From positions 62,001 through 126,000 of the forward strand of contig JAJRWB010000044.1 in NCBI GenBank assembly GCA_024276995.1: DNA of 64,000 nucleotides. Reading direction: 5' to 3'. A program made the translations under genes and the position numbers. Under the pieces are notes generated by a model. That model had not been told where the DNA came from. It saw only the letters and a program-made list of their open reading frames with translations, and did not search any database. Origin of the DNA: Candidatus Eiseniibacteriota bacterium (lineage in GTDB: Bacteria; Orphanbacterota; Orphanbacteria; Orphanbacterales; Orphanbacteraceae). Position 1 is the stretch's first letter, and every line of letters starts with the position of its first letter. Of this stretch, positions 1 through 64,000 are shown piece after piece.

Positions 1-497
1 AGTTCGTAGCTGATCATCTGCGCCGCCGACCGGAGACCGCCGAGAAGGGTGAAACTGTTGTTCGACGCCCATGCGCCGAAAACGACGGCATAGACGTGGA
101 ACGACGTGACGGCGAGCACGAAGAGGATCCCCACGTTGAGCGTCACCGCGCGCAGAGGGATCACCGTGCCGCCGAGGTTCAGGCTGTCCGCCAGCGGAAT
201 GATGGCGAAGCTGACGAGAGGGACGAAAAGCGCGAGAAACGGGCCGAGGACGAAGTAGAAGCGGTTCACCCGCGCGGGGGTCATCTCCTCCTTCGACATG
301 AGCTTCACCACGTCGGCGATCGCGTGGATCACGCCGCCGAGGCGGATCCCGAGGATTTCCGCCCGGTTCGGGCCGGTCCGGTCCTGGATGAAAGCGCTCA
401 CCTTCCGCTCCGCCCAGATCATCACCGGCAGGAGCGACAAGGGGAGAAGCGCAGCGATGAGAACCATGACGAAGGGAACGACCGTCTCAACCGACAT
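1..497 (-). CDS. nuoH: NADH-quinone oxidoreductase subunit H (NuoH), 3' part outside window
   Basis: Membrane subunit of complex I that contacts the quinone site at the junction between the peripheral arm and the proton-pumping arm. Only the first 165 or so residues are in the window. The start ATG at 497 gives MSVETVVPFVMVLIAALLPL, a first membrane segment, followed by the family hallmark WAERKVSAFIQDRTGPNRAE and the acidic loop after it (VVKLMSKEEMTPA). More hydrophobic segments follow. The start overlaps the end of nuoG by 11 nt, so translation is probably coupled. The gene is the eighth in the nuo operon. It continues beyond base 1 of the window, so completeness cannot be judged. Confidence 0.95.
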   Translation of the reverse strand, partial: MSVETVVPFVMVLIAALLPLSLLPVMIWAERKVSAFIQDRTGPNRAEILGIRLGGVIHAIADVVKLMSKEEMTPARVNRFYFVLGPFLALFVPLVSFAIIPLADSLNLGGTVIPLRAVTLNVGILFVLAVTSFHVYAVVFGAWASNNSFTLLGGLRSAAQMISYE

Positions 498-1998
498 GCT
501 CGGCCTCCCTTCCGTCCGGGACCGCCATCGAAAGGGCGCTCACCTTTTCGAGCATCTCCGATCGAAGAGCGTCGAACGACGCCGCATTGAGATCGCTCCC
601 GAGGAACGCCGCGATTCGGTGAAGAATTTCGTGCACCGGCCGCGCCTCCCCCTCGGGGCGGATCGCCGGCTCGAAGGGCTGCGTCCTTCCGGCATGATTG
701 GTGAACGAGCCGGCCATCTCGGCATACGACGTCACCGGCACCGCGAGATCGGCCGCCGCGACGGTGGCCGTGCGGTTCGACGCGAAGGCGATCACCTTCT
801 TCCCCTCGAGCTTCGCGCCGAGATGCGGCTGATCGCCGAGAAGATCGTTTTCAAACAGGAGTACCGTTCCGCGCGACGTGGCGAGCGCCTTTTCGATCCC
901 CGTCGGAATGCCGATCGCCTCCATCCCTTTCCGGTTCGGATTCCTGTCGGGGAGGCGAAGGATTCCATCATCCTCCCACGGCTCGCGAAACGACCCACCC
1001 ACCAGCTCGCTTCCGGGAAGAACCTTTTCGCTGAACTTCTTCAGGGCGAAAAGATTCTCGTTCGACATCGAAGGGGAGGCGACGAGAAGAACTTCATCTC
1101 CCTTCGACAGCGCGGATGCCGCTTCCCGGTCGCTCTCCTCCGGGGCGATGGGACGGCCTCCCTCTTCCGCCCTCAAAAGCCGGTTCGTGTTGATCCAGTC
1201 GATATCGAGCCTTCCCGCGTCGCAGATCCAGTAGCCGTTCACCCGGGGGTTCACCCTCGGTTTCATCCTCTGGATTTCGTTCTGGAACCGGTCGAGATAG
1301 ATGTTGCAACCCCGCTCGCACCCCGGACAGATCGATTCGGCCCGTTCCATGAACCAGACGCGGCACTTGAAACGGAACTTCCGGCTCGTGAGCGCGCCGA
1401 CGGGACATAGGTCGACGGTGTTCATGGCGTAATCGTTCGTGAGGGGACGGCCCGGGAAAGTGGTGATCTCCGCGTGGCTCCCCCGGTTGGCGATGACCAG
1501 TTCCGCCGTGCCCGTCACATCTTTGCAGAAGCGCACGCAGCGGGCGCACAGGATGCACCGCTCCGAATCGAGCACCACATTCGGCCCCAGATCGACGCGC
1601 TTCTTCTTCTTCACCTTCTCGGCGACGGTGACCCGCGAATCGTGCAGCCCATGCTCCATGTAGTAATCCTGCAATCCGCACTCGCCCGCCTGGTCGCAGA
1701 TCGGGCAGTCGATCGGATGGTTCCTCAGGAGGAATTCCATCACCTCGGAGCGGACTTTCACCACCTTTTCGCTCTCGGTGTTCACCACCATGCCGTCACG
1801 AACGATCGTGGTGCAGGCGGTCTGGAGCTTCGGCACTCCTTCGATCTCGACGGAGCACATGCGGCAGTTTCCCTCCACCTTGAGGGCGGGGTGGTAGCAG
1901 TAGTGGGGGATATGGACGCCGCACCGCGCCGCCGCACGGATGAGATAACTGTTCTCCTCCACTTCCCTTTCGATGCCGTTCAATGTGATCTTCGCCAT
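487..1998 (-). CDS. nuoG: NADH-quinone oxidoreductase subunit G (NuoG), short form
   Basis: Iron-sulfur subunit of the NADH-oxidising arm of complex I. The chosen ATG (1998) begins MAKITLNGIEREVEEN, the usual start of the 2Fe-2S ferredoxin domain; an upstream in-frame extension lies inside nuoF and is not protein-like. Visible ligands: Cys34/45/48/62 (2Fe-2S, N1b), His94-Cys98/101/107 (N5) and Cys148/151/154/198 (N4). A fourth set, Cys224/227/231/259, matches the extra cluster (N7 type) at the start of the molybdopterin-oxidoreductase-like region. At 503 residues the protein is much shorter than E. coli NuoG (about 900), so most of the vestigial molybdopterin domain is absent. It follows nuoF after 8 nt and overlaps nuoH. 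Confidence 0.95.
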   Translation of the reverse strand: MAKITLNGIEREVEENSYLIRAAARCGVHIPHYCYHPALKVEGNCRMCSVEIEGVPKLQTACTTIVRDGMVVNTESEKVVKVRSEVMEFLLRNHPIDCPICDQAGECGLQDYYMEHGLHDSRVTVAEKVKKKKRVDLGPNVVLDSERCILCARCVRFCKDVTGTAELVIANRGSHAEITTFPGRPLTNDYAMNTVDLCPVGALTSRKFRFKCRVWFMERAESICPGCERGCNIYLDRFQNEIQRMKPRVNPRVNGYWICDAGRLDIDWINTNRLLRAEEGGRPIAPEESDREAASALSKGDEVLLVASPSMSNENLFALKKFSEKVLPGSELVGGSFREPWEDDGILRLPDRNPNRKGMEAIGIPTGIEKALATSRGTVLLFENDLLGDQPHLGAKLEGKKVIAFASNRTATVAAADLAVPVTSYAEMAGSFTNHAGRTQPFEPAIRPEGEARPVHEILHRIAAFLGSDLNAASFDALRSEMLEKVSALSMAVPDGREAEHVG

Positions 1999-2006
1999 CG
2001 GAATCC

Positions 2007-3296
2007 TCAAGCGGTCGCGGCGGTCGTCTTCTTCGCAACGCAGACTCCGCCGTTCACGTGATCTTCGAATTCGCTTCGGAACTTCGTGGTGAAACTGGTC
2101 ACCGGCATGCTTACCGCGTCGGAAAAGACGCAGATCGTGTTCCCCGAAATCTGCCGGCCGAGGTCGACCAGTTTGTCGAGGTCGGCCGGCGTTCCCGAAC
2201 CGGACGCGATCTTCGAGACGATCTCGGCGATCCACCCCGACCCTTCGCGGCACGGAGTGCACTGGCCGCACGACTCATGGCCGTAGAAGTGGGTCAATCG
2301 GTCGAGGGCCTTCACCATGCACGTCGTCTCGTCCATGACGATCACGCCGGCACTGCCGAGCATCGTTCCCGCCGCCATGCACGCGTCGAAACAAAGGATC
2401 AGCTCACGCGCCTCGTCGGCGGTCAAAATCGGCACCGACGACCCGCCGGGGATCACCGCCTTGAGGGCGTTGCCGTCCCTCACACCGCCGCACGCGTCTT
2501 CGATCAGGTCGATCAGTCGGATCCCGTGGGGGAACTCATAGACGCCGGGACGGTTCACATGTCCCGACACGCCGAAGAGACGGGTGCCCGGACTCTTCTC
2601 GGTGCCGTACTTCCGGAACTCCTCCGCACCGTCTCTCAGAATGAGCGGCACATTGGCGAGGGTTTCGACATTGTTGATCACCGTCGATTTTCCGAACAGA
2701 CCGTGATTCGTCGGGAAGGGGGGCTTGATTCTCGGCTGTCCCTTCTTCCCCTCGATCGAGTTGAGAAGCGCCGTCTCCTCGCCGCAGATGTACGCGCCCC
2801 CTCCACGATGGATCGTACAATGGAGCGTTCTGCCCGTGCCCATGACGTTGTCGCCGAAAAGCCCGGCGTCGTACGCTTCGCGCACGGCATCGCGAAGCCT
2901 CCGGTACGGCCGGCAGAACTCCCCGCGTATATAAATGAAAGCGTGATCACTCTTCAGGGCGTGACAGGTGATCAAGATCCCTTCGAGAAGAAGGTGAGGA
3001 TCGAAGTCGAGGATCAACCGGTCCTTGAAGGTGCCCGGCTCGCTCTCGTCGGCGTTCACGCACAGGTAGGTCTTTTCGCGCTCCTTCGGCAGGAACGTCC
3101 ACTTGAGCCCTGTGGGGAATCCCGCACCGCCTCGCCCGCGCAGTCCCGACGCCTTGACGACCTCGATCACCTCTTCCGGCTCCATGGCGAGCGCCTTCAT
3201 CGCCGTTTCGTAACCGCCGTCATCGCGGTACGACTCGATCGTGGGGGAATTGTTCTTCCCCATACGGGCGGTGAGATGGCGGACCTGCTCAATCAC
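2007..3296 (-). CDS. nuoF: NADH-quinone oxidoreductase subunit F (NuoF)
   Basis: NADH- and FMN-binding 51-kDa subunit of complex I, 429 residues, full length for the family. The start is GTG, with the N-terminus overlapping nuoE by 8 nt. Visible motifs are the glycine-rich NADH loop GLRGRGGAGFPTGLKW, the FMN-site segment with CVNADESEPGTFKDR, the ICGEETALLNSIEG segment, and the N3 4Fe-4S motif CGQCTPCREG near residue 345 with the fourth cysteine in the following NTICVF segment. Electrons pass from NADH to FMN and then to N3 and the NuoG clusters. It lies between nuoE and nuoG in the expected order. Confidence 0.97.
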   Translation of the reverse strand: MIEQVRHLTARMGKNNSPTIESYRDDGGYETAMKALAMEPEEVIEVVKASGLRGRGGAGFPTGLKWTFLPKEREKTYLCVNADESEPGTFKDRLILDFDPHLLLEGILITCHALKSDHAFIYIRGEFCRPYRRLRDAVREAYDAGLFGDNVMGTGRTLHCTIHRGGGAYICGEETALLNSIEGKKGQPRIKPPFPTNHGLFGKSTVINNVETLANVPLILRDGAEEFRKYGTEKSPGTRLFGVSGHVNRPGVYEFPHGIRLIDLIEDACGGVRDGNALKAVIPGGSSVPILTADEARELILCFDACMAAGTMLGSAGVIVMDETTCMVKALDRLTHFYGHESCGQCTPCREGSGWIAEIVSKIASGSGTPADLDKLVDLGRQISGNTICVFSDAVSMPVTSFTTKFRSEFEDHVNGGVCVAKKTTAATA

Positions 3297-3789
3297 GGCC
3301 GAACTCCTCGAGAAGGGCGTCTATCTTTTCCGGCGTCAGCTGTTCGTAATACTCGGTGTTCACCTGCATCATCGGTCCGCTTCCACACGAGGCGAGACAC
3401 TCGACCGCGCTCAGGCGGAAACGCCCGTCTTCCGTCGCTTCGCCGGCGCGGATGCCGAGCTTCTTCTCCAGGTGGGCGAGGATGCTCTCTGATCCATTGA
3501 GGGAGCAAGAAAGATTGTGGCACACCTGGATCTGGTAGCGGATCGGTCGCTCGAGCTCGAACATCGTGTAGAACGTGGCGAGGGAGTAGACCCACGCGGG
3601 CGACGTCTCGCATATCTCGGCGATCGTCTCCATCGCCTCGGGCGACACCCACCCTTCGTCGTACTGCGCCATCCACAAGAGCGGCATGATCAGCCCCTGG
3701 GGATACTCGTACCGTCCGCGAAGCGCGGCGATCTCCTTCTCCCGCTTTTCGCTGAAGCGAAAAGTTTTCTTCCGTTCCGTGGCGGCCAT
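3289..3789 (-). CDS. nuoE: NADH-quinone oxidoreductase subunit E (NuoE)
   Basis: 24-kDa-type thioredoxin-fold subunit carrying the N1a 2Fe-2S cluster, 166 residues. The four ligands are visible as Cys90 and Cys95 (VCHNLSC) and Cys131 and Cys135 (ECLASC). The N-terminal helical region with EWVSPEAM-like sequence (GWVSPEAMETIAEI) is typical. The ATG shares one base with the nuoCD stop (TGATG), and the 3' end overlaps nuoF by 8 nt, so the gene sits in the tightly coupled nuo operon. Confidence 0.96.
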   Translation of the reverse strand: MAATERKKTFRFSEKREKEIAALRGRYEYPQGLIMPLLWMAQYDEGWVSPEAMETIAEICETSPAWVYSLATFYTMFELERPIRYQIQVCHNLSCSLNGSESILAHLEKKLGIRAGEATEDGRFRLSAVECLASCGSGPMMQVNTEYYEQLTPEKIDALLEEFGRD

Positions 3790-5495
3790 CAGCGGTCGAG
3801 CTCCCCTGCGATGATGTTGAGGCTTCCGAGAACGGCGATGGCATCCTGGATCATCCCGCCGCGGATCAATTCTCCGAAGGCGGAGAAGAGCATGAAACAG
3901 GGCGGGCGGACCTTGATCCGGTACGGCTTCGCCGTGCCGTCGCTCACGATGTGGAAGCCGAGTTCGCCGTTCGCCGCCTCGGTGCCGACGTACGACTCCC
4001 CCTCGGGAGGGACGATGCCGTGCATCACCAGCTTGAAATGGTTCATCAGCCCTTCGATATTCCCGTAGACGTCCTCCTTCGGAGGAAACGACACGCGCTT
4101 GTCATCGACGTTCACCGGTCCGTCGGGCATCCGGTTGAGCGCCTGTTCCACGATGCGGAGCGACTGGTTCATCTCCTCGAAACGGACCATGAGGCGATCG
4201 TGGGTGTCGCCGTTTTGTCCCACGACCACGTCCCAGTCGTACTCGTCGTAACCGTAATAGGGCTCGTCTTTCCGCAGGTCGTTCGCCACGCCGCTCGCCC
4301 TCAGGCACGGGCCGGTGAATCCGTACGACACCGCCCGCTCCGCGGAGATCACCCCGACGCCGACGACGCGATCGAGGAAGATCCGGTTCCTTCCCACGAG
4401 GCCGTACACGTCGGCGAGCGCGGCGGGAATCGACCGGAGCAGACCGCGCACGCCCGATTCGAAGTCGTCGTGCAGATCGTGGGCGAGCCCCCCGATACGG
4501 ATGTAGTTGTGGGTGAGCCGCGCCCCGCAAAGCGCCTCGATCACCTCGTAGATCTTCTCGCGCTCATTGAAGAGGAACCAGAAGTTCGTGAGTGCGCCCA
4601 GGTCGACGAGACACGCGCCGAGACAGACCATGTGATCCATGATCCTCGCCAGCTCGCTCAGGATCACACGGATCGCTTGATTCCTCGGGGTGATCTCGAT
4701 GCCGAGCATATGTTCGACCGTCCGGCAGTACGCCACGTTGTTCAGCACGCTGCTGCAGTAGTTCAGCCGGTCGGTGTAGGGGATCACGTGGGTGTACGTT
4801 CCCTGTTCCACCGATTTTTCGAAGCCCCTGTGAAGATACCCGATCTCCGACACCGAGCGGCGGATCGTCTCGCCGTCGAGATCGACGAGAATCCTCAAAC
4901 AGCCGTGGGTCGCCGGATGGGACGGACCGAGATTGATGAGGAGGCACTCGTTCGGCTCTTCGCCGGCCGACGCGGCGCGTTCCTTTTCCATTTCATCCAT
5001 CAGGTCGTCCGGTTCGGAGAGCCACTGCTGCTTCTTGATGTCGTAATCCCGCCGGAGAGGATGGCCGACGAAATCCTTGTGATTGAGAATCCGTTTCAGA
5101 TTGGGATGGCCGATGAAGCGCACGCCGAATTGGTCGAACACCTCCCGCTCGCACCAGTTCGCCCCCGCCCAGACGTGGCTCACCGAATCGACGGCGGGGT
5201 CATCCGCGCCGAGAGTGACGCGCACGTGAATCCGCTCGGACGACTCCGCCGGCCGGGCGCTGTAGACCACGTCGAAGCGATCGGCGTTCGACCTGCCCCG
5301 GTCGAGCCCGTCGACGCCGCCGATGTCGAGGAAAAGGTCGAAGCCAAACTCGCTTTTCAGCCTCTCCATCACGATGCGCACGTTTTCCGGCGATGCGCGG
5401 AACCACGCCTCTCCGAAACGGTTCTCCTCCGGTTCGAGCAGATCGCCCATACCGGCGCGGACGGCGTCGATCGCCGCGGAAACGGCGGTGGTCAC
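3789..5495 (-). CDS. nuoCD: NADH-quinone oxidoreductase fused subunits C and D (NuoCD)
   Basis: One 568-residue protein joins the 30-kDa NuoC subunit (about residues 1-170; signature [21 protein letters not shown] near 120 and HPLRRDYD after it) to the 49-kDa NuoD subunit (from about 190; [25 protein letters not shown], and the C-terminal segment RIKVRPPCF). NuoD forms the quinone pocket with NuoB. E. coli has the same fusion, whereas many bacteria keep the genes separate. The GTG start at 5495 overlaps the nuoB stop as GTGA. An upstream extension to 5699 has arginine-rich non-protein-like sequence inside nuoB and was rejected. Confidence 0.96.
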
Positions 5496-5983
5496 TTCAT
5501 CCCCTCCATCCCCTTGGGCGGCACGCCCGCCTCGATCTTCTTCTGCAGTTCGCGCACCGCGTAGAGCACCGCCTCCGGGCGGGGAGGACAGCCGGGAATA
5601 TAGATGTCCACGGGGACGATCTGGTCGATCCCCTGGACGGTGCAGTAGTTGTCGTAGAACGCGCCGGCGCTCGCGCACGCGCCCATGGCGATCACCCATT
5701 TCGGTTCCGCCATCTGGGCGTAGATCCGCTTCAGGATCACCGCCTGCTTATGGGTGACCGTTCCCGAAACGATGAGCAGGTCGGATTGGCGCGGTGAAAA
5801 ACGAACCACCTCGGCGCCGAAACGGGAGATGTCGGTCTGCGAAGCGACGACCCCCATGAACTCGATGGCGCAGCACGCCGTGCCGAACGGGAGGGGCCAT
5901 AGAGAGTTCTTTCTACCCCACGCGAGCACGGCGTCGAGCTTCGTAGTGACGGCGCTTCCGGCGACGGCGTCTTCTAATCCCAT
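5492..5983 (-). CDS. nuoB: NADH-quinone oxidoreductase subunit B (NuoB)
   Basis: PSST subunit holding cluster N2, the last electron carrier before quinone. It has 163 residues from the ATG at 5983. The four N2 ligands are the tandem Cys37-Cys38 (GTACCAIEF), Cys103 (MGACAS) and Cys132 (IPGCPPRPE). The start overlaps the end of nuoA by 10 nt; longer in-frame starts would reach back into nuoA and encode arginine/serine-rich sequence, which argues against them. The stop overlaps the nuoCD start by 4 nt. Confidence 0.96.
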
Positions 5984-6327
5984 TCGAGGGCGCCCCTTTT
6001 CCAGACGTAGACGAGACCGAGAAAGAGAACGGTCAGAAAGACGGCCATTTCCACGAGGCCTAATATCCCGAGTCGGCGGTAGACCACCGCCCACGGATAG
6101 AGAAAGACGGCTTCCACGTCGAAGAGGAGGAAGAGAACCGCCACGAGATAGTACTTGACCGGGAAATGGTCGCGCGGAGGGGTGAGCTGCGGAACGCCGC
6201 ACTCATACGGGTCACCCTTGGCCGCCTCGTCCCGCTTCGGGCCGAGCATCGACGACATGGCGAGCAGGACGACCGGTAGGATGAAGGCGACGGCCACCAC
6301 CGCGAGAAGAGGTATGTACGGATTCAT
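5974..6327 (-). CDS. nuoA: NADH-quinone oxidoreductase subunit A (NuoA)
   Basis: Small membrane subunit of complex I, 117 residues, normal length. Three hydrophobic segments are seen (about 6-28, 60-82 and 88-108). The conserved loop DPYECGVP and the helix [14 protein letters not shown] with its acidic residues are both present. It is the first gene of the nuo operon; a sigma70-like promoter lies about 70 nt upstream. No strong Shine-Dalgarno sequence is seen in front of the ATG. Confidence 0.96.
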
Positions 6328-6395
6328 GGGACAGTCTTTACGATCCCCGCTGACGGCGAAGAAATACCGGTAATGACGAACGGACTTCGGAGCAG

Positions 6396-6424
6396 AATAT
6401 AGGCGTCCGGCAACGACCGGTCAA
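6396..6424 (-). promoter_or_regulatory. Sigma70-type promoter of the nuo operon
   Basis: On the minus strand TTGACC is followed, after exactly 17 nt, by TATATT. The predicted transcript would start about 60 nt before the nuoA ATG. The -35 box directly follows the terminator of the upstream gene, so the nuo operon appears to be transcriptionally insulated. This rests on sequence match only. Confidence 0.65.
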
Positions 6425-6428
6425 CCGC

Positions 6429-6464
6429 AAAAAAAGGGGGGCCGGTTTGAAAACCGGCCCCCCC
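6429..6464 (-). terminator. Rho-independent terminator of the small Cys-rich gene
   Basis: On the minus strand a GC-rich stem (GGGGGGCCGGTTT pairing with AAACCGGCCCCCC, two-base loop) is followed by a run of seven T. It lies about 20 nt after the stop of the 6485-6679 gene and just before the nuo -35 box. Confidence 0.85.
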
Positions 6465-6484
6465 GCGGATCGACATCGTTCCAC

Positions 6485-6679
6485 TCAGCGCCAGCGGTGC
6501 TGCCGCCTCCCTCCGAGATTCTCGATGCCCGCGATCTTCTTGCAGCACATGTCGGCGTAGTCCTCTACGTCGTAGCGCATGCCGCACACCACGCAGCCGT
6601 AATGGCCGTCCATCTTCGAGTGCTCCTCCACCCGGTTCGGGTTGAAGAGCGCCTCGACATTCTGCTTCTTCTCGTTCAC
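6485..6679 (-). CDS. Small Cys-rich protein of unknown function
   Basis: A 64-residue hydrophilic protein that I do not recognise. It has a CVVC pair (GHYGCVVCGMRYDVEDYADMC in outline) followed by a CC pair in MCCKK, which suggests a small zinc- or iron-binding knuckle. The start is GTG; GAGGTG lies 7 nt upstream as ribosome-binding site. The gene is monocistronic: it has its own TTGAAA/TATAAT promoter and a strong terminator, which supports it being a real expressed gene. The last residues (GGRRQHRWR) are basic. Overlapping reading frames in the same stretch are arginine-rich and less protein-like. Confidence 0.7.
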   Translation of the reverse strand: MNEKKQNVEALFNPNRVEEHSKMDGHYGCVVCGMRYDVEDYADMCCKKIAGIENLGGRRQHRWR

Positions 6680-6780
6680 TTCCCTTCACCTCATATTCTC
6701 AGGGGAAAGACATTTTGGGGATTCATCGTCCGGTGTGCCGTCCGGATCGTTCCGGGACAGGCCGCACACACTCGATTTTC

Positions 6781-6809
6781 ATTATAACACACGGATTCCC
6801 CTTTTTCAA
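6781..6809 (-). promoter_or_regulatory. Strong sigma70-type promoter before the small Cys-rich gene
   Basis: Minus strand TTGAAA, 17-nt spacer, TATAAT. The -35 box overlaps the last bases of miaB. The predicted start would give a leader of about 95 nt before the GTG at 6679. This is one of the best consensus matches in the window. Confidence 0.7.
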
Positions 6810-8125
6810 ATCCGCATGCCGCTTCGATCCTCTTCTTCTCCGATCAGCGTATTCGTCGTCGAGCCGGTCACACGGACACGGACGAAATCGCCCGGATCGA
6901 CGCGCCCGGCGGGAAAGACGACCCCCGTTCCCTCGGCGGTGCGGCCGAACGCCTCGAGACGCGATTTCCGGCTCGGCGCCTCGACGAGCACCTCGACCGT
7001 TTCGCCCACGCGACAAGCGTGAATCTCGTTCGAAATCCGCCGTTGCACCTCGACCATTCTCGATACGCGCCGGACCTTCACGTCGCCGGGAACGTCGTCC
7101 GGAAAACGGCGCGATGCGATCGTGTTCTTCCTCTCCGAATAGGCGAAGGTGAACGCTGAGACGAACCGCGCCTCTTCCATCGCGTCGAGGGTGGCGAGAA
7201 AATCTTCTTCCGTTTCACCGGGGAATCCGGCGATCAGGTCGCTGCTGATCGCCACGCCGCCTACCGCGGAGCGGATCTTCCCGGCGAGGTCGAGGAACTC
7301 CCTCACCGTGTACCCCCTCCCCATCCTCTCGAGCACCGCGTCGGAGCCGGCCTGGAGCGGAAGGTGCACCTGGGGACACGCCTCCTTTTCGCCGGCGAGA
7401 ACATCGAGGAGGGCACCGGGAAAATCCTTCGGATGGGGCGAGGTGAATCGGACGCGCTCGATCCCGTCGACACGACAGACCGCCCGCATGAGCGAGGCGA
7501 AGTCGTCCTCTCCCGACCGGTACGAGTTGACGTTCTGCCCCAGGAGGGTGACCTGCCGGAAGCCGGCGGCCGCCAGTTCTTCCGCCTCGCGCACGATGTC
7601 GTCCGCCGGGCGGCTTCGCTCGCGGCCTCTCGTATACGGCACGACGCAGAAGGTGCAGAAGTTGTCGCACCCTCTCATGATGGTGATCCACCCGTTCACC
7701 CCCGACTTGCGAAGCGCGGGAATATCGGTGTACGTCTCGCTCTTCGAGAGCGTCGTCTCCACGCGCCGCGCCGGTACGCCGCCGGGGGCGAGCAGTTCGG
7801 GGAGCGCACGGTAGCTGTCGGGACCGACGAGGAAATCGATGGTGTCCGAATCGCGGAGAAGGTCATCCTTCAGGCTCTGGGCGAGGCAGCCGAGAATCCC
7901 GATACGCAATTCGGGCCTCCGTCGCTTCAGGTAGCCGATCTGGATGACGCGGTTCTTCACCCTCTGCTCGGCATTCTCCCGGACGGCGCACGTGTTGAGG
8001 AGCACCCCCTCGGCCTCGGCCGGCGAGTCGACGATTTCAAAACCTTTCTCGGTCAGAAGCCCCGCCACCAGCTCGGTGTCGGAGAAGTTCATCTGGCAAC
8101 CATATGTTTCGATGCAGATCTTCAT
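6806..8125 (-). CDS. miaB: tRNA-2-methylthio-N6-dimethylallyladenosine synthase (MiaB)
   Basis: Radical-SAM methylthiotransferase that adds a 2-methylthio group to i6A37 in tRNAs reading UNN codons. It has 439 residues from the ATG at 8125. Domain order: N-terminal UPF0004 domain with three cluster ligands (Cys10 in ETYGCQMNFSD, LNTCAVRENAEQRVKNR, GILGCLAQ), radical-SAM motif GCDNFCTFCVVPYTRGRERSR, and a C-terminal TRAM domain (GETVEVLVEAPSRK). The motifs NTCAVRENAEQR and GQNVNSY are those of MiaB rather than MtaB or RimO. It is 5 nt downstream of mtaB and probably cotranscribed with it. Confidence 0.95.
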   Translation of the reverse strand: MKICIETYGCQMNFSDTELVAGLLTEKGFEIVDSPAEAEGVLLNTCAVRENAEQRVKNRVIQIGYLKRRRPELRIGILGCLAQSLKDDLLRDSDTIDFLVGPDSYRALPELLAPGGVPARRVETTLSKSETYTDIPALRKSGVNGWITIMRGCDNFCTFCVVPYTRGRERSRPADDIVREAEELAAAGFRQVTLLGQNVNSYRSGEDDFASLMRAVCRVDGIERVRFTSPHPKDFPGALLDVLAGEKEACPQVHLPLQAGSDAVLERMGRGYTVREFLDLAGKIRSAVGGVAISSDLIAGFPGETEEDFLATLDAMEEARFVSAFTFAYSERKNTIASRRFPDDVPGDVKVRRVSRMVEVQRRISNEIHACRVGETVEVLVEAPSRKSRLEAFGRTAEGTGVVFPAGRVDPGDFVRVRVTGSTTNTLIGEEEDRSGMRI

Positions 8126-8130
8126 CGTCC

Positions 8131-9423
8131 TCACCACGTTTCCCCCACTTCGCCGACCGCCTCGTCCACCGTCGCGCCGGTGACCGTCACATTCGCCATC
8201 CGGTTCGCCAGGTCCGCTTCGTGCCTCACGGCGATTCGCGCATAGTTCGGTGCATGCCCCACCCACCGGCCGTCGACATCCTCCGTTTCGAAGAGCACCG
8301 GGAGAACACGGCCGATCTGCGCTTTGTGGAACGCCTCTTTCTTCCGCGCCCCCAGCGCACGCACCGCGTCGCTTCTCGCGCGCACGGTTTCCGGGTGCAC
8401 CTTGCCGGCGAGGCGGGCGGAACGACTGCGCGGATGCTCCGAATAGCTGAACACATGAAAATGATAGAACGGAAGCGCTTCGAGGAGATCGTAGGTGTTC
8501 CCAAACGCCCGGTCGGTCTCGCCGGGAAAGCCGACGAGCACGTCGGTGCCGACGCCGGCGTTCTTCACCTTCCCGCAGAAGCGCCGGAAGAGCGCCTCGT
8601 ACTCCGCCGCGGTGTACGGCCTCTTCATGGCATGGAGAACGTCATCGTCGCCGCTTTGCAGGCAAAGATGAAGGTACGGGCACAGAACATCGCTTTTCGC
8701 CATCACATCGATCACCTCTTCGCCGATGGTCATCGGCTCGACCGAACTGACGCGAAGCCGCTCGAGTCCGGAAAGGCCGGCGAGCCGTTCGAGCAGCCCC
8801 GCGAAATCGACGCCCGAGTCGCGGTACGTGCCGATATTGACTCCCGTCACCACGATCTCGCGGTGCCCCCGCGCCACGAGGCTTTCCGCCTCGCGGAGAG
8901 AGTCGGCCAGCTCGCGGCTCCTGGCGCGGCCGCGGGTAAGGGGGATGACGCAGAACGAGCAGAACTGGTCGCAGCCGTCCTGGATCTTCAGGTTCGCCCT
9001 CGTTTCCCGAAAAAGGCCGGTCGAAGAGAGGGTGAATCGATCGCGCCCCATCGCCCGGCGGACGATCTTCGCGCCCTCTTTCGCCCCGAGCTTCTTCACG
9101 AGGGAAGGGACGTTCTGCTTGTCCGCCGTGCCCACCACCAGGTCGACACCGTCGATCCCGGCGAGCACCCCCGCGTCGAGTTCGGCGTAGCAGCCGGTGA
9201 CCACCACTCGGGCATGGGGCGAGCGTTTCAGAAGATAGCGCACCAGACGGCGGCACTTCGCCTCCGCCCCGCGGGTCACCGAGCACGAATTGATGACGAA
9301 AAGATCGGCCGGCTCCGACTCGGGCACCAGTTCGAATCCGTCGCTCCGGAAGGCATCGGACAGCAGAGCGCTCTCCGCTTGGTTCAACCGGCAGCCGAGC
9401 GTATGTACCGATGCGCGGGGCAC
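8131..9423 (-). CDS. mtaB: tRNA (t6A37) methylthiotransferase MtaB
   Basis: Radical-SAM enzyme converting t6A37 to ms2t6A37. It has 430 residues, GTG start preceded by GGGAGG. Signatures: HTLGCRLNQAESALL and NSCSVTRGAEAKCRRLVR (MtaB-type N-terminal cluster domain), DGCDQFCSFCVIPLTRGRARSR (radical SAM) and a C-terminal TRAM-like segment. HTLGCRLNQ and TGVNIGTYRD distinguish it from MiaB. It is the first gene of an mtaB-miaB pair with a plausible promoter about 70 nt upstream. Confidence 0.93.
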   Translation of the reverse strand: MPRASVHTLGCRLNQAESALLSDAFRSDGFELVPESEPADLFVINSCSVTRGAEAKCRRLVRYLLKRSPHARVVVTGCYAELDAGVLAGIDGVDLVVGTADKQNVPSLVKKLGAKEGAKIVRRAMGRDRFTLSSTGLFRETRANLKIQDGCDQFCSFCVIPLTRGRARSRELADSLREAESLVARGHREIVVTGVNIGTYRDSGVDFAGLLERLAGLSGLERLRVSSVEPMTIGEEVIDVMAKSDVLCPYLHLCLQSGDDDVLHAMKRPYTAAEYEALFRRFCGKVKNAGVGTDVLVGFPGETDRAFGNTYDLLEALPFYHFHVFSYSEHPRSRSARLAGKVHPETVRARSDAVRALGARKKEAFHKAQIGRVLPVLFETEDVDGRWVGHAPNYARIAVRHEADLANRMANVTVTGATVDEAVGEVGETW

Positions 9424-9491
9424 CTTTCGCCTCCCTTTCCGCGTTGAAGGGGCTGAATACGTCGCGGGAAGCGGCTCCCACGCAGCTTTTT

Positions 9492-9521
9492 ATGATAAGA
9501 AAGATTCCACATGGCGTGCAA
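9492..9521 (-). promoter_or_regulatory. Sigma70-type promoter of mtaB-miaB
   Basis: Minus strand TTGCAC, 18-nt spacer, TATCAT, about 70 nt before the mtaB GTG. It sits in the divergent gap between mtaB and the glycosidase gene; I see no equally convincing promoter on the plus strand there. Confidence 0.45.
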
Positions 9522-9606
9522 GAAAAATCGTATCCCTCCCCGCCGATGCCGCGTTCCATGCTAGAATCAAGAGGTGATCGTCTGAAGAGAAAGGAACCGC
9601 TCCACC

Positions 9607-12600
9607 ATGGGCCGACACCGCTTTCTCCCACCCTCCCTTCTGTTGCGGATCCTCCTCCTCGCCCCGACGGCCGCCTTCGCCGGTACGTCGGTCCACACCT
9701 CCTACCTCTGGCACATGCACCAGCCGATCTACTGGCCCGATCGGAGCGTCTCGACGCCATCGCGCTACGAAACGGCCTACGAGACGATTCTGCTCGGCCA
9801 CAGTCAGAGCGACGTGAGCAGTATCTTCGACAAGGATGACCGTGTGGGCGACTACCAGCACTACCCCAAAGACGCCATCTCGTCGATCCTCGACCTGCCC
9901 AACGCGGGCGCCCAGGTCTCCTTCGCCGGCGCGCTCATGGAAAACCTCTTCAGCCTCGGAAACAACGGTTGGAACGGCTCCCGCTACTCGCCGACATGGT
10001 ATGCCGACTACCGCACGGCGCGAAGCTGGACTACGTCCGCCGGGAAACCACGGCTCGAACCGGTGATCGCCGGGTTCCATCACGGCATCGCCCCTCTCAT
10101 GGACGACAACGCCTTCCGCATGGAACTCGCCACGGCGAAGGCGATCTACGACGACGCCTGGGGGGACACCCTCTTTTCGAAGGGCTTCTTTCCGGCGGAG
10201 ATGTGCTTCAGCGAAAGATTGATTCCGGCGCTCGTCGACGCTGGAATCGAATGGTCGGTGGTGGGCGACCTTCACCTCGCCCGGGCCTGCGCCGACTATC
10301 CGTCGAGCGCGTCCGCCGACAACTGCGATCCTCCGAACCGCGCCGACCAGATGAACCCGGCGCAGGGGACGTACACGAATCACTCGATCTCCCGGGGGGT
10401 GACTCTCCGGATCCCGTATCCCTTCGGCTTCACCCCCCACAGGGCGGAGCACATCGACCCGGCGACCGGCGCCGTTTCATCGCTCGTGGTGATACCCGCG
10501 GCGAACGCCATGGGATGGGAAGAAGGGTACGGCCTCTTCGGCACCGGGGGGATCGACGCGATCGCCCCGGCAAACGATCCCGCGCGCCCGATGCTAGTCC
10601 TTCTCGCCCACGACGGCGACAACGCGTGGAGCGGCGGCTACAGCTACTATTACGAAAACGTGACGCAGTTCGCCCACGCGGCGGCGTCGAAAGGGTACTC
10701 CCCCACCACGGTGGCGACTTATCTCGCCTCCCACCCGGTGCCGGCCGCCGACGTGGTCCACGTCGAGGACGGAGGGTGGGTGAACGCCGACGGCGATTTC
10801 GGCTCGCCCCAGTTCATCAACTGGAACTGGCCTCTCGTCGATCCGGCGGGCGATTTCGACATCCCGGGCGGCTGGGCGGAGGACGAGCGGAACTGGGCGG
10901 TGCTGACCGCGGCCGAGAACCGCGTCGAAACGGCGGCGGAGATCGCCGGCGCGATCGATCCGGCGAAAGTGGCCGATCCGACCGCCGGCGCGAACGGCGC
11001 CGAGCGCGCGTGGCATTTCCTCCTCGCCGGGTACGAGAGCGGCTACATGTACTACGGCGCGTCGCTCGACATGGAGATCAAGGCGACGCTGGCGTGCAAT
11101 GAGGCGGTGAGCGAGGCCGATTTGATCCTCGCCGGCGGGAATGACAACACCGCACCGACGGTATGGCTCCCGCAGAGGCTCCCGTGGAACCCGGGCGGCT
11201 ACGGCGCCGGGGCGCTCTGGGGCTACCCGGGCGGCGACGGCGTACTGCAGGATTCGACGTTTCATGTCTGGACATTCTGTTACGATGTTTCGGGCCTCGC
11301 GAGGGTCGAGCTGATGATCCGCGCCGACCTCGACGGCGTGAACGACCCGGCAACGCACGAGAATGAGACGTACGCCGGCGGCGCCGGCGTGGGACCGTGG
11401 AGGGCGGCGACGATGACGAGGCGGGTCTTTCCGAAGGACGAGCCGTGGCCGATGGCACAGATCGACTTCACCGAGCTTCCATCGTACATGGCGGACGAGT
11501 ATTACGCCTTCGTCGCGGGGTATTCGAATGTGCTCCTCGACTACTATGTCGAGGCGGAGGATTCCACGGGTCTCGTGAAGCGATCGCCGATCCAACACGT
11601 GTGGGTCGGCGCGGGGAGCGGCGGCGGCACGGTCGATTCGGTGGCATGGTGGTCGCCCGATCCGCCTGTCGCGAACGGCACGGTCAGTATCTATTACGAC
11701 TCCACCGGCCGGGTCCTTTCGGGGGCGTCGCCCGCGTGGATCCACTGCGGCACGAACAACTGGCAGGGGGTGAGCGACGGGGCGATGACGTGGGACGGCG
11801 CGGCGAGTGCGTGGCGATACGATTTCACGCTGCCCCCTTCCGCCACGAGCCTCGAGTTCGTCTTCCACGACAACGCCGGCACGTGGGACAACAACGGCGG
11901 CGCCGATTGGACCGTCCCGGTCAACGGCGCCACGCCGCCGGCATTCGTGCTCGACGGCACGCTCGATACGTCGGCCGTGTTGTGGGGAAGTTCGGGGTCG
12001 CTCAACCTGTGGGGCGGTTTCGACGGAACGACACTCTACCTCGCCACCGAGGGCGCCGCTCCCGGCGGGTCGGACCGCTTCCTTTTCGTCTCGTCCGACA
12101 CCGTGCCGGCGCTCGCCGCACCCTGGTCGAAGGCGGGCAGCTGCGCGCCGTGGGACTTCTTCCTCGCCGCGGAAGAGAGCAACGGATGGAGCGGCTGGTT
12201 CGACGCCGCCGGTACGGTTACCGCCGCGGCCGGTCTCGACTTCGCCCACGGCATCGTGCTCGAAGGGACGATCGATCTCGACGCCCTTTACTCCCCCCTC
12301 CCCGACACGCTCTACATCGCCGCCGCCGGCTACGCCACTGCCGACGGGGGCGCTCTTGTCGCCCAGGCGCCGGCGGGAAACGGCAACGGCGATCTGACCG
12401 GAAACGAGTATTACGCTTTCGCGCGTATCGCTACATCGATGCCCGGCGCGCACGATACTCCCGCCACACCGTCGCCGCCGGGAACGAATCTCCGGATGAC
12501 CCTTTCGCCGACACCGTTCAACCCTGAAGTTACGATCCTCGTCGAAGGTATGCGGCGGAGAGCGGCGGGGCATGATGTGACCGTGGAGATCTATAGTACC

Positions 12601-12771
12601 GGCGGGCGCAGGATCCGGACGCTTCGGGCGAGAGATGAGACCGGGGGCGCGCTTTCTCTTCGCTGGGACGGAGCCGACGAAAGGGGCACCGCCGCGCCGA
12701 GCGGCGTTTATCTCTTCCGCCTCACGTGGGACGGTACGACGGTCACCGAGAAGGGCGTTCTCATCCAGTAA
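9607..12771 (+). CDS. Secreted GH57-like glycoside hydrolase with C-terminal FlgD-like sorting domain
   Basis: A 1054-residue exported protein. Residues 1-25 form a signal peptide ending AFA. The catalytic part carries the family-57 hallmark LWHMHQPIYW (His36, His38, Gln-Pro), a possible nucleophile Glu198 in FFPAEMCFSE and a possible acid Asp336 in LLAHDGDNAW; these assignments are by motif only. After about residue 500 come beta-rich segments resembling carbohydrate-binding modules (NNWQGVSDGAMTWDG; VFHDNAGTWDNNGG). The last 90 residues, from LSPTPFNPEV to GVYLFRLTWDG, form a FlgD/T9SS-type C-terminal domain, usual in FCB-group secreted proteins. Alpha-glucan degradation is likely, but the substrate cannot be read from sequence. 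AAAGGA serves as ribosome-binding site. Confidence 0.85.
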   Translation: MGRHRFLPPSLLLRILLLAPTAAFAGTSVHTSYLWHMHQPIYWPDRSVSTPSRYETAYETILLGHSQSDVSSIFDKDDRVGDYQHYPKDAISSILDLPNAGAQVSFAGALMENLFSLGNNGWNGSRYSPTWYADYRTARSWTTSAGKPRLEPVIAGFHHGIAPLMDDNAFRMELATAKAIYDDAWGDTLFSKGFFPAEMCFSERLIPALVDAGIEWSVVGDLHLARACADYPSSASADNCDPPNRADQMNPAQGTYTNHSISRGVTLRIPYPFGFTPHRAEHIDPATGAVSSLVVIPAANAMGWEEGYGLFGTGGIDAIAPANDPARPMLVLLAHDGDNAWSGGYSYYYENVTQFAHAAASKGYSPTTVATYLASHPVPAADVVHVEDGGWVNADGDFGSPQFINWNWPLVDPAGDFDIPGGWAEDERNWAVLTAAENRVETAAEIAGAIDPAKVADPTAGANGAERAWHFLLAGYESGYMYYGASLDMEIKATLACNEAVSEADLILAGGNDNTAPTVWLPQRLPWNPGGYGAGALWGYPGGDGVLQDSTFHVWTFCYDVSGLARVELMIRADLDGVNDPATHENETYAGGAGVGPWRAATMTRRVFPKDEPWPMAQIDFTELPSYMADEYYAFVAGYSNVLLDYYVEAEDSTGLVKRSPIQHVWVGAGSGGGTVDSVAWWSPDPPVANGTVSIYYDSTGRVLSGASPAWIHCGTNNWQGVSDGAMTWDGAASAWRYDFTLPPSATSLEFVFHDNAGTWDNNGGADWTVPVNGATPPAFVLDGTLDTSAVLWGSSGSLNLWGGFDGTTLYLATEGAAPGGSDRFLFVSSDTVPALAAPWSKAGSCAPWDFFLAAEESNGWSGWFDAAGTVTAAAGLDFAHGIVLEGTIDLDALYSPLPDTLYIAAAGYATADGGALVAQAPAGNGNGDLTGNEYYAFARIATSMPGAHDTPATPSPPGTNLRMTLSPTPFNPEVTILVEGMRRRAAGHDVTVEIYSTGGRRIRTLRARDETGGALSLRWDGADERGTAAPSGVYLFRLTWDGTTVTEKGVLIQ

Positions 12772-12813
12772 ACACGCGCTTGCTCCGCGCTCTCCTCATT
12801 CGTCGAGCCTTCC

Positions 12814-13500
12814 TCAGCTCCAGGCCACTTCCTCGAAACGCTCATCCGACTGCAGCCGGTCGAAAACCGTCCGGTCATACCCCTGCGTTCGCGTGCGGAG
12901 GTGCAGCGACACCTGGCATTTCCCCGTATTCGGCTGGCGGATCACACTGCGACTCTGGATATGCACACGGTCACGAACGAGCCGCTCCACTACCTCATCG
13001 AGCAAGAGGAGATCTCCATGCCACTTCAGGTGAAGCGTGGAGTACTGGTCGGATCGGATGGGGAGACGATGAAGCGCGTAGAGCGAAACGAGAACAAGCA
13101 GTGTCAGAACCACGGCAATCAAGTATTCACCGAGCCCGACGGTCACCCCCACGGCGGAAACGACCCAGATCGACGCCGCCGTCGTCAATCCCCGCACGAA
13201 ATCCCGGCTCTTGACGATGGTGCCCGCTCCGAGGAAACCGATGCCGGTGATCACACCGGCGGCCGCCCGGGCGGGGTCGACACGAATCGCCGATTCCGCG
13301 CCCACATTCATTTCGAGCATGAGCTTCTGGAAGGCGACGATAATCGCCGCGGATCCGAGACAGACGAGAATGTTGGTGCGCAGCCCCGCCGACCGCCCTC
13401 TCGCCTGTCGCTCCATGCCGACGAGACCGCCGAGCACCATCGCCACGAGCAGGCGCAAAACGAAGACTCCGTTCATTCCCATCATATCGAATAGACTCAT
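12814..13500 (-). CDS. MgtC/SapB family membrane protein
   Basis: A 228-residue protein with four or five hydrophobic segments in the first 140 residues, then a soluble C-terminal domain. The signatures LGGLVGMERQARGRSAGLRTNILVCLGSA and GVITGIGFLGAGTIVKSRD are those of the MgtC/SapB family, including the acidic residue in the second segment. Family members modulate Mg2+ homeostasis, ATP synthase or polysaccharide production; the role here is unknown. The C-terminal domain (about 150-228) looks like the ACT-like domain found in longer members. The gene stands alone between the glycosidase and the mercury-type cluster. A possible TTGCCG/TATCGT promoter lies about 60 nt upstream but is weak. Confidence 0.9.
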   Translation of the reverse strand: MSLFDMMGMNGVFVLRLLVAMVLGGLVGMERQARGRSAGLRTNILVCLGSAAIIVAFQKLMLEMNVGAESAIRVDPARAAAGVITGIGFLGAGTIVKSRDFVRGLTTAASIWVVSAVGVTVGLGEYLIAVVLTLLVLVSLYALHRLPIRSDQYSTLHLKWHGDLLLLDEVVERLVRDRVHIQSRSVIRQPNTGKCQVSLHLRTRTQGYDRTVFDRLQSDERFEEVAWS

Positions 13501-13712
13501 TACCGAATCCTCACGTTATCCGGGGCGGCTTACGATAAAAACCCTTACTCCTCCGGCAACCTTATCACGTCCCTTCGCAATCGCAGGCGGAATTCTACGT
13601 TTCCCGCCGGCATCGTGAACACCGATCGCGCGCACGCCCCGGGTGAACGCGCCGCATAACCGGGCTCGCTCACGAAAGTTACAGATTCGCCGTAGAAAAC
13701 ACCCGCGAGCCC

Positions 13713-13743
13713 TTGACCCTACACTTGGGTGCAGGGTGTATCT
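13713..13743 (+). promoter_or_regulatory. MerR-type promoter/operator
   Basis: TTGACC is followed by GTATCT with a 19-nt spacer, longer than the usual 17, as in promoters that MerR-family activators untwist. Inside the spacer, 13716-13737, is a 22-bp near-perfect dyad: arms ACCCT-x-CAC and GTG-x-AGGGT. It lies 19 nt before the merR GTG, so the regulator most likely controls its own operon. The arm sequence differs from the Tn501 mer operator. Confidence 0.75.
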
Positions 13744-13762
13744 ATGGAGCAAGGAGGTGACC

Positions 13763-14179
13763 GTGGAGAACGACAAGATGCAAATCGGCGAGGCCGCCAA
13801 GATGGCGGGGGTCCATATTCGAACTCTCCACTATTATGAACGCCGCGGTCTGCTCGCTCCGGCGCGAACCTCGTCCAACTACCGGGTCTACACGGAAGAT
13901 GCCGTGAGGCGGGTGCGCTTCATCAAGCGTGCCCAGGAACTCGGTTTCACCCTCGACGAAATCGGTGAGCTTCTCGAACTTCGGATCGACGCCCGCGCCA
14001 GGTGCTGCGACGTTCGCGTGCGAACAGAAGCGAAGGTCGCCGATATCCGGGGGAAGATTCGAACCCTTCACTCGATGCGGCGATCCCTCGAACATCTCAT
14101 CGCCGGTTGTTCCGGTAACGGTCCGGTGAGCGACTGTCCGATCCTCGAGAGTCTCGACCGGGACGGGATACGCCGATGA
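13763..14179 (+). CDS. merR: MerR-family thiophilic-metal-responsive regulator
   Basis: A 138-residue regulator with an N-terminal winged helix (MQIGEAAKMAGVHIRTLHYYERRGLL, NYRVYTEDAV), a dimerisation helix and a C-terminal metal-binding loop. The GTG at 13763 follows a perfect AAGGAGGTGA. Cysteines sit at 82 (and 81), 116 and 125, matching the three Hg(II) ligands of Tn501 MerR (82, 117, 126) in number and spacing (Cys-8 residues-Cys, followed by PILESL). This points to Hg(II) or a similar soft metal rather than Zn, Cu or redox sensing. The stop overlaps the next gene as ATGA. The symbol is by family; the inducer is inferred. Confidence 0.88.
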   Translation: MENDKMQIGEAAKMAGVHIRTLHYYERRGLLAPARTSSNYRVYTEDAVRRVRFIKRAQELGFTLDEIGELLELRIDARARCCDVRVRTEAKVADIRGKIRTLHSMRRSLEHLIAGCSGNGPVSDCPILESLDRDGIRR

Positions 14180-14628
14180 AACAAAACGCGGGACTGCGCG
14201 GTCTTCTTTCTCTCTTCCCCGGGGTCGGTGCTTCCCTCCTCCCGGTGGGCATTTGTCCCGCGTGCTGGCCCGCGTATGCGGGGCTCCTGAGTGCCCTCGG
14301 TCTCGGGTTTCTCCTGGAGAGTCGTTTTCTCTTTCCCCTCACCGCCGCGCTTTTCGGCCTCGCCCTTCTGAGTCTCGGTTACCGAGCACGGACGAGACGC
14401 GGCTACCGGCCGCTTGCCCTCGGCGGTGTGGGAGTCGCCCTCGTCCTCGGCGGGAAATTCCTCTTTCCGATGAACGTCGCGCTCTATGCGGGGCTCGTCA
14501 TTCTCGTCGCCGCATCTGTCTGGAACTCCTGGCCGCGAAAGGCCTCAGCATCCGGTTCGTGCCCCTCATGCGTCCCCGGGGCCGGAACCTTATCGACACG
14601 GGACGCGAGAAAAGGAGAATCGTCATGA
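14176..14628 (+). CDS. MerC/MerT-like inner-membrane metal transport protein
   Basis: A 150-residue protein with about four membrane segments (roughly 15-35, 36-50, 52-70 and 82-115). A vicinal cysteine pair, Cys27-x-x-Cys30 (GICPACWPAYAG), lies in the first segment, and a second pair, Cys129-x-x-Cys132 (SCPSC), is in the C-terminal tail. Mercury importers of the MerT/MerC/MerF group use one pair in the first helix and another on the cytoplasmic side. The match is by layout rather than by close similarity, so other soft metals are possible. It overlaps merR and the thioredoxin-like gene by 4 nt each. Confidence 0.72.
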   Translation: MKQNAGLRGLLSLFPGVGASLLPVGICPACWPAYAGLLSALGLGFLLESRFLFPLTAALFGLALLSLGYRARTRRGYRPLALGGVGVALVLGGKFLFPMNVALYAGLVILVAASVWNSWPRKASASGSCPSCVPGAGTLSTRDARKGESS

Positions 14629-14891
14629 CAGAAAAACGTAAAGTGGAAGTGTTCACCGCCGCCTGCCCGGTGTGCGACGAGTTGGTTTCTCTCGTGAAGC
14701 GACTCGCCTGTGCGTCGTGCGATGTCGCTATTCTCGACATGCACGACGCTTCCGTCGCTGCGCGCGCCGGGAAACTCGGCGTCCGCTCCGTGCCGGCCGT
14801 CGCCATCGACGGCAAGCTCGCCGACTGCTGCGCCGAGCGGGGAATCGACGAAGCGGTCCTGCGTGCCGCGGGCCTCGGACGGGAGGCGTAG
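14625..14891 (+). CDS. Thioredoxin-fold protein with multiple Cys pairs
   Basis: An 88-residue protein with a compact thioredoxin/glutaredoxin-like fold: a beta strand VEVFTAACPVC (Cys14-x-x-Cys17), a helix, a second pair in ACASC (Cys29, Cys32), the cis-Pro loop GVRSVPAVAIDG and a third, adjacent pair in ADCC. No signal peptide is visible, so it should be cytoplasmic. Six cysteines in 88 residues suggest it takes metal from the membrane protein's CPSC tail, or reduces it. The ATG overlaps the previous stop (ATGA); AAAGGAG precedes it. Function is inferred from context. Confidence 0.75.
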   Translation: MTEKRKVEVFTAACPVCDELVSLVKRLACASCDVAILDMHDASVAARAGKLGVRSVPAVAIDGKLADCCAERGIDEAVLRAAGLGREA

Positions 14892-14935
14892 ATGCCGAGG
14901 TCATTCGCGCGATCGCGCGCCCCCGCAGGAGGGGA

Positions 14936-15258
14936 ATGATCGGACATCCGATCCCCCGGCCGTTGCTGAACCTTCTTTGGGGGGTGCTCTTTTTCCCCAT
15001 TGCCGCTCCGGCACGGTTCACGCGTTGGGGGAGGTGAGGCTTCTCGCCGGCCGGCCCGTCCTCGTCGCTCCCGATGGAACGCAACTGTTTAATGTCGAAA
15101 TCACCAATGTCCTTTCCCGGCTCAGCCCGGGCGGCGGGATCCTGTACCACGTCTCGGGGACGATCGCCATACCCGGAAAAAGGGATACGGAGATCCCCGC
15201 TGAACTCCTTCTCTCGCTCACGACGGCCGAGCCGGGGAACGACAAAGAGGAGGAATAG
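14936..15258 (+). pseudogene. Small exported protein interrupted by an apparent one-base frameshift
   Basis: The ATG at 14936, after AGGAGGGGA, begins a convincing signal peptide (PLLNLLWGVLFFPIAAPA), but that frame stops at 15037. A second frame, without its own good start, continues as HALGEVRLLAGRPVLVAPDG and ends at 15258, 2 nt before the next gene. Adding a single base near 15014-15018 (the CGG after GCA) would join them into a 107-residue secreted protein, and 323 nt plus one is a multiple of three. It is either a recent frameshift or a sequencing/assembly error. The mature part has no motif I recognise. It sits between the thioredoxin-like and outer-membrane genes of the mercury-type cluster. 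Confidence 0.6.
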
Positions 15259-15260
15259 CG

Positions 15261-16070
15261 ATGTCGACCGTCCCTTTCCGGAAACTCGCTTTCGCTCTTC
15301 TCCTTTGCGCGTGTTTTTTCCCCGCTCCCAAGACACGGGCGCAGGGTCCACCGATCCACACCGATACGCCGATCATGCTCGGTCTCGAAGGGCGCGGTGT
15401 GCGGACGTTCTTCGAAGTCGTCCGGAAGAGCAGGCTCCTGGAGGATGGGAACGAGGTCGACGATCCTTCCGGCCGGTCGGTCACGGCGCAGATCTCGCCT
15501 CTCGCGGTGCCGTATAATTTCACGTCCACCTTCCAGGTCGGCGCCGTCATTCCGTTCGTCACGAAAACACTCGATTCGGACACCATGAGCAAGACCCGCT
15601 CCGGCGTGGGCGACGTCTCGCTCTTCATCAAGAAGCTCCTCGCTCAGATCGACCGGAAGGGGGAAACGTTCCGTGTCGCCGTGAAAAGAACGGCGAAACT
15701 GCCCACCGGCGATGACGAGACACCGGTTCCTCTCGGCACCGGTGCGATCGACTACGGCGATCGCGTCGGCTACAACGCCTCTGTCGGTTTCCGCCTCCTA
15801 CCGGTGATCTACGAACGCTACCCGTCGCCGCAGCTGAACCTCTATGTCGAGCGGAACGGAAGCATGGACGGTCGCACCGAGATTTCCGGCGTACGCAACG
15901 CCGATTCGGGCGGCTCGACGCTTTTCTTCTCGCCGGGAATCCAGTTCATCGGCGGAAGGAAGTGGCTGATCGAGGCGTCATTGCAGTTCCCCGTTCGTGA
16001 CGAGCCGAACGGCACACAGCTCGGCACCGACTGGGCGGCGAGTTCCGGTGCGCGGATCCTTCTCTTCTGA
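15261..16070 (+). CDS. Putative outer-membrane beta-barrel protein of the mercury-type cluster
   Basis: A 269-residue protein with a signal peptide ending TRAQG (about residue 28) and no hydrophobic helices afterwards. It shows alternating amphipathic strands and ends in a terminal aromatic residue (ARILLF), as outer-membrane barrels do. The start PPIHTDTPIMLGLEGRG and internal VGDVSLFIKK and LPTGDDETPV resemble the MetA-pathway/porin-like transporter superfamily. It starts 2 nt after the preceding frameshifted gene and is the last gene in the cluster, so it may move metal or metal-thiol complexes across the outer membrane. That role is inferred. Confidence 0.7.
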   Translation: MSTVPFRKLAFALLLCACFFPAPKTRAQGPPIHTDTPIMLGLEGRGVRTFFEVVRKSRLLEDGNEVDDPSGRSVTAQISPLAVPYNFTSTFQVGAVIPFVTKTLDSDTMSKTRSGVGDVSLFIKKLLAQIDRKGETFRVAVKRTAKLPTGDDETPVPLGTGAIDYGDRVGYNASVGFRLLPVIYERYPSPQLNLYVERNGSMDGRTEISGVRNADSGGSTLFFSPGIQFIGGRKWLIEASLQFPVRDEPNGTQLGTDWAASSGARILLF

Positions 16071-16306
16071 AGCAAGAGGAACAAAGCGGTGTGCTGCTCG
16101 GGCTGAGAACCGACTTCTCACGCGCTTCCTTGCGCATGCGCCGATTTCGAATCGAATCAACTCGTTCTTGCTCAAGTTCGACCCTTTTCATGTCGATTGG
16201 ATGAAATGAGAAGAAAAGAGGGCCGAACGAACACGGCGGGCCACGGGAAGAAGGCCGGCGACTCCCCGGTAACCGACCGCGGCGGCGGTCAAGGAGAATG
16301 ACAAGA

Positions 16307-17980
16307 ATGATCCGGAAGCTTCACATAACCGCAATCGCACTCCTCTTCCTGCCGGCCGCGCCGACCGTCCGCGCCGACGTGCCGCGGACGATCCCCTTCG
16401 AGGGGGTGCTCACCGACACGTCGGGTCTTCCCCTCGAGGGGAGTTACGCCTTCACCTTTTCCCTATACGCCGATACCACGGCGTCGCCCGAATGGAGCGA
16501 CACCCGGACGCTCGATGTGAAGGGGGGCTTCTACGAAACCGTCTTCGATGTCGACTCCCTCTCTTTCACCGATCCGCTCTTTCTGGGAATTGCCGTGGAC
16601 GGTTCGCGGCTCGGCCCGATGATGGCGCTCGGAAGCGTGCCGTACGCTCTCTCCATCGCCGACGGCGCGGTGAGCGGCAAGAAGATCGCACCCGCCACGG
16701 TGGTGCGGAGCATCAATTCGAGGACCGATTCACTCGTGATCGCCGGCGGCGGAAATGTCGAGGTGACGACATCGGGGGATACGATACGGATCTCATCGTC
16801 CGCCGTTCCCGCCGAAGCGGACAGCGACTGGACGGTGAAAGGGGATACGGTCTACACCGTCGATCGGCGGGTCGGGATCGGAACCGCGTCCCCGACGGAG
16901 AGACTCGTCGTCGGCGGTGACAGCGAGGGAGAATGGGTGAGACTGGAAAACCGGAGCGGCGGGGGAAAGGTGGGAATCGCCTTCGGCAACGAGGAGGAGA
17001 CGAAATTCTCGCTCGGCGTCGACCTCGACAGCGGCACCGTGATGTTCAGCCGCGGCGCAGATTTCTTCCTGCCGACGATCACCATCGACCCGTGGGAGAA
17101 GATCGGTATCGGGACCCGCCACCCTAACGCCACACTCGACGTGAACGGCAGCATCAACTGCGTAAGCTCGGTGTGGATCGATGAGCTGATCGAAGGAAAG
17201 GGGACGCGCATCGGTTTCGGCGCCATTCGGGACGTTTTTCCGGGGGACCTGCACTGGAATCCGGACTCCACACGGTTCGAACTGAACTACGGGATGCTGA
17301 TCGACGGTCCGATCCGGGTGGGCAACGATTCCTACCAGGGGGCGAACAGCGATTACAACTACCTCTCGGAAGGAGCCTTTCCCGAGCCCGTTTCCGGCAT
17401 GATGGACAACCAGGGTGATCTTTATGTCGAAAATGATCTCGAGACGGGCGGCGCCCTCGCCGTGGGCGGTCTATTCACGGTGACGTCTATCGACACCCCA
17501 TCCGCGACGGACTATAACTACATCGCCTTGACTAAGGCACCCGCGCCGGTGAGTCAGACGATCGATGACGGCAACGATCTGTACGTGTGGGACGACATCG
17601 AGGCGGGGGGAACGATCTCCGCATGGAACTTCGTCGATCTCCAGCCGGGACCGGCGAAAAGCGCACCGGGCGATACGCTCCCTCTCGCCACGGCCCGCTC
17701 GGTGCTCTCGACCGTCAGGGCGGTTTCCTACCCCGAAACGGGGGGCGCGGGGCGAAGAGAGAAGCGAAACGACGGCGACGGAATTCATCTGAACGCGGGG
17801 TTTCTCCCCGAAAGCGTCCCCGCCGAGATCGCGGGGCCGGGAGGAGTCGGCGTGAGCATCGTAGACCTGATCGCCGTGCTGACCCGTGTCGTCCAGGATC
17901 AAGATTCGGTGATCGCTGCGCAGAATGATCGGATCGACAGGCTGGAAGAACAGCTGAGCGCCCGGGACGGCGTACGATGA
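16307..17980 (+). CDS. Secreted tail-fibre-like surface protein with S74-type C-terminus
   Basis: A 557-residue protein with a signal peptide (to about TVRA). The start chosen is the ATG at 16307, 10 nt after AAGGAG; the ATG at 16298 is only 1 nt from that site. An N-terminal beta domain (PFEGVLTDTSGLPLEGSYAFTFSLYAD) is followed by repeats of the tail-fibre kind (RVGIGTASPTERLVV, KIGIGTRHPNATLDVNGSI). Two 53-residue copies lie near residues 337-440. The C-terminus (AGFLPESVPAE, VSIVDLIAVLTRVVQDQDSVI, then a short coiled coil) resembles the intramolecular chaperone of peptidase S74 proteins. No catalytic Ser-Lys pair is obvious. A trimeric surface appendage or adhesin is plausible. Confidence 0.7.
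   Translation: MIRKLHITAIALLFLPAAPTVRADVPRTIPFEGVLTDTSGLPLEGSYAFTFSLYADTTASPEWSDTRTLDVKGGFYETVFDVDSLSFTDPLFLGIAVDGSRLGPMMALGSVPYALSIADGAVSGKKIAPATVVRSINSRTDSLVIAGGGNVEVTTSGDTIRISSSAVPAEADSDWTVKGDTVYTVDRRVGIGTASPTERLVVGGDSEGEWVRLENRSGGGKVGIAFGNEEETKFSLGVDLDSGTVMFSRGADFFLPTITIDPWEKIGIGTRHPNATLDVNGSINCVSSVWIDELIEGKGTRIGFGAIRDVFPGDLHWNPDSTRFELNYGMLIDGPIRVGNDSYQGANSDYNYLSEGAFPEPVSGMMDNQGDLYVENDLETGGALAVGGLFTVTSIDTPSATDYNYIALTKAPAPVSQTIDDGNDLYVWDDIEAGGTISAWNFVDLQPGPAKSAPGDTLPLATARSVLSTVRAVSYPETGGAGRREKRNDGDGIHLNAGFLPESVPAEIAGPGGVGVSIVDLIAVLTRVVQDQDSVIAAQNDRIDRLEEQLSARDGVR
17315..17632 (+). repeat. Two-copy 159-nt coding repeat
   Basis: Two units of exactly 53 codons inside the surface protein. Each contains DYNY, then P-x-PVS, then D-x-GDLYV or GNDLYVW, then D-x-E-x-GG. 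The first DYNY begins at 17351 and the second at 17510. The DNA has diverged, so this is an old duplication of a beta-repeat module. Confidence 0.65.
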
Positions 17981-18052
17981 GGTCCGGCGAGGCCGTGGCC
18001 TCTTCATCGCGCGGGTCATTCGTCCGGCACCGTACCGACACGCCCGCCCCTT

Positions 18053-19726
18053 TCAGCTTCCGGCCAGCGTCTCTTGTATGGCGCCGCACAGCTCGGTGAT
18101 ACCGTACGGCTTTTGAACGTACCGCGCGATCCCGTCGACCATCTCCTCACCGATGTGACCGTCGAGGGTATAGCCGGAACTGAGGATCACCTTCACACCG
18201 GGTTCGATCTTCCGCAGGACTTCGTAGACGGCCTTTCCGTCCTTTCCCGGCATGATCATATCGAGCAGTACGAGATCGATCCTCGCCCGCTCTTTTCGAA
18301 AGCGTTCGATCGCTTCTTCTCCCCCGTGGGCCTCGATGATGCTATAGCCCGCCCTCCTCAGAATCCGGCCCACCACGTCGAGAACCTGTTCTTCGTCGTC
18401 CACCACGAGAATCGTGCCGCTCCCCTTCACGATTTCCTTCTTCGGAGATCCTACCGCCTCTCCAAAATACGCTCCGGACGCGGGCAGCACGATCCGGATC
18501 GTCGTGCCACCGCCCGGCGGGCTCATCGCGTCGATCGAGCCTCCGTAGTTTCGGATCGTCCCGAGCACGACGGAGAGCCCCAGGCCCGTCCCACGGTCGG
18601 GCGCTTTCGTTGTAAAGAAAGGATCGAAGATTCTGTCGATATCCTCTTCCGGAATGCCCGTACCGGTATCGGTGGTCAGAATCTGGATATATTCTCCCGG
18701 CTCGACGCCGGAAAAATCGCGGCGATTCTTCTCGTCCACGGTGACCCGCCTCGTTTCGATCCGCAGTGTTCCCCCTCCGGGCATCGCATCGGAGGCGTTG
18801 GTGCAGATGTTCAAGAGTGCGAGCTGAATCTGGTTTCCGTCGACAACGACATCGGGCAGTTGTTCCTCCAGGTCGAGATCGATCTGGATGCTCTTCATCA
18901 GCGTCCTGGAGAGCATCTCGTGAAGGTCGCGGATGATCGCGTTGATCGAAGCGGGCCTGCTTTTCAGCTCCTCCTTTCGGGCGAAGGTGAGCATCTTCAT
19001 GGTCAGCTCCTTCGAGCGGAGGGCCGCCTCCTCGATCTGGAGAAACGCATCATACCCGGGATCTCCCGGTTTCAGATCGAGCTTTCCCAGCTGCGCGTTG
19101 AAGAGGATCACGGCGAGGAGATTGTTGAAGTCGTGCGCCACCCCGCCCGCGAGGTGGCCGAGGGCGTCGAGTTTGCTCGACTGCAGGAGCTGCTGGTGAA
19201 GTCTCTCCCTGTCGACTTCCGCCGCCTTCCGGTCGGTGATATCGATGATCGTGCTTTGCAGCCCTGTCACTTCGCCGTCGAGACCGGTAAGGGGTCTCGA
19301 ATTGTTGAGCACCGTAATGACGGTTCCGTCTTTTCGCCTGAGACGATGTTCGAAGTTAGTGATCCGCTCGCCGTGGAGGAGTCGATCGTGGGCCGGCTCG
19401 ACCGCCGCCGGATCGGCATCGACATCCGGAATACGCAGGCCGAGCAGTTCTTCCCGCGTGTATCCGAGAAGGTCGAGCCCCGCCTGGTTCGAATCGATGA
19501 AATGCATCTCCCTGTCGAACACGTAGATTGCCGCGATCGACTCGTCGAAGATTCCCCTGTACTTCTGTTCACTCTCGCGCAGTTCGCGAATCATGCGGGC
19601 ACGGTCGGACAGATCACGAGTCGCCGCCTCTTCCTCGCCGGCACCACGCTCCCCCACACAAGCCGGCTCCGTCTTCAGCCCCCCGTCGAGCTTGCCCGAT
19701 TCCCCGCCGGACCGCTTCTCGATCAT
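18053..19726 (-). CDS. PAS-containing hybrid sensor histidine kinase
   Basis: A 557-residue protein from the ATG at 19726 (MIEKRSGGESG); a longer start at 19858 is possible but adds low-complexity basic sequence. Domain order: PAS (about 50-170; YRGIFDESIAAIYVFDRE, LGYTREELLG), DHp helix with the phospho-acceptor His in GGVAHDFNNLLAVI, an HATPase domain (NICTNASDAMPGGG, DTGTGIP, GTGLGLSVV) and a C-terminal receiver with phospho-acceptor Asp in LVLLDMIMPGKDG. No membrane segment or signal peptide is present, so it is a cytosolic sensor. There is no response regulator nearby; the fused receiver may be a phosphate sink or pass the signal to an unlinked phosphotransfer protein. Confidence 0.92.
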   Translation of the reverse strand: MIEKRSGGESGKLDGGLKTEPACVGERGAGEEEAATRDLSDRARMIRELRESEQKYRGIFDESIAAIYVFDREMHFIDSNQAGLDLLGYTREELLGLRIPDVDADPAAVEPAHDRLLHGERITNFEHRLRRKDGTVITVLNNSRPLTGLDGEVTGLQSTIIDITDRKAAEVDRERLHQQLLQSSKLDALGHLAGGVAHDFNNLLAVILFNAQLGKLDLKPGDPGYDAFLQIEEAALRSKELTMKMLTFARKEELKSRPASINAIIRDLHEMLSRTLMKSIQIDLDLEEQLPDVVVDGNQIQLALLNICTNASDAMPGGGTLRIETRRVTVDEKNRRDFSGVEPGEYIQILTTDTGTGIPEEDIDRIFDPFFTTKAPDRGTGLGLSVVLGTIRNYGGSIDAMSPPGGGTTIRIVLPASGAYFGEAVGSPKKEIVKGSGTILVVDDEEQVLDVVGRILRRAGYSIIEAHGGEEAIERFRKERARIDLVLLDMIMPGKDGKAVYEVLRKIEPGVKVILSSGYTLDGHIGEEMVDGIARYVQKPYGITELCGAIQETLAGS

Positions 19727-20496
19727 CGGACGACCTCCGGGTTCACCCGTTTCCGGCCTCAATCGCTTCTCGTCAAGGCGACGATGCTTCTTCCCCTGCT
19801 CCCATCGTATCCTTGCGGATGACCCGATTACAAGCTCCGCGCGCAGCCGGTGAACCAAGGACGTTTCGTCGGGCGAGGCGCCCCTTCCTTTCCGTGAAGA
19901 AGATGTCCCCCGGGGACACCCGGAATTATGGGATATAGGAATTCTTGCGCCCCCCCCTGTTCCGATTCGATAAAAAATCCTATACCCGCAACGGTATGGT
20001 ACGGAATCCGTTAGGAACCTCGTCCTTTGCGACAGAATCGGGTCGCTCTTCCTCCCCTCCCGGAACCGATGTTACCTCAGGGCCTTACCGTTTTCCGCTA
20101 TCGTAAAAAACTTTTCTTTCGAAAATGCCCTCGTTCCCCGACTTTCCTCCGCCCCTCGAGACCGATTCTCCCAAGATCGCTTAACTTACCGCTGAATCGG
20201 TCGAATTCGCGCGATTGGTATGAGTATTGCGGTCAATGTATTTTTCCATCGCCACTTCCCGATCACTGAACAAGTGTCGATGACGGAGTTCGCGAAGATC
20301 TGCGCCCTGCTCGGTGATCCCACGCTGCCTGTCTACAGGCCGCGCCTCAATCCGTATATCGGAATACGCTCCGATGACGCTCGTTCACTGATTTGTTGCG
20401 GATGCATCGTGTGGAGCGCATGATCGTGCAACAGCAGGCACCGTTCGTTTCGCCACGATGGACAGGAAACGTTTCTCGAACCGGGAGAAAACAATT
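19727..20496. other. Long non-coding gap between the kinase and the M16 protease genes
   Basis: About 770 nt, less GC-rich than its neighbours, with several A/T tracts (near 19971 and 20107). I see no convincing gene, terminator or tRNA. The one hint of coding is a short ArsR-like N-terminal fragment at 20280-20423, listed separately. The start of the protease gene is set by GGGAG 9 nt before the ATG at 20497. Confidence 0.5.
20280..20423 (+). pseudogene. Possible ArsR-family regulator remnant
   Basis: A 47-codon stretch starts MTEFAKICALLGDPT, which closely resembles the first helix and LGDPTR turn of ArsR-type winged-helix repressors. The next codons (LPVYRPRLNPYIG) no longer resemble the family, and the frame stops at 20423. 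The rest of the domain is not found in another frame nearby. It is probably a decayed gene fragment; chance resemblance cannot be excluded. Confidence 0.3.
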
Positions 20497-22065
20497 ATGA
20501 TGCTCAAGCTCCGGTCCCGCGGCCGGTCGATCCGGATATCGGTGTTTATCGGCATGTTCTGGTGTCTGGGAGCGTCCGTTTCCCCGGCAAGGGGAGAGCC
20601 GGCCGGGCGTCCTGTCCTTTTCGATCGCGTCGAGAAGTTTCGCCTCGACAACGGAATGCGCTTCCTTCTCCTCCCCCGTCATGACGTGCCGATCGTCGCC
20701 GGCAACATCATGGTGAAGGTCGGCAACGTGGATACCCCCGAAGGTTCCACGGGGCTCGCTCACGTGTTCGAGCATATGGCGTTCAAAGGTACCGACGTGA
20801 TCGGAAGTACCGACTTCACGGCGGAATCGGCGCTGCTCGACTCGCTGGTCGAAGCGGGCGAGCGACTTTCTTCCATCCGGAAGGGGCGGGATACGGCGGC
20901 TTCCGAGGATTCCTCCAAGGTGGAACTCGAAGTCGCCGCCCTGGAGGAGCGCGCCGGTCGCTTCAGCGAGCCGATGGCGTTTCCCCGCACATACGATACA
21001 TATACGTTCGACTTCAACGCCTACACGAGTACCGATGTGACCGCCTACACCGCGTTGCTCGGCGCCAACAATCTCGAGGTCTGGATGCTGATGGAGAGTG
21101 AGCGACTTCAAAACCCCGTCTTCCGCGAGTTCTACTCCGAATTGGAGGTGGTCATGGAGGAGAGGCGCGCCAACACGGACGACAAGCCCGAAGCGGGCGC
21201 ACGGGAGCTTCTGAAATCCCTCTTTTTCACGAAACACCCCTACCGTTTCCCGACCATCGGTTTCATGGACGATCTGCGCACGCTGACACCGAAGATGTTG
21301 CGGGAGTTTTTCGACCGGTATTACGCGCCGGGAAACATGGTGGGCGCGCTGGTCGGTGATTTCGATCCGGCGGAAGCCCGCACGTGGCTCACCTCCTACT
21401 TCGGAGACATTCCATCGAGGCCACTGCCCCCCGGGATCGACACGGTCGAGCCGATTCCCACGAGTCCGAGACGCGGTGTCTACCGGCAGGGGAAGGAGCG
21501 CCGGCTGCAGATGGCGTTTCCCGGGTTCGGCCCGACCGATCCAGACCGGCCGGTTGCCGAGCTGCTCGGCGGCGTCCTTGCCGGGGACCGCACCCGCCGA
21601 CTGACTCGTCGACTCGACCTCGAGGAGGGGGTCGCCAGGGATGTACGGGTCTCTCCGAACGGTGGATTCGATCGTTACCCGGGGTATTTTCTCATCACCG
21701 TCGACGTGATGGCCGGTCATACGAACGAAGAGGCGGAAGAACTCGTCCGGGAGGAACTGCGCCGTCTCGTCGAGGAGCCGGTCACCGCGGAAAAGCTCGA
21801 TGAAATCAGGTCCGCCTGGCGCAAGTCTTTCCTGTTCGGCCTTCAGAAGAACGCGGATCTCGCCGACCTTCTCGCGTTCTACGAGACGATCGACGGCGAC
21901 TGGCGCCTCTCCTACAGACGTTTCGACGACTACGACCGCGTGACTCCGGCGGATGTGAGTCGCCTCGCCGGGGAACTCTTCCAGCCAAAGAACGCGACGG
22001 TCGTCTACCTGGAGCCGGAGGAAGCCTCCGGCGAAGATTCGGACAACAAGGAGGACCGGCCATGA
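20497..22065 (+). CDS. M16-family zinc metallopeptidase, catalytic subunit
   Basis: A 522-residue exported peptidase. The signal peptide precedes ARGEPAG. The inverted zinc motif is His89-x-x-Glu92-His93 (HVFEHMAFKGT), and the third ligand is the Glu in SELEVVMEERR downstream, as in pitrilysin/PqqL-like proteases. An internal, charged insert separates the HxxEH region from the third ligand. The C-terminal half is the second, non-catalytic M16 repeat. It overlaps the following gene by 4 nt (ATGA), so the two products probably form a heterodimer in the periplasm. Confidence 0.92.
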   Translation: MMLKLRSRGRSIRISVFIGMFWCLGASVSPARGEPAGRPVLFDRVEKFRLDNGMRFLLLPRHDVPIVAGNIMVKVGNVDTPEGSTGLAHVFEHMAFKGTDVIGSTDFTAESALLDSLVEAGERLSSIRKGRDTAASEDSSKVELEVAALEERAGRFSEPMAFPRTYDTYTFDFNAYTSTDVTAYTALLGANNLEVWMLMESERLQNPVFREFYSELEVVMEERRANTDDKPEAGARELLKSLFFTKHPYRFPTIGFMDDLRTLTPKMLREFFDRYYAPGNMVGALVGDFDPAEARTWLTSYFGDIPSRPLPPGIDTVEPIPTSPRRGVYRQGKERRLQMAFPGFGPTDPDRPVAELLGGVLAGDRTRRLTRRLDLEEGVARDVRVSPNGGFDRYPGYFLITVDVMAGHTNEEAEELVREELRRLVEEPVTAEKLDEIRSAWRKSFLFGLQKNADLADLLAFYETIDGDWRLSYRRFDDYDRVTPADVSRLAGELFQPKNATVVYLEPEEASGEDSDNKEDRP

Positions 22066-23492
22066 ACACCGCGATGCAAAGAGTTGCTGTTGTCGCCCTC
22101 CTCGTGGTCCTGGCCGGGACATCGGCGAGTGCAACGCTGCGAGAACCTTCCGAACTGAAACTCGAACCGCTCGCCTTCACCATGCCCGAAGGGGAGGAAC
22201 TGCTTCTGAGCAACACCATCCGCGTGCTCGTCTTCGAGAACCACGACCTCCCCTTGGTCACGCTCTCCGCCCATGTCGTCATGGGGAAATACTATCTTCC
22301 CGTCGAGCGTGCCACCGCCGTGGAGGTTCTCTCCAGGGTCTGGGATGAAGGGGGCGCCGGTGCTCTCCCCCCCGAAGCGCTCGACTCTCTCGTGGGGAGA
22401 CTCGGCATGTCCCTTCATGCCGGCATCGATGATCGGGAGGCTTACGTCACGGCGCACATGGCGCGCGAGGACCTGTCGCGCGGCGCCGCACTCTGGCGCG
22501 ATCTTCTCCTCGACCCCCGGTGGGACGAAGAGCGCGTGGCCCGCGCGAAGGCACGGAAAACCAAGGATCTTCTGTCGATCAACGACAACCCGCGATCGCT
22601 GGCGCGTGTCTGGTTCTGGAGATTGCTGGCCGGACCGGAATCCGCCGAGGGAAGAGTCGCGACACGGCGGGAAATCGAGGCGGTGACGCGCGACGAACTG
22701 CTGGCACTCCACAGGCGGTTCGTGATCCCCCGGGCCACGGTGATCGGCCTTGCCGGAGACATTACGCCCGATGAAGCGCGCGATCTTCTCGAGAAACTCC
22801 TCTCGGGCTGGTCCGCACGGGACGGGGTAGAGCTTCCCGAGATCCTTCCCCCGGTGCGCCGGGCGCGGCCGGGAGTCTACCTACTGCCGGGCGACTTCGA
22901 ACAGTGCCGGATACGGATCGGCAGGAATCTCCCCGGACTGACCGACACGGCGGACGACTACCCGGCCGTCATGATCGAGGATTTCGGTGTGGGATACATG
23001 CGTGTTTTCTACCGAACGAGGCAGGATGGCCTCTCCTACGGAACGGGATCACGGCTGATCGCCGGTCCCTTCGAAGGATCGTGCACCGCCTCGGGGAGCA
23101 CACGGCCGGAAAAAGTGGTGGAACTGGTGCGTGCGGTGCGCGAAGAGATCGACGGCATGGAACAGCGGCCCCTCACGGATCTCGAAGTACGCGGGAGCCG
23201 TACGTTTCAGCTTGGATTGTTCATCCAGAAACTGGAAAGAGCGCGGGATATCCTGCGGCTGCGCCTCCGGGAGATCACCCTCGATTTGCCTCCGAACTAC
23301 TATCCGGATCTCGTGGCGTCGCTGCAGAGCGTCTCGCCCGACGAGGTGGCGGCGGCCGGGAAGCGCTGGCTCGGCTTCGGCGACAATCCCGTGGTGCTCG
23401 TGGTGGGCACACCCGAAGGGGGCCCCGACGCACTCGAGCAGCTCGGTCTCGGCGAGGTCCATATTCTCGAACCGATCGCTTTCGGAGAATGA
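22062..23492 (+). CDS. M16-family peptidase-like partner lacking the zinc motif
   Basis: A 476-residue protein with a signal peptide ending GTSASA. It has the two-repeat M16 architecture, but the position of HxxEH reads AVEVLSRVWDEGG, so all zinc ligands are missing. The pattern is that of the non-catalytic beta subunit of two-gene M16 pairs, which binds substrate and stabilises the active subunit. It is translationally coupled to the catalytic gene. No terminator is obvious downstream. Confidence 0.88.
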   Translation: MNTAMQRVAVVALLVVLAGTSASATLREPSELKLEPLAFTMPEGEELLLSNTIRVLVFENHDLPLVTLSAHVVMGKYYLPVERATAVEVLSRVWDEGGAGALPPEALDSLVGRLGMSLHAGIDDREAYVTAHMAREDLSRGAALWRDLLLDPRWDEERVARAKARKTKDLLSINDNPRSLARVWFWRLLAGPESAEGRVATRREIEAVTRDELLALHRRFVIPRATVIGLAGDITPDEARDLLEKLLSGWSARDGVELPEILPPVRRARPGVYLLPGDFEQCRIRIGRNLPGLTDTADDYPAVMIEDFGVGYMRVFYRTRQDGLSYGTGSRLIAGPFEGSCTASGSTRPEKVVELVRAVREEIDGMEQRPLTDLEVRGSRTFQLGLFIQKLERARDILRLRLREITLDLPPNYYPDLVASLQSVSPDEVAAAGKRWLGFGDNPVVLVVGTPEGGPDALEQLGLGEVHILEPIAFGE

Positions 23493-23566
23493 GGAGCGTC
23501 GGCAGGCATCGGTTCTTCTGAAGGAGGCGATCACCCTTTCGGCGTAAAACGACACATCCGAATCGG

Positions 23567-24685
23567 TCAACCGTTCGCGAGCATCCGTTCGAGGGCGACG
23601 AGGGCTGAGCGCGCCACGTCTTCGGGTACGGTGATCCGGTTGATCACCCTGTCGCCGACGAGCGCTTCGAGCGCCTCCATCAGGTTCGGCGGATCGATCT
23701 GGTACATGGTGGCGCAGTTGCACGCATAAGGCGATAGAGGGATGATCATCCTGTCGGGAAGCTCGGCGGCGAGTCGCTGCACCATGTGATGCTCCGTGCC
23801 GACCGCCCACTTCGAGCCCGGTTTCGAAGCGCGGATCGCGGCGATGATCCTCTCGGTGGAACCCGATTCATCCGCCTGCGCGATCACCTCGGCGGTGCAT
23901 TCGGGGTGGGCGATGATCCGGATGCCGGGAAACTTTTCGCGCATCAGCTCACAGTGTTCCGGCTGGAAGGTCATGTGAACGCTGCAGAATCCTTTCCAGA
24001 GGATCACCCTCGCCGCATCGAGCACCTCGCCCGTATTCCCCCCGTCGAATCTCGATGGATCCCACACCGTCATGTCGGAATCACCGATCCCCATCGCGTG
24101 GGCGGTGTTTCGTCCGAGGTGCTCGTCGGGTAGGAAGAGGATCCTCTTCCCCCTTTCGAATGCCCAACGAAACACGCCGGCGGCGTTCGACGAGGTGCAG
24201 ACGATCCCGCCGTGGTCGCCGCAGAACGCCTTGATCGCCGCCGTGGAGTTCATGTATGTCACGGGAATCGTCGTGCCGCCGGTGCGCTGTTCGATCTCGT
24301 CCCAGCAGTCGAGCACTTGGTCGAGGTCGGCCATGTCCGCCATCGAACATCCCGCCTTCAGATCGGGCAAAAGGACCGCCTGGTCGGCCGAGGTGAGAAT
24401 GTCGGCGCTTTCGGCCATGAAGTGGACACCGCAAAAGACGATGAAGCGCGCATCGCTCTGCTTCGCCGCGCTGCGTGCGAGCTTGAACGAATCGCCGGTG
24501 AAATCGGCGAAGCGGATGATTTCGTCGCGCTGGTAATGGTGACCGAGGATGACGAGCCTCTTTCCGAGGCTCTTCTTCGCCGCCTCGATTCGATCGAGCA
24601 CTTCCGCGGGCGGAATCCTCGGGCCGGCCCCGTCGCGCACGCGGGGATGCCCCGGGTAAAGGGCGCTGTCGCTTCTCGTCTCCAC
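23567..24685 (-). CDS. nadA: Quinolinate synthase (NadA)
   Basis: Condenses iminoaspartate with dihydroxyacetone phosphate to quinolinate, the first ring of NAD. It has 372 residues, GTG start. Signatures: LGHHYQRDEIIRFADFTGDSF, VFCGVHFMAESADIL, the three cluster ligands in KAGCSMAD, HPECTAEV and YACNC, and MNSTAAIKAFCGDHGG. The 4Fe-4S cluster is essential and is probably supplied by the cysteine desulfurase gene that ends 3 nt upstream. No nadB or nadC is in the window. Confidence 0.96.
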   Translation of the reverse strand: METRSDSALYPGHPRVRDGAGPRIPPAEVLDRIEAAKKSLGKRLVILGHHYQRDEIIRFADFTGDSFKLARSAAKQSDARFIVFCGVHFMAESADILTSADQAVLLPDLKAGCSMADMADLDQVLDCWDEIEQRTGGTTIPVTYMNSTAAIKAFCGDHGGIVCTSSNAAGVFRWAFERGKRILFLPDEHLGRNTAHAMGIGDSDMTVWDPSRFDGGNTGEVLDAARVILWKGFCSVHMTFQPEHCELMREKFPGIRIIAHPECTAEVIAQADESGSTERIIAAIRASKPGSKWAVGTEHHMVQRLAAELPDRMIIPLSPYACNCATMYQIDPPNLMEALEALVGDRVINRITVPEDVARSALVALERMLANG

Positions 24686-24688
24686 CGC

Positions 24689-25885
24689 CTATCCTCCCGC
24701 GGCGCCGTCGCGCGCCGTGCCGTGGTAGAAGGGCGAGAATCGCCTGAGCCGCCGCACCGCCTCGATCACCCGCTCCGCCGCGAAATCGACTTCCTCTTCG
24801 GTGGTGAACCTTCCGAGGCCGAAGCGGAGACTGCTCCGGGCGAGTTCCTTCCCGACGCCGAGCGCCTCGAGAACATAGGATGATTCGTTGGCGCCGCTCG
24901 AGCAGGCCGAGCCGGGAGAGACCGCCACATCCTCCATCGCCATGAGGAGCGTCTCGCCGTCGACGTATTCGAAGCTGAGATTCAGGCTGTTCGGAAGAGT
25001 GTGCCTCGGATCGCCGTTCCGGTGGACGCCATCCGTCTTCTCCGCGATCCGCTTTTCCAGGCGGTCTCGCAGCGCTCCGATCCGCACCGCCTCTTCGGCC
25101 ATCGCTTCGCCGGCAAGACGGCACGCCGCGCCGAGACCGACGACGCCGGGTACGTTGACCGTGCCGGAGCGCAATCCCCGCTCATGTCCGCCGCCGTGAA
25201 GTTGCCGCGCAATCCGGACGCGGGGATTTCTCCTTCGTACATAAAGCGCTCCGACGCCCTTCGGTCCGTACATCTTGTGGGCCGACAGCGAGAGGAGATC
25301 GATCTTCATCTTCTCCACGTCGACCGGGATCTTTCCCGCGGCCTGGGCGGCGTCGGTGTGAAAGAGAACGCCCGCCTCCGACGTGATCGCCCCGATCTCG
25401 CCGACCGGGTGGAGAACACCGGTCTCGTTGTTCGCCGTCATGAGCGACACGAGAACCGTCTCTTCACCGATGGCGCTCCTCAACCGATCAAGATCGACAT
25501 GTCCCTCGTGATCCACCGGAAGGAGCGTAACCCTCGCGCCCCGCCCGGCAAGCCATTCGAGGGGATCGAGCACCGCCTTGTGTTCGGTGACACATGAAAT
25601 AATATGCGGCCGTGCGGCGCCGCTCGCCTCGACCACCCCCTTGATCGCCAGGTTGTCCGACTCGGTGGCGCCGCCGGTGAAGAAGATCTCCTTCGGCCGC
25701 GCGCCGATGAGAGAAGCGACCTCCTCGCGTGCGAGGTTCACCCCCTCTTCCGCTTCCCAGCCGAACGAGTGGCTCCGGCTCGCCGGGTTCCCGAAGCGTG
25801 TCGAAAACCAGGGGAGCATCGCCTCCACCACGCGCGGATCGCACGGCGTGGTCGCGTGGTGATCGAGATAGACAGGCAGCTTCAT
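24689..25885 (-). CDS. iscS: Cysteine desulfurase, NifS/IscS type
   Basis: PLP enzyme that removes sulfur from cysteine for iron-sulfur cluster assembly. It has 398 residues from MKLPVYLDHHATTPCD. Visible: Lys204 in the PLP motif SAHKMYGPKG, His in TEHKAV, FHTDAAQAAGK, and the persulfide-carrying Cys in SPGSACSSG. The chosen ATG is 10 nt from the -10 box of a consensus promoter, and there is no Shine-Dalgarno, so the transcript is probably leaderless. The 3' neighbour nadA suggests service to the NadA cluster; no iscU or suf gene is present here. Confidence 0.94.
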   Translation of the reverse strand: MKLPVYLDHHATTPCDPRVVEAMLPWFSTRFGNPASRSHSFGWEAEEGVNLAREEVASLIGARPKEIFFTGGATESDNLAIKGVVEASGAARPHIISCVTEHKAVLDPLEWLAGRGARVTLLPVDHEGHVDLDRLRSAIGEETVLVSLMTANNETGVLHPVGEIGAITSEAGVLFHTDAAQAAGKIPVDVEKMKIDLLSLSAHKMYGPKGVGALYVRRRNPRVRIARQLHGGGHERGLRSGTVNVPGVVGLGAACRLAGEAMAEEAVRIGALRDRLEKRIAEKTDGVHRNGDPRHTLPNSLNLSFEYVDGETLLMAMEDVAVSPGSACSSGANESSYVLEALGVGKELARSSLRFGLGRFTTEEEVDFAAERVIEAVRRLRRFSPFYHGTARDGAAGG

Positions 25886-25895
25886 AACATGTTTC

Positions 25896-25924
25896 AAAAT
25901 AGGTCCACCGGGCCGCATTGTCAA
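25896..25924 (-). promoter_or_regulatory. Consensus sigma70 promoter of iscS-nadA
   Basis: Minus strand TTGACA, 17-nt spacer, TATTTT. Only 10 nt separate the -10 box from the iscS ATG, so the expected transcription start lies 3-4 nt before the start codon. Confidence 0.75.
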
Positions 25925-26120
25925 GAAACAGTTGGAAATACGGGGGTTACGGCATGTCTCGGATCACACTTCCCCCCGATTCCACCGGCAATGCGCCCGG
26001 GAAATACCGCCGCAGGTCATTGGTTCGAAAAAACAGCTTTTCACAGGTCACTCGTTTCGCGTATCGTATCTGTTGAGTCGGCGATCCACTACTGCGCTTC
26101 CCCGCGAAAGGAGGTACGCG

Positions 26121-26897
26121 ATGAACGACCGAGGCGATCGGAATATCATCGTGATCGACGAGGAGAAGTGCGACGGATGTGGCGTATGCGTACCTTCCTG
26201 CGCGGAAGGGGCGATCGCCGTCGTCGGTGGGAAAGCCCGCCTGGTTCGCGACAGCTACTGCGACGGCCTCGGGGCGTGCATCGCCGATTGCCCGCAAGGA
26301 GCGCTTACCGTGGAGCGACGCGACGCGGAGCCGTTCGATGCCGCCGCGGTGGCGCTCCACCTCGCCGAAGAGGCGACCCGGAAGGACCGCGACGACCCGG
26401 CCGGCCCCTTCTTCCCGTCGTGCCCCGGGTCGAAGCCGAGGGCGTGGGTCGACGAATTCCCCCGTCCCGCCGCCGAGAAAGCCGTCTTGCCGTCCGAGCT
26501 GCGACAGTGGCCGGTGCAGCTTCACCTCGTCCCCCCCGACGCCCCCTGGCTCGACGGTGCCGACCTTCTCCTCGTGGCCGATTGCGTTCCGGTGACGCTC
26601 TCCTCGTTTCACCGAGACTATCTTCGCGGGAAGCGGATCGTCATCGCCTGCCCGAAACTCGACGGCCGCCAGGAGCGATACATCGAGAAGCTCGCCGCCA
26701 TGATGGACGGCTCCGGCGTGCGAAGCCTCACGGTGATGATCATGGAAGTGCCGTGCTGCTCCGGCCTCTTTCGGATCGCCGAGGCGGCGGCGGAGAAGGC
26801 GACCACCGCGGTCCGGCCCGCTCTGGAGGTGGTCGGAATCGACGGCGCCGTAGCGGTGCACGGGAGAGAGATCCCCGGCGCATCCGCCGGTCAGTGA
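26121..26897 (+). CDS. 4Fe-4S ferredoxin-domain protein of unknown function
   Basis: A 258-residue cytoplasmic protein. ATG follows AAAGGAGGT. The N-terminal ferredoxin domain has a full motif (CDGCGVCVPSCAEGAI) and a second one with only three cysteines (YCDGLGACIADCPQGAL, Leu where the second Cys should be). The rest (about 90-258) is an alpha/beta domain with conserved-looking IACPKLDG and VPCCSGL, adding further cysteines. Similar proteins occur in many anaerobes without a known reaction; I infer an electron-transfer or redox role. The last 7 nt overlap the convergent sulfatase-like gene. Confidence 0.8.
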   Translation: MNDRGDRNIIVIDEEKCDGCGVCVPSCAEGAIAVVGGKARLVRDSYCDGLGACIADCPQGALTVERRDAEPFDAAAVALHLAEEATRKDRDDPAGPFFPSCPGSKPRAWVDEFPRPAAEKAVLPSELRQWPVQLHLVPPDAPWLDGADLLLVADCVPVTLSSFHRDYLRGKRIVIACPKLDGRQERYIEKLAAMMDGSGVRSLTVMIMEVPCCSGLFRIAEAAAEKATTAVRPALEVVGIDGAVAVHGREIPGASAGQ

Positions 26898-28297
26898 ATG
26901 TAGCCGAGTGCCTTCAGCTCATTCATGTCGGTGCGCGACAGCGTGTCCTGCCCCGTCCGCCCCGGCCGGGAAGGGTACTCCTCCTCATGGCGGCGGAGGT
27001 CGTCCGCGAGCCGGGCGATCACGGCTTCGTTCCGCCCGCCGGCGCTCACATCCTCTTCCTCCGCCGGGTCGGCGACGAGATCGTACAGCTCGAACCGGTC
27101 TTGGCCGCCGCCGGGAATCCGGATCAGTTTCCACCGCCCCTTTCGGACCGCGCGCCACCGATCCTCGAACCGTTTCACCTGCCTCGGGTTCTGCGAGCGG
27201 GTGAGGCGGAAGTCGCTCTCCGAGAAGACCTCCTCCTTTCCGGCGAGATCGTCCACCCCCTTCCCGCCGATCGGCGTGCCTGCCTCGGCGGCGAGCGCCG
27301 GAAGAAGGTCGTAGAGGCGCGTCCACCCTTCGCGCACCACTCCCGCCCGCCGGGCGCGCCCACCCGCCGGGAAACGGACGATGAGGGGAACGCGCAGCGT
27401 CACGTCGTAGAGATACTCGCCGTGGCCGTAGTAGTAGTCGTTCTCCCCCAAGCTCTCGCCGTGGTCGGAGGTGAACGCCACGAGGGTATTCGAGTCGAGG
27501 TCGCCGCGGCGGATCGCATCGAGGAGCCTCCCGATTTCGTGATCGGCGAAGGCGATCTCTCCCGAGTAGAGCGCCTCCGCGGCGGCGCGCTTCTCGTCGC
27601 TCATCCGGTTCCGGAAGAGGATCTCCCCCTTCGTCATTTTCCCCCGGGCATACGCCCGGAAGGGATCGACCGCCTCCCGGCGCGGCCGGCCGAGAAAGCG
27701 ATCGGCGTGCGGATCGGGAGGATCGTATGTCCAGTGAGGGTCGATGTAGTGGACCCAGAAGAAGAACGGACCCTCCCCCCCACCGGCGATCGAGTCGAGC
27801 TGCGCGATTGCCCGATCGGTGACCGTTCGCGCATCGCTTTTCATCCCCTCGTTGTGGGTGTGGATATACCGGTCGAAACCCTGGTTATATCCTTTCCCGC
27901 TGAGCATGTAGTTGGTCACCACCGCCGCAGTGCGGTAGTGCGCCTTTTTCAGCTTCTCCGCCACGGTGACCACCTTCTCCTCGAGGATCTCGCCGTGGCC
28001 GTGAACGCCGTGTGCCGACGGCGGCAGCCCGGTGAGTAGGGACGCCACCGACTGCGACGTGCGCGGCACCGGGGCGATCGCCCCCGCGAAGAGAATCCCC
28101 TCCCGAGCGAGGCGGTCGATGTTCGGCGTGAGCGCGAGATCCGAGCCGTAGCAGCCGAGACGATCGGCTCGGAGGGTGTCGACGGTGATCAGGACGATGT
28201 TGAGTCGCCGAACGCCGGAGCGGGAGCAGCCCGACGGCGCAAGAAAGACGACCGCGGCGGCGACGAGGAGGAGGAGGCTCTTCCGCCGGAGATTCAC
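26891..28297 (-). CDS. Sulfatase-like alkaline-phosphatase-superfamily lipoprotein without formylglycine motif
   Basis: A 468-residue exported hydrolase with an N-terminal hydrophobic stretch ending at Cys24 (lipoprotein-like). Metal-site motifs are clear: VLITVDTLRADRLGCYG and AFTSDHGESLGE. True sulfatases carry (C/S)-x-P-x-R just before ASLLTG; here the equivalent reads TSQSVASLLTG, with Thr80 in place of the modified residue and no Arg. It is therefore more likely a phosphodiesterase, phosphatase or phosphotransferase using threonine. GTG start overlaps the def stop by 4 nt. The C-terminal part (DRFELYDLVADPAEEEDV) is typical for sulfatase-fold enzymes. Confidence 0.85.
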   Translation of the reverse strand: MNLRRKSLLLLVAAAVVFLAPSGCSRSGVRRLNIVLITVDTLRADRLGCYGSDLALTPNIDRLAREGILFAGAIAPVPRTSQSVASLLTGLPPSAHGVHGHGEILEEKVVTVAEKLKKAHYRTAAVVTNYMLSGKGYNQGFDRYIHTHNEGMKSDARTVTDRAIAQLDSIAGGGEGPFFFWVHYIDPHWTYDPPDPHADRFLGRPRREAVDPFRAYARGKMTKGEILFRNRMSDEKRAAAEALYSGEIAFADHEIGRLLDAIRRGDLDSNTLVAFTSDHGESLGENDYYYGHGEYLYDVTLRVPLIVRFPAGGRARRAGVVREGWTRLYDLLPALAAEAGTPIGGKGVDDLAGKEEVFSESDFRLTRSQNPRQVKRFEDRWRAVRKGRWKLIRIPGGGQDRFELYDLVADPAEEEDVSAGGRNEAVIARLADDLRRHEEEYPSRPGRTGQDTLSRTDMNELKALGYIH

Positions 28298-28806
28298 GAG
28301 CGCATCGCTTTTTGCTGGATGGCGCGCAACTTCTTCTTCAGCAGGTTCCTCCTCGCCGCGCCGATCCTATCGACGAAGAGGATTCCGTCGAGGTGATCGA
28401 TTTCGTGCTGGAGCACCCGACCGAGCAGTCCGTCCACTTCCTCCTCGACGGTTTCCCCGTCCAGAGTGGTGTACGTAAGCCGGATCGCCTCCGGTCGCTC
28501 CACGTCGGCGCGGATCTCCGGAATGGAAAGACACCCTTCTTCATAAAGAACCTTCGTCTTGGAGAAATCGACGATCTCCGGATTGATGTACGCCCTTCCC
28601 TCGTCCCCTTCGAACACCGAACCGTCCACGACGAGGAGCCGGAGATTCATCCCCACCTGGGGCGCCGCAAGGCCGATCCCCTCCTCCTCGACCATGGTGT
28701 CGAACATCTTCGCCGCCAGGGCACGGATCTCATCGTCGATTTTCTCAACCTCCCGCGCCGTCTCCCGGAGCACCGGGTCGCCGAAGAGTCTCACCTCCAG
28801 AGTCAT
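28294..28806 (-). CDS. def: Peptide deformylase
   Basis: Removes the N-formyl group from new proteins. It has 170 residues with all three motifs: GIGLAAPQVG (44-52), EEGCLSIP with metal ligand Cys92, and QHEIDHLDG with His134, Glu135 and His138. The lysine-rich C-terminus (LLKKKLRAIQQK) is common. It follows queG by 15 nt; no fmt gene is adjacent. Confidence 0.97.
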   Translation of the reverse strand: MTLEVRLFGDPVLRETAREVEKIDDEIRALAAKMFDTMVEEEGIGLAAPQVGMNLRLLVVDGSVFEGDEGRAYINPEIVDFSKTKVLYEEGCLSIPEIRADVERPEAIRLTYTTLDGETVEEEVDGLLGRVLQHEIDHLDGILFVDRIGAARRNLLKKKLRAIQQKAMRS

Positions 28807-28821
28807 ATCGAACTCAACCTC

Positions 28822-29766
28822 TCACTCCATTCGTTTCCCGTATGAAATCGCCCGCTTCACGGCGCGCCGGAATCTCTCCCATCCCGCGCGGCGCACCGGC
28901 GTCCCGCGGAAGAAGAGATCGAACGCTTCCCGGTCGAAGCGCACCGCCCGGTTCAGCGTGAGACGCCTCGTCCCTTCGGCGGGAAGGAACCGCTTCTCCC
29001 GGCAGGGCGAGGAAAAGCGGTTCCACGGGCAGACCTCCTGGCAGATGTCGCAGCCGAAGATCCAGTCACCCGACTTCTCGTCCAGATGGTGATCCACTTC
29101 GCCCGCATGTTCAATGGTAAGATAAGAGATGCACCGTCTCGAGTCGACCCTGTAAGGTTCGACGATCGCGCCGGTGGGGCAGGCGTCGATGCAGCGCCGG
29201 CACGTGCCGCACCGGTCGGCGGCGGGGAGGTCGGCGGGAAGCTCCCTGTCGATCACGAGCCCGCCGAGGAAGAACCACGAGCCTTTCTTCGGCACGATCA
29301 CGTTCGAGTGCTTTCCCCGCCAGCCGAGCCCGGCGCGCTCGGCGTACGCCTTCTCGAGGATCGGCGCGGAATCGACGAACCATCTTCCCCGCACGCCGGG
29401 GAGAAGGCGTTCGATGGCGGGCATCGCCTTCCGCCAGAAGCGCCGGATCACCTTGTGGTAGTCCCGCCCCACGGCGTACCGGGAGATCCGCCCCCCCCCG
29501 GGAAGGGGACTCCATGCCGGGTCGTGATAGTTCACGGCGCCGATGATGACGGTTTCCGCCCCGGGAAGGAGCGTCGAGGCGTCGCTCCGCCCCCCGCTCG
29601 ACCGGCCGATCCATTCCATGGTGCCGTGCATCCCCTCGTCGAGCCACTTCGTGAACCGCTCCCCCTCCACGGCGGGAAGGAGGGCCGGCGCGAATCCGAG
29701 CACGTCGAACCCCGCCTCGATCGCCTCGGTGCGGATCGCCTCTTTCGCCTCCTCCCCCCTCCTCAC
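28822..29766 (-). CDS. queG: Epoxyqueuosine reductase QueG
   Basis: Cobalamin- and iron-sulfur-dependent enzyme that makes the last step of queuosine tRNA modification. It has 314 residues from the GTG at 29766, which overlaps the preceding stop as GTGA; a start at 29802 is also open. Signatures: ISRYAVGRDYHKVIRR, FVDSAPILEKAYAERAGLGWRGKHSNVI, and two ferredoxin-type motifs (CGTCRRCIDACPTGAI; CDICQEVCPWNR). The usual HEAT-like C-terminus is absent, as in short QueG proteins. Confidence 0.94.
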   Translation of the reverse strand: MRRGEEAKEAIRTEAIEAGFDVLGFAPALLPAVEGERFTKWLDEGMHGTMEWIGRSSGGRSDASTLLPGAETVIIGAVNYHDPAWSPLPGGGRISRYAVGRDYHKVIRRFWRKAMPAIERLLPGVRGRWFVDSAPILEKAYAERAGLGWRGKHSNVIVPKKGSWFFLGGLVIDRELPADLPAADRCGTCRRCIDACPTGAIVEPYRVDSRRCISYLTIEHAGEVDHHLDEKSGDWIFGCDICQEVCPWNRFSSPCREKRFLPAEGTRRLTLNRAVRFDREAFDLFFRGTPVRRAGWERFRRAVKRAISYGKRME

Positions 29767-30542
29767 GGCGCCGTCATCCCCTTTCGCGCCCGAGCGGTCC
29801 AAAGCGTCTTCGCCGTGAGATCGAAGTCTTCCTCGTCGGGAAACGGGTCGATCTCCTCCATTGCGATGTGGTCGAAGCCGGCGTCGCGAAGGAGACTCTC
29901 GACGAGAGGCGGGCTGTGGAACCTCTGGCGATGAACCGAGCGGTACGTCACCTTCTCTTCTCCCTCCTCCGTTTCGATATCCACCTCCGCTTCACCCATC
30001 GACCGTTCCACGTCGAAGCGACTCCGTATGGTCACCATGCCGGCGCGGCACTTCGCACGGTACGGCTCGGGCGCGTTCCACACCTGTTCATACGCGGCGA
30101 GATTGTTCATGTCGAACAGGAATTCGCCCCCCGGGCGAAGGAGACGGCGCACTTCGCAGAAAGCGCGGCGCAGCTCCTCCTCGCCGAGGAGATAGTTCAG
30201 GCTGTCGTAGAAGCAAAGCGCCACGTCGAAGTCGGCGCGGAAGGGGAGCGCCCTGAAATCGCCCGCCGCGAGAAAGAACGGTCCCTCCTTCCGGTGCGCC
30301 TCGGCGAGCATGCCGAAGGAACGGTCGACGCCGATCACGGTTCTCCCGGCGGCGGCGATCCGCGCCAGGAGCGATCCGGTGCCGCACGCCAGCTCCAGCA
30401 CGCGCCGCGCGCCGCACCGCTCGAGGCGCCCCTCCACGCGGGAAGCGAGGAAAAGGGAGAACCGGTCGAAGCGCCCGTCGTCGTAAAGAGGGGCGAAGTG
30501 GTCGTACGAACCGGGGGGAAGAAGGACGACGCGGCCGCTCAC
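29763..30542 (-). CDS. Class I SAM-dependent methyltransferase
   Basis: A 259-residue cytosolic protein with the Rossmann-fold motif I VLELACGTGSLLARIA, motif II VIGVDRSFGMLAEA, and an acidic motif IV region FDVALCFYDSLNYLL. The substrate is unknown. It has 4-nt overlaps on both sides, with dnaE (GTG start) and queG, so it is produced with them, but the neighbours do not identify the substrate. Confidence 0.85.
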   Translation of the reverse strand: MSGRVVLLPPGSYDHFAPLYDDGRFDRFSLFLASRVEGRLERCGARRVLELACGTGSLLARIAAAGRTVIGVDRSFGMLAEAHRKEGPFFLAAGDFRALPFRADFDVALCFYDSLNYLLGEEELRRAFCEVRRLLRPGGEFLFDMNNLAAYEQVWNAPEPYRAKCRAGMVTIRSRFDVERSMGEAEVDIETEEGEEKVTYRSVHRQRFHSPPLVESLLRDAGFDHIAMEEIDPFPDEEDFDLTAKTLWTARARKGMTAP

Positions 30543-33500
30543 GACGCGGCATCGCCCACGAGGTGGACATGTTCTTCGCCGACGGCGTCGCGGAGCGCTT
30601 CGATCAGTTCCTCCCCCGGCTCGACACGGAACCGGCGGGAACGCACCTCGACCCCCTTTCCCGCACCGGTGTTCACCAGAAGCTGCACCGGGCAGATGCC
30701 GGGGTGGTTCTCGAGGATCTCCCGGATCGAGTCGAGCGTCTCCTCGGTGAACGAATCGACGGGCGCCGAAATGCGGATCAGTTTGGTGAAACGCGCCTTG
30801 CAGTCCGCGAGAAAGATCATTTCGTCCGCCACGATTTTCGGGTGTTCCTCGTCTCTCAAGGAGACCTTGCCGCGTACAAGGAGAGGTTCGTCCGATTCGA
30901 GGTACGATTTCACGTCAGGCCAGGTGCGCGAGAAGACGATCACCTCCACCGACCCGGTGAAATCGGCCACCGTGACGAATGCCATCGTCTCCCCCTTCTT
31001 ATCGAGGATCGTCCTTTTCGCCGATACGATTCCGGCGAGAGCGACCGGTTCGCCGTGCTCCAGGCGGACGATCGTCTCGGTGGTGGCGTTGGCGAAACGG
31101 AGTTCGTCCGGGTAGTCGGCGAGGGGGTGACCGCTCAGGTAGAACCCGAGCACCGATTTCTCCCGCTCGAGCGTCTCCCGCCGGTTCCACGCCACCACCT
31201 TCGGCAAGGGAGGCTCCGGAAGGGCGACCCCCTCGTCGGCGGCGCCGTCGAAGAGCATCGTCTGACCGCGGTTCTTGTCGTGCTGGATCCGGTTCGCCCT
31301 CTCGAGCGCCGACTCGGCCGCCAGAAGAAGCGACGCGCGGTTCGGTTCGATCGCGTCGAACGCTCCCGCCTGGATGAGCGACTCGAGCACCCTCTTGTTC
31401 ACCAGACGAAGATCGAGCCCCTCGCAGAAATCGAAGAGACTCTCGAAGCAGCCGCATTCCGCGCGCGAGGCGAGTATCGATTCGATGGCATGGCGCCCGA
31501 CGTTCTTCACCGCGCCGAGGCCGAACCGGATCGCTTCACCCTCGCAACGGAACTCGACGTGCGAAGCGTTCACGTCGGGAGGGAGCACAGGGATCTTCAT
31601 CTCCCTGCACTCGGCGATCAGCACGACGATCCTGTCGATATCCCCCATTTCGCTCGTCATGGTGGCGGCGAGAAACTCCCTCGGGTAGTGGGTCTTCAGG
31701 TACGCCGTCCTGTAGGAGAGGAGGCCGTACGCCGTGGAGTGGGACTTGTTGAATCCATAGCCGGCGAAGAACGCCATCAGATCGAAGATCCGCGTCGCCA
31801 CCTTCCTCTTGTAGCCCGCCGCCACGGCGCGCTCGGTGAAGAGCGTCCGATTCCGCGCCATCTCTTCCTCGTCCTTCTTCCCCATCGCCCTGCGGAGGAT
31901 GTCCGCTTCCCCGAGAGAGTAGCCCGCCATCACGTTGGCGATCTGCATCACCTGTTCCTGGTAGAGGATCACGCCGTACGTATCCTTCAGGATCGGCTCG
32001 AGACACGGGTCGAGGTACTCGATCTTCTTGCGCCCGTGCTTCCTGTCGATGAAGTCGTCGACCATGCCGCTGCCGAGCGGTCCGGGGCGGAAGAGGGCGT
32101 TCACGGCGATCAGGTCCTCGAAGAGAGTCGGCTTCAGCCGCACGAGAAGATCGCGCATACCCGACGACTCGAACTGGAAGACCCCCACCGTCCGGCCGGC
32201 CGAGAGGAACTCGTACGTCTCGGCGTCGTCGAGGGGGATCGCATCGAAGTCGATCTCCACGCCCCGCTCTTCGCGGATCATCTCGACGGCGTCGTGGATC
32301 ACCGTGAGCGTCCGCAACCCGAGGAAATCCATCTTGAGCAGACCGACCTTCTCGCACGCCTTCATGTCCCACTGGGTGGTGATGTCGCCCGAACCGGACC
32401 GGTAGAGGGGGACATAATCGGTGAGATCCCCCGGCGCGATGAGCACCGCCGCCGCGTGGGTCGAGGCGTGGCGCGAGTTCCCCTCGAGGTTGCGCGCGTG
32501 GGTGAGAAGCTTGTCGTACGCCTCGCTCTCGCCGCGCAGCGCTTTCAGCTCGCCGACCGTTTCCTCCGCCCTTTCGAGGGTCATGCCGAGTTCGGCGGGA
32601 ACCATTTTGGCGATCCGGTCGACCTCGCCGTAGGGGATCTTGAGCACCCGCCCGACGTCGCTGATCGCCGCACGCGCCGCCATGGTGCCGAAAGTGATGA
32701 TCTGCGACACGTTCTTCGCGCCGTACTTCTCAGCCACATAGTCGATCACTTCCCCCCGTCGCTCGTAGCAGAAATCGATGTCGATATCGGGAAAGCTGAC
32801 ACGCTCCGGATTGAGGAACCGCTCGAAGAGAAGGGAAAAACGGATCGGGTCGACATCGGTGATCCCGAGAAGATAGGCGACGATACTCCCCGCCGCCGAT
32901 CCCCGCCCGGGCCCGACCGGGATCCCCCTCCGGCGCGCCGCCTCGATGAAGTCGCGCACGATGAGGAAGTAGCCGGCATAACCGACCCGGGAGATCACGT
33001 CGAGTTCATACCGGAGCCGCTCGTCGATCTCGTCCGATGCCGACGGGTAGCGGTGGGGGAGTTTTTCCCTGCACAGGTGCTCGAGGTACCGATCGAGGGA
33101 ATCGAACCCTTCCGGCACCGGCACGTCGGGAAGAAGGAGGTTCGACATGTCGATCTCGAGATCGACCATCTCCGCGATGCGAAGGGTGTTGTCGAGCGCT
33201 TCCGGAATCCACGAGAAAAGCTCCGCCATCTCTTCGGGTGAGGCGAAGTGGTTCCGGTTCGTGTTGTAGCGCATCCGGTTCGGATCGTCGAGATCCTTCC
33301 CCGTGCCGAGACACAGGAGCACGTCGTGCGATTCGGCGTGCGCGGGGGTCAGGTAGTGGCAGTCGTTGGTGCCCACCACGGGGAGGCCGAGCCGCGACGC
33401 GAGGGCGGGCAGTTCCCTGCAGATCATCTCGTCGCCGTCGATTCCATGGTTTTGCACTTCGAGATAAAGATGGTCATTGCCGAAGATCTCCGCCAGCGTC

Positions 33501-33994
33501 CCCGCCCGTTCCTTCGCCGCCTCCTCGTCGCCCGAGAGGATCGCCTTCGCCACAGGACCTTGCATGCAGGCGGTGGTGCAGATCAGCCCCTCGCTCCGCT
33601 CGGCGAGCAGCTCGAGGTCGATTCGCGGCTTGTAGTAGAACCCCTCGAGAAACGCGGCGGACGAGAGCTTCAACAGGTTCCGATAGCCCGTTTCATTCTT
33701 CGCCAGGAGGACGAGGTGGTAGCGCCGCTCCCCCCCTCGCCGTCCGCTCTTCTTTTCGAAACGGCTACCGAGGGTGAGATACATCTCCGAGCCGAGGATC
33801 GGCTTGATGCCGGCCTTCCGGCACTCCTGATAGAACTTGATCGCCCCGAAGAGGTTGCCGTGGTCGGTGAGCGCCAGCGCGCCCATGCCGTATCTCTTCG
33901 CCGCCGCCACCATGTCGCCGATCTTCTGCGCGCCGTCGAGGAGGCTGTAGTCGCTATGGTTGTGCAGATGCACGAACGGGGCGTGCCGAGCCAT
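30539..33994 (-). CDS. dnaE: DNA polymerase III subunit alpha
   Basis: Main replicative polymerase, 1151 residues, full length for DnaE1. Order: PHP domain (FVHLHNHSDYSLLDGA, ALTDHGNLFG), polymerase palm with catalytic aspartates in FPDIDIDFCYERR (about residue 405) and a second Asp further on, the fingers region with MGKKDEEEM and GYGFNKSHSTAYGLLSYRTAYLK, tandem helix-hairpin-helix, and a C-terminal OB-fold (EPVALAGIVSAKRTILDKKG, GSVEVIVFSRTW). It follows the M23 peptidase gene by 55 nt and leads a tightly overlapped run. Confidence 0.97.
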   Translation of the reverse strand: MARHAPFVHLHNHSDYSLLDGAQKIGDMVAAAKRYGMGALALTDHGNLFGAIKFYQECRKAGIKPILGSEMYLTLGSRFEKKSGRRGGERRYHLVLLAKNETGYRNLLKLSSAAFLEGFYYKPRIDLELLAERSEGLICTTACMQGPVAKAILSGDEEAAKERAGTLAEIFGNDHLYLEVQNHGIDGDEMICRELPALASRLGLPVVGTNDCHYLTPAHAESHDVLLCLGTGKDLDDPNRMRYNTNRNHFASPEEMAELFSWIPEALDNTLRIAEMVDLEIDMSNLLLPDVPVPEGFDSLDRYLEHLCREKLPHRYPSASDEIDERLRYELDVISRVGYAGYFLIVRDFIEAARRRGIPVGPGRGSAAGSIVAYLLGITDVDPIRFSLLFERFLNPERVSFPDIDIDFCYERRGEVIDYVAEKYGAKNVSQIITFGTMAARAAISDVGRVLKIPYGEVDRIAKMVPAELGMTLERAEETVGELKALRGESEAYDKLLTHARNLEGNSRHASTHAAAVLIAPGDLTDYVPLYRSGSGDITTQWDMKACEKVGLLKMDFLGLRTLTVIHDAVEMIREERGVEIDFDAIPLDDAETYEFLSAGRTVGVFQFESSGMRDLLVRLKPTLFEDLIAVNALFRPGPLGSGMVDDFIDRKHGRKKIEYLDPCLEPILKDTYGVILYQEQVMQIANVMAGYSLGEADILRRAMGKKDEEEMARNRTLFTERAVAAGYKRKVATRIFDLMAFFAGYGFNKSHSTAYGLLSYRTAYLKTHYPREFLAATMTSEMGDIDRIVVLIAECREMKIPVLPPDVNASHVEFRCEGEAIRFGLGAVKNVGRHAIESILASRAECGCFESLFDFCEGLDLRLVNKRVLESLIQAGAFDAIEPNRASLLLAAESALERANRIQHDKNRGQTMLFDGAADEGVALPEPPLPKVVAWNRRETLEREKSVLGFYLSGHPLADYPDELRFANATTETIVRLEHGEPVALAGIVSAKRTILDKKGETMAFVTVADFTGSVEVIVFSRTWPDVKSYLESDEPLLVRGKVSLRDEEHPKIVADEMIFLADCKARFTKLIRISAPVDSFTEETLDSIREILENHPGICPVQLLVNTGAGKGVEVRSRRFRVEPGEELIEALRDAVGEEHVHLVGDAAS

Positions 33995-34049
33995 CCGGTC
34001 CCGTCTCCCTTCGCCATGATTCGAGTTCTGTTGCCGGTCTCGGCTCGGG

Positions 34050-36431
34050 TCAGTTTCCCGATACGAAGAAGGTCGCTTCTTTGCGCGAGCTGTTCCCCGC
34101 CTGGTAGAAAGCGTGGATCACTACCGTGTGGGAACCGGCGCTGAGATGCTTTCGCACATGGAACATCACCAAGTCCCTCTCCGGGTCCCACTCGGCGATC
34201 ACCCGATTCCCGTCGAGAATGATCTGGACGTCCTCGGCGCCGAAACCCGATCCGACGTCGGTCACCTTCGCCTGGAGCCTCGGTTTCTTCGTGCCGACCA
34301 CGGCGCCCTGCGCGGGCCGCAGACCGTAGATGCGCGGCGGTTCGTCGTCGCGAATGAGGGCGTATCGCGACAAGATCCGCGCCCGCGACCAGATCGTACC
34401 GTCCTCCTCCTGCTGGGGACGGCTCATGAAGTTCCACCGGTTGTGCACGTCGAGACGATAGACGGAGACCTTCTTCCGCTCGCCGCTGTCGACGAACGGC
34501 TCGATTCCCACTTCCACATCCTCCCGGAGGAGGGCACCGGCCGGCTCGTATCGGTAGACAGGGCTCATGTAGACGAGACCCTCCTCGAGGGGAGGCGCCT
34601 CGATCTGCTCGATTCGAAAATAGCTGTCCCGCACAAGGGCGGTACGCGGCACCTTCAGCTTCGCCCTCCCCTCCCGGTCGGTCACGAGGCCTCCCTTACG
34701 CCCCCCCACCTTGGCGGCGCGGATCTCCTTCACCACCGACCACTCACCGCCACCGTTCCCCGTGACGGAGACCTCCACCCACGCCGGCTCCGACCCGAGA
34801 TCGGAAAGCTGTACGAGCGCCTCGAAGCGCAACGGGGAGACCCGTTCGATCGGGGGACGAAGCACCGACCGGTCGCTTCTCACGACCCGGAGGTTCACGT
34901 CGTAAGGAAAAGCCCTGTCGAGTTCGAGCACGGCGAGCGCCGCGTCGGCGTGGTACTCGATGTCGAGATTCATCACCGGTTCGGGCGCGTCGATCCCCTT
35001 GTAATTGCGGAAGAGATAGACCGGTTGGAGGATAGCGCCCTCGGGGGTGGTCGCTTCCACCTTGAAAACGAGCGGCTTGCGGGCCGCCTGGGTCGAGGGG
35101 AACCCCTTCGCCACCCACGCGCCCCGCTTGGACGACCAGAACGCCTGGCGTTCCTCCCACCGGCGCGCCCCGTTGAGGGAGCGCGACACGGTCACTTCGC
35201 CGAGATCGGCGGGCGAGCGGTCGAAGAAGACGGTCACCTCGCTGTCGTCGACGACCCGTGCCCGGCGCACCGACGGAAGCGTCCCCGCGATCACGTCGAG
35301 CACCGCCTTCGCCTCGTTGCCGCTCGCATCGCCGGCGATCAGCTCGATCGTGTGCCTTCCCGAGCCGAGAAGCGTCTCCTCCGAATCCTCATCCCCGTCT
35401 CCCACGAGCACGCCGGCGTTCCGGCGGTCGGTGATGGTGAAGGGAAGGAGGTTCGACGCCGTTGTGAAAAGCCTGTGGTAACGGCTCCCCCCCTTCTCGA
35501 TCGATTCCTGGTCGAACTCGATCCCCACCAGGTGGGCGACGTCGTACGAAAACTGGTCGAACTGCGCCACGTAGGTGACGTTGTCGTCCACCAGGAGGTC
35601 GAGGCGGTAGACGCCGAGCACGTAACCGCACGACTTCTGCCGGTCGTCGGTCTGCATCTTGATGCCCACCGGCCCGCGAATCGTGACCGGGTGGTCGACA
35701 CGGTAGACCCCCTCTTCCTCCGACCAGGTGAAGTCGAGCGTCGTCGGCCTCACCGATCCGTTCACCGCGGCGGTCCCCTCGAGGGGGGTGAGGACGACCG
35801 AACGGATCTCGGGCGGGTAATCGTCGTTGATGGGAAAACCGTTCAAAATCGGGTTGATCGGCTTGTCCTCCCCGTCGCGAAGCTCGAAGTGAAGATGGGG
35901 CGCCCCTACGCCGGTCTGCCCCGAGTAGCCGATCACCTCGCCCCCCTTCACCGGGATGCTCCCCGGCTCGAGCCGGAGATCGACGGTGTAGCGATCCCTC
36001 TTCAGCTGTTCCCTCTCCACCGCCTCGCGGATCCGGGGAACGAAATCGGAAAGATGGGCGAACACGGCGATCCTGCCGTCGGGAAGACGAAGATAAACCG
36101 CCTTGCCGTAGCCGTAAGGGGAGGTCCGGATGCGATACACTTCGCCGTCGGCGATCGCCCGCACCTTGAATCCCGTCTTGCCGTTGGTCGACAGGTCGAT
36201 GCCCGCATGGAAGTGATTCCGCCTGTACTCGGCGAACGATGAGGTGAGGCATCCCTTGTAGGCGAGCGGCCAGAGATAGTGGGGGTCCGAACTCCCCGCC
36301 GGCACGGCGGAAGGCAGGAGGAGGCCCGCCAGGAGCATCGGGGCGAAAAGAGTGCCGCGGACGCGCTTCGCCGCGACGGCCGGCGGCCGGTTCGATCGGT
36401 TCGCACTCTGCCGGAAAATGCCGCTCACCAC
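34050..36431 (-). CDS. Secreted M23 (LytM-type) peptidase with large C-terminal region
   Basis: A 793-residue exported protein; signal peptide ends near AVPAG. GTG start after GGGGAG. The LytM domain lies near residues 55-200: HFHAGIDLST, RIAVFAHLSDF and GAPHLHFELRDG give the zinc and catalytic histidines and Asp, so the domain looks active. The 580-residue C-terminal region has repeated beta-sandwich-like segments (HTIELIAGDASGNEAK; GSHTVVIHAFYQAGN) similar to Ig-like folds. A role in cell-wall turnover or attachment at the cell surface is inferred. No LysM is seen. Confidence 0.88.
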   Translation of the reverse strand: MVSGIFRQSANRSNRPPAVAAKRVRGTLFAPMLLAGLLLPSAVPAGSSDPHYLWPLAYKGCLTSSFAEYRRNHFHAGIDLSTNGKTGFKVRAIADGEVYRIRTSPYGYGKAVYLRLPDGRIAVFAHLSDFVPRIREAVEREQLKRDRYTVDLRLEPGSIPVKGGEVIGYSGQTGVGAPHLHFELRDGEDKPINPILNGFPINDDYPPEIRSVVLTPLEGTAAVNGSVRPTTLDFTWSEEEGVYRVDHPVTIRGPVGIKMQTDDRQKSCGYVLGVYRLDLLVDDNVTYVAQFDQFSYDVAHLVGIEFDQESIEKGGSRYHRLFTTASNLLPFTITDRRNAGVLVGDGDEDSEETLLGSGRHTIELIAGDASGNEAKAVLDVIAGTLPSVRRARVVDDSEVTVFFDRSPADLGEVTVSRSLNGARRWEERQAFWSSKRGAWVAKGFPSTQAARKPLVFKVEATTPEGAILQPVYLFRNYKGIDAPEPVMNLDIEYHADAALAVLELDRAFPYDVNLRVVRSDRSVLRPPIERVSPLRFEALVQLSDLGSEPAWVEVSVTGNGGGEWSVVKEIRAAKVGGRKGGLVTDREGRAKLKVPRTALVRDSYFRIEQIEAPPLEEGLVYMSPVYRYEPAGALLREDVEVGIEPFVDSGERKKVSVYRLDVHNRWNFMSRPQQEEDGTIWSRARILSRYALIRDDEPPRIYGLRPAQGAVVGTKKPRLQAKVTDVGSGFGAEDVQIILDGNRVIAEWDPERDLVMFHVRKHLSAGSHTVVIHAFYQAGNSSRKEATFFVSGN

Positions 36432-36449
36432 TCTTTCTCCCCGGACAGG

Positions 36450-36479
36450 AAACTAGCACCCGCTCCGACGGGAAGTCAA
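36450..36479 (-). promoter_or_regulatory. Promoter of the M23-dnaE run
   Basis: Minus strand TTGACT, 18-nt spacer, TAGTTT, ending 19 nt before the GTG start of the M23 gene. Confidence 0.5.
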
Positions 36480-36513
36480 GGGAATGAAACGATTTCCCCG
36501 CGAATTGTCCCGG

Positions 36514-36543
36514 TTGCTCCCGCCGGGGAAGGTGTGTTATCGT
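36514..36543 (+). promoter_or_regulatory. Possible promoter of the PpiD-like gene
   Basis: Plus strand TTGCTC, 18-nt spacer, TATCGT, about 110 nt before the ATG at 36652. The match is only fair. Confidence 0.35.
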
Positions 36544-36651
36544 TCACCGGTTGAACGCCCGGGGCCGGGTCGCCGGTTCCCGCTCTCTCCGCATTGGCCC
36601 CGCGGCGGCGGGAGAGATCATTCATACCGCAGAACCAGGAGATCGGATCAG

Positions 36652-38469
36652 ATGCTGCAACAGATGAGGCAGAACACGAAGGTGATCCTTTGGATCGTCA
36701 TCCTTGCCTTCGTGGGACTCATATTCGCCGTTTGGGGGATGGACCTTAAGAGATCGGGGGGATCGTCCCGCACCGGCGCGGTGGGCAAAGTGAACGGCCG
36801 CCAGGTGAGCGCCGACGCCTACAACCAAGCCTACCAGCAAGAGGTGGAGGCCTACCAGGGGCAGACCGACCTCCCGGTGATGCCCGGCGTGGTGAAGGCC
36901 CTCGAGGAGCGGGCGTGGGAAAGGGTGGTCAACCAGAAGATCATCGAAGAGAACGTCGCCCGCAGGGGAATCGTCATCTCCGACGACGAAGTGGTGTTGA
37001 ACATCCGCACCAATCCGCCCGATTTCGTCCGTCAAAGCGAAACGTTCCAGAAGGACGGGCAATTCGACTACCAGAAATACGTTCAATACGTGAATGATCC
37101 GAGCATCGACTGGCGCTGGCTGGAGAAGTATTTCCGCGAACAGCTTCCCATGGCCCATCTGCAAACGCGGGTCTGCTCCAACGCGCGGATCACCGAGGGG
37201 GAACTGCGCGACCTGTACGCCCAAAGAAGCGAAATGGTCGATTTTTCGTATATCGCCTTTCTCCCGTCGGAATTCGAGTATGTGCCGGTTTCCGTCACCG
37301 ACGAGGAGGTGCGCGCCTACTACGACGGCCACACCGATGAGTTCACCGCCGAGGAAGAAGCGGAGATGGAATTCACGGCGGTTCCCATCGAGGTGGCGGA
37401 GAAAGACAAAGAGACGATCCGCGACCGGATGAACCAGGTGCTTCAGAAGATCGAGGAAGGCACCTCTTTCGAGGACCTCGCCCGTTTCTTTTCCCAGGGG
37501 ATGACCGCGTCCGACGGCGGGAACCTCGGTGTCTTCCGTAAAGGCTCGCTCACTCCCGACATCGAAGAGACCGCCTTCTCGCTGAAGGCGGGAGAGGTGA
37601 GCGACATCATCGAACGGGATACGGACATGCAGATTCTCAAGTGCTACGAGCGAACCGAGGACGACCAGGGAGTGTCGATCCGTCTCGGGCAGATCTACCT
37701 GCGCATCGAGCCGGGACCGGAGACGATCGAGGCGGTTCGCGCCAGGACGGAGAAGCTGAAAACCACGGCGGAGGTTTCCGGGCTGGCGGCGGCGGCGGCG
37801 GAAGAGGGGCTCGATCTCCTCGGCACGGGGCCGTTCCCCCGCGGCACGTACGTTCCCGCCGTGGGCGAACTGGCGCCGGCGAACGTCTTCGCCTTCTCGG
37901 CGGAGCCGGGCGACGTGAGCGACCCGATCCTGAAAGACAACCGTTATTATATCTTCTCCCTCGTCCGCCGCGATTCGGTTCACACCCGTACTTTCGAGGA
38001 AGTGGCCGACCTGGCGCGAAAGGGTGCGGAGCGGGAAAAACGTCTCGTTCTCGCGAAGAACGGCGCGGAACGTTTCCGCACGGAAGTCGAGAAGGGCGCC
38101 TCCCTCGAGACGATCGCGAAAAAGGTGAAGAGAGAAGTGATGCCGGCAAACGGTGTTTCCCGGCTCAGCGCCGTGCCGGGTCTCGGGCAGGATCTCGATC
38201 TCGTGCTCGCGGCGTTCGCCGCCCCCGACAGCACCGTCATCGGACCGGTGAACACGTCGATGGGGAGTTTCTTCCTCTACAGAACGGGCGTGACCCCCTT
38301 CAACGAACAGCAGTACGCCGCCGAGAGAGGGTCGCTCATCCGCTCCCTCCTGTATACGCGGGAAGACTTCTTCTTCCGGAACTGGCTGAAAACGCAAAGG
38401 GAGAAGGCGGACATCGAGGATTACCGTCCCGAGCTGGCGGCGGCGTCGAAGAAATCGAACCCGAACTGA
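36652..38469 (+). CDS. PpiD/SurA-like membrane-anchored peptidyl-prolyl isomerase
   Basis: A 605-residue foldase with an N-terminal membrane anchor (VILWIVILAFVGLIFAVWGM), a SurA_N-type chaperone domain (VGKVNGRQVSADAYNQAY, VNQKIIEENVARRGI) and a PpiC-type rotamase domain (about 280-390; GGNLGVFRKGSLTPDIEETAFSLKAGEVSDII). A second, degenerate repeat follows. The arrangement is that of PpiD, which helps outer-membrane and exported proteins fold. AGGAGAT lies 10 nt before the chosen ATG; an upstream ATG at 36484 is in the divergent promoter region and was rejected. It stands alone and ends in a terminator. Confidence 0.9.
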   Translation: MLQQMRQNTKVILWIVILAFVGLIFAVWGMDLKRSGGSSRTGAVGKVNGRQVSADAYNQAYQQEVEAYQGQTDLPVMPGVVKALEERAWERVVNQKIIEENVARRGIVISDDEVVLNIRTNPPDFVRQSETFQKDGQFDYQKYVQYVNDPSIDWRWLEKYFREQLPMAHLQTRVCSNARITEGELRDLYAQRSEMVDFSYIAFLPSEFEYVPVSVTDEEVRAYYDGHTDEFTAEEEAEMEFTAVPIEVAEKDKETIRDRMNQVLQKIEEGTSFEDLARFFSQGMTASDGGNLGVFRKGSLTPDIEETAFSLKAGEVSDIIERDTDMQILKCYERTEDDQGVSIRLGQIYLRIEPGPETIEAVRARTEKLKTTAEVSGLAAAAAEEGLDLLGTGPFPRGTYVPAVGELAPANVFAFSAEPGDVSDPILKDNRYYIFSLVRRDSVHTRTFEEVADLARKGAEREKRLVLAKNGAERFRTEVEKGASLETIAKKVKREVMPANGVSRLSAVPGLGQDLDLVLAAFAAPDSTVIGPVNTSMGSFFLYRTGVTPFNEQQYAAERGSLIRSLLYTREDFFFRNWLKTQREKADIEDYRPELAAASKKSNPN

Positions 38470-38495
38470 CCGCGCACACAATCGTTGTGACAACC

Positions 38496-38525
38496 GAAAA
38501 CGGCCGCCCGCGGGTGGCCGTTTTT
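38496..38525. terminator. Bidirectional terminator between the PpiD-like gene and tatA operon
   Basis: The arms AAAACGGCC and GGCCGTTTT pair around a self-complementary CCCGCGGG core. A T run follows on the plus strand and, because of the A run in front, also on the minus strand. It sits between two convergent transcription units. Confidence 0.85.
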
Positions 38526-38571
38526 CATCGCGCCCGCTTAAGAGCAGGGCACGCCCGAAGAGGCAGGGACG

Positions 38572-38838
38572 TCATTCTCCCTCGGGCTTCTTCTCGTCGC
38601 CGGCGCTCTCCTCTTTGGTGTCGGGTCCGTCGCCGGCGCTTTTCTTCTTCGAGGAATCCTTCTTCTCGTACTCGTCGAGGTCGATGTCCGCCTGGATCTC
38701 CTTCGTCGCCTTCTTGAACTCCCGGATTCCCTTTCCCATCGCCTTGCCCACCTCGGGAAGTCGCTTCGCCCCGAAGAGAAGAAGCACGAGAAGAAAAATC
38801 AGAAGCAGTTCCTGAATACCGATCCCCCCGAATCCCAT
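38572..38838 (-). CDS. tatA: Sec-independent translocase protein TatA
   Basis: An 88-residue protein: one membrane helix (IGIQELLLIFLLVLLLFGAKRLP), the FGAKRLPE hinge, an amphipathic helix (VGKAMGKGIREFKKATKEIQ) and a long charged tail (EKKDSSKKKSAGDGPD onward). It forms the Tat pore for folded proteins. tatB and tatC are not in the window. It is the last gene of the groES run, 48 nt after the LytR_C gene and before the terminator. Confidence 0.95.
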   Translation of the reverse strand: MGFGGIGIQELLLIFLLVLLLFGAKRLPEVGKAMGKGIREFKKATKEIQADIDLDEYEKKDSSKKKSAGDGPDTKEESAGDEKKPEGE

Positions 38839-38886
38839 GATTTCTCCACCTTCCCGGCGCCGGGCCGGCGCCTTTTCGGTGCGCGC

Positions 38887-39369
38887 CTATTCGGTTCGCG
38901 CCTGAGGATCGGGAAGCCGTTTCCGGCTGTCCGATCCGAGGGTGACCGACACGTCGAGCATTTCGGTCGAATCGGGCGCGAGGACCACCCGGCCGAAGCC
39001 GAGGGCGTCACGCACCCGCACCGCCGCGTCGCGGTTTCGCGTGAGCGCCACCACTTCCGTCTCCTCGCAGTCGAAGGAGGGGGCGTTCTTCATTTCCACC
39101 ACGTCGAACCGCTCGAACCGGCGGAGATAGTGGGTCGCCTTCAGCGCGAGCCCCTCTTCGCCGCACCCATTGAGAATCCTCACCGTGATCCTCTCCCCCG
39201 GCGCCGACAGGGCGGTGCCGTCGGAGTCGTCCGCCACGTGGGCGGACAGGGGAAAAAGATACAGAGCGATCAGCGCCGCGGTGAGGGCGAGGAAAACCCG
39301 GTTGAACATCCGGACCACGCCCCCTTTCTTCTTCCGCGAACTCTTTCGCGATCGGCTCTTCTTCCTCAC
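38887..39369 (-). CDS. LytR C-terminal-domain protein, membrane anchored
   Basis: A 160-residue protein. The GTG at 39369 overlaps the previous stop as GTGA. A very basic N-terminus (VRKKSRSRKSSRKKKGG) is followed by one membrane segment (FLALTAALIALYLFPLSA), then a LytR_C domain (ITVRILNGCGEEGLALKATHYLRRF, VRVRDALGFGRVVL). The domain occurs at the end of LCP wall-teichoic-acid ligases, but here no LCP catalytic domain is present. Role unknown; an envelope location is clear. Confidence 0.82.
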   Translation of the reverse strand: MRKKSRSRKSSRKKKGGVVRMFNRVFLALTAALIALYLFPLSAHVADDSDGTALSAPGERITVRILNGCGEEGLALKATHYLRRFERFDVVEMKNAPSFDCEETEVVALTRNRDAAVRVRDALGFGRVVLAPDSTEMLDVSVTLGSDSRKRLPDPQARTE

Positions 39370-39866
39370 CGCTCCCTTTCGTGGCGCGCGAAACTCTCGC
39401 GCAGCCTGGCGCCGGTTTCGTCGAGCCCCTGGGGAATCACCCTGGCGTTCCCGAAAAGGGGCATGAAGTTGGTGTCTCCCTGCCAGCGCGGTACGAGGTG
39501 GATGTGCAGGTGTCCCGGAACGCCGGCCCCCGCCGCGCGCCCCTCGTTCACCCCCATGTTGATCCCCTCGGGGCGGAACACGTCCCGGACGACCCTTTCG
39601 CACAGCGCGAGAAGGGAGATCACCTCGCCCCCCTCCTCCGAGGTCAGTTCGTCGAACGAGCCGACGTGTCGAAAGGGCGCGATCATGATGTGACCGGGAT
39701 TATAGGGGAAGGCGTTCAGGATGACAAAAGTTTTCCCTCTCCTAAGGAGAATATGGTTCGCCTCGTCGCTTTCCTCGGCCGGTTTGTCGCAGAAGATGCA
39801 CCCGCCCTCCTTCTTTCCCACGCTTTCGATATAAGGCATCCTCCACGTCGCCCAGAGTCTATCCAT
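39366..39866 (-). CDS. HIT-family nucleotide hydrolase/phosphorylase
   Basis: A 166-residue histidine-triad protein. The catalytic motif HLHIHLVPRW is near residue 119, with a zinc-type pair CIFC near the N-terminus and NAFPYNPGHIMIAPFRH, the set seen in Ap4A-type HIT hydrolases. It probably cleaves dinucleoside polyphosphates or similar nucleotides. It overlaps the GlmU-like gene by 8 nt and the LytR_C gene by 4 nt. Confidence 0.9.
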   Translation of the reverse strand: MDRLWATWRMPYIESVGKKEGGCIFCDKPAEESDEANHILLRRGKTFVILNAFPYNPGHIMIAPFRHVGSFDELTSEEGGEVISLLALCERVVRDVFRPEGINMGVNEGRAAGAGVPGHLHIHLVPRWQGDTNFMPLFGNARVIPQGLDETGARLRESFARHERER

Positions 39867-40599
39867 GATTCCTCCCCTCCAGGTGCCGCTCCGCCAGGCG
39901 GAGATGCTCCGCCGTGTTGATTCCGAAAATCTCCCAAACGTCGTCGAGAACGAAGGGGAGAACGGCGAGACGCTCGTCGCGGAAACGGCCGATCACGTAG
40001 GTGAGATAGTACTCGCCGCTCGCGTTGTCGTTCCCGAGAATGGGAAGAGTCTCGAAGAGCGGCCCGGCGGCGAAGCAGTACGTGCCCGAATTGATCTCGC
40101 CGATCTTCCGCTCTTCCTCGGTGGCGTCCTTCTGCTCGACGATCCGCTCGACGACGCCGCCCGGTCCCCGGACGATCCGGCCGTACCCGGTCGGATCGGC
40201 GAACTCGGCGGTCACCACCGTGGCGGCGGGACCGGCCTCCTCGTGGGCGCGCAGCAGGTCGAGCAACGTCTTCGAGCGGACGAGCGGCACATCGCCGCTG
40301 AGCACCACCACCGAACCGCTCTCCCCTTCGAGGAGTTCCTTCGCCTGGAGCACGGCGTGGCCCGTCCCCTTCTGCTCCCGCTGCCAGGCGAACTCGACGT
40401 TCCGATCGCCCACCGTGTCGATCACCCGCTCACCCCCGTGACCGACGATGAGCACCGTCCTGTCGAAGCGGGCGCCCTCGATGGCGTCGAGCACGAAACG
40501 GATCAACGGCTTCCCTTTCAGCAGATGGAGCACCTTGGGAAGGTCCGATTTCATTCTCGTTCCGGCGCCGGCCGCGAGGATGACGGCGATTCTCTTCAT
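39859..40599 (-). CDS. GlmU-type uridyltransferase domain, stand-alone
   Basis: A 246-residue nucleotidyltransferase: LAAGAGTRMKSDLPKVLH with the catalytic lysine, QREQKGTGHAV, LSGDVPLV with the metal Asp, TGYGRIVR, EINSGTYCF. This is the N-terminal half of GlmU (UDP-GlcNAc pyrophosphorylase). The left-handed beta-helix acetyltransferase half, which makes full GlmU about 450 residues, is absent; the reading frame ends at ERHLEGRNHG. A different GlcN-1-P acetyltransferase would be needed. The ATG overlaps the panC stop by one base. Confidence 0.88.
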   Translation of the reverse strand: MKRIAVILAAGAGTRMKSDLPKVLHLLKGKPLIRFVLDAIEGARFDRTVLIVGHGGERVIDTVGDRNVEFAWQREQKGTGHAVLQAKELLEGESGSVVVLSGDVPLVRSKTLLDLLRAHEEAGPAATVVTAEFADPTGYGRIVRGPGGVVERIVEQKDATEEERKIGEINSGTYCFAAGPLFETLPILGNDNASGEYYLTYVIGRFRDERLAVLPFVLDDVWEIFGINTAEHLRLAERHLEGRNHG

Positions 40600-41486
40600 T
40601 AGGGAAGTATCTCCTCCACCTTCTCTCCGATCCGAAGACAGATGTTATCGATCAGCCGCGCTCCCCCGACGTTCGCCGCGACCGCCAGGATGAGGTCGCC
40701 GGTCGCCTCTTTCACCGGCCCGAGGGTCGACAGATCGACGCAGCAAGCGTACTCGCAAACCACCGTCGGCCCGGCGGCCGCCAGAACGCCCTCCATGATC
40801 TTCACGAGACGGTTCGCCGCCCTTTCTCCCTCCTCCGCCGCGCGCCGCGCGGCGGTGAGAGCGCCGAAAAGCGCCGGCGCCGCCCGTCGCTCTTCGGGCG
40901 AGAGATAGGCGTTCCGCGAGCTGAGGGCGAGACCGTCCGCCTCGCGCACCGTCGGCACGGCGACGATCTTCCAGGGGCCGCACAGGTCACGCACCATGGC
41001 GCGGATCACCACGAGTTGCTGCGCGTCCTTCGCTCCGAAGTACGCCGCTCGCGGATCGACGAGAGTCAAGAGCTTCCAGACCACCGTGGCGACTCCGCGG
41101 AAGTGCCCTTTTCGCTTTTCGCCGCAAAGAACGTCCGAGAGGCCTTCCACTTCGATATACGTTCTATGGCCGGCGGGATAGATCTCGTCCGCGCCCGGAT
41201 GAAAAAGAATCGTCGCCCCCGCGTCGCCGGCGAGCCGGCGATCCCGCTCGAAGTCTCTCGGGTACTTCTCAAAATCCTCGCCCGGTCCGAACTGGGCCGG
41301 GTTGACGAAGACGCTCACCACGACGTCGTCGTTCTCCTCCGCCGCCCGGGCGATGAGCGAAAGATGGCCGTCGTGAAGCGCCCCCATTGTGGGAACGAAC
41401 CCGATCGTCCTCCCCTTCGCGCGGCGCTCCCCTAGCAGCGCGGCGAGATCGGCGCCGCTCGACGGTGCCGCCGGCGAAGCGGTCAC
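40599..41486 (-). CDS. panC: Pantothenate synthetase
   Basis: ATP-dependent condensation of pantoate and beta-alanine. It has 295 residues. Motifs: FVPTMGALHDGHLSL (HxGH nucleotide-binding), VFVNPAQFGPGEDFEKYPRD, GHFRGVATVVWKLL, YFGAKDAQQLVVIRAM, and LSSRNAYLSPEER. GTG start overlaps the panB stop (GTGA). panD is not in the window. Confidence 0.96.
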   Translation of the reverse strand: MTASPAAPSSGADLAALLGERRAKGRTIGFVPTMGALHDGHLSLIARAAEENDDVVVSVFVNPAQFGPGEDFEKYPRDFERDRRLAGDAGATILFHPGADEIYPAGHRTYIEVEGLSDVLCGEKRKGHFRGVATVVWKLLTLVDPRAAYFGAKDAQQLVVIRAMVRDLCGPWKIVAVPTVREADGLALSSRNAYLSPEERRAAPALFGALTAARRAAEEGERAANRLVKIMEGVLAAAGPTVVCEYACCVDLSTLGPVKEATGDLILAVAANVGGARLIDNICLRIGEKVEEILP

Positions 41487-42301
41487 CGGTCGCCGTCCGG
41501 CTCATACGAATGCTCCGCCCCCGGGAAATGTCCCTTCTTCACGTCGTCCACGTATTCCCGGAAGGCGCGGTCCATCTCGTCTCGTATCTTCGCGTAGACC
41601 TTTACGAATTTCGGCGTGAACTCGTCATAGATGCCGAGCATGTCGTGGGTGACGAGCACCTGCCCGTCGCAATCGGGCCCGGCGCCGATGCCGATGGTCG
41701 GAATGGTCACCGCCTCGGTCACCTCTTTCGCCACGACCGCGGGGATCGCCTCGAGGACGATGGCGAAACAACCCGCCCCTTCGAGCGCCTTCGCCGCCTC
41801 GACGAGTCTCTCGGCGGAGCGCGGGTTCTTCGCCTGCACCTTGTAGCCGCCGAAACGGAGGATCGACTGGGGCGTCAGCCCGAGGTGGCCCATCACCGGG
41901 ATCGACGCCCTATGGAGGGCGCGCACCACCGGGAGCATCGCCCGCCCCCCTTCGAGTTTCACCGCCGAAACGCCTGCCTCCTTGACGAGCCTTCCCGCGT
42001 TCCGCACCGCCTCGGGCACGCTGATCGTGTACGAAAGGAAGGGGAGATCGCCGATCACCAGAGCGCGCGGGCGGGCCCGCACCACCGCCGAGGCATGCAT
42101 GATCACGTCCTCCACGGTGACCGGGAGGGTCGTCTCGTGGCCGTGGACGACCATGCCGAGCGTGTCTCCCACGAGGATCGCGTCGATCCCCGCGCCGTCG
42201 AGGATCTCGGCGGTGGGAAAATCGTACGCCGTAAGCATGGCGATCTTCTCCCCCTTCCTCTTCATCCTGACGAGACTCAGTGGGGTCATTCTCTTCTTCA
42301 T
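41483..42301 (-). CDS. panB: 3-Methyl-2-oxobutanoate hydroxymethyltransferase
   Basis: First committed step of pantothenate synthesis. It has 272 residues with AMLTAYDFPTAEILDGAGID, LVGDTLGMVVHGHETTLPVTVEDVI (metal and substrate), VKLEGG and VPVMGHLGLTPQS (as IPVMGHLGLTPQS here), and IGIGAGPDCDGQVLV. ATG overlaps the preceding stop. Its place directly before panC is the usual one. Confidence 0.97.
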   Translation of the reverse strand: MKKRMTPLSLVRMKRKGEKIAMLTAYDFPTAEILDGAGIDAILVGDTLGMVVHGHETTLPVTVEDVIMHASAVVRARPRALVIGDLPFLSYTISVPEAVRNAGRLVKEAGVSAVKLEGGRAMLPVVRALHRASIPVMGHLGLTPQSILRFGGYKVQAKNPRSAERLVEAAKALEGAGCFAIVLEAIPAVVAKEVTEAVTIPTIGIGAGPDCDGQVLVTHDMLGIYDEFTPKFVKVYAKIRDEMDRAFREYVDDVKKGHFPGAEHSYEPDGDR

Positions 42302-42945
42302 ACCGCTCGTCCTCCCTTTCGCGACGTGAAGCCGGCGACACCGCTCCGGAGTTTTCCCATCTGCTCGATCAGATCGCCCAGGTCCGATTCGTTCGCGAGA
42401 AAATCGACCTCGCTCGTGTTCACCACGATGAGCGGAGACTGGGTGTAGTGGGAAAAGAAATAGTTGTACGCGTCCTGAAGGACCTCGAGGTAATCCTTCT
42501 CCAGGTTCTTCTCGAAAGGACGGCCCCTCCTGCGGATCCTCTCGAGAAGGAGTTCGGTGCTCGACTGGAGGTAGATCGTGATGTCGGGAGCGGGGATCTC
42601 GCGCTGCATCACCTCCATGAGCCTATCGTAGAGGCTCATCTCGTCGTCGGTCAGGTTGATGCTCGCGAAGATCCGGTCCTTGGCGAAGAGGTAGTCGCTC
42701 ACCACGCGATCGACGAAGAGCGACTGCTGGCGCATCTCCTGCTGCTGGCGGAACCGGCTGAGGAGGAAGAAGATCTGCGTCTGGAAGGCATACGAGCGGA
42801 TGTCGTCGTAGAACTTCTTGAGGAACGGGTTCTCCTCGACGACTTCGAGATTGAGACTCGCGCCGAGCCGCTCGGCCAGGGCTCGTGACAAGGTTGTTTT
42901 TCCCGCGCCGATCACTCCCTCGACGACGATATAGCGGTGAATCAT
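42298..42945 (-). CDS. Deoxynucleoside kinase
   Basis: A 215-residue P-loop kinase (GVIGAGKTTLSRAL) with the family segments VVEENPFLKKFYDD, FQTQIFFLLSRFRQQ, DRVVSDYLFAKDRIF and a lid RRRGRPFEKNLEKDYL. It belongs to the dAK/dGK-like family that salvages deoxynucleosides; in many lineages such a gene sits next to folK, as here. ATG overlaps the folK stop (ATGA). An upstream in-frame start would extend into folK and was rejected. Substrate base is not clear from sequence. Confidence 0.9.
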   Translation of the reverse strand: MIHRYIVVEGVIGAGKTTLSRALAERLGASLNLEVVEENPFLKKFYDDIRSYAFQTQIFFLLSRFRQQQEMRQQSLFVDRVVSDYLFAKDRIFASINLTDDEMSLYDRLMEVMQREIPAPDITIYLQSSTELLLERIRRRGRPFEKNLEKDYLEVLQDAYNYFFSHYTQSPLIVVNTSEVDFLANESDLGDLIEQMGKLRSGVAGFTSRKGGRAV

Positions 42946-43442
42946 TCGCCCTCCCCTTCCCAGAGGGAGACGCCGCTCGTGTCCGCCGTGCTTTCGAGAA
43001 GCTCCCTCTGCGTCCGGCCGAGGGCGGGATGGCTCCAACCGGGCTCGATTTCGTTCATCGGTACGAGCACGAAGCGCCTTTCGGGAATCGACGGATGGGG
43101 CACGCTAAGCGCGGGCGGGTCGTCGATCACCGCGTCACCGTAATAGAGGATGTCGAGGTCGATGGTGCGCGGCCCCTTCGCGACGGTCCGCTCGCGACCG
43201 AGTTGCTCCTCCACCCCCTTCGTGACGGTGAGAAGCGCTTCCGCCGACCCGCCGTAGCGCGCCGAGAGGGTGCAGTTCAAGAAGGCGGGTTGATCGGCTA
43301 CCGGCCCCACCGGTTCGGTTTCATAGAAAGAGGAGACGCGATCCACGTCGACGGCGGACCGGCGGAGGAGATCGATGGCGGCGCGCAGGTTCCCGCAGCG
43401 ATCCCCCAGGTTGGATCCGAGGCCGAGGAACACTCTGGTCAC
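42942..43442 (-). CDS. folK: 6-Hydroxymethyl-dihydropterin pyrophosphokinase
   Basis: A 166-residue enzyme of folate synthesis. FLGLGSNLGDR, SSFYETEPVG, FLNCTLSARYGG, GPRTIDLDILYYGD (with metal aspartates) and PHPSIPERRFVLVPMNEIEP are all present. The GTG at 43442 overlaps the previous stop (GTGA). folB and folP are not in the window. Confidence 0.95.
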   Translation of the reverse strand: MTRVFLGLGSNLGDRCGNLRAAIDLLRRSAVDVDRVSSFYETEPVGPVADQPAFLNCTLSARYGGSAEALLTVTKGVEEQLGRERTVAKGPRTIDLDILYYGDAVIDDPPALSVPHPSIPERRFVLVPMNEIEPGWSHPALGRTQRELLESTADTSGVSLWEGEGE

Positions 43443-44641
43443 CCCTTTTCCGCTCCTCTCCCACCCCCTTGCCATCGGCGCGGGAGGGCCGTCGCGATTC
43501 GATCGAGGGCGTCGCGGATTTCCCCTTCGTCGCGGGTGAGATGGATGCGGATGAAGTCTTGTCCGAAATCGCCGAAAGTGAGGCCGGGCACGACGGCGAT
43601 CCCGGCGCGCCTGAGGAGCATGGCGGCGAAACGCATCGAGTGGAGTCGCCGCGGCGAGCGGATCCAGAGCGATTTTCCGCACGGATTCCCCTCCACCTCC
43701 CAACCGAGATCCCGGATCCCGGTCAACGCGGTTTTCCTCCTTTGCGCGTAGACACCGGCCGCGGCGGCGTGGGCTTGTTCATCCACGGCGAGGGCGCGGA
43801 GGAAGACCGGCTCGGCGGAAGGTTCCACCGGGGGGGTCACCTGGCGCCTGAGCATCTCCATCGCCGAGAGGATCTGCCGGTTCCCCACGGCGTAGCCCGG
43901 CCGCCAGCCGCGGAAATCGTGAAGCGGCGCCAGCTCGTGGAACTCGACACCCACATGAACACCGCCGGGAAAATCGAGTATCCCGCGGGGCACCGACCCG
44001 GTAACGGCTGCCGACGCCTCGGTCGCGTCGAAGGCGATCGGCACGTTCCGCTCGTGGCCGTATCGGATCACGCGCTCGTAGAACGACTCGTCCCCCGATA
44101 CGCCGGTCGGTATGTTCGGATCGGAAAGGAAGAGGAGCCTCGTGCGGCGCCACGCCTCCGGTTCGATCCGATCGAGGTCGGGAAGATACCCCTCCCGCCT
44201 CGTGATCGGCACGGCGATCGGCCAAGCGCCGGCGAGTACCGCCGCCGCCCGGTAGGAACGCTCCCCCGGATCGGGGATGAGCACCACGTCCCCCGCATCG
44301 ACGAACGCCAGGGCGAGGAGGCGGAAACCTTCCTCCACGTGGGTGAGTGGGATGATCTCGCTCAAGGGATCGACGGCGATCCCCCGGCGTTTCTCGAAGT
44401 GCTCGGCGAGAAGGCGGCGAACCTCGCCGTCGCCCGGCGGCGATGCGGGGGGCGGAGGAGGAAGATCGGAGACGACACGGGTGAAGTCGAGCACGCCGAC
44501 TCCCCGGCGCTCCACCCGGCTGCGTATGCGCGCCAGTTCATCCGCCGGGTCGGTCGCCAGGCGGTGGAAACGCTCCGATTCCTCGATCACGATTCCCCGC
44601 CTGAGCGGCCGGGGGATTTCCCGCTTCCCGGTGGGATGCAT
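43439..44641 (-). CDS. Class I/II aminotransferase-like protein lacking the PLP lysine
   Basis: A 400-residue fold-type I protein. Family marks remain: SDPNIPTGVS for the NPNxPTG loop, IAFDATEAS for the cofactor Asp, GWRPGYAVGN, and the C-terminal arginine in DFIRIHLT. The active-site segment that normally reads S-K-x5-GWR is ELAPLHDFRGWR here, so Pro239 stands where the Schiff-base lysine should be. No alternative Lys is in the segment. It may bind PLP or substrate non-covalently, act as a regulator, or be inactive. It starts 27 nt after groES and overlaps folK, so it lies inside a vitamin/cofactor operon. Confidence 0.85.
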   Translation of the reverse strand: MHPTGKREIPRPLRRGIVIEESERFHRLATDPADELARIRSRVERRGVGVLDFTRVVSDLPPPPPASPPGDGEVRRLLAEHFEKRRGIAVDPLSEIIPLTHVEEGFRLLALAFVDAGDVVLIPDPGERSYRAAAVLAGAWPIAVPITRREGYLPDLDRIEPEAWRRTRLLFLSDPNIPTGVSGDESFYERVIRYGHERNVPIAFDATEASAAVTGSVPRGILDFPGGVHVGVEFHELAPLHDFRGWRPGYAVGNRQILSAMEMLRRQVTPPVEPSAEPVFLRALAVDEQAHAAAAGVYAQRRKTALTGIRDLGWEVEGNPCGKSLWIRSPRRLHSMRFAAMLLRRAGIAVVPGLTFGDFGQDFIRIHLTRDEGEIRDALDRIATALPRRWQGGGRGAEKG

Positions 44642-44668
44642 CAGAAGAGCCTCGCTTCGATTCGTGAT

Positions 44669-44953
44669 CTACAGAATAGCGAGAATATCGTTCTCCCGCA
44701 TGATGAGGAGTTTCTCGCCGGCGAGGGTCAGCTCCGTCCCGGAATACTTGCCGAAGAGGATCCGATCCCCTTTCTTCACCTGCATCTTGCGGACCTTTCC
44801 CGACTCATCCCTCATACCGGGACCGACGGAAACGACCTTTCCCTCTTGCGGCTTTTCTTTCGCCGTGTCGGGAATGAGGATCCCCCCCGACGACCGGTCT
44901 TCGCCGGAAAGAGTCCGCACGAGAACCCGGTCTCCCAGTGGATTCAGTTTCAT
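44669..44953 (-). CDS. groES: Co-chaperonin GroES
   Basis: A 94-residue Cpn10. [15 protein letters not shown], the mobile loop [38 protein letters not shown] and the terminal [10 protein letters not shown] are all typical. groEL, usually directly downstream, is absent; the next gene is the aminotransferase-like one. The upstream region has a TTGCCC/TATACT promoter. I see no CIRCE inverted repeat there. Confidence 0.97.
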
Positions 44954-45026
44954 CTTTCCCACTCCCTGCAATCGAATCACCACCGTTGTGGACCGCGCGC
45001 TTCGCCCGGTCTTCCTTCCGGCTCGA

Positions 45027-45056
45027 AGTATAGGTCGCCTCACCGGAAAGGGGCAA
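45027..45056 (-). promoter_or_regulatory. Promoter of the groES-headed operon
   Basis: Minus strand TTGCCC, 18-nt spacer, TATACT, 73 nt before the groES ATG. No gene in the run after groES shows a clear promoter of its own, so transcription of the whole ten-gene run may begin here. Confidence 0.55.
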
Positions 45057-45154
45057 GGGGAAACACGCCCATCTCGCCCGCCCGCCGGTGGCGATCTTGC
45101 ATGTTTCGCCGGAATTACCGGGATTTTCCGCCGCCGCCGGATTACCATGAACGT

Positions 45155-45763
45155 ATGATCATCGATCCGAGTGGATTGAGCGGCGCGCAGCGCTACTTCT
45201 TGATGACGGCGACCATCGTGCCCAGGCCGATCGCCTTCGTATCGACCGTTTCGAAAAGCGGTGTGCTCAACGTGGCCCCTTTCAGCTTCTTCAACGGCGT
45301 CTCCGCCTCCCCCCCCGTGCTCGCCGTGGCGGTGGGAAACCGCGAAGGGGAGAAGAAAGATACGTGGCGGAACATCGAGGAGACGGGCGAGTTCGTGGTG
45401 AACGTGGTGGACGAGTCGCTCACCGAGGCGATGGTGCTCGCCTCGGGCGACTATCCGCCCGACGTGAGCGAGTTCGATGTCGCCGGGCTCACCCCCGCGC
45501 CGTCGGAGAAAGTCCGCCCGCCCCGAGTGGGCGAGGCGCCGGCGGCGTTCGAATGCACCCTCCGCGAGACGGTGCGCATCGCCGACGAGCCGCCGGGGAG
45601 CACCCTTTTCCTCGGCGACATCGTCCGCGTCCACCTGCGCGACGGCCTGATGAAGGAAGGGCGCGTCGAGCCGGGTGACCTTCGGGCCGTCGGACGGCTC
45701 GGTGGGAGCTACTACTGCGCCGCAGGCGACGCACTGTTCACCCGTAAACGGCCGAAGGTCTAG
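45155..45763 (+). CDS. Flavin reductase-like FMN-binding protein
   Basis: A 202-residue member of the flavin reductase / NimA-like split-barrel family. [44 protein letters not shown] is the flavin-binding start; [17 protein letters not shown] follows. It may be an NAD(P)H-flavin reductase or a bound-FMN electron carrier; no partner oxygenase is nearby. The ATG has no strong Shine-Dalgarno. The stop overlaps the convergent glycosyltransferase gene by 4 nt. Confidence 0.88.
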
Positions 45764-46962
45764 CCGCGGCGCGAAACGAACCACGATTTCACCGTCTCGC
45801 CGAACGGCTTCGCCGCGGCCTTCCCGCCGCCCAGACGGTCCATCAGCTCCAGCACGGTGTCGGTCACCCGGCCTGCGGTGTACTCGCGGTGCACCTTTTC
45901 GGAGGCGGCCTCGCTCAAGCGGCGTCGCAGCGCCGGGTCGTCGTGGAGGGCGCGGATCGCCTCTCCGATCGCCGCGGGCGATTCCGGTTCGACGATCCTT
46001 CCGCACCTTCCCGAATCGAGGATCTCGGGAACGGCCCCCGCGTCGGTGGCAACGATCGGCACGCCGGTGAGCATCGCCTCGAGGAGAACGAGACCGAAGG
46101 TCTCGCAGTACGAAGGTAAGACGAAGAGATCGGCGGCCCGGTAGTAGGGGGCGACATTCTCGCGCTCCCCCGCGAAGACGATCCGCCCCCCGAGGCGTGC
46201 CTCGTCCACCAAGCGGCGCAGCTCGGAATCGTACTTCTCGTGCTCATTGCGCGTGCGGCTCCCCACGATGAGAAGATGAAGATCGAGTCCCCGTCGTGAA
46301 AGATCGATCACCGCGTCGATCAGCTCGCGCTGTCCCTTCTTCGGATCGATCCGGCCGACGGTGAGGACGAGAAAGGCGTCCGGCGGAATGTGGTGGCGGC
46401 GCCGAACCTCCTTTGATTCCTCCTCGGTCGCCCGGAATCGTTCCGGGTCGACGGCGTCGGGAATGATCGACACTCTTCCGGGCGGCATCGACGTGGTCGA
46501 AAGAAAACCTTCCCTGGCCGGACGGGACAAGGTGATCACATGCTCGATCTTCCCGTGGATCAACCGGTGGGCCGGGTCGGTCTTCCGGACGGTTCGATTG
46601 ATCATATGGTTGAAAAAGAGGATCCGCGTCCGCCGAGGGTCGACGGCGCACGCGGCGAGCCAAAGATCCTTTGAACTATGTACCATCAGGAAGTCGATCG
46701 ACGATCTATCGCATGCGGAGCGGATCGCGTGAACCGCTCTCGGGTCGAAGTAACGGTTTCCCGGCGGAAGGGATACGAAAGGAAGGCCGTCGGCGTCGAG
46801 TCGCGCGTGAAGGGGCGAGCCGTTCCGGCAAATACAGACCCCGCACCGCTCTCTTTCACCCAACCGTTTGGACCACTCGACGACCGTCTGTTCCAGCCCT
46901 CCCCAGCTCGTGGAGAGGCAAAGCTGCACGGTGTGTCCCCGGCGGAGATTTGCTTCGGTCAT
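45760..46962 (-). CDS. GT4-family glycosyltransferase
   Basis: A 400-residue GT-B enzyme. N-terminal acceptor domain with the glycine-rich [19 protein letters not shown]-terminal donor domain with [47 protein letters not shown] (E-x7-E) and [18 protein letters not shown]. The ATG at 46962 was preferred to TTG at 46989. It probably adds a sugar to a lipid-linked or envelope glycan; it is divergent from a lipid-linked-sugar type glycosyltransferase gene. Confidence 0.92.
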
Positions 46963-47159
46963 ATCGGTCCCGTCGTTTCCGATGGTCAACGGCGTTCGTC
47001 CCCGGTTCTTGCCCTATCCCCTCCGCTCGTCTACGCTGCGATTATGCGAGCGGCCGGCGACGAAATCAAGCCGCCGGGACCGTGACGAACTCCGCCGGAG
47101 GGACGGCGGATGCCGCGTGCGGCACAATGGAAACCGGCGACTCTTCCCGGAGGAGATCG

Positions 47160-48818
47160 GTGACACCGAAAGAAAAGCTCTTCCTCCTCCTCCTCCTCGG
47201 CGCGACGATTCTCCTGCGGCTCGGCTATCTCGGCGAGATCCGGGACAATCCGTTTTTCGAAAGCCCGACCCTCGACGAGGCGATTCATTATCAGTGGGCG
47301 TCGAATCTCGCGCGGCATATCCCCTGGTTTCCGGATGAGCCGTACTTCCGCGCGCCCCTCTACCCGTGGTTCCTCTCGGCGCTGCTGGCGCTCTCGAAGG
47401 GCGCCCTCTTCCTCCCGAGGCTGATCCAACTGCTGATCGGGGCGGTGACGCCGATCCTCCTCTACCTTCTCGGTCGGGCGGTGGTCGGGCGAAGCGCGGC
47501 GGCGGCGGGCGCGACGATCCTCGCTCTCTACGGCCTGGCGTTCTACTTCGACGGCCAGCTCCTCATCGTGCCGATCCTCCTTCCGCTGACGCTCCTGTAT
47601 CTTCTTGTCCTCCTGTGCGCCGTCGAGCGCCCCATGCCGCGAATCTCCTTTCTCGCGGGCGTCCTTCTCGGCGTGACCGCGACGGCGCGGCCGAACATCC
47701 TCCTCTTCGGCGCGGCGATCCCGGCGGCGATGCTCTTTTTTCGATCGATCCGGCGCGACACGGTACGACGGTTCGCCCTCCCCTACCTTCTCGGCACGGC
47801 GGGCGCGATCGCGCCCGTGACTCTTCACAACGTCGCCGCCGGCGACCGCGTGCTCATCTCCTGGCAGGGGGGCACCAACTTCTGGATCGGCAACAACCCC
47901 TCTTCCGACGGGATGACGGCGATCGCCCCCGGCACGGAAGGGACGTGGTGGGGCGGATACCGTGACCTGATCCGCATCGCCGAGAAGAACGAAGGGCATG
48001 AACTCCTCAGGAGCGAAGTGTCGCGCTACTGGTTCCGCCGCACACTACGCTTCTTCGAAGATGAGCCGCGCAAGGCGGCGGCGCTCTTCGCGAAGAAGCT
48101 CTATCTGTTGCTGAACGACTTCGAAGTGAGCAACAACCAGGGGATCTACTTCTTCCTCCGTTACTCGAAGATTTTGACTTTCCTGACATCGTTCGGTTTC
48201 GGAATTCTCTTTCCCCTCGCCGCGGCGGGAATGGTTCTCATGCGGTGGGATCGGAAGAGTTTCCTTCTCTTCCTGTTTCTCGTGTTCTACGGCGCTTCGA
48301 TTGTCCTGTTCTTCGTCACCGCCCGCTATCGCATGCCGATCGTCGCGGTGCTTCCCCTTTTCGCGGGGCGCGCGCTCACAAGGTGGGCCGGAGCGGCGAG
48401 GGGGGCGTTCCGTCACCGGCCGATCGGCCGGCGTCTTCCCCTGTCGATCGGCGTTTTTCTCGCCGCGCTGCTCCTTTCGAATTCCAACCTCTACGGCCTC
48501 GACAGGGGAAGGATGACGCAAGGGTATTACAACGTCGGCGTCGTTCATCTCACGGCGCGCCGCTTCGACGAGGCGATCCCCTGGTTCCGGAAGGCCCTCG
48601 ACGAGGAGGGTGACTACGTGAACGCCCGATATAATCTCGGCCTGTGCTATTCCTATCTCGGCCGGCTGGACGATGCGGAGCGGGAGTTCCGGCGGCTGCT
48701 GGCGGATCGTCCCGGATTCGCCCCGGCACGCGAGGCACTCGGGTCGGTGATCGAAAGAAAGAGGGCGGAGAAACCGACAGCCGAATCGAAGAGCCGCGCC
48801 GACGGTCGGGCCCGGTAG
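47160..48818 (+). CDS. PMT/ArnT-like membrane glycosyltransferase with C-terminal TPRs
   Basis: A 552-residue GT-C protein with about ten membrane helices between residues 5 and 440. The periplasmic acidic motif is in SPTLDEAIHYQWASNLA. After the last helix come at least two TPR units (YYNVGVVHLTARRFDEAIPWFRKALDEEG; ARYNLGLCYSYLGRLDDAEREFRRLL). It should transfer sugar from a polyprenyl donor to protein or lipid. The GTG at 47160 has GGAGG 6 nt upstream; an ATG at 47127 is in frame but lacks such a site. The TPR tail is predicted on the far side of the membrane and may hold the acceptor. Confidence 0.88.
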   Translation: MTPKEKLFLLLLLGATILLRLGYLGEIRDNPFFESPTLDEAIHYQWASNLARHIPWFPDEPYFRAPLYPWFLSALLALSKGALFLPRLIQLLIGAVTPILLYLLGRAVVGRSAAAAGATILALYGLAFYFDGQLLIVPILLPLTLLYLLVLLCAVERPMPRISFLAGVLLGVTATARPNILLFGAAIPAAMLFFRSIRRDTVRRFALPYLLGTAGAIAPVTLHNVAAGDRVLISWQGGTNFWIGNNPSSDGMTAIAPGTEGTWWGGYRDLIRIAEKNEGHELLRSEVSRYWFRRTLRFFEDEPRKAAALFAKKLYLLLNDFEVSNNQGIYFFLRYSKILTFLTSFGFGILFPLAAAGMVLMRWDRKSFLLFLFLVFYGASIVLFFVTARYRMPIVAVLPLFAGRALTRWAGAARGAFRHRPIGRRLPLSIGVFLAALLLSNSNLYGLDRGRMTQGYYNVGVVHLTARRFDEAIPWFRKALDEEGDYVNARYNLGLCYSYLGRLDDAEREFRRLLADRPGFAPAREALGSVIERKRAEKPTAESKSRADGRAR

Positions 48819-48861
48819 GCAATGGAGGAGCCCCCGAACACCGCGGCGCGGAAGGATCCCC

Positions 48862-51252
48862 TCACTCCATCTTCCCGATCGCCCTTAAGATTCGTTCCGG
48901 CGTAAACGGAAGCTCGCGCAACCGGACGCCGAGAGCGTGTTTCAAGGCGTTGCCGATCGCCGGCGCGACGCCGTTCGTCGGGATCTCGGCGACCGCCTTG
49001 GCGCCGAAGGGAGCGGAAGGCTCGTAGGTCTCGATGAAGATCGTCTTGAGCCGGGGCATGCCGTCCGCCTTGACGATCTTGTAGTCGTTGAGGCCGCGCA
49101 TGAGCTGTGTGCCCGAGGAATCGACGGGCATCTCCTCGAAAAGGGCGTAGCCGATTCCCATCGAGACGGCGCCGTCGACTTGGCCGGAGGCGAGTTTCGG
49201 GCTGATGATGGTGCCCGCATCGATGGCGCTGACGAACTCGACGACCCGCACCTCGCCCGACTCGGTATCGACTTCGATCTCGGCGAACTGCGCCGCGAAC
49301 GGCGGTGGACTCACGGGAGAGACGAACCGGGCGGTGTGCTCGATCTGCTCCTTCTCTTTATACATCGAGTGGGTCGCCACGTCCCGGATCGGGATTGACT
49401 TGTCCGACTTGGAGGAGAACACGGCGTGATTCTCGAGAACGAGGTTCTCGGAAGACTCCCCCAGCAGTTTCGAGGCGATGGCGATGAGGTCGTCGCGCAC
49501 CTCTTCGGCCGCACGGATCGCCGCGCCGCCCGAGACATACGTGGTACTCGAGGCGTACGCCCCCGAATCGAACGGTACGATATCGGTGTCCGCCGCATAG
49601 ATCGTCACGTCCTCCGCGTCGAGCCCCAGCGTCTCGGCCACCATCTGGACGAGCACCGTGTCGCCCCCGGTGCCGAGGTCCGCCGCGCCGACGAAGAGGT
49701 TCACCGAGCCGTCCTCGTTCAGCTTCACCGTGGCGTTCGCCGTGTCGATGCCGGCGACACCCGAACCTTGGGAGAGGCAGCACATGCCGATCCCCTTGCG
49801 GAGGACGGGATTCTTCCCGTTCCATTCGTCGAAGGCGGAGCGCTTCTCCTTCCACGAGATCGCCTCCGCTCCCTTGACGAGGCACTCCTCCATGCCGCAG
49901 CTGTCGATCGGCCAGCCGGCGCCCTCCGATGGATCGACCGGGCCGGGGCTTTCCGTCTTCACCTCGTAGATGTGGGGCGAGAGTTCATCCTTGTCGCCGG
50001 CGCGGACGGTGGTGCGGATGCGAAGCTCCACCGGGTCGATACCGAGCTTCTCCGCTACCTCGTCGATGTGACACTCGAGGGCGAACGATCCCTGGGGGGT
50101 GCCGTAGCCCCGCATCGCGCCGGTGGGAACGAGGTTCGTGTATGCCGCGTCGAACTTGTAGTGCATGTTCGGGCAGCGGTAGCGGGGGAGGTTCTTGTTT
50201 CCCGTGTTCGTCGGCACCGTCGGGCTGTGGGAGCCGTACGCCCCCGCGTCGACGAGAGCGGTCAGCTCCATCGCCGTGAAGGTGCCGTCCTTCTTCGATC
50301 CCGTGCGGCACGTCAGCTCCATCGCGTGCCGGCACCGGCACGCGACGAGGTCTTCCCGCCGATCGAGTTCGAGTCGCACCGGACGGTTCGTCGCCAGGGT
50401 CAAGGCGGCGCAGAGATCCTCGATCACCATCTCCTGCTTCCCGCCGAACCCGCCGCCGATGCGCGGCTTGATCACACGGATCCTGCCGACGGGCCATCCG
50501 AGCACCTGGGCGAGCTGGCGGCGCACATGGAAGGGGACCTGCGTGGCGGCGATCACCGTGAGCCGGCCGTCGCCGCCGAGGTAGCTGATCGCCGTGTGCA
50601 GCTCGAGTTGGGCATGCTGCACACGCTGCACGGTGTAGCTCCCCTCGACGATAAGGTCCGCCTCGGCGAGCCCCTTTTCGAGATCCCGAAGGTGGACGTC
50701 CACCGCGGCGCAGAGGTTCTTCCCGGCGTCTTCGATATTCCTCGCGTCCGGTTCGTCATGCACGATCGGCGCGCCTGGGGCGAGCGCCTCGCGGGGGGTC
50801 AGCACCGCGTCGTGCACCTCGTACTTCACGTCGATGAGATCGATCGCTTCGCGGGCGATTTCCGGCGTTTCGGCGGCCACCGCGGCGACACGATCGCCGA
50901 CGAAACGCACCTTCCGGTCGAGAAGAAAGAAGTCCCACGGCGACGGCTCGGGGTAATCCTGTCCGGCGCGGGTGTAGGCCACCCGTTCGAAAACCGGTTG
51001 CCTCGCCCCTTTCGCACCGGCGAGAAGCACGTTTTCGTGGGTCAGCACGGCGTGAACGCCGCGAAGCGCTTCCGCGCGGCTCGTGTCGATCGATAGAATC
51101 GTCGCGTGGGCGTGGGGAGAGCCGAGAATCTTCCCATGGAGCATGCGCTCTTTCGGGAAATCGTCCGCGAACGCGGCGGCGCCGGTGACGAGTTGCACGC
51201 CGTCGACTTTGCGGATATCTTTTCCCACGGCGTGAAAATGGTCGCGGCTCAT
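48862..51252 (-). CDS. Xanthine dehydrogenase/aldehyde oxidase-family molybdenum subunit
   Basis: A 796-residue large subunit of a molybdenum hydroxylase. VDGVQLVTGAAAFADDF at the start, the molybdopterin-binding GGGFGGKQEM and AMRGYGTPQGSFALE, QGSGVAGIDTANATV, and the C-terminal catalytic glutamate in KAVAEIPTNGVAPAIGNAL. Substrate (purine, aldehyde or N-heterocycle) cannot be fixed from sequence. ATG overlaps the 2Fe-2S gene stop (ATGA). It is the last gene of a five-gene minus-strand run with FAD, 2Fe-2S, transporter and YgfK-like genes. Confidence 0.92.
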   Translation of the reverse strand: MSRDHFHAVGKDIRKVDGVQLVTGAAAFADDFPKERMLHGKILGSPHAHATILSIDTSRAEALRGVHAVLTHENVLLAGAKGARQPVFERVAYTRAGQDYPEPSPWDFFLLDRKVRFVGDRVAAVAAETPEIAREAIDLIDVKYEVHDAVLTPREALAPGAPIVHDEPDARNIEDAGKNLCAAVDVHLRDLEKGLAEADLIVEGSYTVQRVQHAQLELHTAISYLGGDGRLTVIAATQVPFHVRRQLAQVLGWPVGRIRVIKPRIGGGFGGKQEMVIEDLCAALTLATNRPVRLELDRREDLVACRCRHAMELTCRTGSKKDGTFTAMELTALVDAGAYGSHSPTVPTNTGNKNLPRYRCPNMHYKFDAAYTNLVPTGAMRGYGTPQGSFALECHIDEVAEKLGIDPVELRIRTTVRAGDKDELSPHIYEVKTESPGPVDPSEGAGWPIDSCGMEECLVKGAEAISWKEKRSAFDEWNGKNPVLRKGIGMCCLSQGSGVAGIDTANATVKLNEDGSVNLFVGAADLGTGGDTVLVQMVAETLGLDAEDVTIYAADTDIVPFDSGAYASSTTYVSGGAAIRAAEEVRDDLIAIASKLLGESSENLVLENHAVFSSKSDKSIPIRDVATHSMYKEKEQIEHTARFVSPVSPPPFAAQFAEIEVDTESGEVRVVEFVSAIDAGTIISPKLASGQVDGAVSMGIGYALFEEMPVDSSGTQLMRGLNDYKIVKADGMPRLKTIFIETYEPSAPFGAKAVAEIPTNGVAPAIGNALKHALGVRLRELPFTPERILRAIGKME

Positions 51253-51719
51253 TCCTCTTCCCCCCTCATCGCGCGGGCGGCCCGTTTCACGGCGCGCACC
51301 GGGTTTTCATATCCCGTGCAGCGGCAAAGATTCCCCGAAAGCGCCGAGCGGATCTCCCCCTCGTAGGGCTCGGCGTTCTCTTCGAGAAGGGCGAATGAAC
51401 TGAGGAGCATGCCGGGAATGCAAAAGCCGCACTGCACGGCGCCCTCGTCGAGAAACGCCTCCTGAAGGGGATGGAGCTTCCCGTCCCGGGAGAGCCCTTC
51501 CACCGTGGTGATCGACGCCCCTTCCGCTTGGGCGGCGAGCATGAGACAGCTCACCACCGGCTCGCCGTCGAAAAGGACGGTGCACGTGCCGCAGTCGCCC
51601 GTGGAGCAGCCGATCTTGACGCCGAGCATTCCACTCCGGCGAAGCAGCTCGCTGAGCCGCTCCCCCGGCGCGGTTTCGAATGTGCGCGCCTCGCCGTTGA
51701 GCGTGAAATGGAGTTTCAT
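51249..51719 (-). CDS. Molybdenum hydroxylase 2Fe-2S subunit
   Basis: A 156-residue small subunit with two 2Fe-2S clusters. The plant-type N-terminal motif is KIGCSTGDCGTCTVL with a further Cys in VVSCLML; the second is VQCGFCIPGML and NLCRCTGYENPVRAV. It carries electrons from the Mo site to FAD. It lies one base from the FAD gene and overlaps the Mo subunit gene by 4 nt. Confidence 0.96.
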   Translation of the reverse strand: MKLHFTLNGEARTFETAPGERLSELLRRSGMLGVKIGCSTGDCGTCTVLFDGEPVVSCLMLAAQAEGASITTVEGLSRDGKLHPLQEAFLDEGAVQCGFCIPGMLLSSFALLEENAEPYEGEIRSALSGNLCRCTGYENPVRAVKRAARAMRGEEE

Positions 51720-51720
51720 C

Positions 51721-52575
51721 CTACGCCTCCCCCCTTCCCGCGAGACATTCTCGAATCGCCCGTTCCACGAGAACGCCGGTCACACGCCTCCGGTACGCCG
51801 CGCTCCCCCTCTGATCGGTGATCGGTTCGGCGGCATCCCGGGCGAGGCGTCCCGCCTTCTCGATCGCCTCGTCGTGCACCGCACCGCCGACGAGCGCCGC
51901 TTCCGCCTTCACCGCCCGGCGCGGCGTCGGCGCCACCGCGCCGAGGGCGATCCGCGCCGCGGTGCAGCGCTCCCCCTCCATCTCGAGGCGCGCCGCCGCA
52001 CTCGCGATGGCGATATCACCCGCCACGCGCCCGATCTTGAGGAAGGATGTTCGTGCCGGCGTCGCCGGCGTCGAAGCAACCGGGAAGCGGACCTCCACGA
52101 GGAGGTCGCCGCCGAGAACCGACTCGCGCGGCCCGGTGAAGAAGTGCCCGAGAGCCACCTCGCGGCGCCCCTTCGCGCCGGCGATCACGCAGCGCGCGTC
52201 GAGCACGAGAAGGACGGGCGCCAAGTCGGCGGATGGGACGGCTCCGGCGAGGTTCCCGCCCACCGTCGCCATGTTCCGGATCTGCACCGACGCGAAGTGC
52301 GCGGCGCATCGGCGGAGAAGACCGCCCTCGGCGCGCGCGAGATCGGCGCTCCGCTCGAGATCGCGTACCGTCGTGCCGGCGCCGAGGATGACCTCGTCTT
52401 TTTCGATCCGGATGTACCGGAAAAGCCGCCGCACATCGACGACGAAATCGCAAGGGTCGTCCTCGCAGATCAGATCGGTGCCGCCGGCGAGATACCGGCC
52501 GCGACCGGCACCCTCACCCATCAGCCGAAGCGCCTCCTCCTCCGACGAGGGACGATAGTACTCGGCGATTGCCAT
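51721..52575 (-). CDS. Molybdenum hydroxylase FAD-binding subunit
   Basis: A 284-residue medium subunit with YLAGGTDLICED, the FAD motifs GAGTTVRDLERS and ATVGGNLAGAVPSADLAPVLLVLDA, and ALGAVAPTPRRAVKAE. AAGGAA precedes the chosen ATG. It is the equivalent of XdhB/YgfM. No separate maturation factor (XdhC/YqeB-like) is in the window. Confidence 0.94.
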   Translation of the reverse strand: MAIAEYYRPSSEEEALRLMGEGAGRGRYLAGGTDLICEDDPCDFVVDVRRLFRYIRIEKDEVILGAGTTVRDLERSADLARAEGGLLRRCAAHFASVQIRNMATVGGNLAGAVPSADLAPVLLVLDARCVIAGAKGRREVALGHFFTGPRESVLGGDLLVEVRFPVASTPATPARTSFLKIGRVAGDIAIASAAARLEMEGERCTAARIALGAVAPTPRRAVKAEAALVGGAVHDEAIEKAGRLARDAAEPITDQRGSAAYRRRVTGVLVERAIRECLAGRGEA

Positions 52576-52727
52576 GCTTGATTCCTTCCTTCCGCCGGGA
52601 AACCCCGTCTGGCCGAAGAGTGGCCGGCCGGTTCCGAAAAAACCGGAACCGGGTGGTCGAGCTGAAGTTACCATCACTCCACCGGTGAGGGGAAGCGATT
52701 CCGGCGGGGGGTGTGGTTTTCCAAGGA

Positions 52728-55265
52728 TTAGGCCGAAGGGCGGTACCCCTTCTCTTCCGCGGCGGCGAGGGCGCGCCGGTGTCGCTCCATGGCGGCTTCG
52801 AGTTTGCGTCTCGCGTCCCGATCGGCCACGCGAGCCTCATTGCAAGCGGCGCGTCGTTCGTCCGGTTTCTCGCCGGCGTCTTCCTTTCCTTTCGAGTCGT
52901 CATCGGAGGAGCGTGCTTTTTCCAGACGTTTCGCGGCCGTTTCGGCTTCTTTCCGCGCCTTTCCGAGATCCTTTTCGGCGGCGCGGAGTCTCTCCACCGC
53001 CGCGGCCAGCGCCGCCGGCTCCCCTTCATCCGGTTCGGCGATGAGCGGGATGTCTTCCGCCGCGATCGAAAGGGCGACCACCGGGAGGCGCGTCAGCATC
53101 TCCTCGAGCCGTTCGCCGAAGGGGTCGACCGGCTGGTTTCCTCGAAGGGTAAAGGGAACGAAGACGATACCGGCATCGGCGGAATACTCCACCATCCGAT
53201 CGAGGTTCGCCTCGTCCACGATGATCGATTCCGCCTCGATACGGACTCTTTCCAGAGTCGCATCGAGCTGCTCCTTCGCCTTCTCCTCGCTCTTCTTCCG
53301 CCTCGGCGCGAGGACGCGGATCTTCGCATCGCGCCAGTCGGCGGTCCGGGTCATCAGGTAGGCGAGCAATAGGTTGAGATGGCTCGTCGCGCCCTCCCAC
53401 CACCAGACATCGATTCTCCGTTCGGCCACCGGGCGCGCGATCAGTTCGTTCCACTCGTCTTTTTCGCTGTCGAGGACGACGACATTGCGCCCGAGGCGAA
53501 GCGATTCGCGGAGATGGCGGCCGTACAACCGCTCGTGGGAAGGATCTGCCTCGTCGGGAAGCTGGTCGAGCCAGTTGAGCAGCACGATGTTCGCCTTCAT
53601 CGGGCCGATCCCGTAGCACTGGAGAAGCTGTTCGAGCCCGGTGCGCACATCGTCCGCGCCGACGACGAGCGGAAAGGCGCTCACGCCCATGGCGGCGAGG
53701 TCCTTTTCCAACACCGCCCGACGCTCCTTCTTTTCGCGCTCCACGGCGTCTTTCTCCCCCGTGACGATTTCCACCGCCGTGGTGAGACCGCTCCCTCCCT
53801 CGATCCACGACGCGAAACGGAGAACGTGCTCGCGACGCTCGTTGCTGCTGGTGAACGCGAGGATCTGCGGGCGCCAGTCGCGCTCGTGGGCCGTGCCCGA
53901 CGCCATGGCGAAGAGATCGTCCCGTATCCGCTTGAAGAGGTACGCGTGGCTGCTGTCCGCCCACCGGGCCGGGCCGGCGGTGCGCTTCAGGTAGTGATAG
54001 ATCGCGAAAAGGAGCGACACGCTGACGACACCGGCCGCCGGGTTGATGGCGAGCATCACACCGAGACAGCCGAGGGCGCCGAAAAGGCTGAGCCGCCTGT
54101 CGAACCAGCGGAACCGGGGACGGAACGCCGGGGACGACGCGCGCGCTTCGTAGTAGGTGGCGTAGTTCAAAAGGCCGTACGAGATGAGAAAGAACATCGA
54201 GACGATCGGCGCGATCACGTTCAGGTTGCCCAGAGCGATGGTGAGAAACGCGATTCCCGCCGAGAGGAGGATGCCGCGCCGCGGGTTGTTCGATCCGCCG
54301 ACGCCCGCGGCGAACGGCTGAAGGAAAGGGACGATCCGGTCGGCGGCGAGCGCCTGCAGAATGCGCGGCGCGCCGAGGAAGGAAGCCATCGCCGACGAAA
54401 GCGTGGCGGCGATCACGCCCGCGTCGATCATCGATCCCCACGGCGTCGCGCGGCGCATCGCCTCGTAGTCGCGCACCAGCTCGGCGCCGGGAAGGGCGCC
54501 GGCGAAGAGGATCGCCGCGCCGAAGTAGACCACCATCGAAAGGCCGACCGCCAGGAAGGTGCCCATCGGGATGCTCCTTCCCGGATTCTTCAGATCTCCC
54601 GAGAGACTGACGCCCTGGGTGAACCCGGTGACCGCCGGAAAGAAGATGGCGAAAAGAACCCAGAATCCGGGACCGCCCGCCGGTGCGGCGAGGTTCGACG
54701 AGAAGGTAACGCGGTCGAAGGCGCCGATGCTCCCGGCGGCGAACGCGACGATCGCCGCGCCGAGCACCGCCATGACGACGAACTGGAGGCGTGTCGCCAC
54801 GTCGGCGCCGAGCCAGGCGAAAAGGAAGATCACGCCCCCCGCGCCCGCCGCGATGATTCGAGCCGCCCCGGCGGGTGCGCCGGCGATTCCCGCCACCGCC
54901 TCGCCGAAACCGATACAGTAAAAAGCGATCGACACCGCCTGGGCGAGGAAGAGGACGATGCCGATGGCACCGCCGAACTCGACGCCGAGGGTGCGGGAGA
55001 TGAGGTAGTAGTCGCCTCCCCCCTTGACGCGGAAATTCGTCGCGATCGCGGAAAGTGAGATGCTCGTGAGAACGGAGATGGCGTTGGCGAGCGCGATGAT
55101 CAACAGCGTCTGGACGAGTCCCGCCGCACCGACGACGTAACCGAGCCGCCGGAAGAGGATGATCCCGAGAATCGTGAGCACACTCGGCGTGAAGACGCCT
55201 GCGAAGGTGCCGAGCGTACCGCCTCGTCGTCTCGCGCCGATCTTTGCCCGGCCCCCCCCGCTCAG
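52728..55265 (-). CDS. SLC12-like amino acid/cation-chloride cotransporter-family permease, probable CTG start
   Basis: An APC-superfamily transporter of about 845 residues. The first 450 hold twelve or so membrane helices; GTFAGVFTPSVLTILGIILF, GGGDYYLISRTLGVEFGGAIGIVLFLAQAVS and FAIFFPAVTGFTQGVSLSGDLKNPGRSIP closely resemble cation-chloride cotransporters. A soluble region follows, then a charged coiled coil (about 750-845). The conserved GTFAGVF lies upstream of the first standard start codon, a GTG at 55181. Upstream of it, the frame has no ATG, GTG or TTG; a CTG at 55265 overlaps the ygfK stop as CTGA with AAAGGGA before it. I therefore prefer CTG; the GTG start (817 residues) is the conventional call. 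Substrate unknown, possibly a purine or amino acid. Confidence 0.88.
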   Translation of the reverse strand: MSGGGRAKIGARRRGGTLGTFAGVFTPSVLTILGIILFRRLGYVVGAAGLVQTLLIIALANAISVLTSISLSAIATNFRVKGGGDYYLISRTLGVEFGGAIGIVLFLAQAVSIAFYCIGFGEAVAGIAGAPAGAARIIAAGAGGVIFLFAWLGADVATRLQFVVMAVLGAAIVAFAAGSIGAFDRVTFSSNLAAPAGGPGFWVLFAIFFPAVTGFTQGVSLSGDLKNPGRSIPMGTFLAVGLSMVVYFGAAILFAGALPGAELVRDYEAMRRATPWGSMIDAGVIAATLSSAMASFLGAPRILQALAADRIVPFLQPFAAGVGGSNNPRRGILLSAGIAFLTIALGNLNVIAPIVSMFFLISYGLLNYATYYEARASSPAFRPRFRWFDRRLSLFGALGCLGVMLAINPAAGVVSVSLLFAIYHYLKRTAGPARWADSSHAYLFKRIRDDLFAMASGTAHERDWRPQILAFTSSNERREHVLRFASWIEGGSGLTTAVEIVTGEKDAVEREKKERRAVLEKDLAAMGVSAFPLVVGADDVRTGLEQLLQCYGIGPMKANIVLLNWLDQLPDEADPSHERLYGRHLRESLRLGRNVVVLDSEKDEWNELIARPVAERRIDVWWWEGATSHLNLLLAYLMTRTADWRDAKIRVLAPRRKKSEEKAKEQLDATLERVRIEAESIIVDEANLDRMVEYSADAGIVFVPFTLRGNQPVDPFGERLEEMLTRLPVVALSIAAEDIPLIAEPDEGEPAALAAAVERLRAAEKDLGKARKEAETAAKRLEKARSSDDDSKGKEDAGEKPDERRAACNEARVADRDARRKLEAAMERHRRALAAAEEKGYRPSA

Positions 55266-57268
55266 AACCGGTCCCTTTCGAGGAGGGCGGAAAGGTACGA
55301 CGTTCCTTCCGCCGCGGCGAGCCCGCTAATGACGAACCGGATTTTCTGGTAGAGGCCGAGCCGGACGACGTGCCCTTCGTCGAGAGCACCGAAAAGGCGC
55401 GTCTCCGACGGCTCGGGCGAGTCGCCGGTGAACACCGTCTCCACCCCTCCCTCGCGGAAGATCCGCTCGCCACCGCCCGCCCGGCACTCGCCCCGCCGGT
55501 CGCCGAACCGCGCGTCCACCACGAGCATCGACCCCCGGCGCTCGAAGAAGAAACCGTCGCCGCCGTCCTTCTCGAAGCTCGCGCGGCTCGAGAAGATCCG
55601 CGGCTTCTTCACCTGAGGGCCTCCTTCTTCCGGGCAGAAGACGTCGCAGTTGCCGCAGTCGTTGCAAAGGTCCGCCATGTTGGCGATCTGCCGCTCGGGC
55701 TTCTTTCCCGTGCCCACGGCGAGAGCGATCTCCTTTCCGAAGGAGACGAGCTTCCCGTCCGCCACGACGAGGTCGCGGTATCTCACTTCCCCCGGCTCGA
55801 GAGACCAGGAGAAGTTCGCGTTATTCGGGCAGACGGGGATGCACTTGTCGCAGTTGATGCAGTCGAACAGCTCGAGCTTCGCGGTCGTCTTCTTCGGCGG
55901 TTTTCGGTTTTTCGCCGCCCGGTACCGCTCATCCTCCAGGGCGAGCGCCGCCGCCCTCCTATGATTGATGAGTGAAGCGTCCGCCACGGCGCGATCGTCC
56001 GCCGGATCGGCGTCCGCCCCCGCCGAGCGAAGGATGAACTCGCGAACCGTCCTCGCGCCCGCCTTCTTCATGGCGGCGACGAGAGCGTCCTGGTACGCCG
56101 ATAACCGTCCGTACCCTCCCACCTTCAGCAGGTCGGTGCACGCCGTCACCGGCGTCATGCCGCACGAGACGGCGGCGGCGTAGTTGCGCGCATCGATGCC
56201 GGCGGAGAACGACACGACAAGATCGGCGCCGACCGTCTCGCGAAAGCGCCCGGCGAGACCGAGGGAGAGCACGTGGAGCGGCCGGCCCGAGAGGTACATC
56301 GACTCCTCGCCCGGGAAGAAATCCTTGTGGTTCTTCACGAAAAGGGTGTTCGTGAACTTGGCGCCCACCATGAGGCCACGCCTCTTTCCGCTCGCGCGAA
56401 GAGACCGGATCAGGTCGACCCCCTCGTCGAACGTCGGGTCGTGATCGAACGGCTCTTTCGGGATCTCGATCTCGTCGTATCCGAGGGTGCCGCGCACCAG
56501 GTCGGTCACCTCCTCGTACCCCATGAGCGTCGGGTTCATCTTCACGACGACATGGAAGCCGTACTCCTCCATCAGGTGCTCGCAGATCGACTCGATCTCG
56601 TTCGGCGGGCATCCGTGAAACGTGGAGAGGGTAACGCACTCCGAGAGGCGCTCCGGCACGTCGATGCCGGCGACAAATTCCATCTCCCGCGGCAGACCGG
56701 CGCGAAGTTCCCGGCGGATCTCGTCGTACTCCGCCGATGCGTTGAGCATGGTGCGAAGGAAGCGGCGCACCTTTGCGCTCCGGATGCCGTCGAGATCGTA
56801 GCCGACACTCGTGTCGAAGAGGACGTCGGCGGCGCCGACTTCGAGCCGCTCGGGGATCCCCATCGCCGGGAGCGCGGCGATCAGGTAGCGCGCCTTGGCG
56901 TACTCGTGGGCCGACAGGTGAACGGGAAGCTCCTGCGACCACTCGACGTTGAAGCCGACCGTCGCCATGTCGATACACGGCCGGGTCAGCTCGAGGGCGT
57001 CGTTCACCTGCACCGTTTTCAATTCGAGAATCCGCCCGCCGGCGAGGAAGGCGAGCGCGATGTTCTGCGCGAGTTGGGTGTGAGGCCCGGCGGCGGGACC
57101 GGCGGGTGTCGAAGCGCGCTCGCCGTGAAAGCTCACCGAAAGATCAAAACCGCCGCTCCCTTCGTAGAAGCGCCGCACGTCGAGATCGAACACCGCCCTG
57201 TCGCGATCGTACTGCGAAGACGCGCGCCGCAGCAGCACGGAAAGCGGCAGCGGATGCAGTTCGCTCAT
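55262..57268 (-). CDS. YgfK-like iron-sulfur oxidoreductase lacking the flavin module
   Basis: A 668-residue protein. Residues 1-440 match YgfK (putative selenate reductase subunit): TPAGPAAGPHTQLAQNIALAF, FILELKTVQV-like ILELKTVQVNDALEL, LSTFHGCPPNEIESIC and TACTDLLKVGGYGRLSA, a dihydroorotate-dehydrogenase-like barrel. Two ferredoxin motifs follow (CINCDKCIPVCPNNANF near 470; CNDCGNCDVFCP near 535). E. coli YgfK, over 1000 residues, carries a GltD-like FAD/NAD(P) module between these parts; here it is missing. In known gut bacteria ygfK clusters with molybdenum hydroxylase genes, as here. It leads the operon; AGGGGGAA precedes the ATG. Confidence 0.85.
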   Translation of the reverse strand: MSELHPLPLSVLLRRASSQYDRDRAVFDLDVRRFYEGSGGFDLSVSFHGERASTPAGPAAGPHTQLAQNIALAFLAGGRILELKTVQVNDALELTRPCIDMATVGFNVEWSQELPVHLSAHEYAKARYLIAALPAMGIPERLEVGAADVLFDTSVGYDLDGIRSAKVRRFLRTMLNASAEYDEIRRELRAGLPREMEFVAGIDVPERLSECVTLSTFHGCPPNEIESICEHLMEEYGFHVVVKMNPTLMGYEEVTDLVRGTLGYDEIEIPKEPFDHDPTFDEGVDLIRSLRASGKRRGLMVGAKFTNTLFVKNHKDFFPGEESMYLSGRPLHVLSLGLAGRFRETVGADLVVSFSAGIDARNYAAAVSCGMTPVTACTDLLKVGGYGRLSAYQDALVAAMKKAGARTVREFILRSAGADADPADDRAVADASLINHRRAAALALEDERYRAAKNRKPPKKTTAKLELFDCINCDKCIPVCPNNANFSWSLEPGEVRYRDLVVADGKLVSFGKEIALAVGTGKKPERQIANMADLCNDCGNCDVFCPEEGGPQVKKPRIFSSRASFEKDGGDGFFFERRGSMLVVDARFGDRRGECRAGGGERIFREGGVETVFTGDSPEPSETRLFGALDEGHVVRLGLYQKIRFVISGLAAAEGTSYLSALLERDRF

Positions 57269-57510
57269 GGCCGTTCCCCCTCCCCGGTCGGACTCGTTCG
57301 AACCGCCTGGAACCTGATTATGATCGGCCGATCGTGCGTCGTCCAGTCCTGTTCGTCGAGGGGACGTCCCCTTCCGCCGGCTATCACCGCTCTTGCCGCC
57401 CCCCCCTTTTCCCCGCCTTTCGCCCGCGCGGCACATGCTGTATCTTGTGGGGGTGAATCAAACGGTCCCTGGGGACCTTCAACCGACGCGCACGACCTTC
57501 GGAGGATCTC

Positions 57511-60201
<2,691 letters not shown>

Positions 60202-60317
60202 CCGTTCGGCGGCGGTTGCCCGGAAGGCGCGGCGGATCACCTCGCCCGCGAAACGCCTGTTTCGACGACGAAAACCGGTCTTGCGGCCGGACGGAAATCT
60301 ATGCAAGGAGTGAATCG

Positions 60318-62360
60318 ATGCATCTCATTGAGCCGGCGCGGTGGAAGAAGGGCGTCCGCCCGGAAGATCTCTTAAGAGCGGGAGAGAACGATCCGGCCCG
60401 CCGTGACGGGAACGAAAGCGCCGTCGTCCGCGGCAGGGCGCTCATCTTTCACGACCCGGCGCGCCCGGGAAAGAAGCTCGACGCCATCGACACCGACCAG
60501 ATCACCCCGGCGAAGGATTGCGTCTCCACGAGCCTCGAGAAGCTCGACGAACGGTGGAAAGCGGGCGCCTTCCGTTACCTGATGCCCGATTTCCGCGAAA
60601 GGGTTCATCGGGGCGAGAACTTCATCGTCGCCGGCGACCGCTTCGCCATCGGGTCGTCGAGGGAAATGAGCCCCGCCGGTCTCAAGGCGATCGCCGCCGA
60701 GGCGGACCTCGAGATGGTGATCCTGTGCGGCGCGAATATGGGCGACATTTTCCGCCGGAACGCGCTCAACCTGGGGCTTCACGTGGCGCAGTCGGTCGAG
60801 GCGGTGGCCGACGCGCGCGACGGCGACGAGTTCTCTTTCGACACGAAAACGCGACAGATCACCAACGAGACGCAGGGGAAGACGTACACGCCGATCCCTC
60901 TCACCGGAAAGGAAGAGGAGATCCGCCGTTCGGGAGGGATCTTCGCCGTGGGGAGGCGGGAATTCGCCCGGTCGGCGGCGATGAAACCGGTGATCGAGTG
61001 GCCCGACGGCGCCGACGCCGACCGGCTCACCACCACCGAGCAGATCGTGTGGGCCCACCGTGTCGATCGCGACGCCGCCGTCGAACCGGGGGGCACGTAC
61101 CGCCTCTTCGCCGACCTCCTCCCCGCCTCGGACGGCACCGCCCCCTTCTCGATCCACACGTTCCAGGAAATCACGGGGGGCGATACGATCCATCCCCGCC
61201 AGATCGCCATCGCGAGCGACCACTTCGTCTTCACCGGGAAGGAACAGGACGATCTGCAGACCGCAATCTCCAGACAGTTCGTGCAGAAAGAAGGAATCGG
61301 AAAGCCATACATCGCCGAGCCGGGGGACGGCATTTTTCACTTCTATTTCCCCGAACAGGGACTCGTCTACCCGGGACAGTTCATCCCGGGCGCCGATTCC
61401 CACACGAGAACGTACGGCGCGTACGGCGCTCTCGCCGTCGGTGTCGGTTCCACCGCCCTCGGCTTCGGCTGGTCGACAGGTTATATCTATTTCACCCTGG
61501 CGAACCAGCGCCGGGTGACGTTCACCGGCTCGCTCCGGCCGTGGGTGAGCGGGAAGGATATCGTTCTCGCCCTCCTCGCGCACTGGGGGGAGGAGCAGTC
61601 GAAAGGGATGTGCGTCGAGTTGGTCGACGCCGATCGGCAGCTCCCGATCGCCTATCGCCACACGATCGCGAACATGATGGCCGAGGCGGAGGCGCAATGC
61701 GGCATCTTCGCGCCCGACGAGATCACGGAGGGGTGGTACCGTTCGCGGGGGATGACCGACCTCCCCTACCCGATGATCCGCCCCGGGAAGAAGGCGCATT
61801 ACGAGATCGACGAAACGTTCGACCTCGCCCGAGTAACGCCGCTCATCGCGAAGCCGTCGCATCCGTCGAACGGCGTCGATGCCGAGGAGGTGGCGAACGA
61901 GAAGATCGCTTTCGACAAGGCGTACATCGGTTCGTGCACGAACGGCGGTTACGACGACCTCCTCCAGGCGGCCCTCGTGATCCGCGCGGCGCGCGACACG
62001 GGACACTCGCAGGCGAAGTGCGAGTTTCTCGTTTTTCCCGGTTCGCGCGGCGTGGCGGGAAAGATCCACGAGGCCGACCCGCGCCTCGGCGGCGAATCGA
62101 TCGCGGCGGTGTTCGAAGGGATCGGTGGGAAGATCCGCGAATCGTGGTGCGGGCCGTGTTTCGGCCAGGGACCGGACGCCCTCGCCGAGGGGGAGCGGGC
62201 GATCGCCACGTTCAACCGGAACTGGCGAAACCGGATGGGCATCGGCGGCGAAGGGTTCCTGGCGAGCCCGGCGGTGGTCGCCTCTTCCGCGCTCCTCGGC
62301 TATATGGCCCCCCCCTCGAGACTCGGCCTCGAGTGGGACGCGGATCTTTTCGGTATTTAG
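60318..62360 (+). CDS. Aconitase-superfamily dehydratase with fused LeuD-LeuC-like domains
   Basis: A 680-residue protein. The N-terminal part is a LeuD/swivel-like domain (IDTDQITPAKDCVS near 60; GDRFAIGSSREMSPAGLKA near 115). From about residue 235 it is a LeuC/aconitase core: TTTEQIVWAHRV, PGADSHTRTYGAYGALAVGVGSTAL, and cluster ligands in IGSCTNGGYDD and WCGPCFGQGPDAL. Yeast Leu1 and AcnA have the swivel at the end; this order is reversed. Substrate is open (isopropylmalate, homoaconitate, methylaconitate or another hydroxyacid). AAGGAG precedes the ATG. A shared transcript with acnA is likely because no terminator separates them. Confidence 0.88.
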   Translation: MHLIEPARWKKGVRPEDLLRAGENDPARRDGNESAVVRGRALIFHDPARPGKKLDAIDTDQITPAKDCVSTSLEKLDERWKAGAFRYLMPDFRERVHRGENFIVAGDRFAIGSSREMSPAGLKAIAAEADLEMVILCGANMGDIFRRNALNLGLHVAQSVEAVADARDGDEFSFDTKTRQITNETQGKTYTPIPLTGKEEEIRRSGGIFAVGRREFARSAAMKPVIEWPDGADADRLTTTEQIVWAHRVDRDAAVEPGGTYRLFADLLPASDGTAPFSIHTFQEITGGDTIHPRQIAIASDHFVFTGKEQDDLQTAISRQFVQKEGIGKPYIAEPGDGIFHFYFPEQGLVYPGQFIPGADSHTRTYGAYGALAVGVGSTALGFGWSTGYIYFTLANQRRVTFTGSLRPWVSGKDIVLALLAHWGEEQSKGMCVELVDADRQLPIAYRHTIANMMAEAEAQCGIFAPDEITEGWYRSRGMTDLPYPMIRPGKKAHYEIDETFDLARVTPLIAKPSHPSNGVDAEEVANEKIAFDKAYIGSCTNGGYDDLLQAALVIRAARDTGHSQAKCEFLVFPGSRGVAGKIHEADPRLGGESIAAVFEGIGGKIRESWCGPCFGQGPDALAEGERAIATFNRNWRNRMGIGGEGFLASPAVVASSALLGYMAPPSRLGLEWDADLFGI

Positions 62361-62393
62361 CGGCGCGCCGAAGAGAGGCCGGCGCCGCGCGGC

Positions 62394-64000
62394 TCAACGA
62401 CGGCGTTTCCCGGCGCGCCCTTCCTCCGGCGCGTCGGGCTCGTCCGCTCCATCCCGTCCATCGCCGGTGAGCCGTTCGAGTTCCTCCGCCAGTTCCTCCC
62501 ATCGCTCCGTTTTCGAGGCGATCACCGCGCGGGTGTCGTTGTACTCGCGAAAGACGTCGCCGAACCGCTCCCCCTTCTCGTAAAAGGAAGGATCGGCCAT
62601 CTCCTCCTCGAAGCGCGCCGCCTTCTTCTCGAGCGCGCCGATCTCCTCCTCGAGGGACGCGATCTTCTCGCGCAGCGGCCGCGCCACGCGGTAAAGTTCG
62701 TTCCGCCGGAGCGCTTCGGCGCGCCGCTCCTCTTTAGACTTGATCTTCCGCCCGGTGCGGCGCGGCGCGTCCCTCTTCTCCGCCGTCTCGCCGCTCGCCG
62801 CCAGCTCTTCCTCCCGGCGACGGAGGTAGTCGGCATACGTACCGAGTCGGCTCGCGATCGTCCCCCCTCCCGCTTCGACGACACGCGTCACGAGGGCGTC
62901 GAGAAAGCTCCGGTCGTGGGAGATGATCACCAGCGAACCGCCGTACTCGCCGAGTGCCTCTTCGAGCACCTCCCGGGAGCGGATATCGAGATGGCTCGTC
63001 GGCTCGTCGAGGAGGATCACATTCGGCGGCGACGCCAGCAGCTTCGCCAGCGCCACGCGGACCTTCTCCCCACCCGAGAGGACACCGATCTTCTTGAACA
63101 CGTCGTCCTTGGTGAAGAGGAAGCGACCGAGGAGGGAGCGCACCTGCTCGGTCGTCATGCCGGGCGCCGCCGAGGCGACCTCGTCGAGCACGGTGGCGTC
63201 GTACCGGAGGGATTCCATCTGGTGCTGCGCGAAATAGCCGACTTCCACCCCCTTGCCGAGGCGTCTCTCGCCCGCCTCGAAGGGGAGCACGCCGGCGAGG
63301 ATCTTCATGAGCGTCGATTTCCCCGCGCCGTTTCGTCCCACCAGCGCGATCCGCTCCCCCCGTTCGACGGCGAAGTCGATGCCGGTGTACACGGCGTGAT
63401 CGCCGTACGATTTCGAAAGTCCCTTCAGCTCGAGCTGGATCCGCGCCGATGGGGGGGGCTCCGGCATCCGGATTCGCACCGATTTTTGCGCCGCGCGCCC
63501 GGTGATCGTCTCCATCTTCTCGAGTCTCTTGATCCGGCTTTGAACCGCTTTCGCTTTCGTATTCTTATATCGAAATCGTTCGATGAAGCGCCGCTCCTTG
63601 GCGAGAAACCGCTCCTGCGCCTTCTTCGCGGCGGCGAGCTGTTCCTCCCTCAACCTTCTCGCGCGGATCGAGGCGTCGTAGTTTCCCGTATACGACACGA
63701 TCTGTTCGCCGTCGATCTCCCAGATCCGGTTCGCTACGGCGTTGAGGAGGGTGCGGTCGTGAGAGACGGCGACGAGGGCGCCTTCGTACGAACGGAGATA
63801 CGCCTCGAGCCAGACGACCGATTCGAGATCGAGGTAGTTCGTCGGCTCGTCGAGGAGCAGCAACGACGGCTCGATGAGGAGGAGCCGCGCCAGTGCGAGG
63901 CGCATCAGCCAGCCGCCGGAGAACTCCCCCGCCGGGCGGGTGAAGTCGCTCTCCCGGAAGCCAAGCCCCCCGAGGATCTTCTTCCCCGCCGAGGGAAGAT
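62394..64000 (-). CDS. ABC-F family ATPase, 5' end outside window
   Basis: A soluble protein with two ABC ATPase domains, the 5' end cut by the window edge. From the right: end of the first domain (FSGGWLMRLALARLL, LLLDEPTNYLDLESVVW, AVSHDR), a linker rich in charged residues, then the second domain with Walker A GRNGAGKSTLMK, signature LSGGEKVRVALAKLL and LLDEPTSHLDI, and a C-terminal coiled coil (LREKIASLEEEIGALEKKAA) ending in basic residues. ABC-F proteins bind the ribosome (EttA, Uup, ribosome protection). The coiled-coil tail is Uup/YheS-like; the exact type cannot be fixed from a part. Confidence 0.92.
   Translation of the reverse strand, partial: LPSAGKKILGGLGFRESDFTRPAGEFSGGWLMRLALARLLLIEPSLLLLDEPTNYLDLESVVWLEAYLRSYEGALVAVSHDRTLLNAVANRIWEIDGEQIVSYTGNYDASIRARRLREEQLAAAKKAQERFLAKERRFIERFRYKNTKAKAVQSRIKRLEKMETITGRAAQKSVRIRMPEPPPSARIQLELKGLSKSYGDHAVYTGIDFAVERGERIALVGRNGAGKSTLMKILAGVLPFEAGERRLGKGVEVGYFAQHQMESLRYDATVLDEVASAAPGMTTEQVRSLLGRFLFTKDDVFKKIGVLSGGEKVRVALAKLLASPPNVILLDEPTSHLDIRSREVLEEALGEYGGSLVIISHDRSFLDALVTRVVEAGGGTIASRLGTYADYLRRREEELAASGETAEKRDAPRRTGRKIKSKEERRAEALRRNELYRVARPLREKIASLEEEIGALEKKAARFEEEMADPSFYEKGERFGDVFREYNDTRAVIASKTERWEELAEELERLTGDGRDGADEPDAPEEGRAGKRRR

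Follow-up and report, generated by a model that had tools for sequence, protein, structure and literature searches.

We report a mer-type operon in which no merA was detected and which we read, with moderate confidence, as mercury-responsive: Hg(II) would induce its own uptake and would then be transferred to a cytosolic multi-thiol carrier. The operon is located in the window, i.e., the 64,000-nucleotide stretch of DNA analyzed here, which corresponds to positions 62001–126000 of contig C25 in an assembly of 3.76 Mb (81 contigs, 96% complete); the phylum is represented in our collection by seven genomes, all from one family. A MerR-type promoter is followed by genes for a MerR regulator, a MerC-like membrane protein, and a thioredoxin-fold protein (Trx), a broken gene 4, and a gene for an outer-membrane barrel (Table 1). 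The assignment to mercury is supported by sequence comparison, since the regulator has the three ligand cysteines, the score of the membrane protein exceeds the MerC cut-off of Pfam, and relatives of Trx occur in or beside merA operons and beside MerR-MerB fusions.

Table 1. Features of the operon, in window coordinates
Feature	Position	Strand	Evidence
MerR-type promoter/operator	13714..13745	+	TTGACC - 20 bp - TATCTA, dyad between hexamers
MerR-family regulator, GTG start	13763..14179	+	Pfam MerR_1, 82 bits; Cys81, Cys116, Cys125
MerC-like membrane protein, 150 aa	14176..14628	+	PF03203, 44.8 bits
Six-Cys thioredoxin-fold protein (Trx), 88 aa	14625..14891	+	PF13192, 32 bits
Gene 4, signal-peptide-like start, stop-terminated	14936..15037	+	frame 2 ORF, 33 aa
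Gene 4, C-terminal part, other frame	about 15013..15258	+	match to C-terminal region of the G004 HMA protein
Outer-membrane beta-barrel gene, internal deletion of ~31 aa	15261..16070	+	PF13557

Promoter, regulator, and membrane protein

The operon begins with merR, which has the promoter on its 5' side, and the MerR, MerC-like, and Trx genes (13763–14891) are joined by 4-nt overlaps. A reading made earlier from the sequence only had placed junctions of 2–4 nt throughout the cluster; these hold for MerR/MerC, MerC/Trx, and gene 4/barrel, whereas Trx and the ATG of gene 4 (14936) are separated by 44 nt. An MgtC-family gene 5' of the operon on the opposite strand (12814–13500) was left out of the system.

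The MerR-type promoter proposed in the same reading is borne out by a spacer in the 19–20 bp range and by the dyad ACCCTaCAC-TTGG-GTGcAGGGT. The pattern is conserved among relatives: TTGAC[TC]-N19/20-TAnnnT, from whose strict form the −10 element of the window is one base away, was found upstream of 23 of the relatives' 47 MerR-first operons (mean for shuffled sequences, 0.05), and the operator of one relative (L047) is near-identical to that of the window.

The regulator has cysteines at positions 81, 82, 116, and 125. Its best NCBIfam model is that of the mercury MerR, with the ZntR and CueR models close behind; the score of 122.7 bits is below the equivalog cut-off (TIGR02051, 150.85 bits), yet it remains the top one. 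The closest PDB match is the Bacillus mercury MerR 4ua1, whose ligands Cys79/114/123 align with Cys81/116/125, and Cys81 is also aligned with the corresponding cysteine (Cys82, Tn501 type) of 5crl. Hence the sequence-only reading was right about the presence of three Hg ligands and about Cys116 and Cys125, while the first ligand is Cys81, the Cys82 that it named being the neighboring residue. All three ligand cysteines are present in 70 of 76 MerRs from the studied loci, including the window. At the first ligand position the CueRs of E. coli and Rhizobium have serine where the window MerR has cysteine. ZntR and CadR have cysteines in all three columns too, so that the ligand cysteines alone are no proof of mercury. 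A MerR tree, considered as a means of fixing the metal, was poorly resolved and left ZntR and CadR unplaced; the CueR references and two copper-type regulators formed a separate, well-supported group in it.

The membrane protein exceeds the gathering score of PF03203 (27.6 bits) and falls short of both NCBIfam MerC equivalogs (38.2 vs. 170 bits for NF010318 and 36.3 vs. 140 bits for NF033784). Its two Cys pairs, reported earlier, were confirmed as CPAC in TM1 (Cys27/30) and CPSC in the C-terminal tail (Cys129/132); the CPxC of TM1 and the C-terminal CxxC are invariant in 22 aligned relatives. The protein is 72% identical to the MerC part of its relative at L020. In most of the relatives, the N-terminus is extended by a further domain of ~105 aa, in which DCPNV, GSPTILVDG, and CR are conserved; the window protein lacks it. 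This domain scores 50 bits with the model of the DF family (cut-off 70) and is confidently predicted by AlphaFold (model mc6ea9bbca4a6); Foldseek found no PDB match for it at E 0.001, and its weak matches are mostly thioredoxins. No close plasmid relatives of the MerC-like protein were found, and the other six genomes of the phylum gave no match to it.

The thioredoxin-fold family and its genomic context

The six cysteines and the thioredoxin fold claimed for the third gene product were both confirmed. The cysteines form CPVC (Cys14/17), CASC (Cys29/32), and CC (Cys68/69) motifs; in an alignment of 36 sequences, Cys14, Cys17, and Cys32 are fully conserved and Cys29, Cys68, and Cys69 are found in at least 90%, in keeping with a metal or thiol carrier. 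The structure predicted by AlphaFold2 (mean pLDDT 80) has a thioredoxin fold according to Foldseek. Genes orf4 and orf5 of plasmid pMR68 were considered as an earlier description of Trx and set aside; orf5 is reported as phosphoribosyl-AMP cyclohydrolase-like and orf4 as hypothetical. In several Pseudomonadota loci (L034, L031, and L075, among others), a second small thioredoxin-like gene is located directly 3' of merR, overlapping it by 4 nt (Trx-MerR-Trx2).

When 84,980 species genomes were scanned with the Trx alignment, 304 relatives were recovered, and loci were analyzed for the best 80. Among these best 80, the strict order MerR-MerC-Trx was identified by script at 23 of 79 distinct Trx loci and by inspection at one more (L019), i.e., at least 24 in total. 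The carriers belong to Myxococcota, Acidobacteriota, Planctomycetota, Verrucomicrobiota, Nitrospirota, Armatimonadota, Pseudomonadota, Thermodesulfobacteriota, and Krumholzibacteriota. At 57 of the 65 distinct loci with enough flanking sequence, a MerR gene is within reach on the same strand as Trx, preceding it in 37 cases and following it in 20. The sequence-only reading had made its case depend on a conserved order elsewhere; the order is kept among relatives in many phyla, and hence the arrangement is not a product of chance.

The Trx family is tied to mercury by relatives that occur inside merA operons or beside MerR-MerB fusions. Two loci have the order MerR-Trx-MerT-MerP-(MerF)-MerA (L048, L093); at three others, a canonical mer operon, merTP(C)A, is followed by a Trx-MerR module (L024, L062, L088); and at a further three, Trx adjoins a MerR-MerB fusion (L026, L027, L058), with MerA above the family cut-off in none of the three genomes. 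Counted over the genomes bearing the best 80 of the 304 relatives, MerA above the cut-off is present in 23 of 77; the remaining 54 are an upper bound for genomes without it, as many are metagenome assemblies and perhaps incomplete. Five of the 24 MerR-MerC-Trx loci are accompanied by such a MerA (L019, L025, L039, L042, L074), and a MerA-like ORF is situated close to the end of locus L095. The genome of L055 (G043) contains a MerA-like frame (C326:3684-5063, 445 bits) with one in-frame TGA, which may reflect either selenocysteine or a broken gene. A 436-aa Planctomycetota protein encoded at L026 (6667-7974), 3' of Trx and the MerR-MerB fusion, has a domain of CopZ type at its N-terminus, joined to a MerTP-like part.

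Distal genes and other mer genes of the genome

The small exported protein of the sequence-only reading has no single open frame: the signal-like stretch of gene 4, preceded by a AGGAGGGG-like ribosome site, and its conserved part are in different frames. The C-terminal part is similar to the C-terminal region of an exported HMA protein from another genome of the same family (G004, locus L116; 37% over 57 aa, E = 7e-8), which is intact and occupies the matching position before the barrel. No counterpart of its HMA domain with CxxC was found in the window; apparently, as judged from this alignment, gene 4 is what is left of a gene for a MerP-like (HMA) exported protein, without its CxxC domain. 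The outer-membrane barrel gene is present as described, with about 31 residues missing relative to aligned homologs; it is 72–74% identical to the barrel of G004. Given the frameshifted gene 4 and the shortened barrel, the chain from outer membrane to cytosol proposed by the sequence-only reading is broken in the window, and the proposal is weakened.

In G004 itself (C18:34000-40000) the operon has decayed differently: the HMA protein and the barrel are intact, MerR and MerC are mostly deleted, and Trx is truncated with a loss of cysteines. Similar gene sets are MerR-MerC-Trx-barrel-HMA at L019 and MerR-Trx-HMA-barrel at L089. The ancestral operon was thus likely MerR-MerC-Trx-HMA-barrel, and its decay has probably followed separate courses in two genera. 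Selection on the operon may be weak, given the apparent damage to gene 4 and the barrel and the decay of the copy in G004.

A merA homolog elsewhere in the genome would, on its own terms, have refuted the sequence-only reading. The absence of merA, claimed for the operon, extends to the genome: no MerA above the family cut-off was found in the 96%-complete assembly, the best match (314 vs. 454 bits) being a lipoamide dehydrogenase encoded beside a lipoyl-domain protein. No merB match was found in the genome, in a search that gave none in control genomes either. The claimed absence of merP stands for the operon, where gene 4 has apparently lost its HMA domain, and fails for the genome, which encodes a MerT-MerP fusion elsewhere. 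The fusion belongs to a second merA-less cluster on contig C2 (about 17005–18457; L120, 3005–4460), together with a MerR having a C-x8-C pair and an upstream Cys, and a stand-alone DF-family protein (116.9 bits, cut-off 70). Therefore, the DF domain fused to MerC in relatives is present in this genome in another operon. The DF gene is preceded by a dyad and a GGTGTATCT −10 region resembling that of the window promoter. The genome thus carries mer-type transporters at both locations, a MerC-family protein in the operon and the MerTP fusion on contig C2. Contig C74 encodes, around 12957–13613 (L115), an HgcAB-like fusion protein (NF043039, 359 bits, cut-off 285) that contains the motif NVWCASG and is related to HgcA and HgcB, the proteins of mercury methylation.

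Proposed mechanism, alternatives, and known systems

In the proposed mechanism, binding of Hg(II) to MerR would switch the operon on, and MerC would move Hg(II) from the Cys pair of TM1 to the C-terminal pair. Trx would receive the metal as a bis- or tris-thiolate without reducing it, and would then store it, hand it on to cellular thiols, or, in relatives that have MerA, deliver it to that enzyme. The periplasmic and outer-membrane steps would formerly have been provided by the lost HMA protein and the barrel. We infer a route ending on a thiol protein instead of reduction, and the final fate of the mercury likewise.

Cells that have mer transporters and no MerA are more sensitive to Hg. Since uptake of Hg without reduction should be harmful, an uptake route ending in a small protein would need a sink or an exit, and for the same reason export by the same parts is a serious rival, if on balance an unlikely one. 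Here, Trx would gather cytosolic Hg(II), released for example by MerB or from damaged proteins, and deliver it to the MerC-like protein, which would export it, with the HMA protein and the barrel as the way out. Such a direction would account for a merA-less operon being harmless and for the HMA protein and barrel at L019, at L089, and in G004, and it is favored by the MerR-MerB fusions that adjoin Trx where the genome has no MerA above the cut-off; it is difficult to reconcile with a MerC that has no energy-coupling domain, with an HMA gene broken in the window, and with the fact that the known MerC and MerT proteins are importers.

We consider it quite improbable that the mer-like parts of the operon are used on a soft metal other than mercury, be it Cu(I), Cd/Zn, or As(III). 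The ZntR and CueR models nearly match the mercury model on the window regulator, and some plasmid relatives have copper-type neighbors (Stanieria and Hymenobacter; L014, L016) or, in Leptolyngbya, arsenic-type ones; against this, CueR has serine in place of the first ligand cysteine, and the neighbors of relatives are dominated by mercury genes, including merA and merB. Points against the proposed mechanism include that ZntR and CadR share the ligand cysteines, that the MerR tree is poorly resolved, and that some plasmid relatives are situated among copper genes. That the operon descends from a mercury operon of the merA type or the HMA/barrel type and is now decaying and without function, as the frameshift and lost HMA domain of gene 4, the barrel deletion, the decayed G004 copy, and the missing MerC-like protein in the rest of the phylum might suggest, is very unlikely: the window retains MerR, MerC, Trx, and the promoter in intact form with all key cysteines, and the short indels may be artifacts of a metagenome-type assembly.

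The operon shares with canonical mer operons (merRTPCAD of Tn21/Tn501; merR-first in Bacillus) the three-Cys MerR, the long-spacer MerR-type promoter, and a MerC-family transporter, to which its relatives add merT, merP, merF, merB, and merA. It differs in that no merA is detected in the operon or the genome and that the six-Cys Trx is encoded third; furthermore, merR is divergent in Tn21/Tn501 and is the first gene of the operon here. With the organomercurial transporter MerC (PF03203), the window protein has in common the Pfam score and the membrane CPxC, whereas it is far below the NCBIfam equivalog cut-offs, has an additional C-terminal CPSC tail, and lacks the N-terminal DF-family domain of most relatives. 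Trx shares the thioredoxin fold and a CxxC near the N-terminus with proteins of the MJ0307 and MTH895/ArsE type (TIGR00411, TIGR00412), but scores below their cut-offs, and is distinguished by its second CxxC and the CC pair. In the SAO system (SaoT, thioredoxin-like; SaoL, MerB-like), a mercury-linked thioredoxin-like protein is likewise encoded in a cluster without MerA (PMC13188914); by contrast, the window Trx scores 12.8 bits against a SaoT cut-off of 65 (NF040730), and no ABC transporter genes were seen in the window cluster. No description of the MerR-MerC-Trx cassette was found in the open-licence literature, and we rate the cassette as a variant of the mer system rather than a new category.

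The handling of Hg(II) in genomes that have MerB and lack MerA has been raised as a problem, and general thiols, sulfide, ferredoxins, and the like have been proposed for merA-independent detoxification, with no operon of the present kind among them (PMC8261052). The same gap, i.e., the means by which cells survive Hg(II) when MerA is lacking, is addressed here: a recurrent MerR-controlled transporter with a dedicated thiol protein, found next to MerR-MerB fusions where the genome shows no MerA above the cut-off, is a concrete and testable candidate. The MerR-MerC-Trx trio may represent a second, widespread means of dealing with mercury. A stronger proposal, possible though somewhat doubtful, is that the trio forms a self-contained, merA-independent module of Hg detoxification in many phyla, with Trx as terminal acceptor or relay of Hg(II), and that it also serves organisms with MerB and without MerA. 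If true, counts of merA alone would underestimate the mercury-handling organisms in metagenomes.
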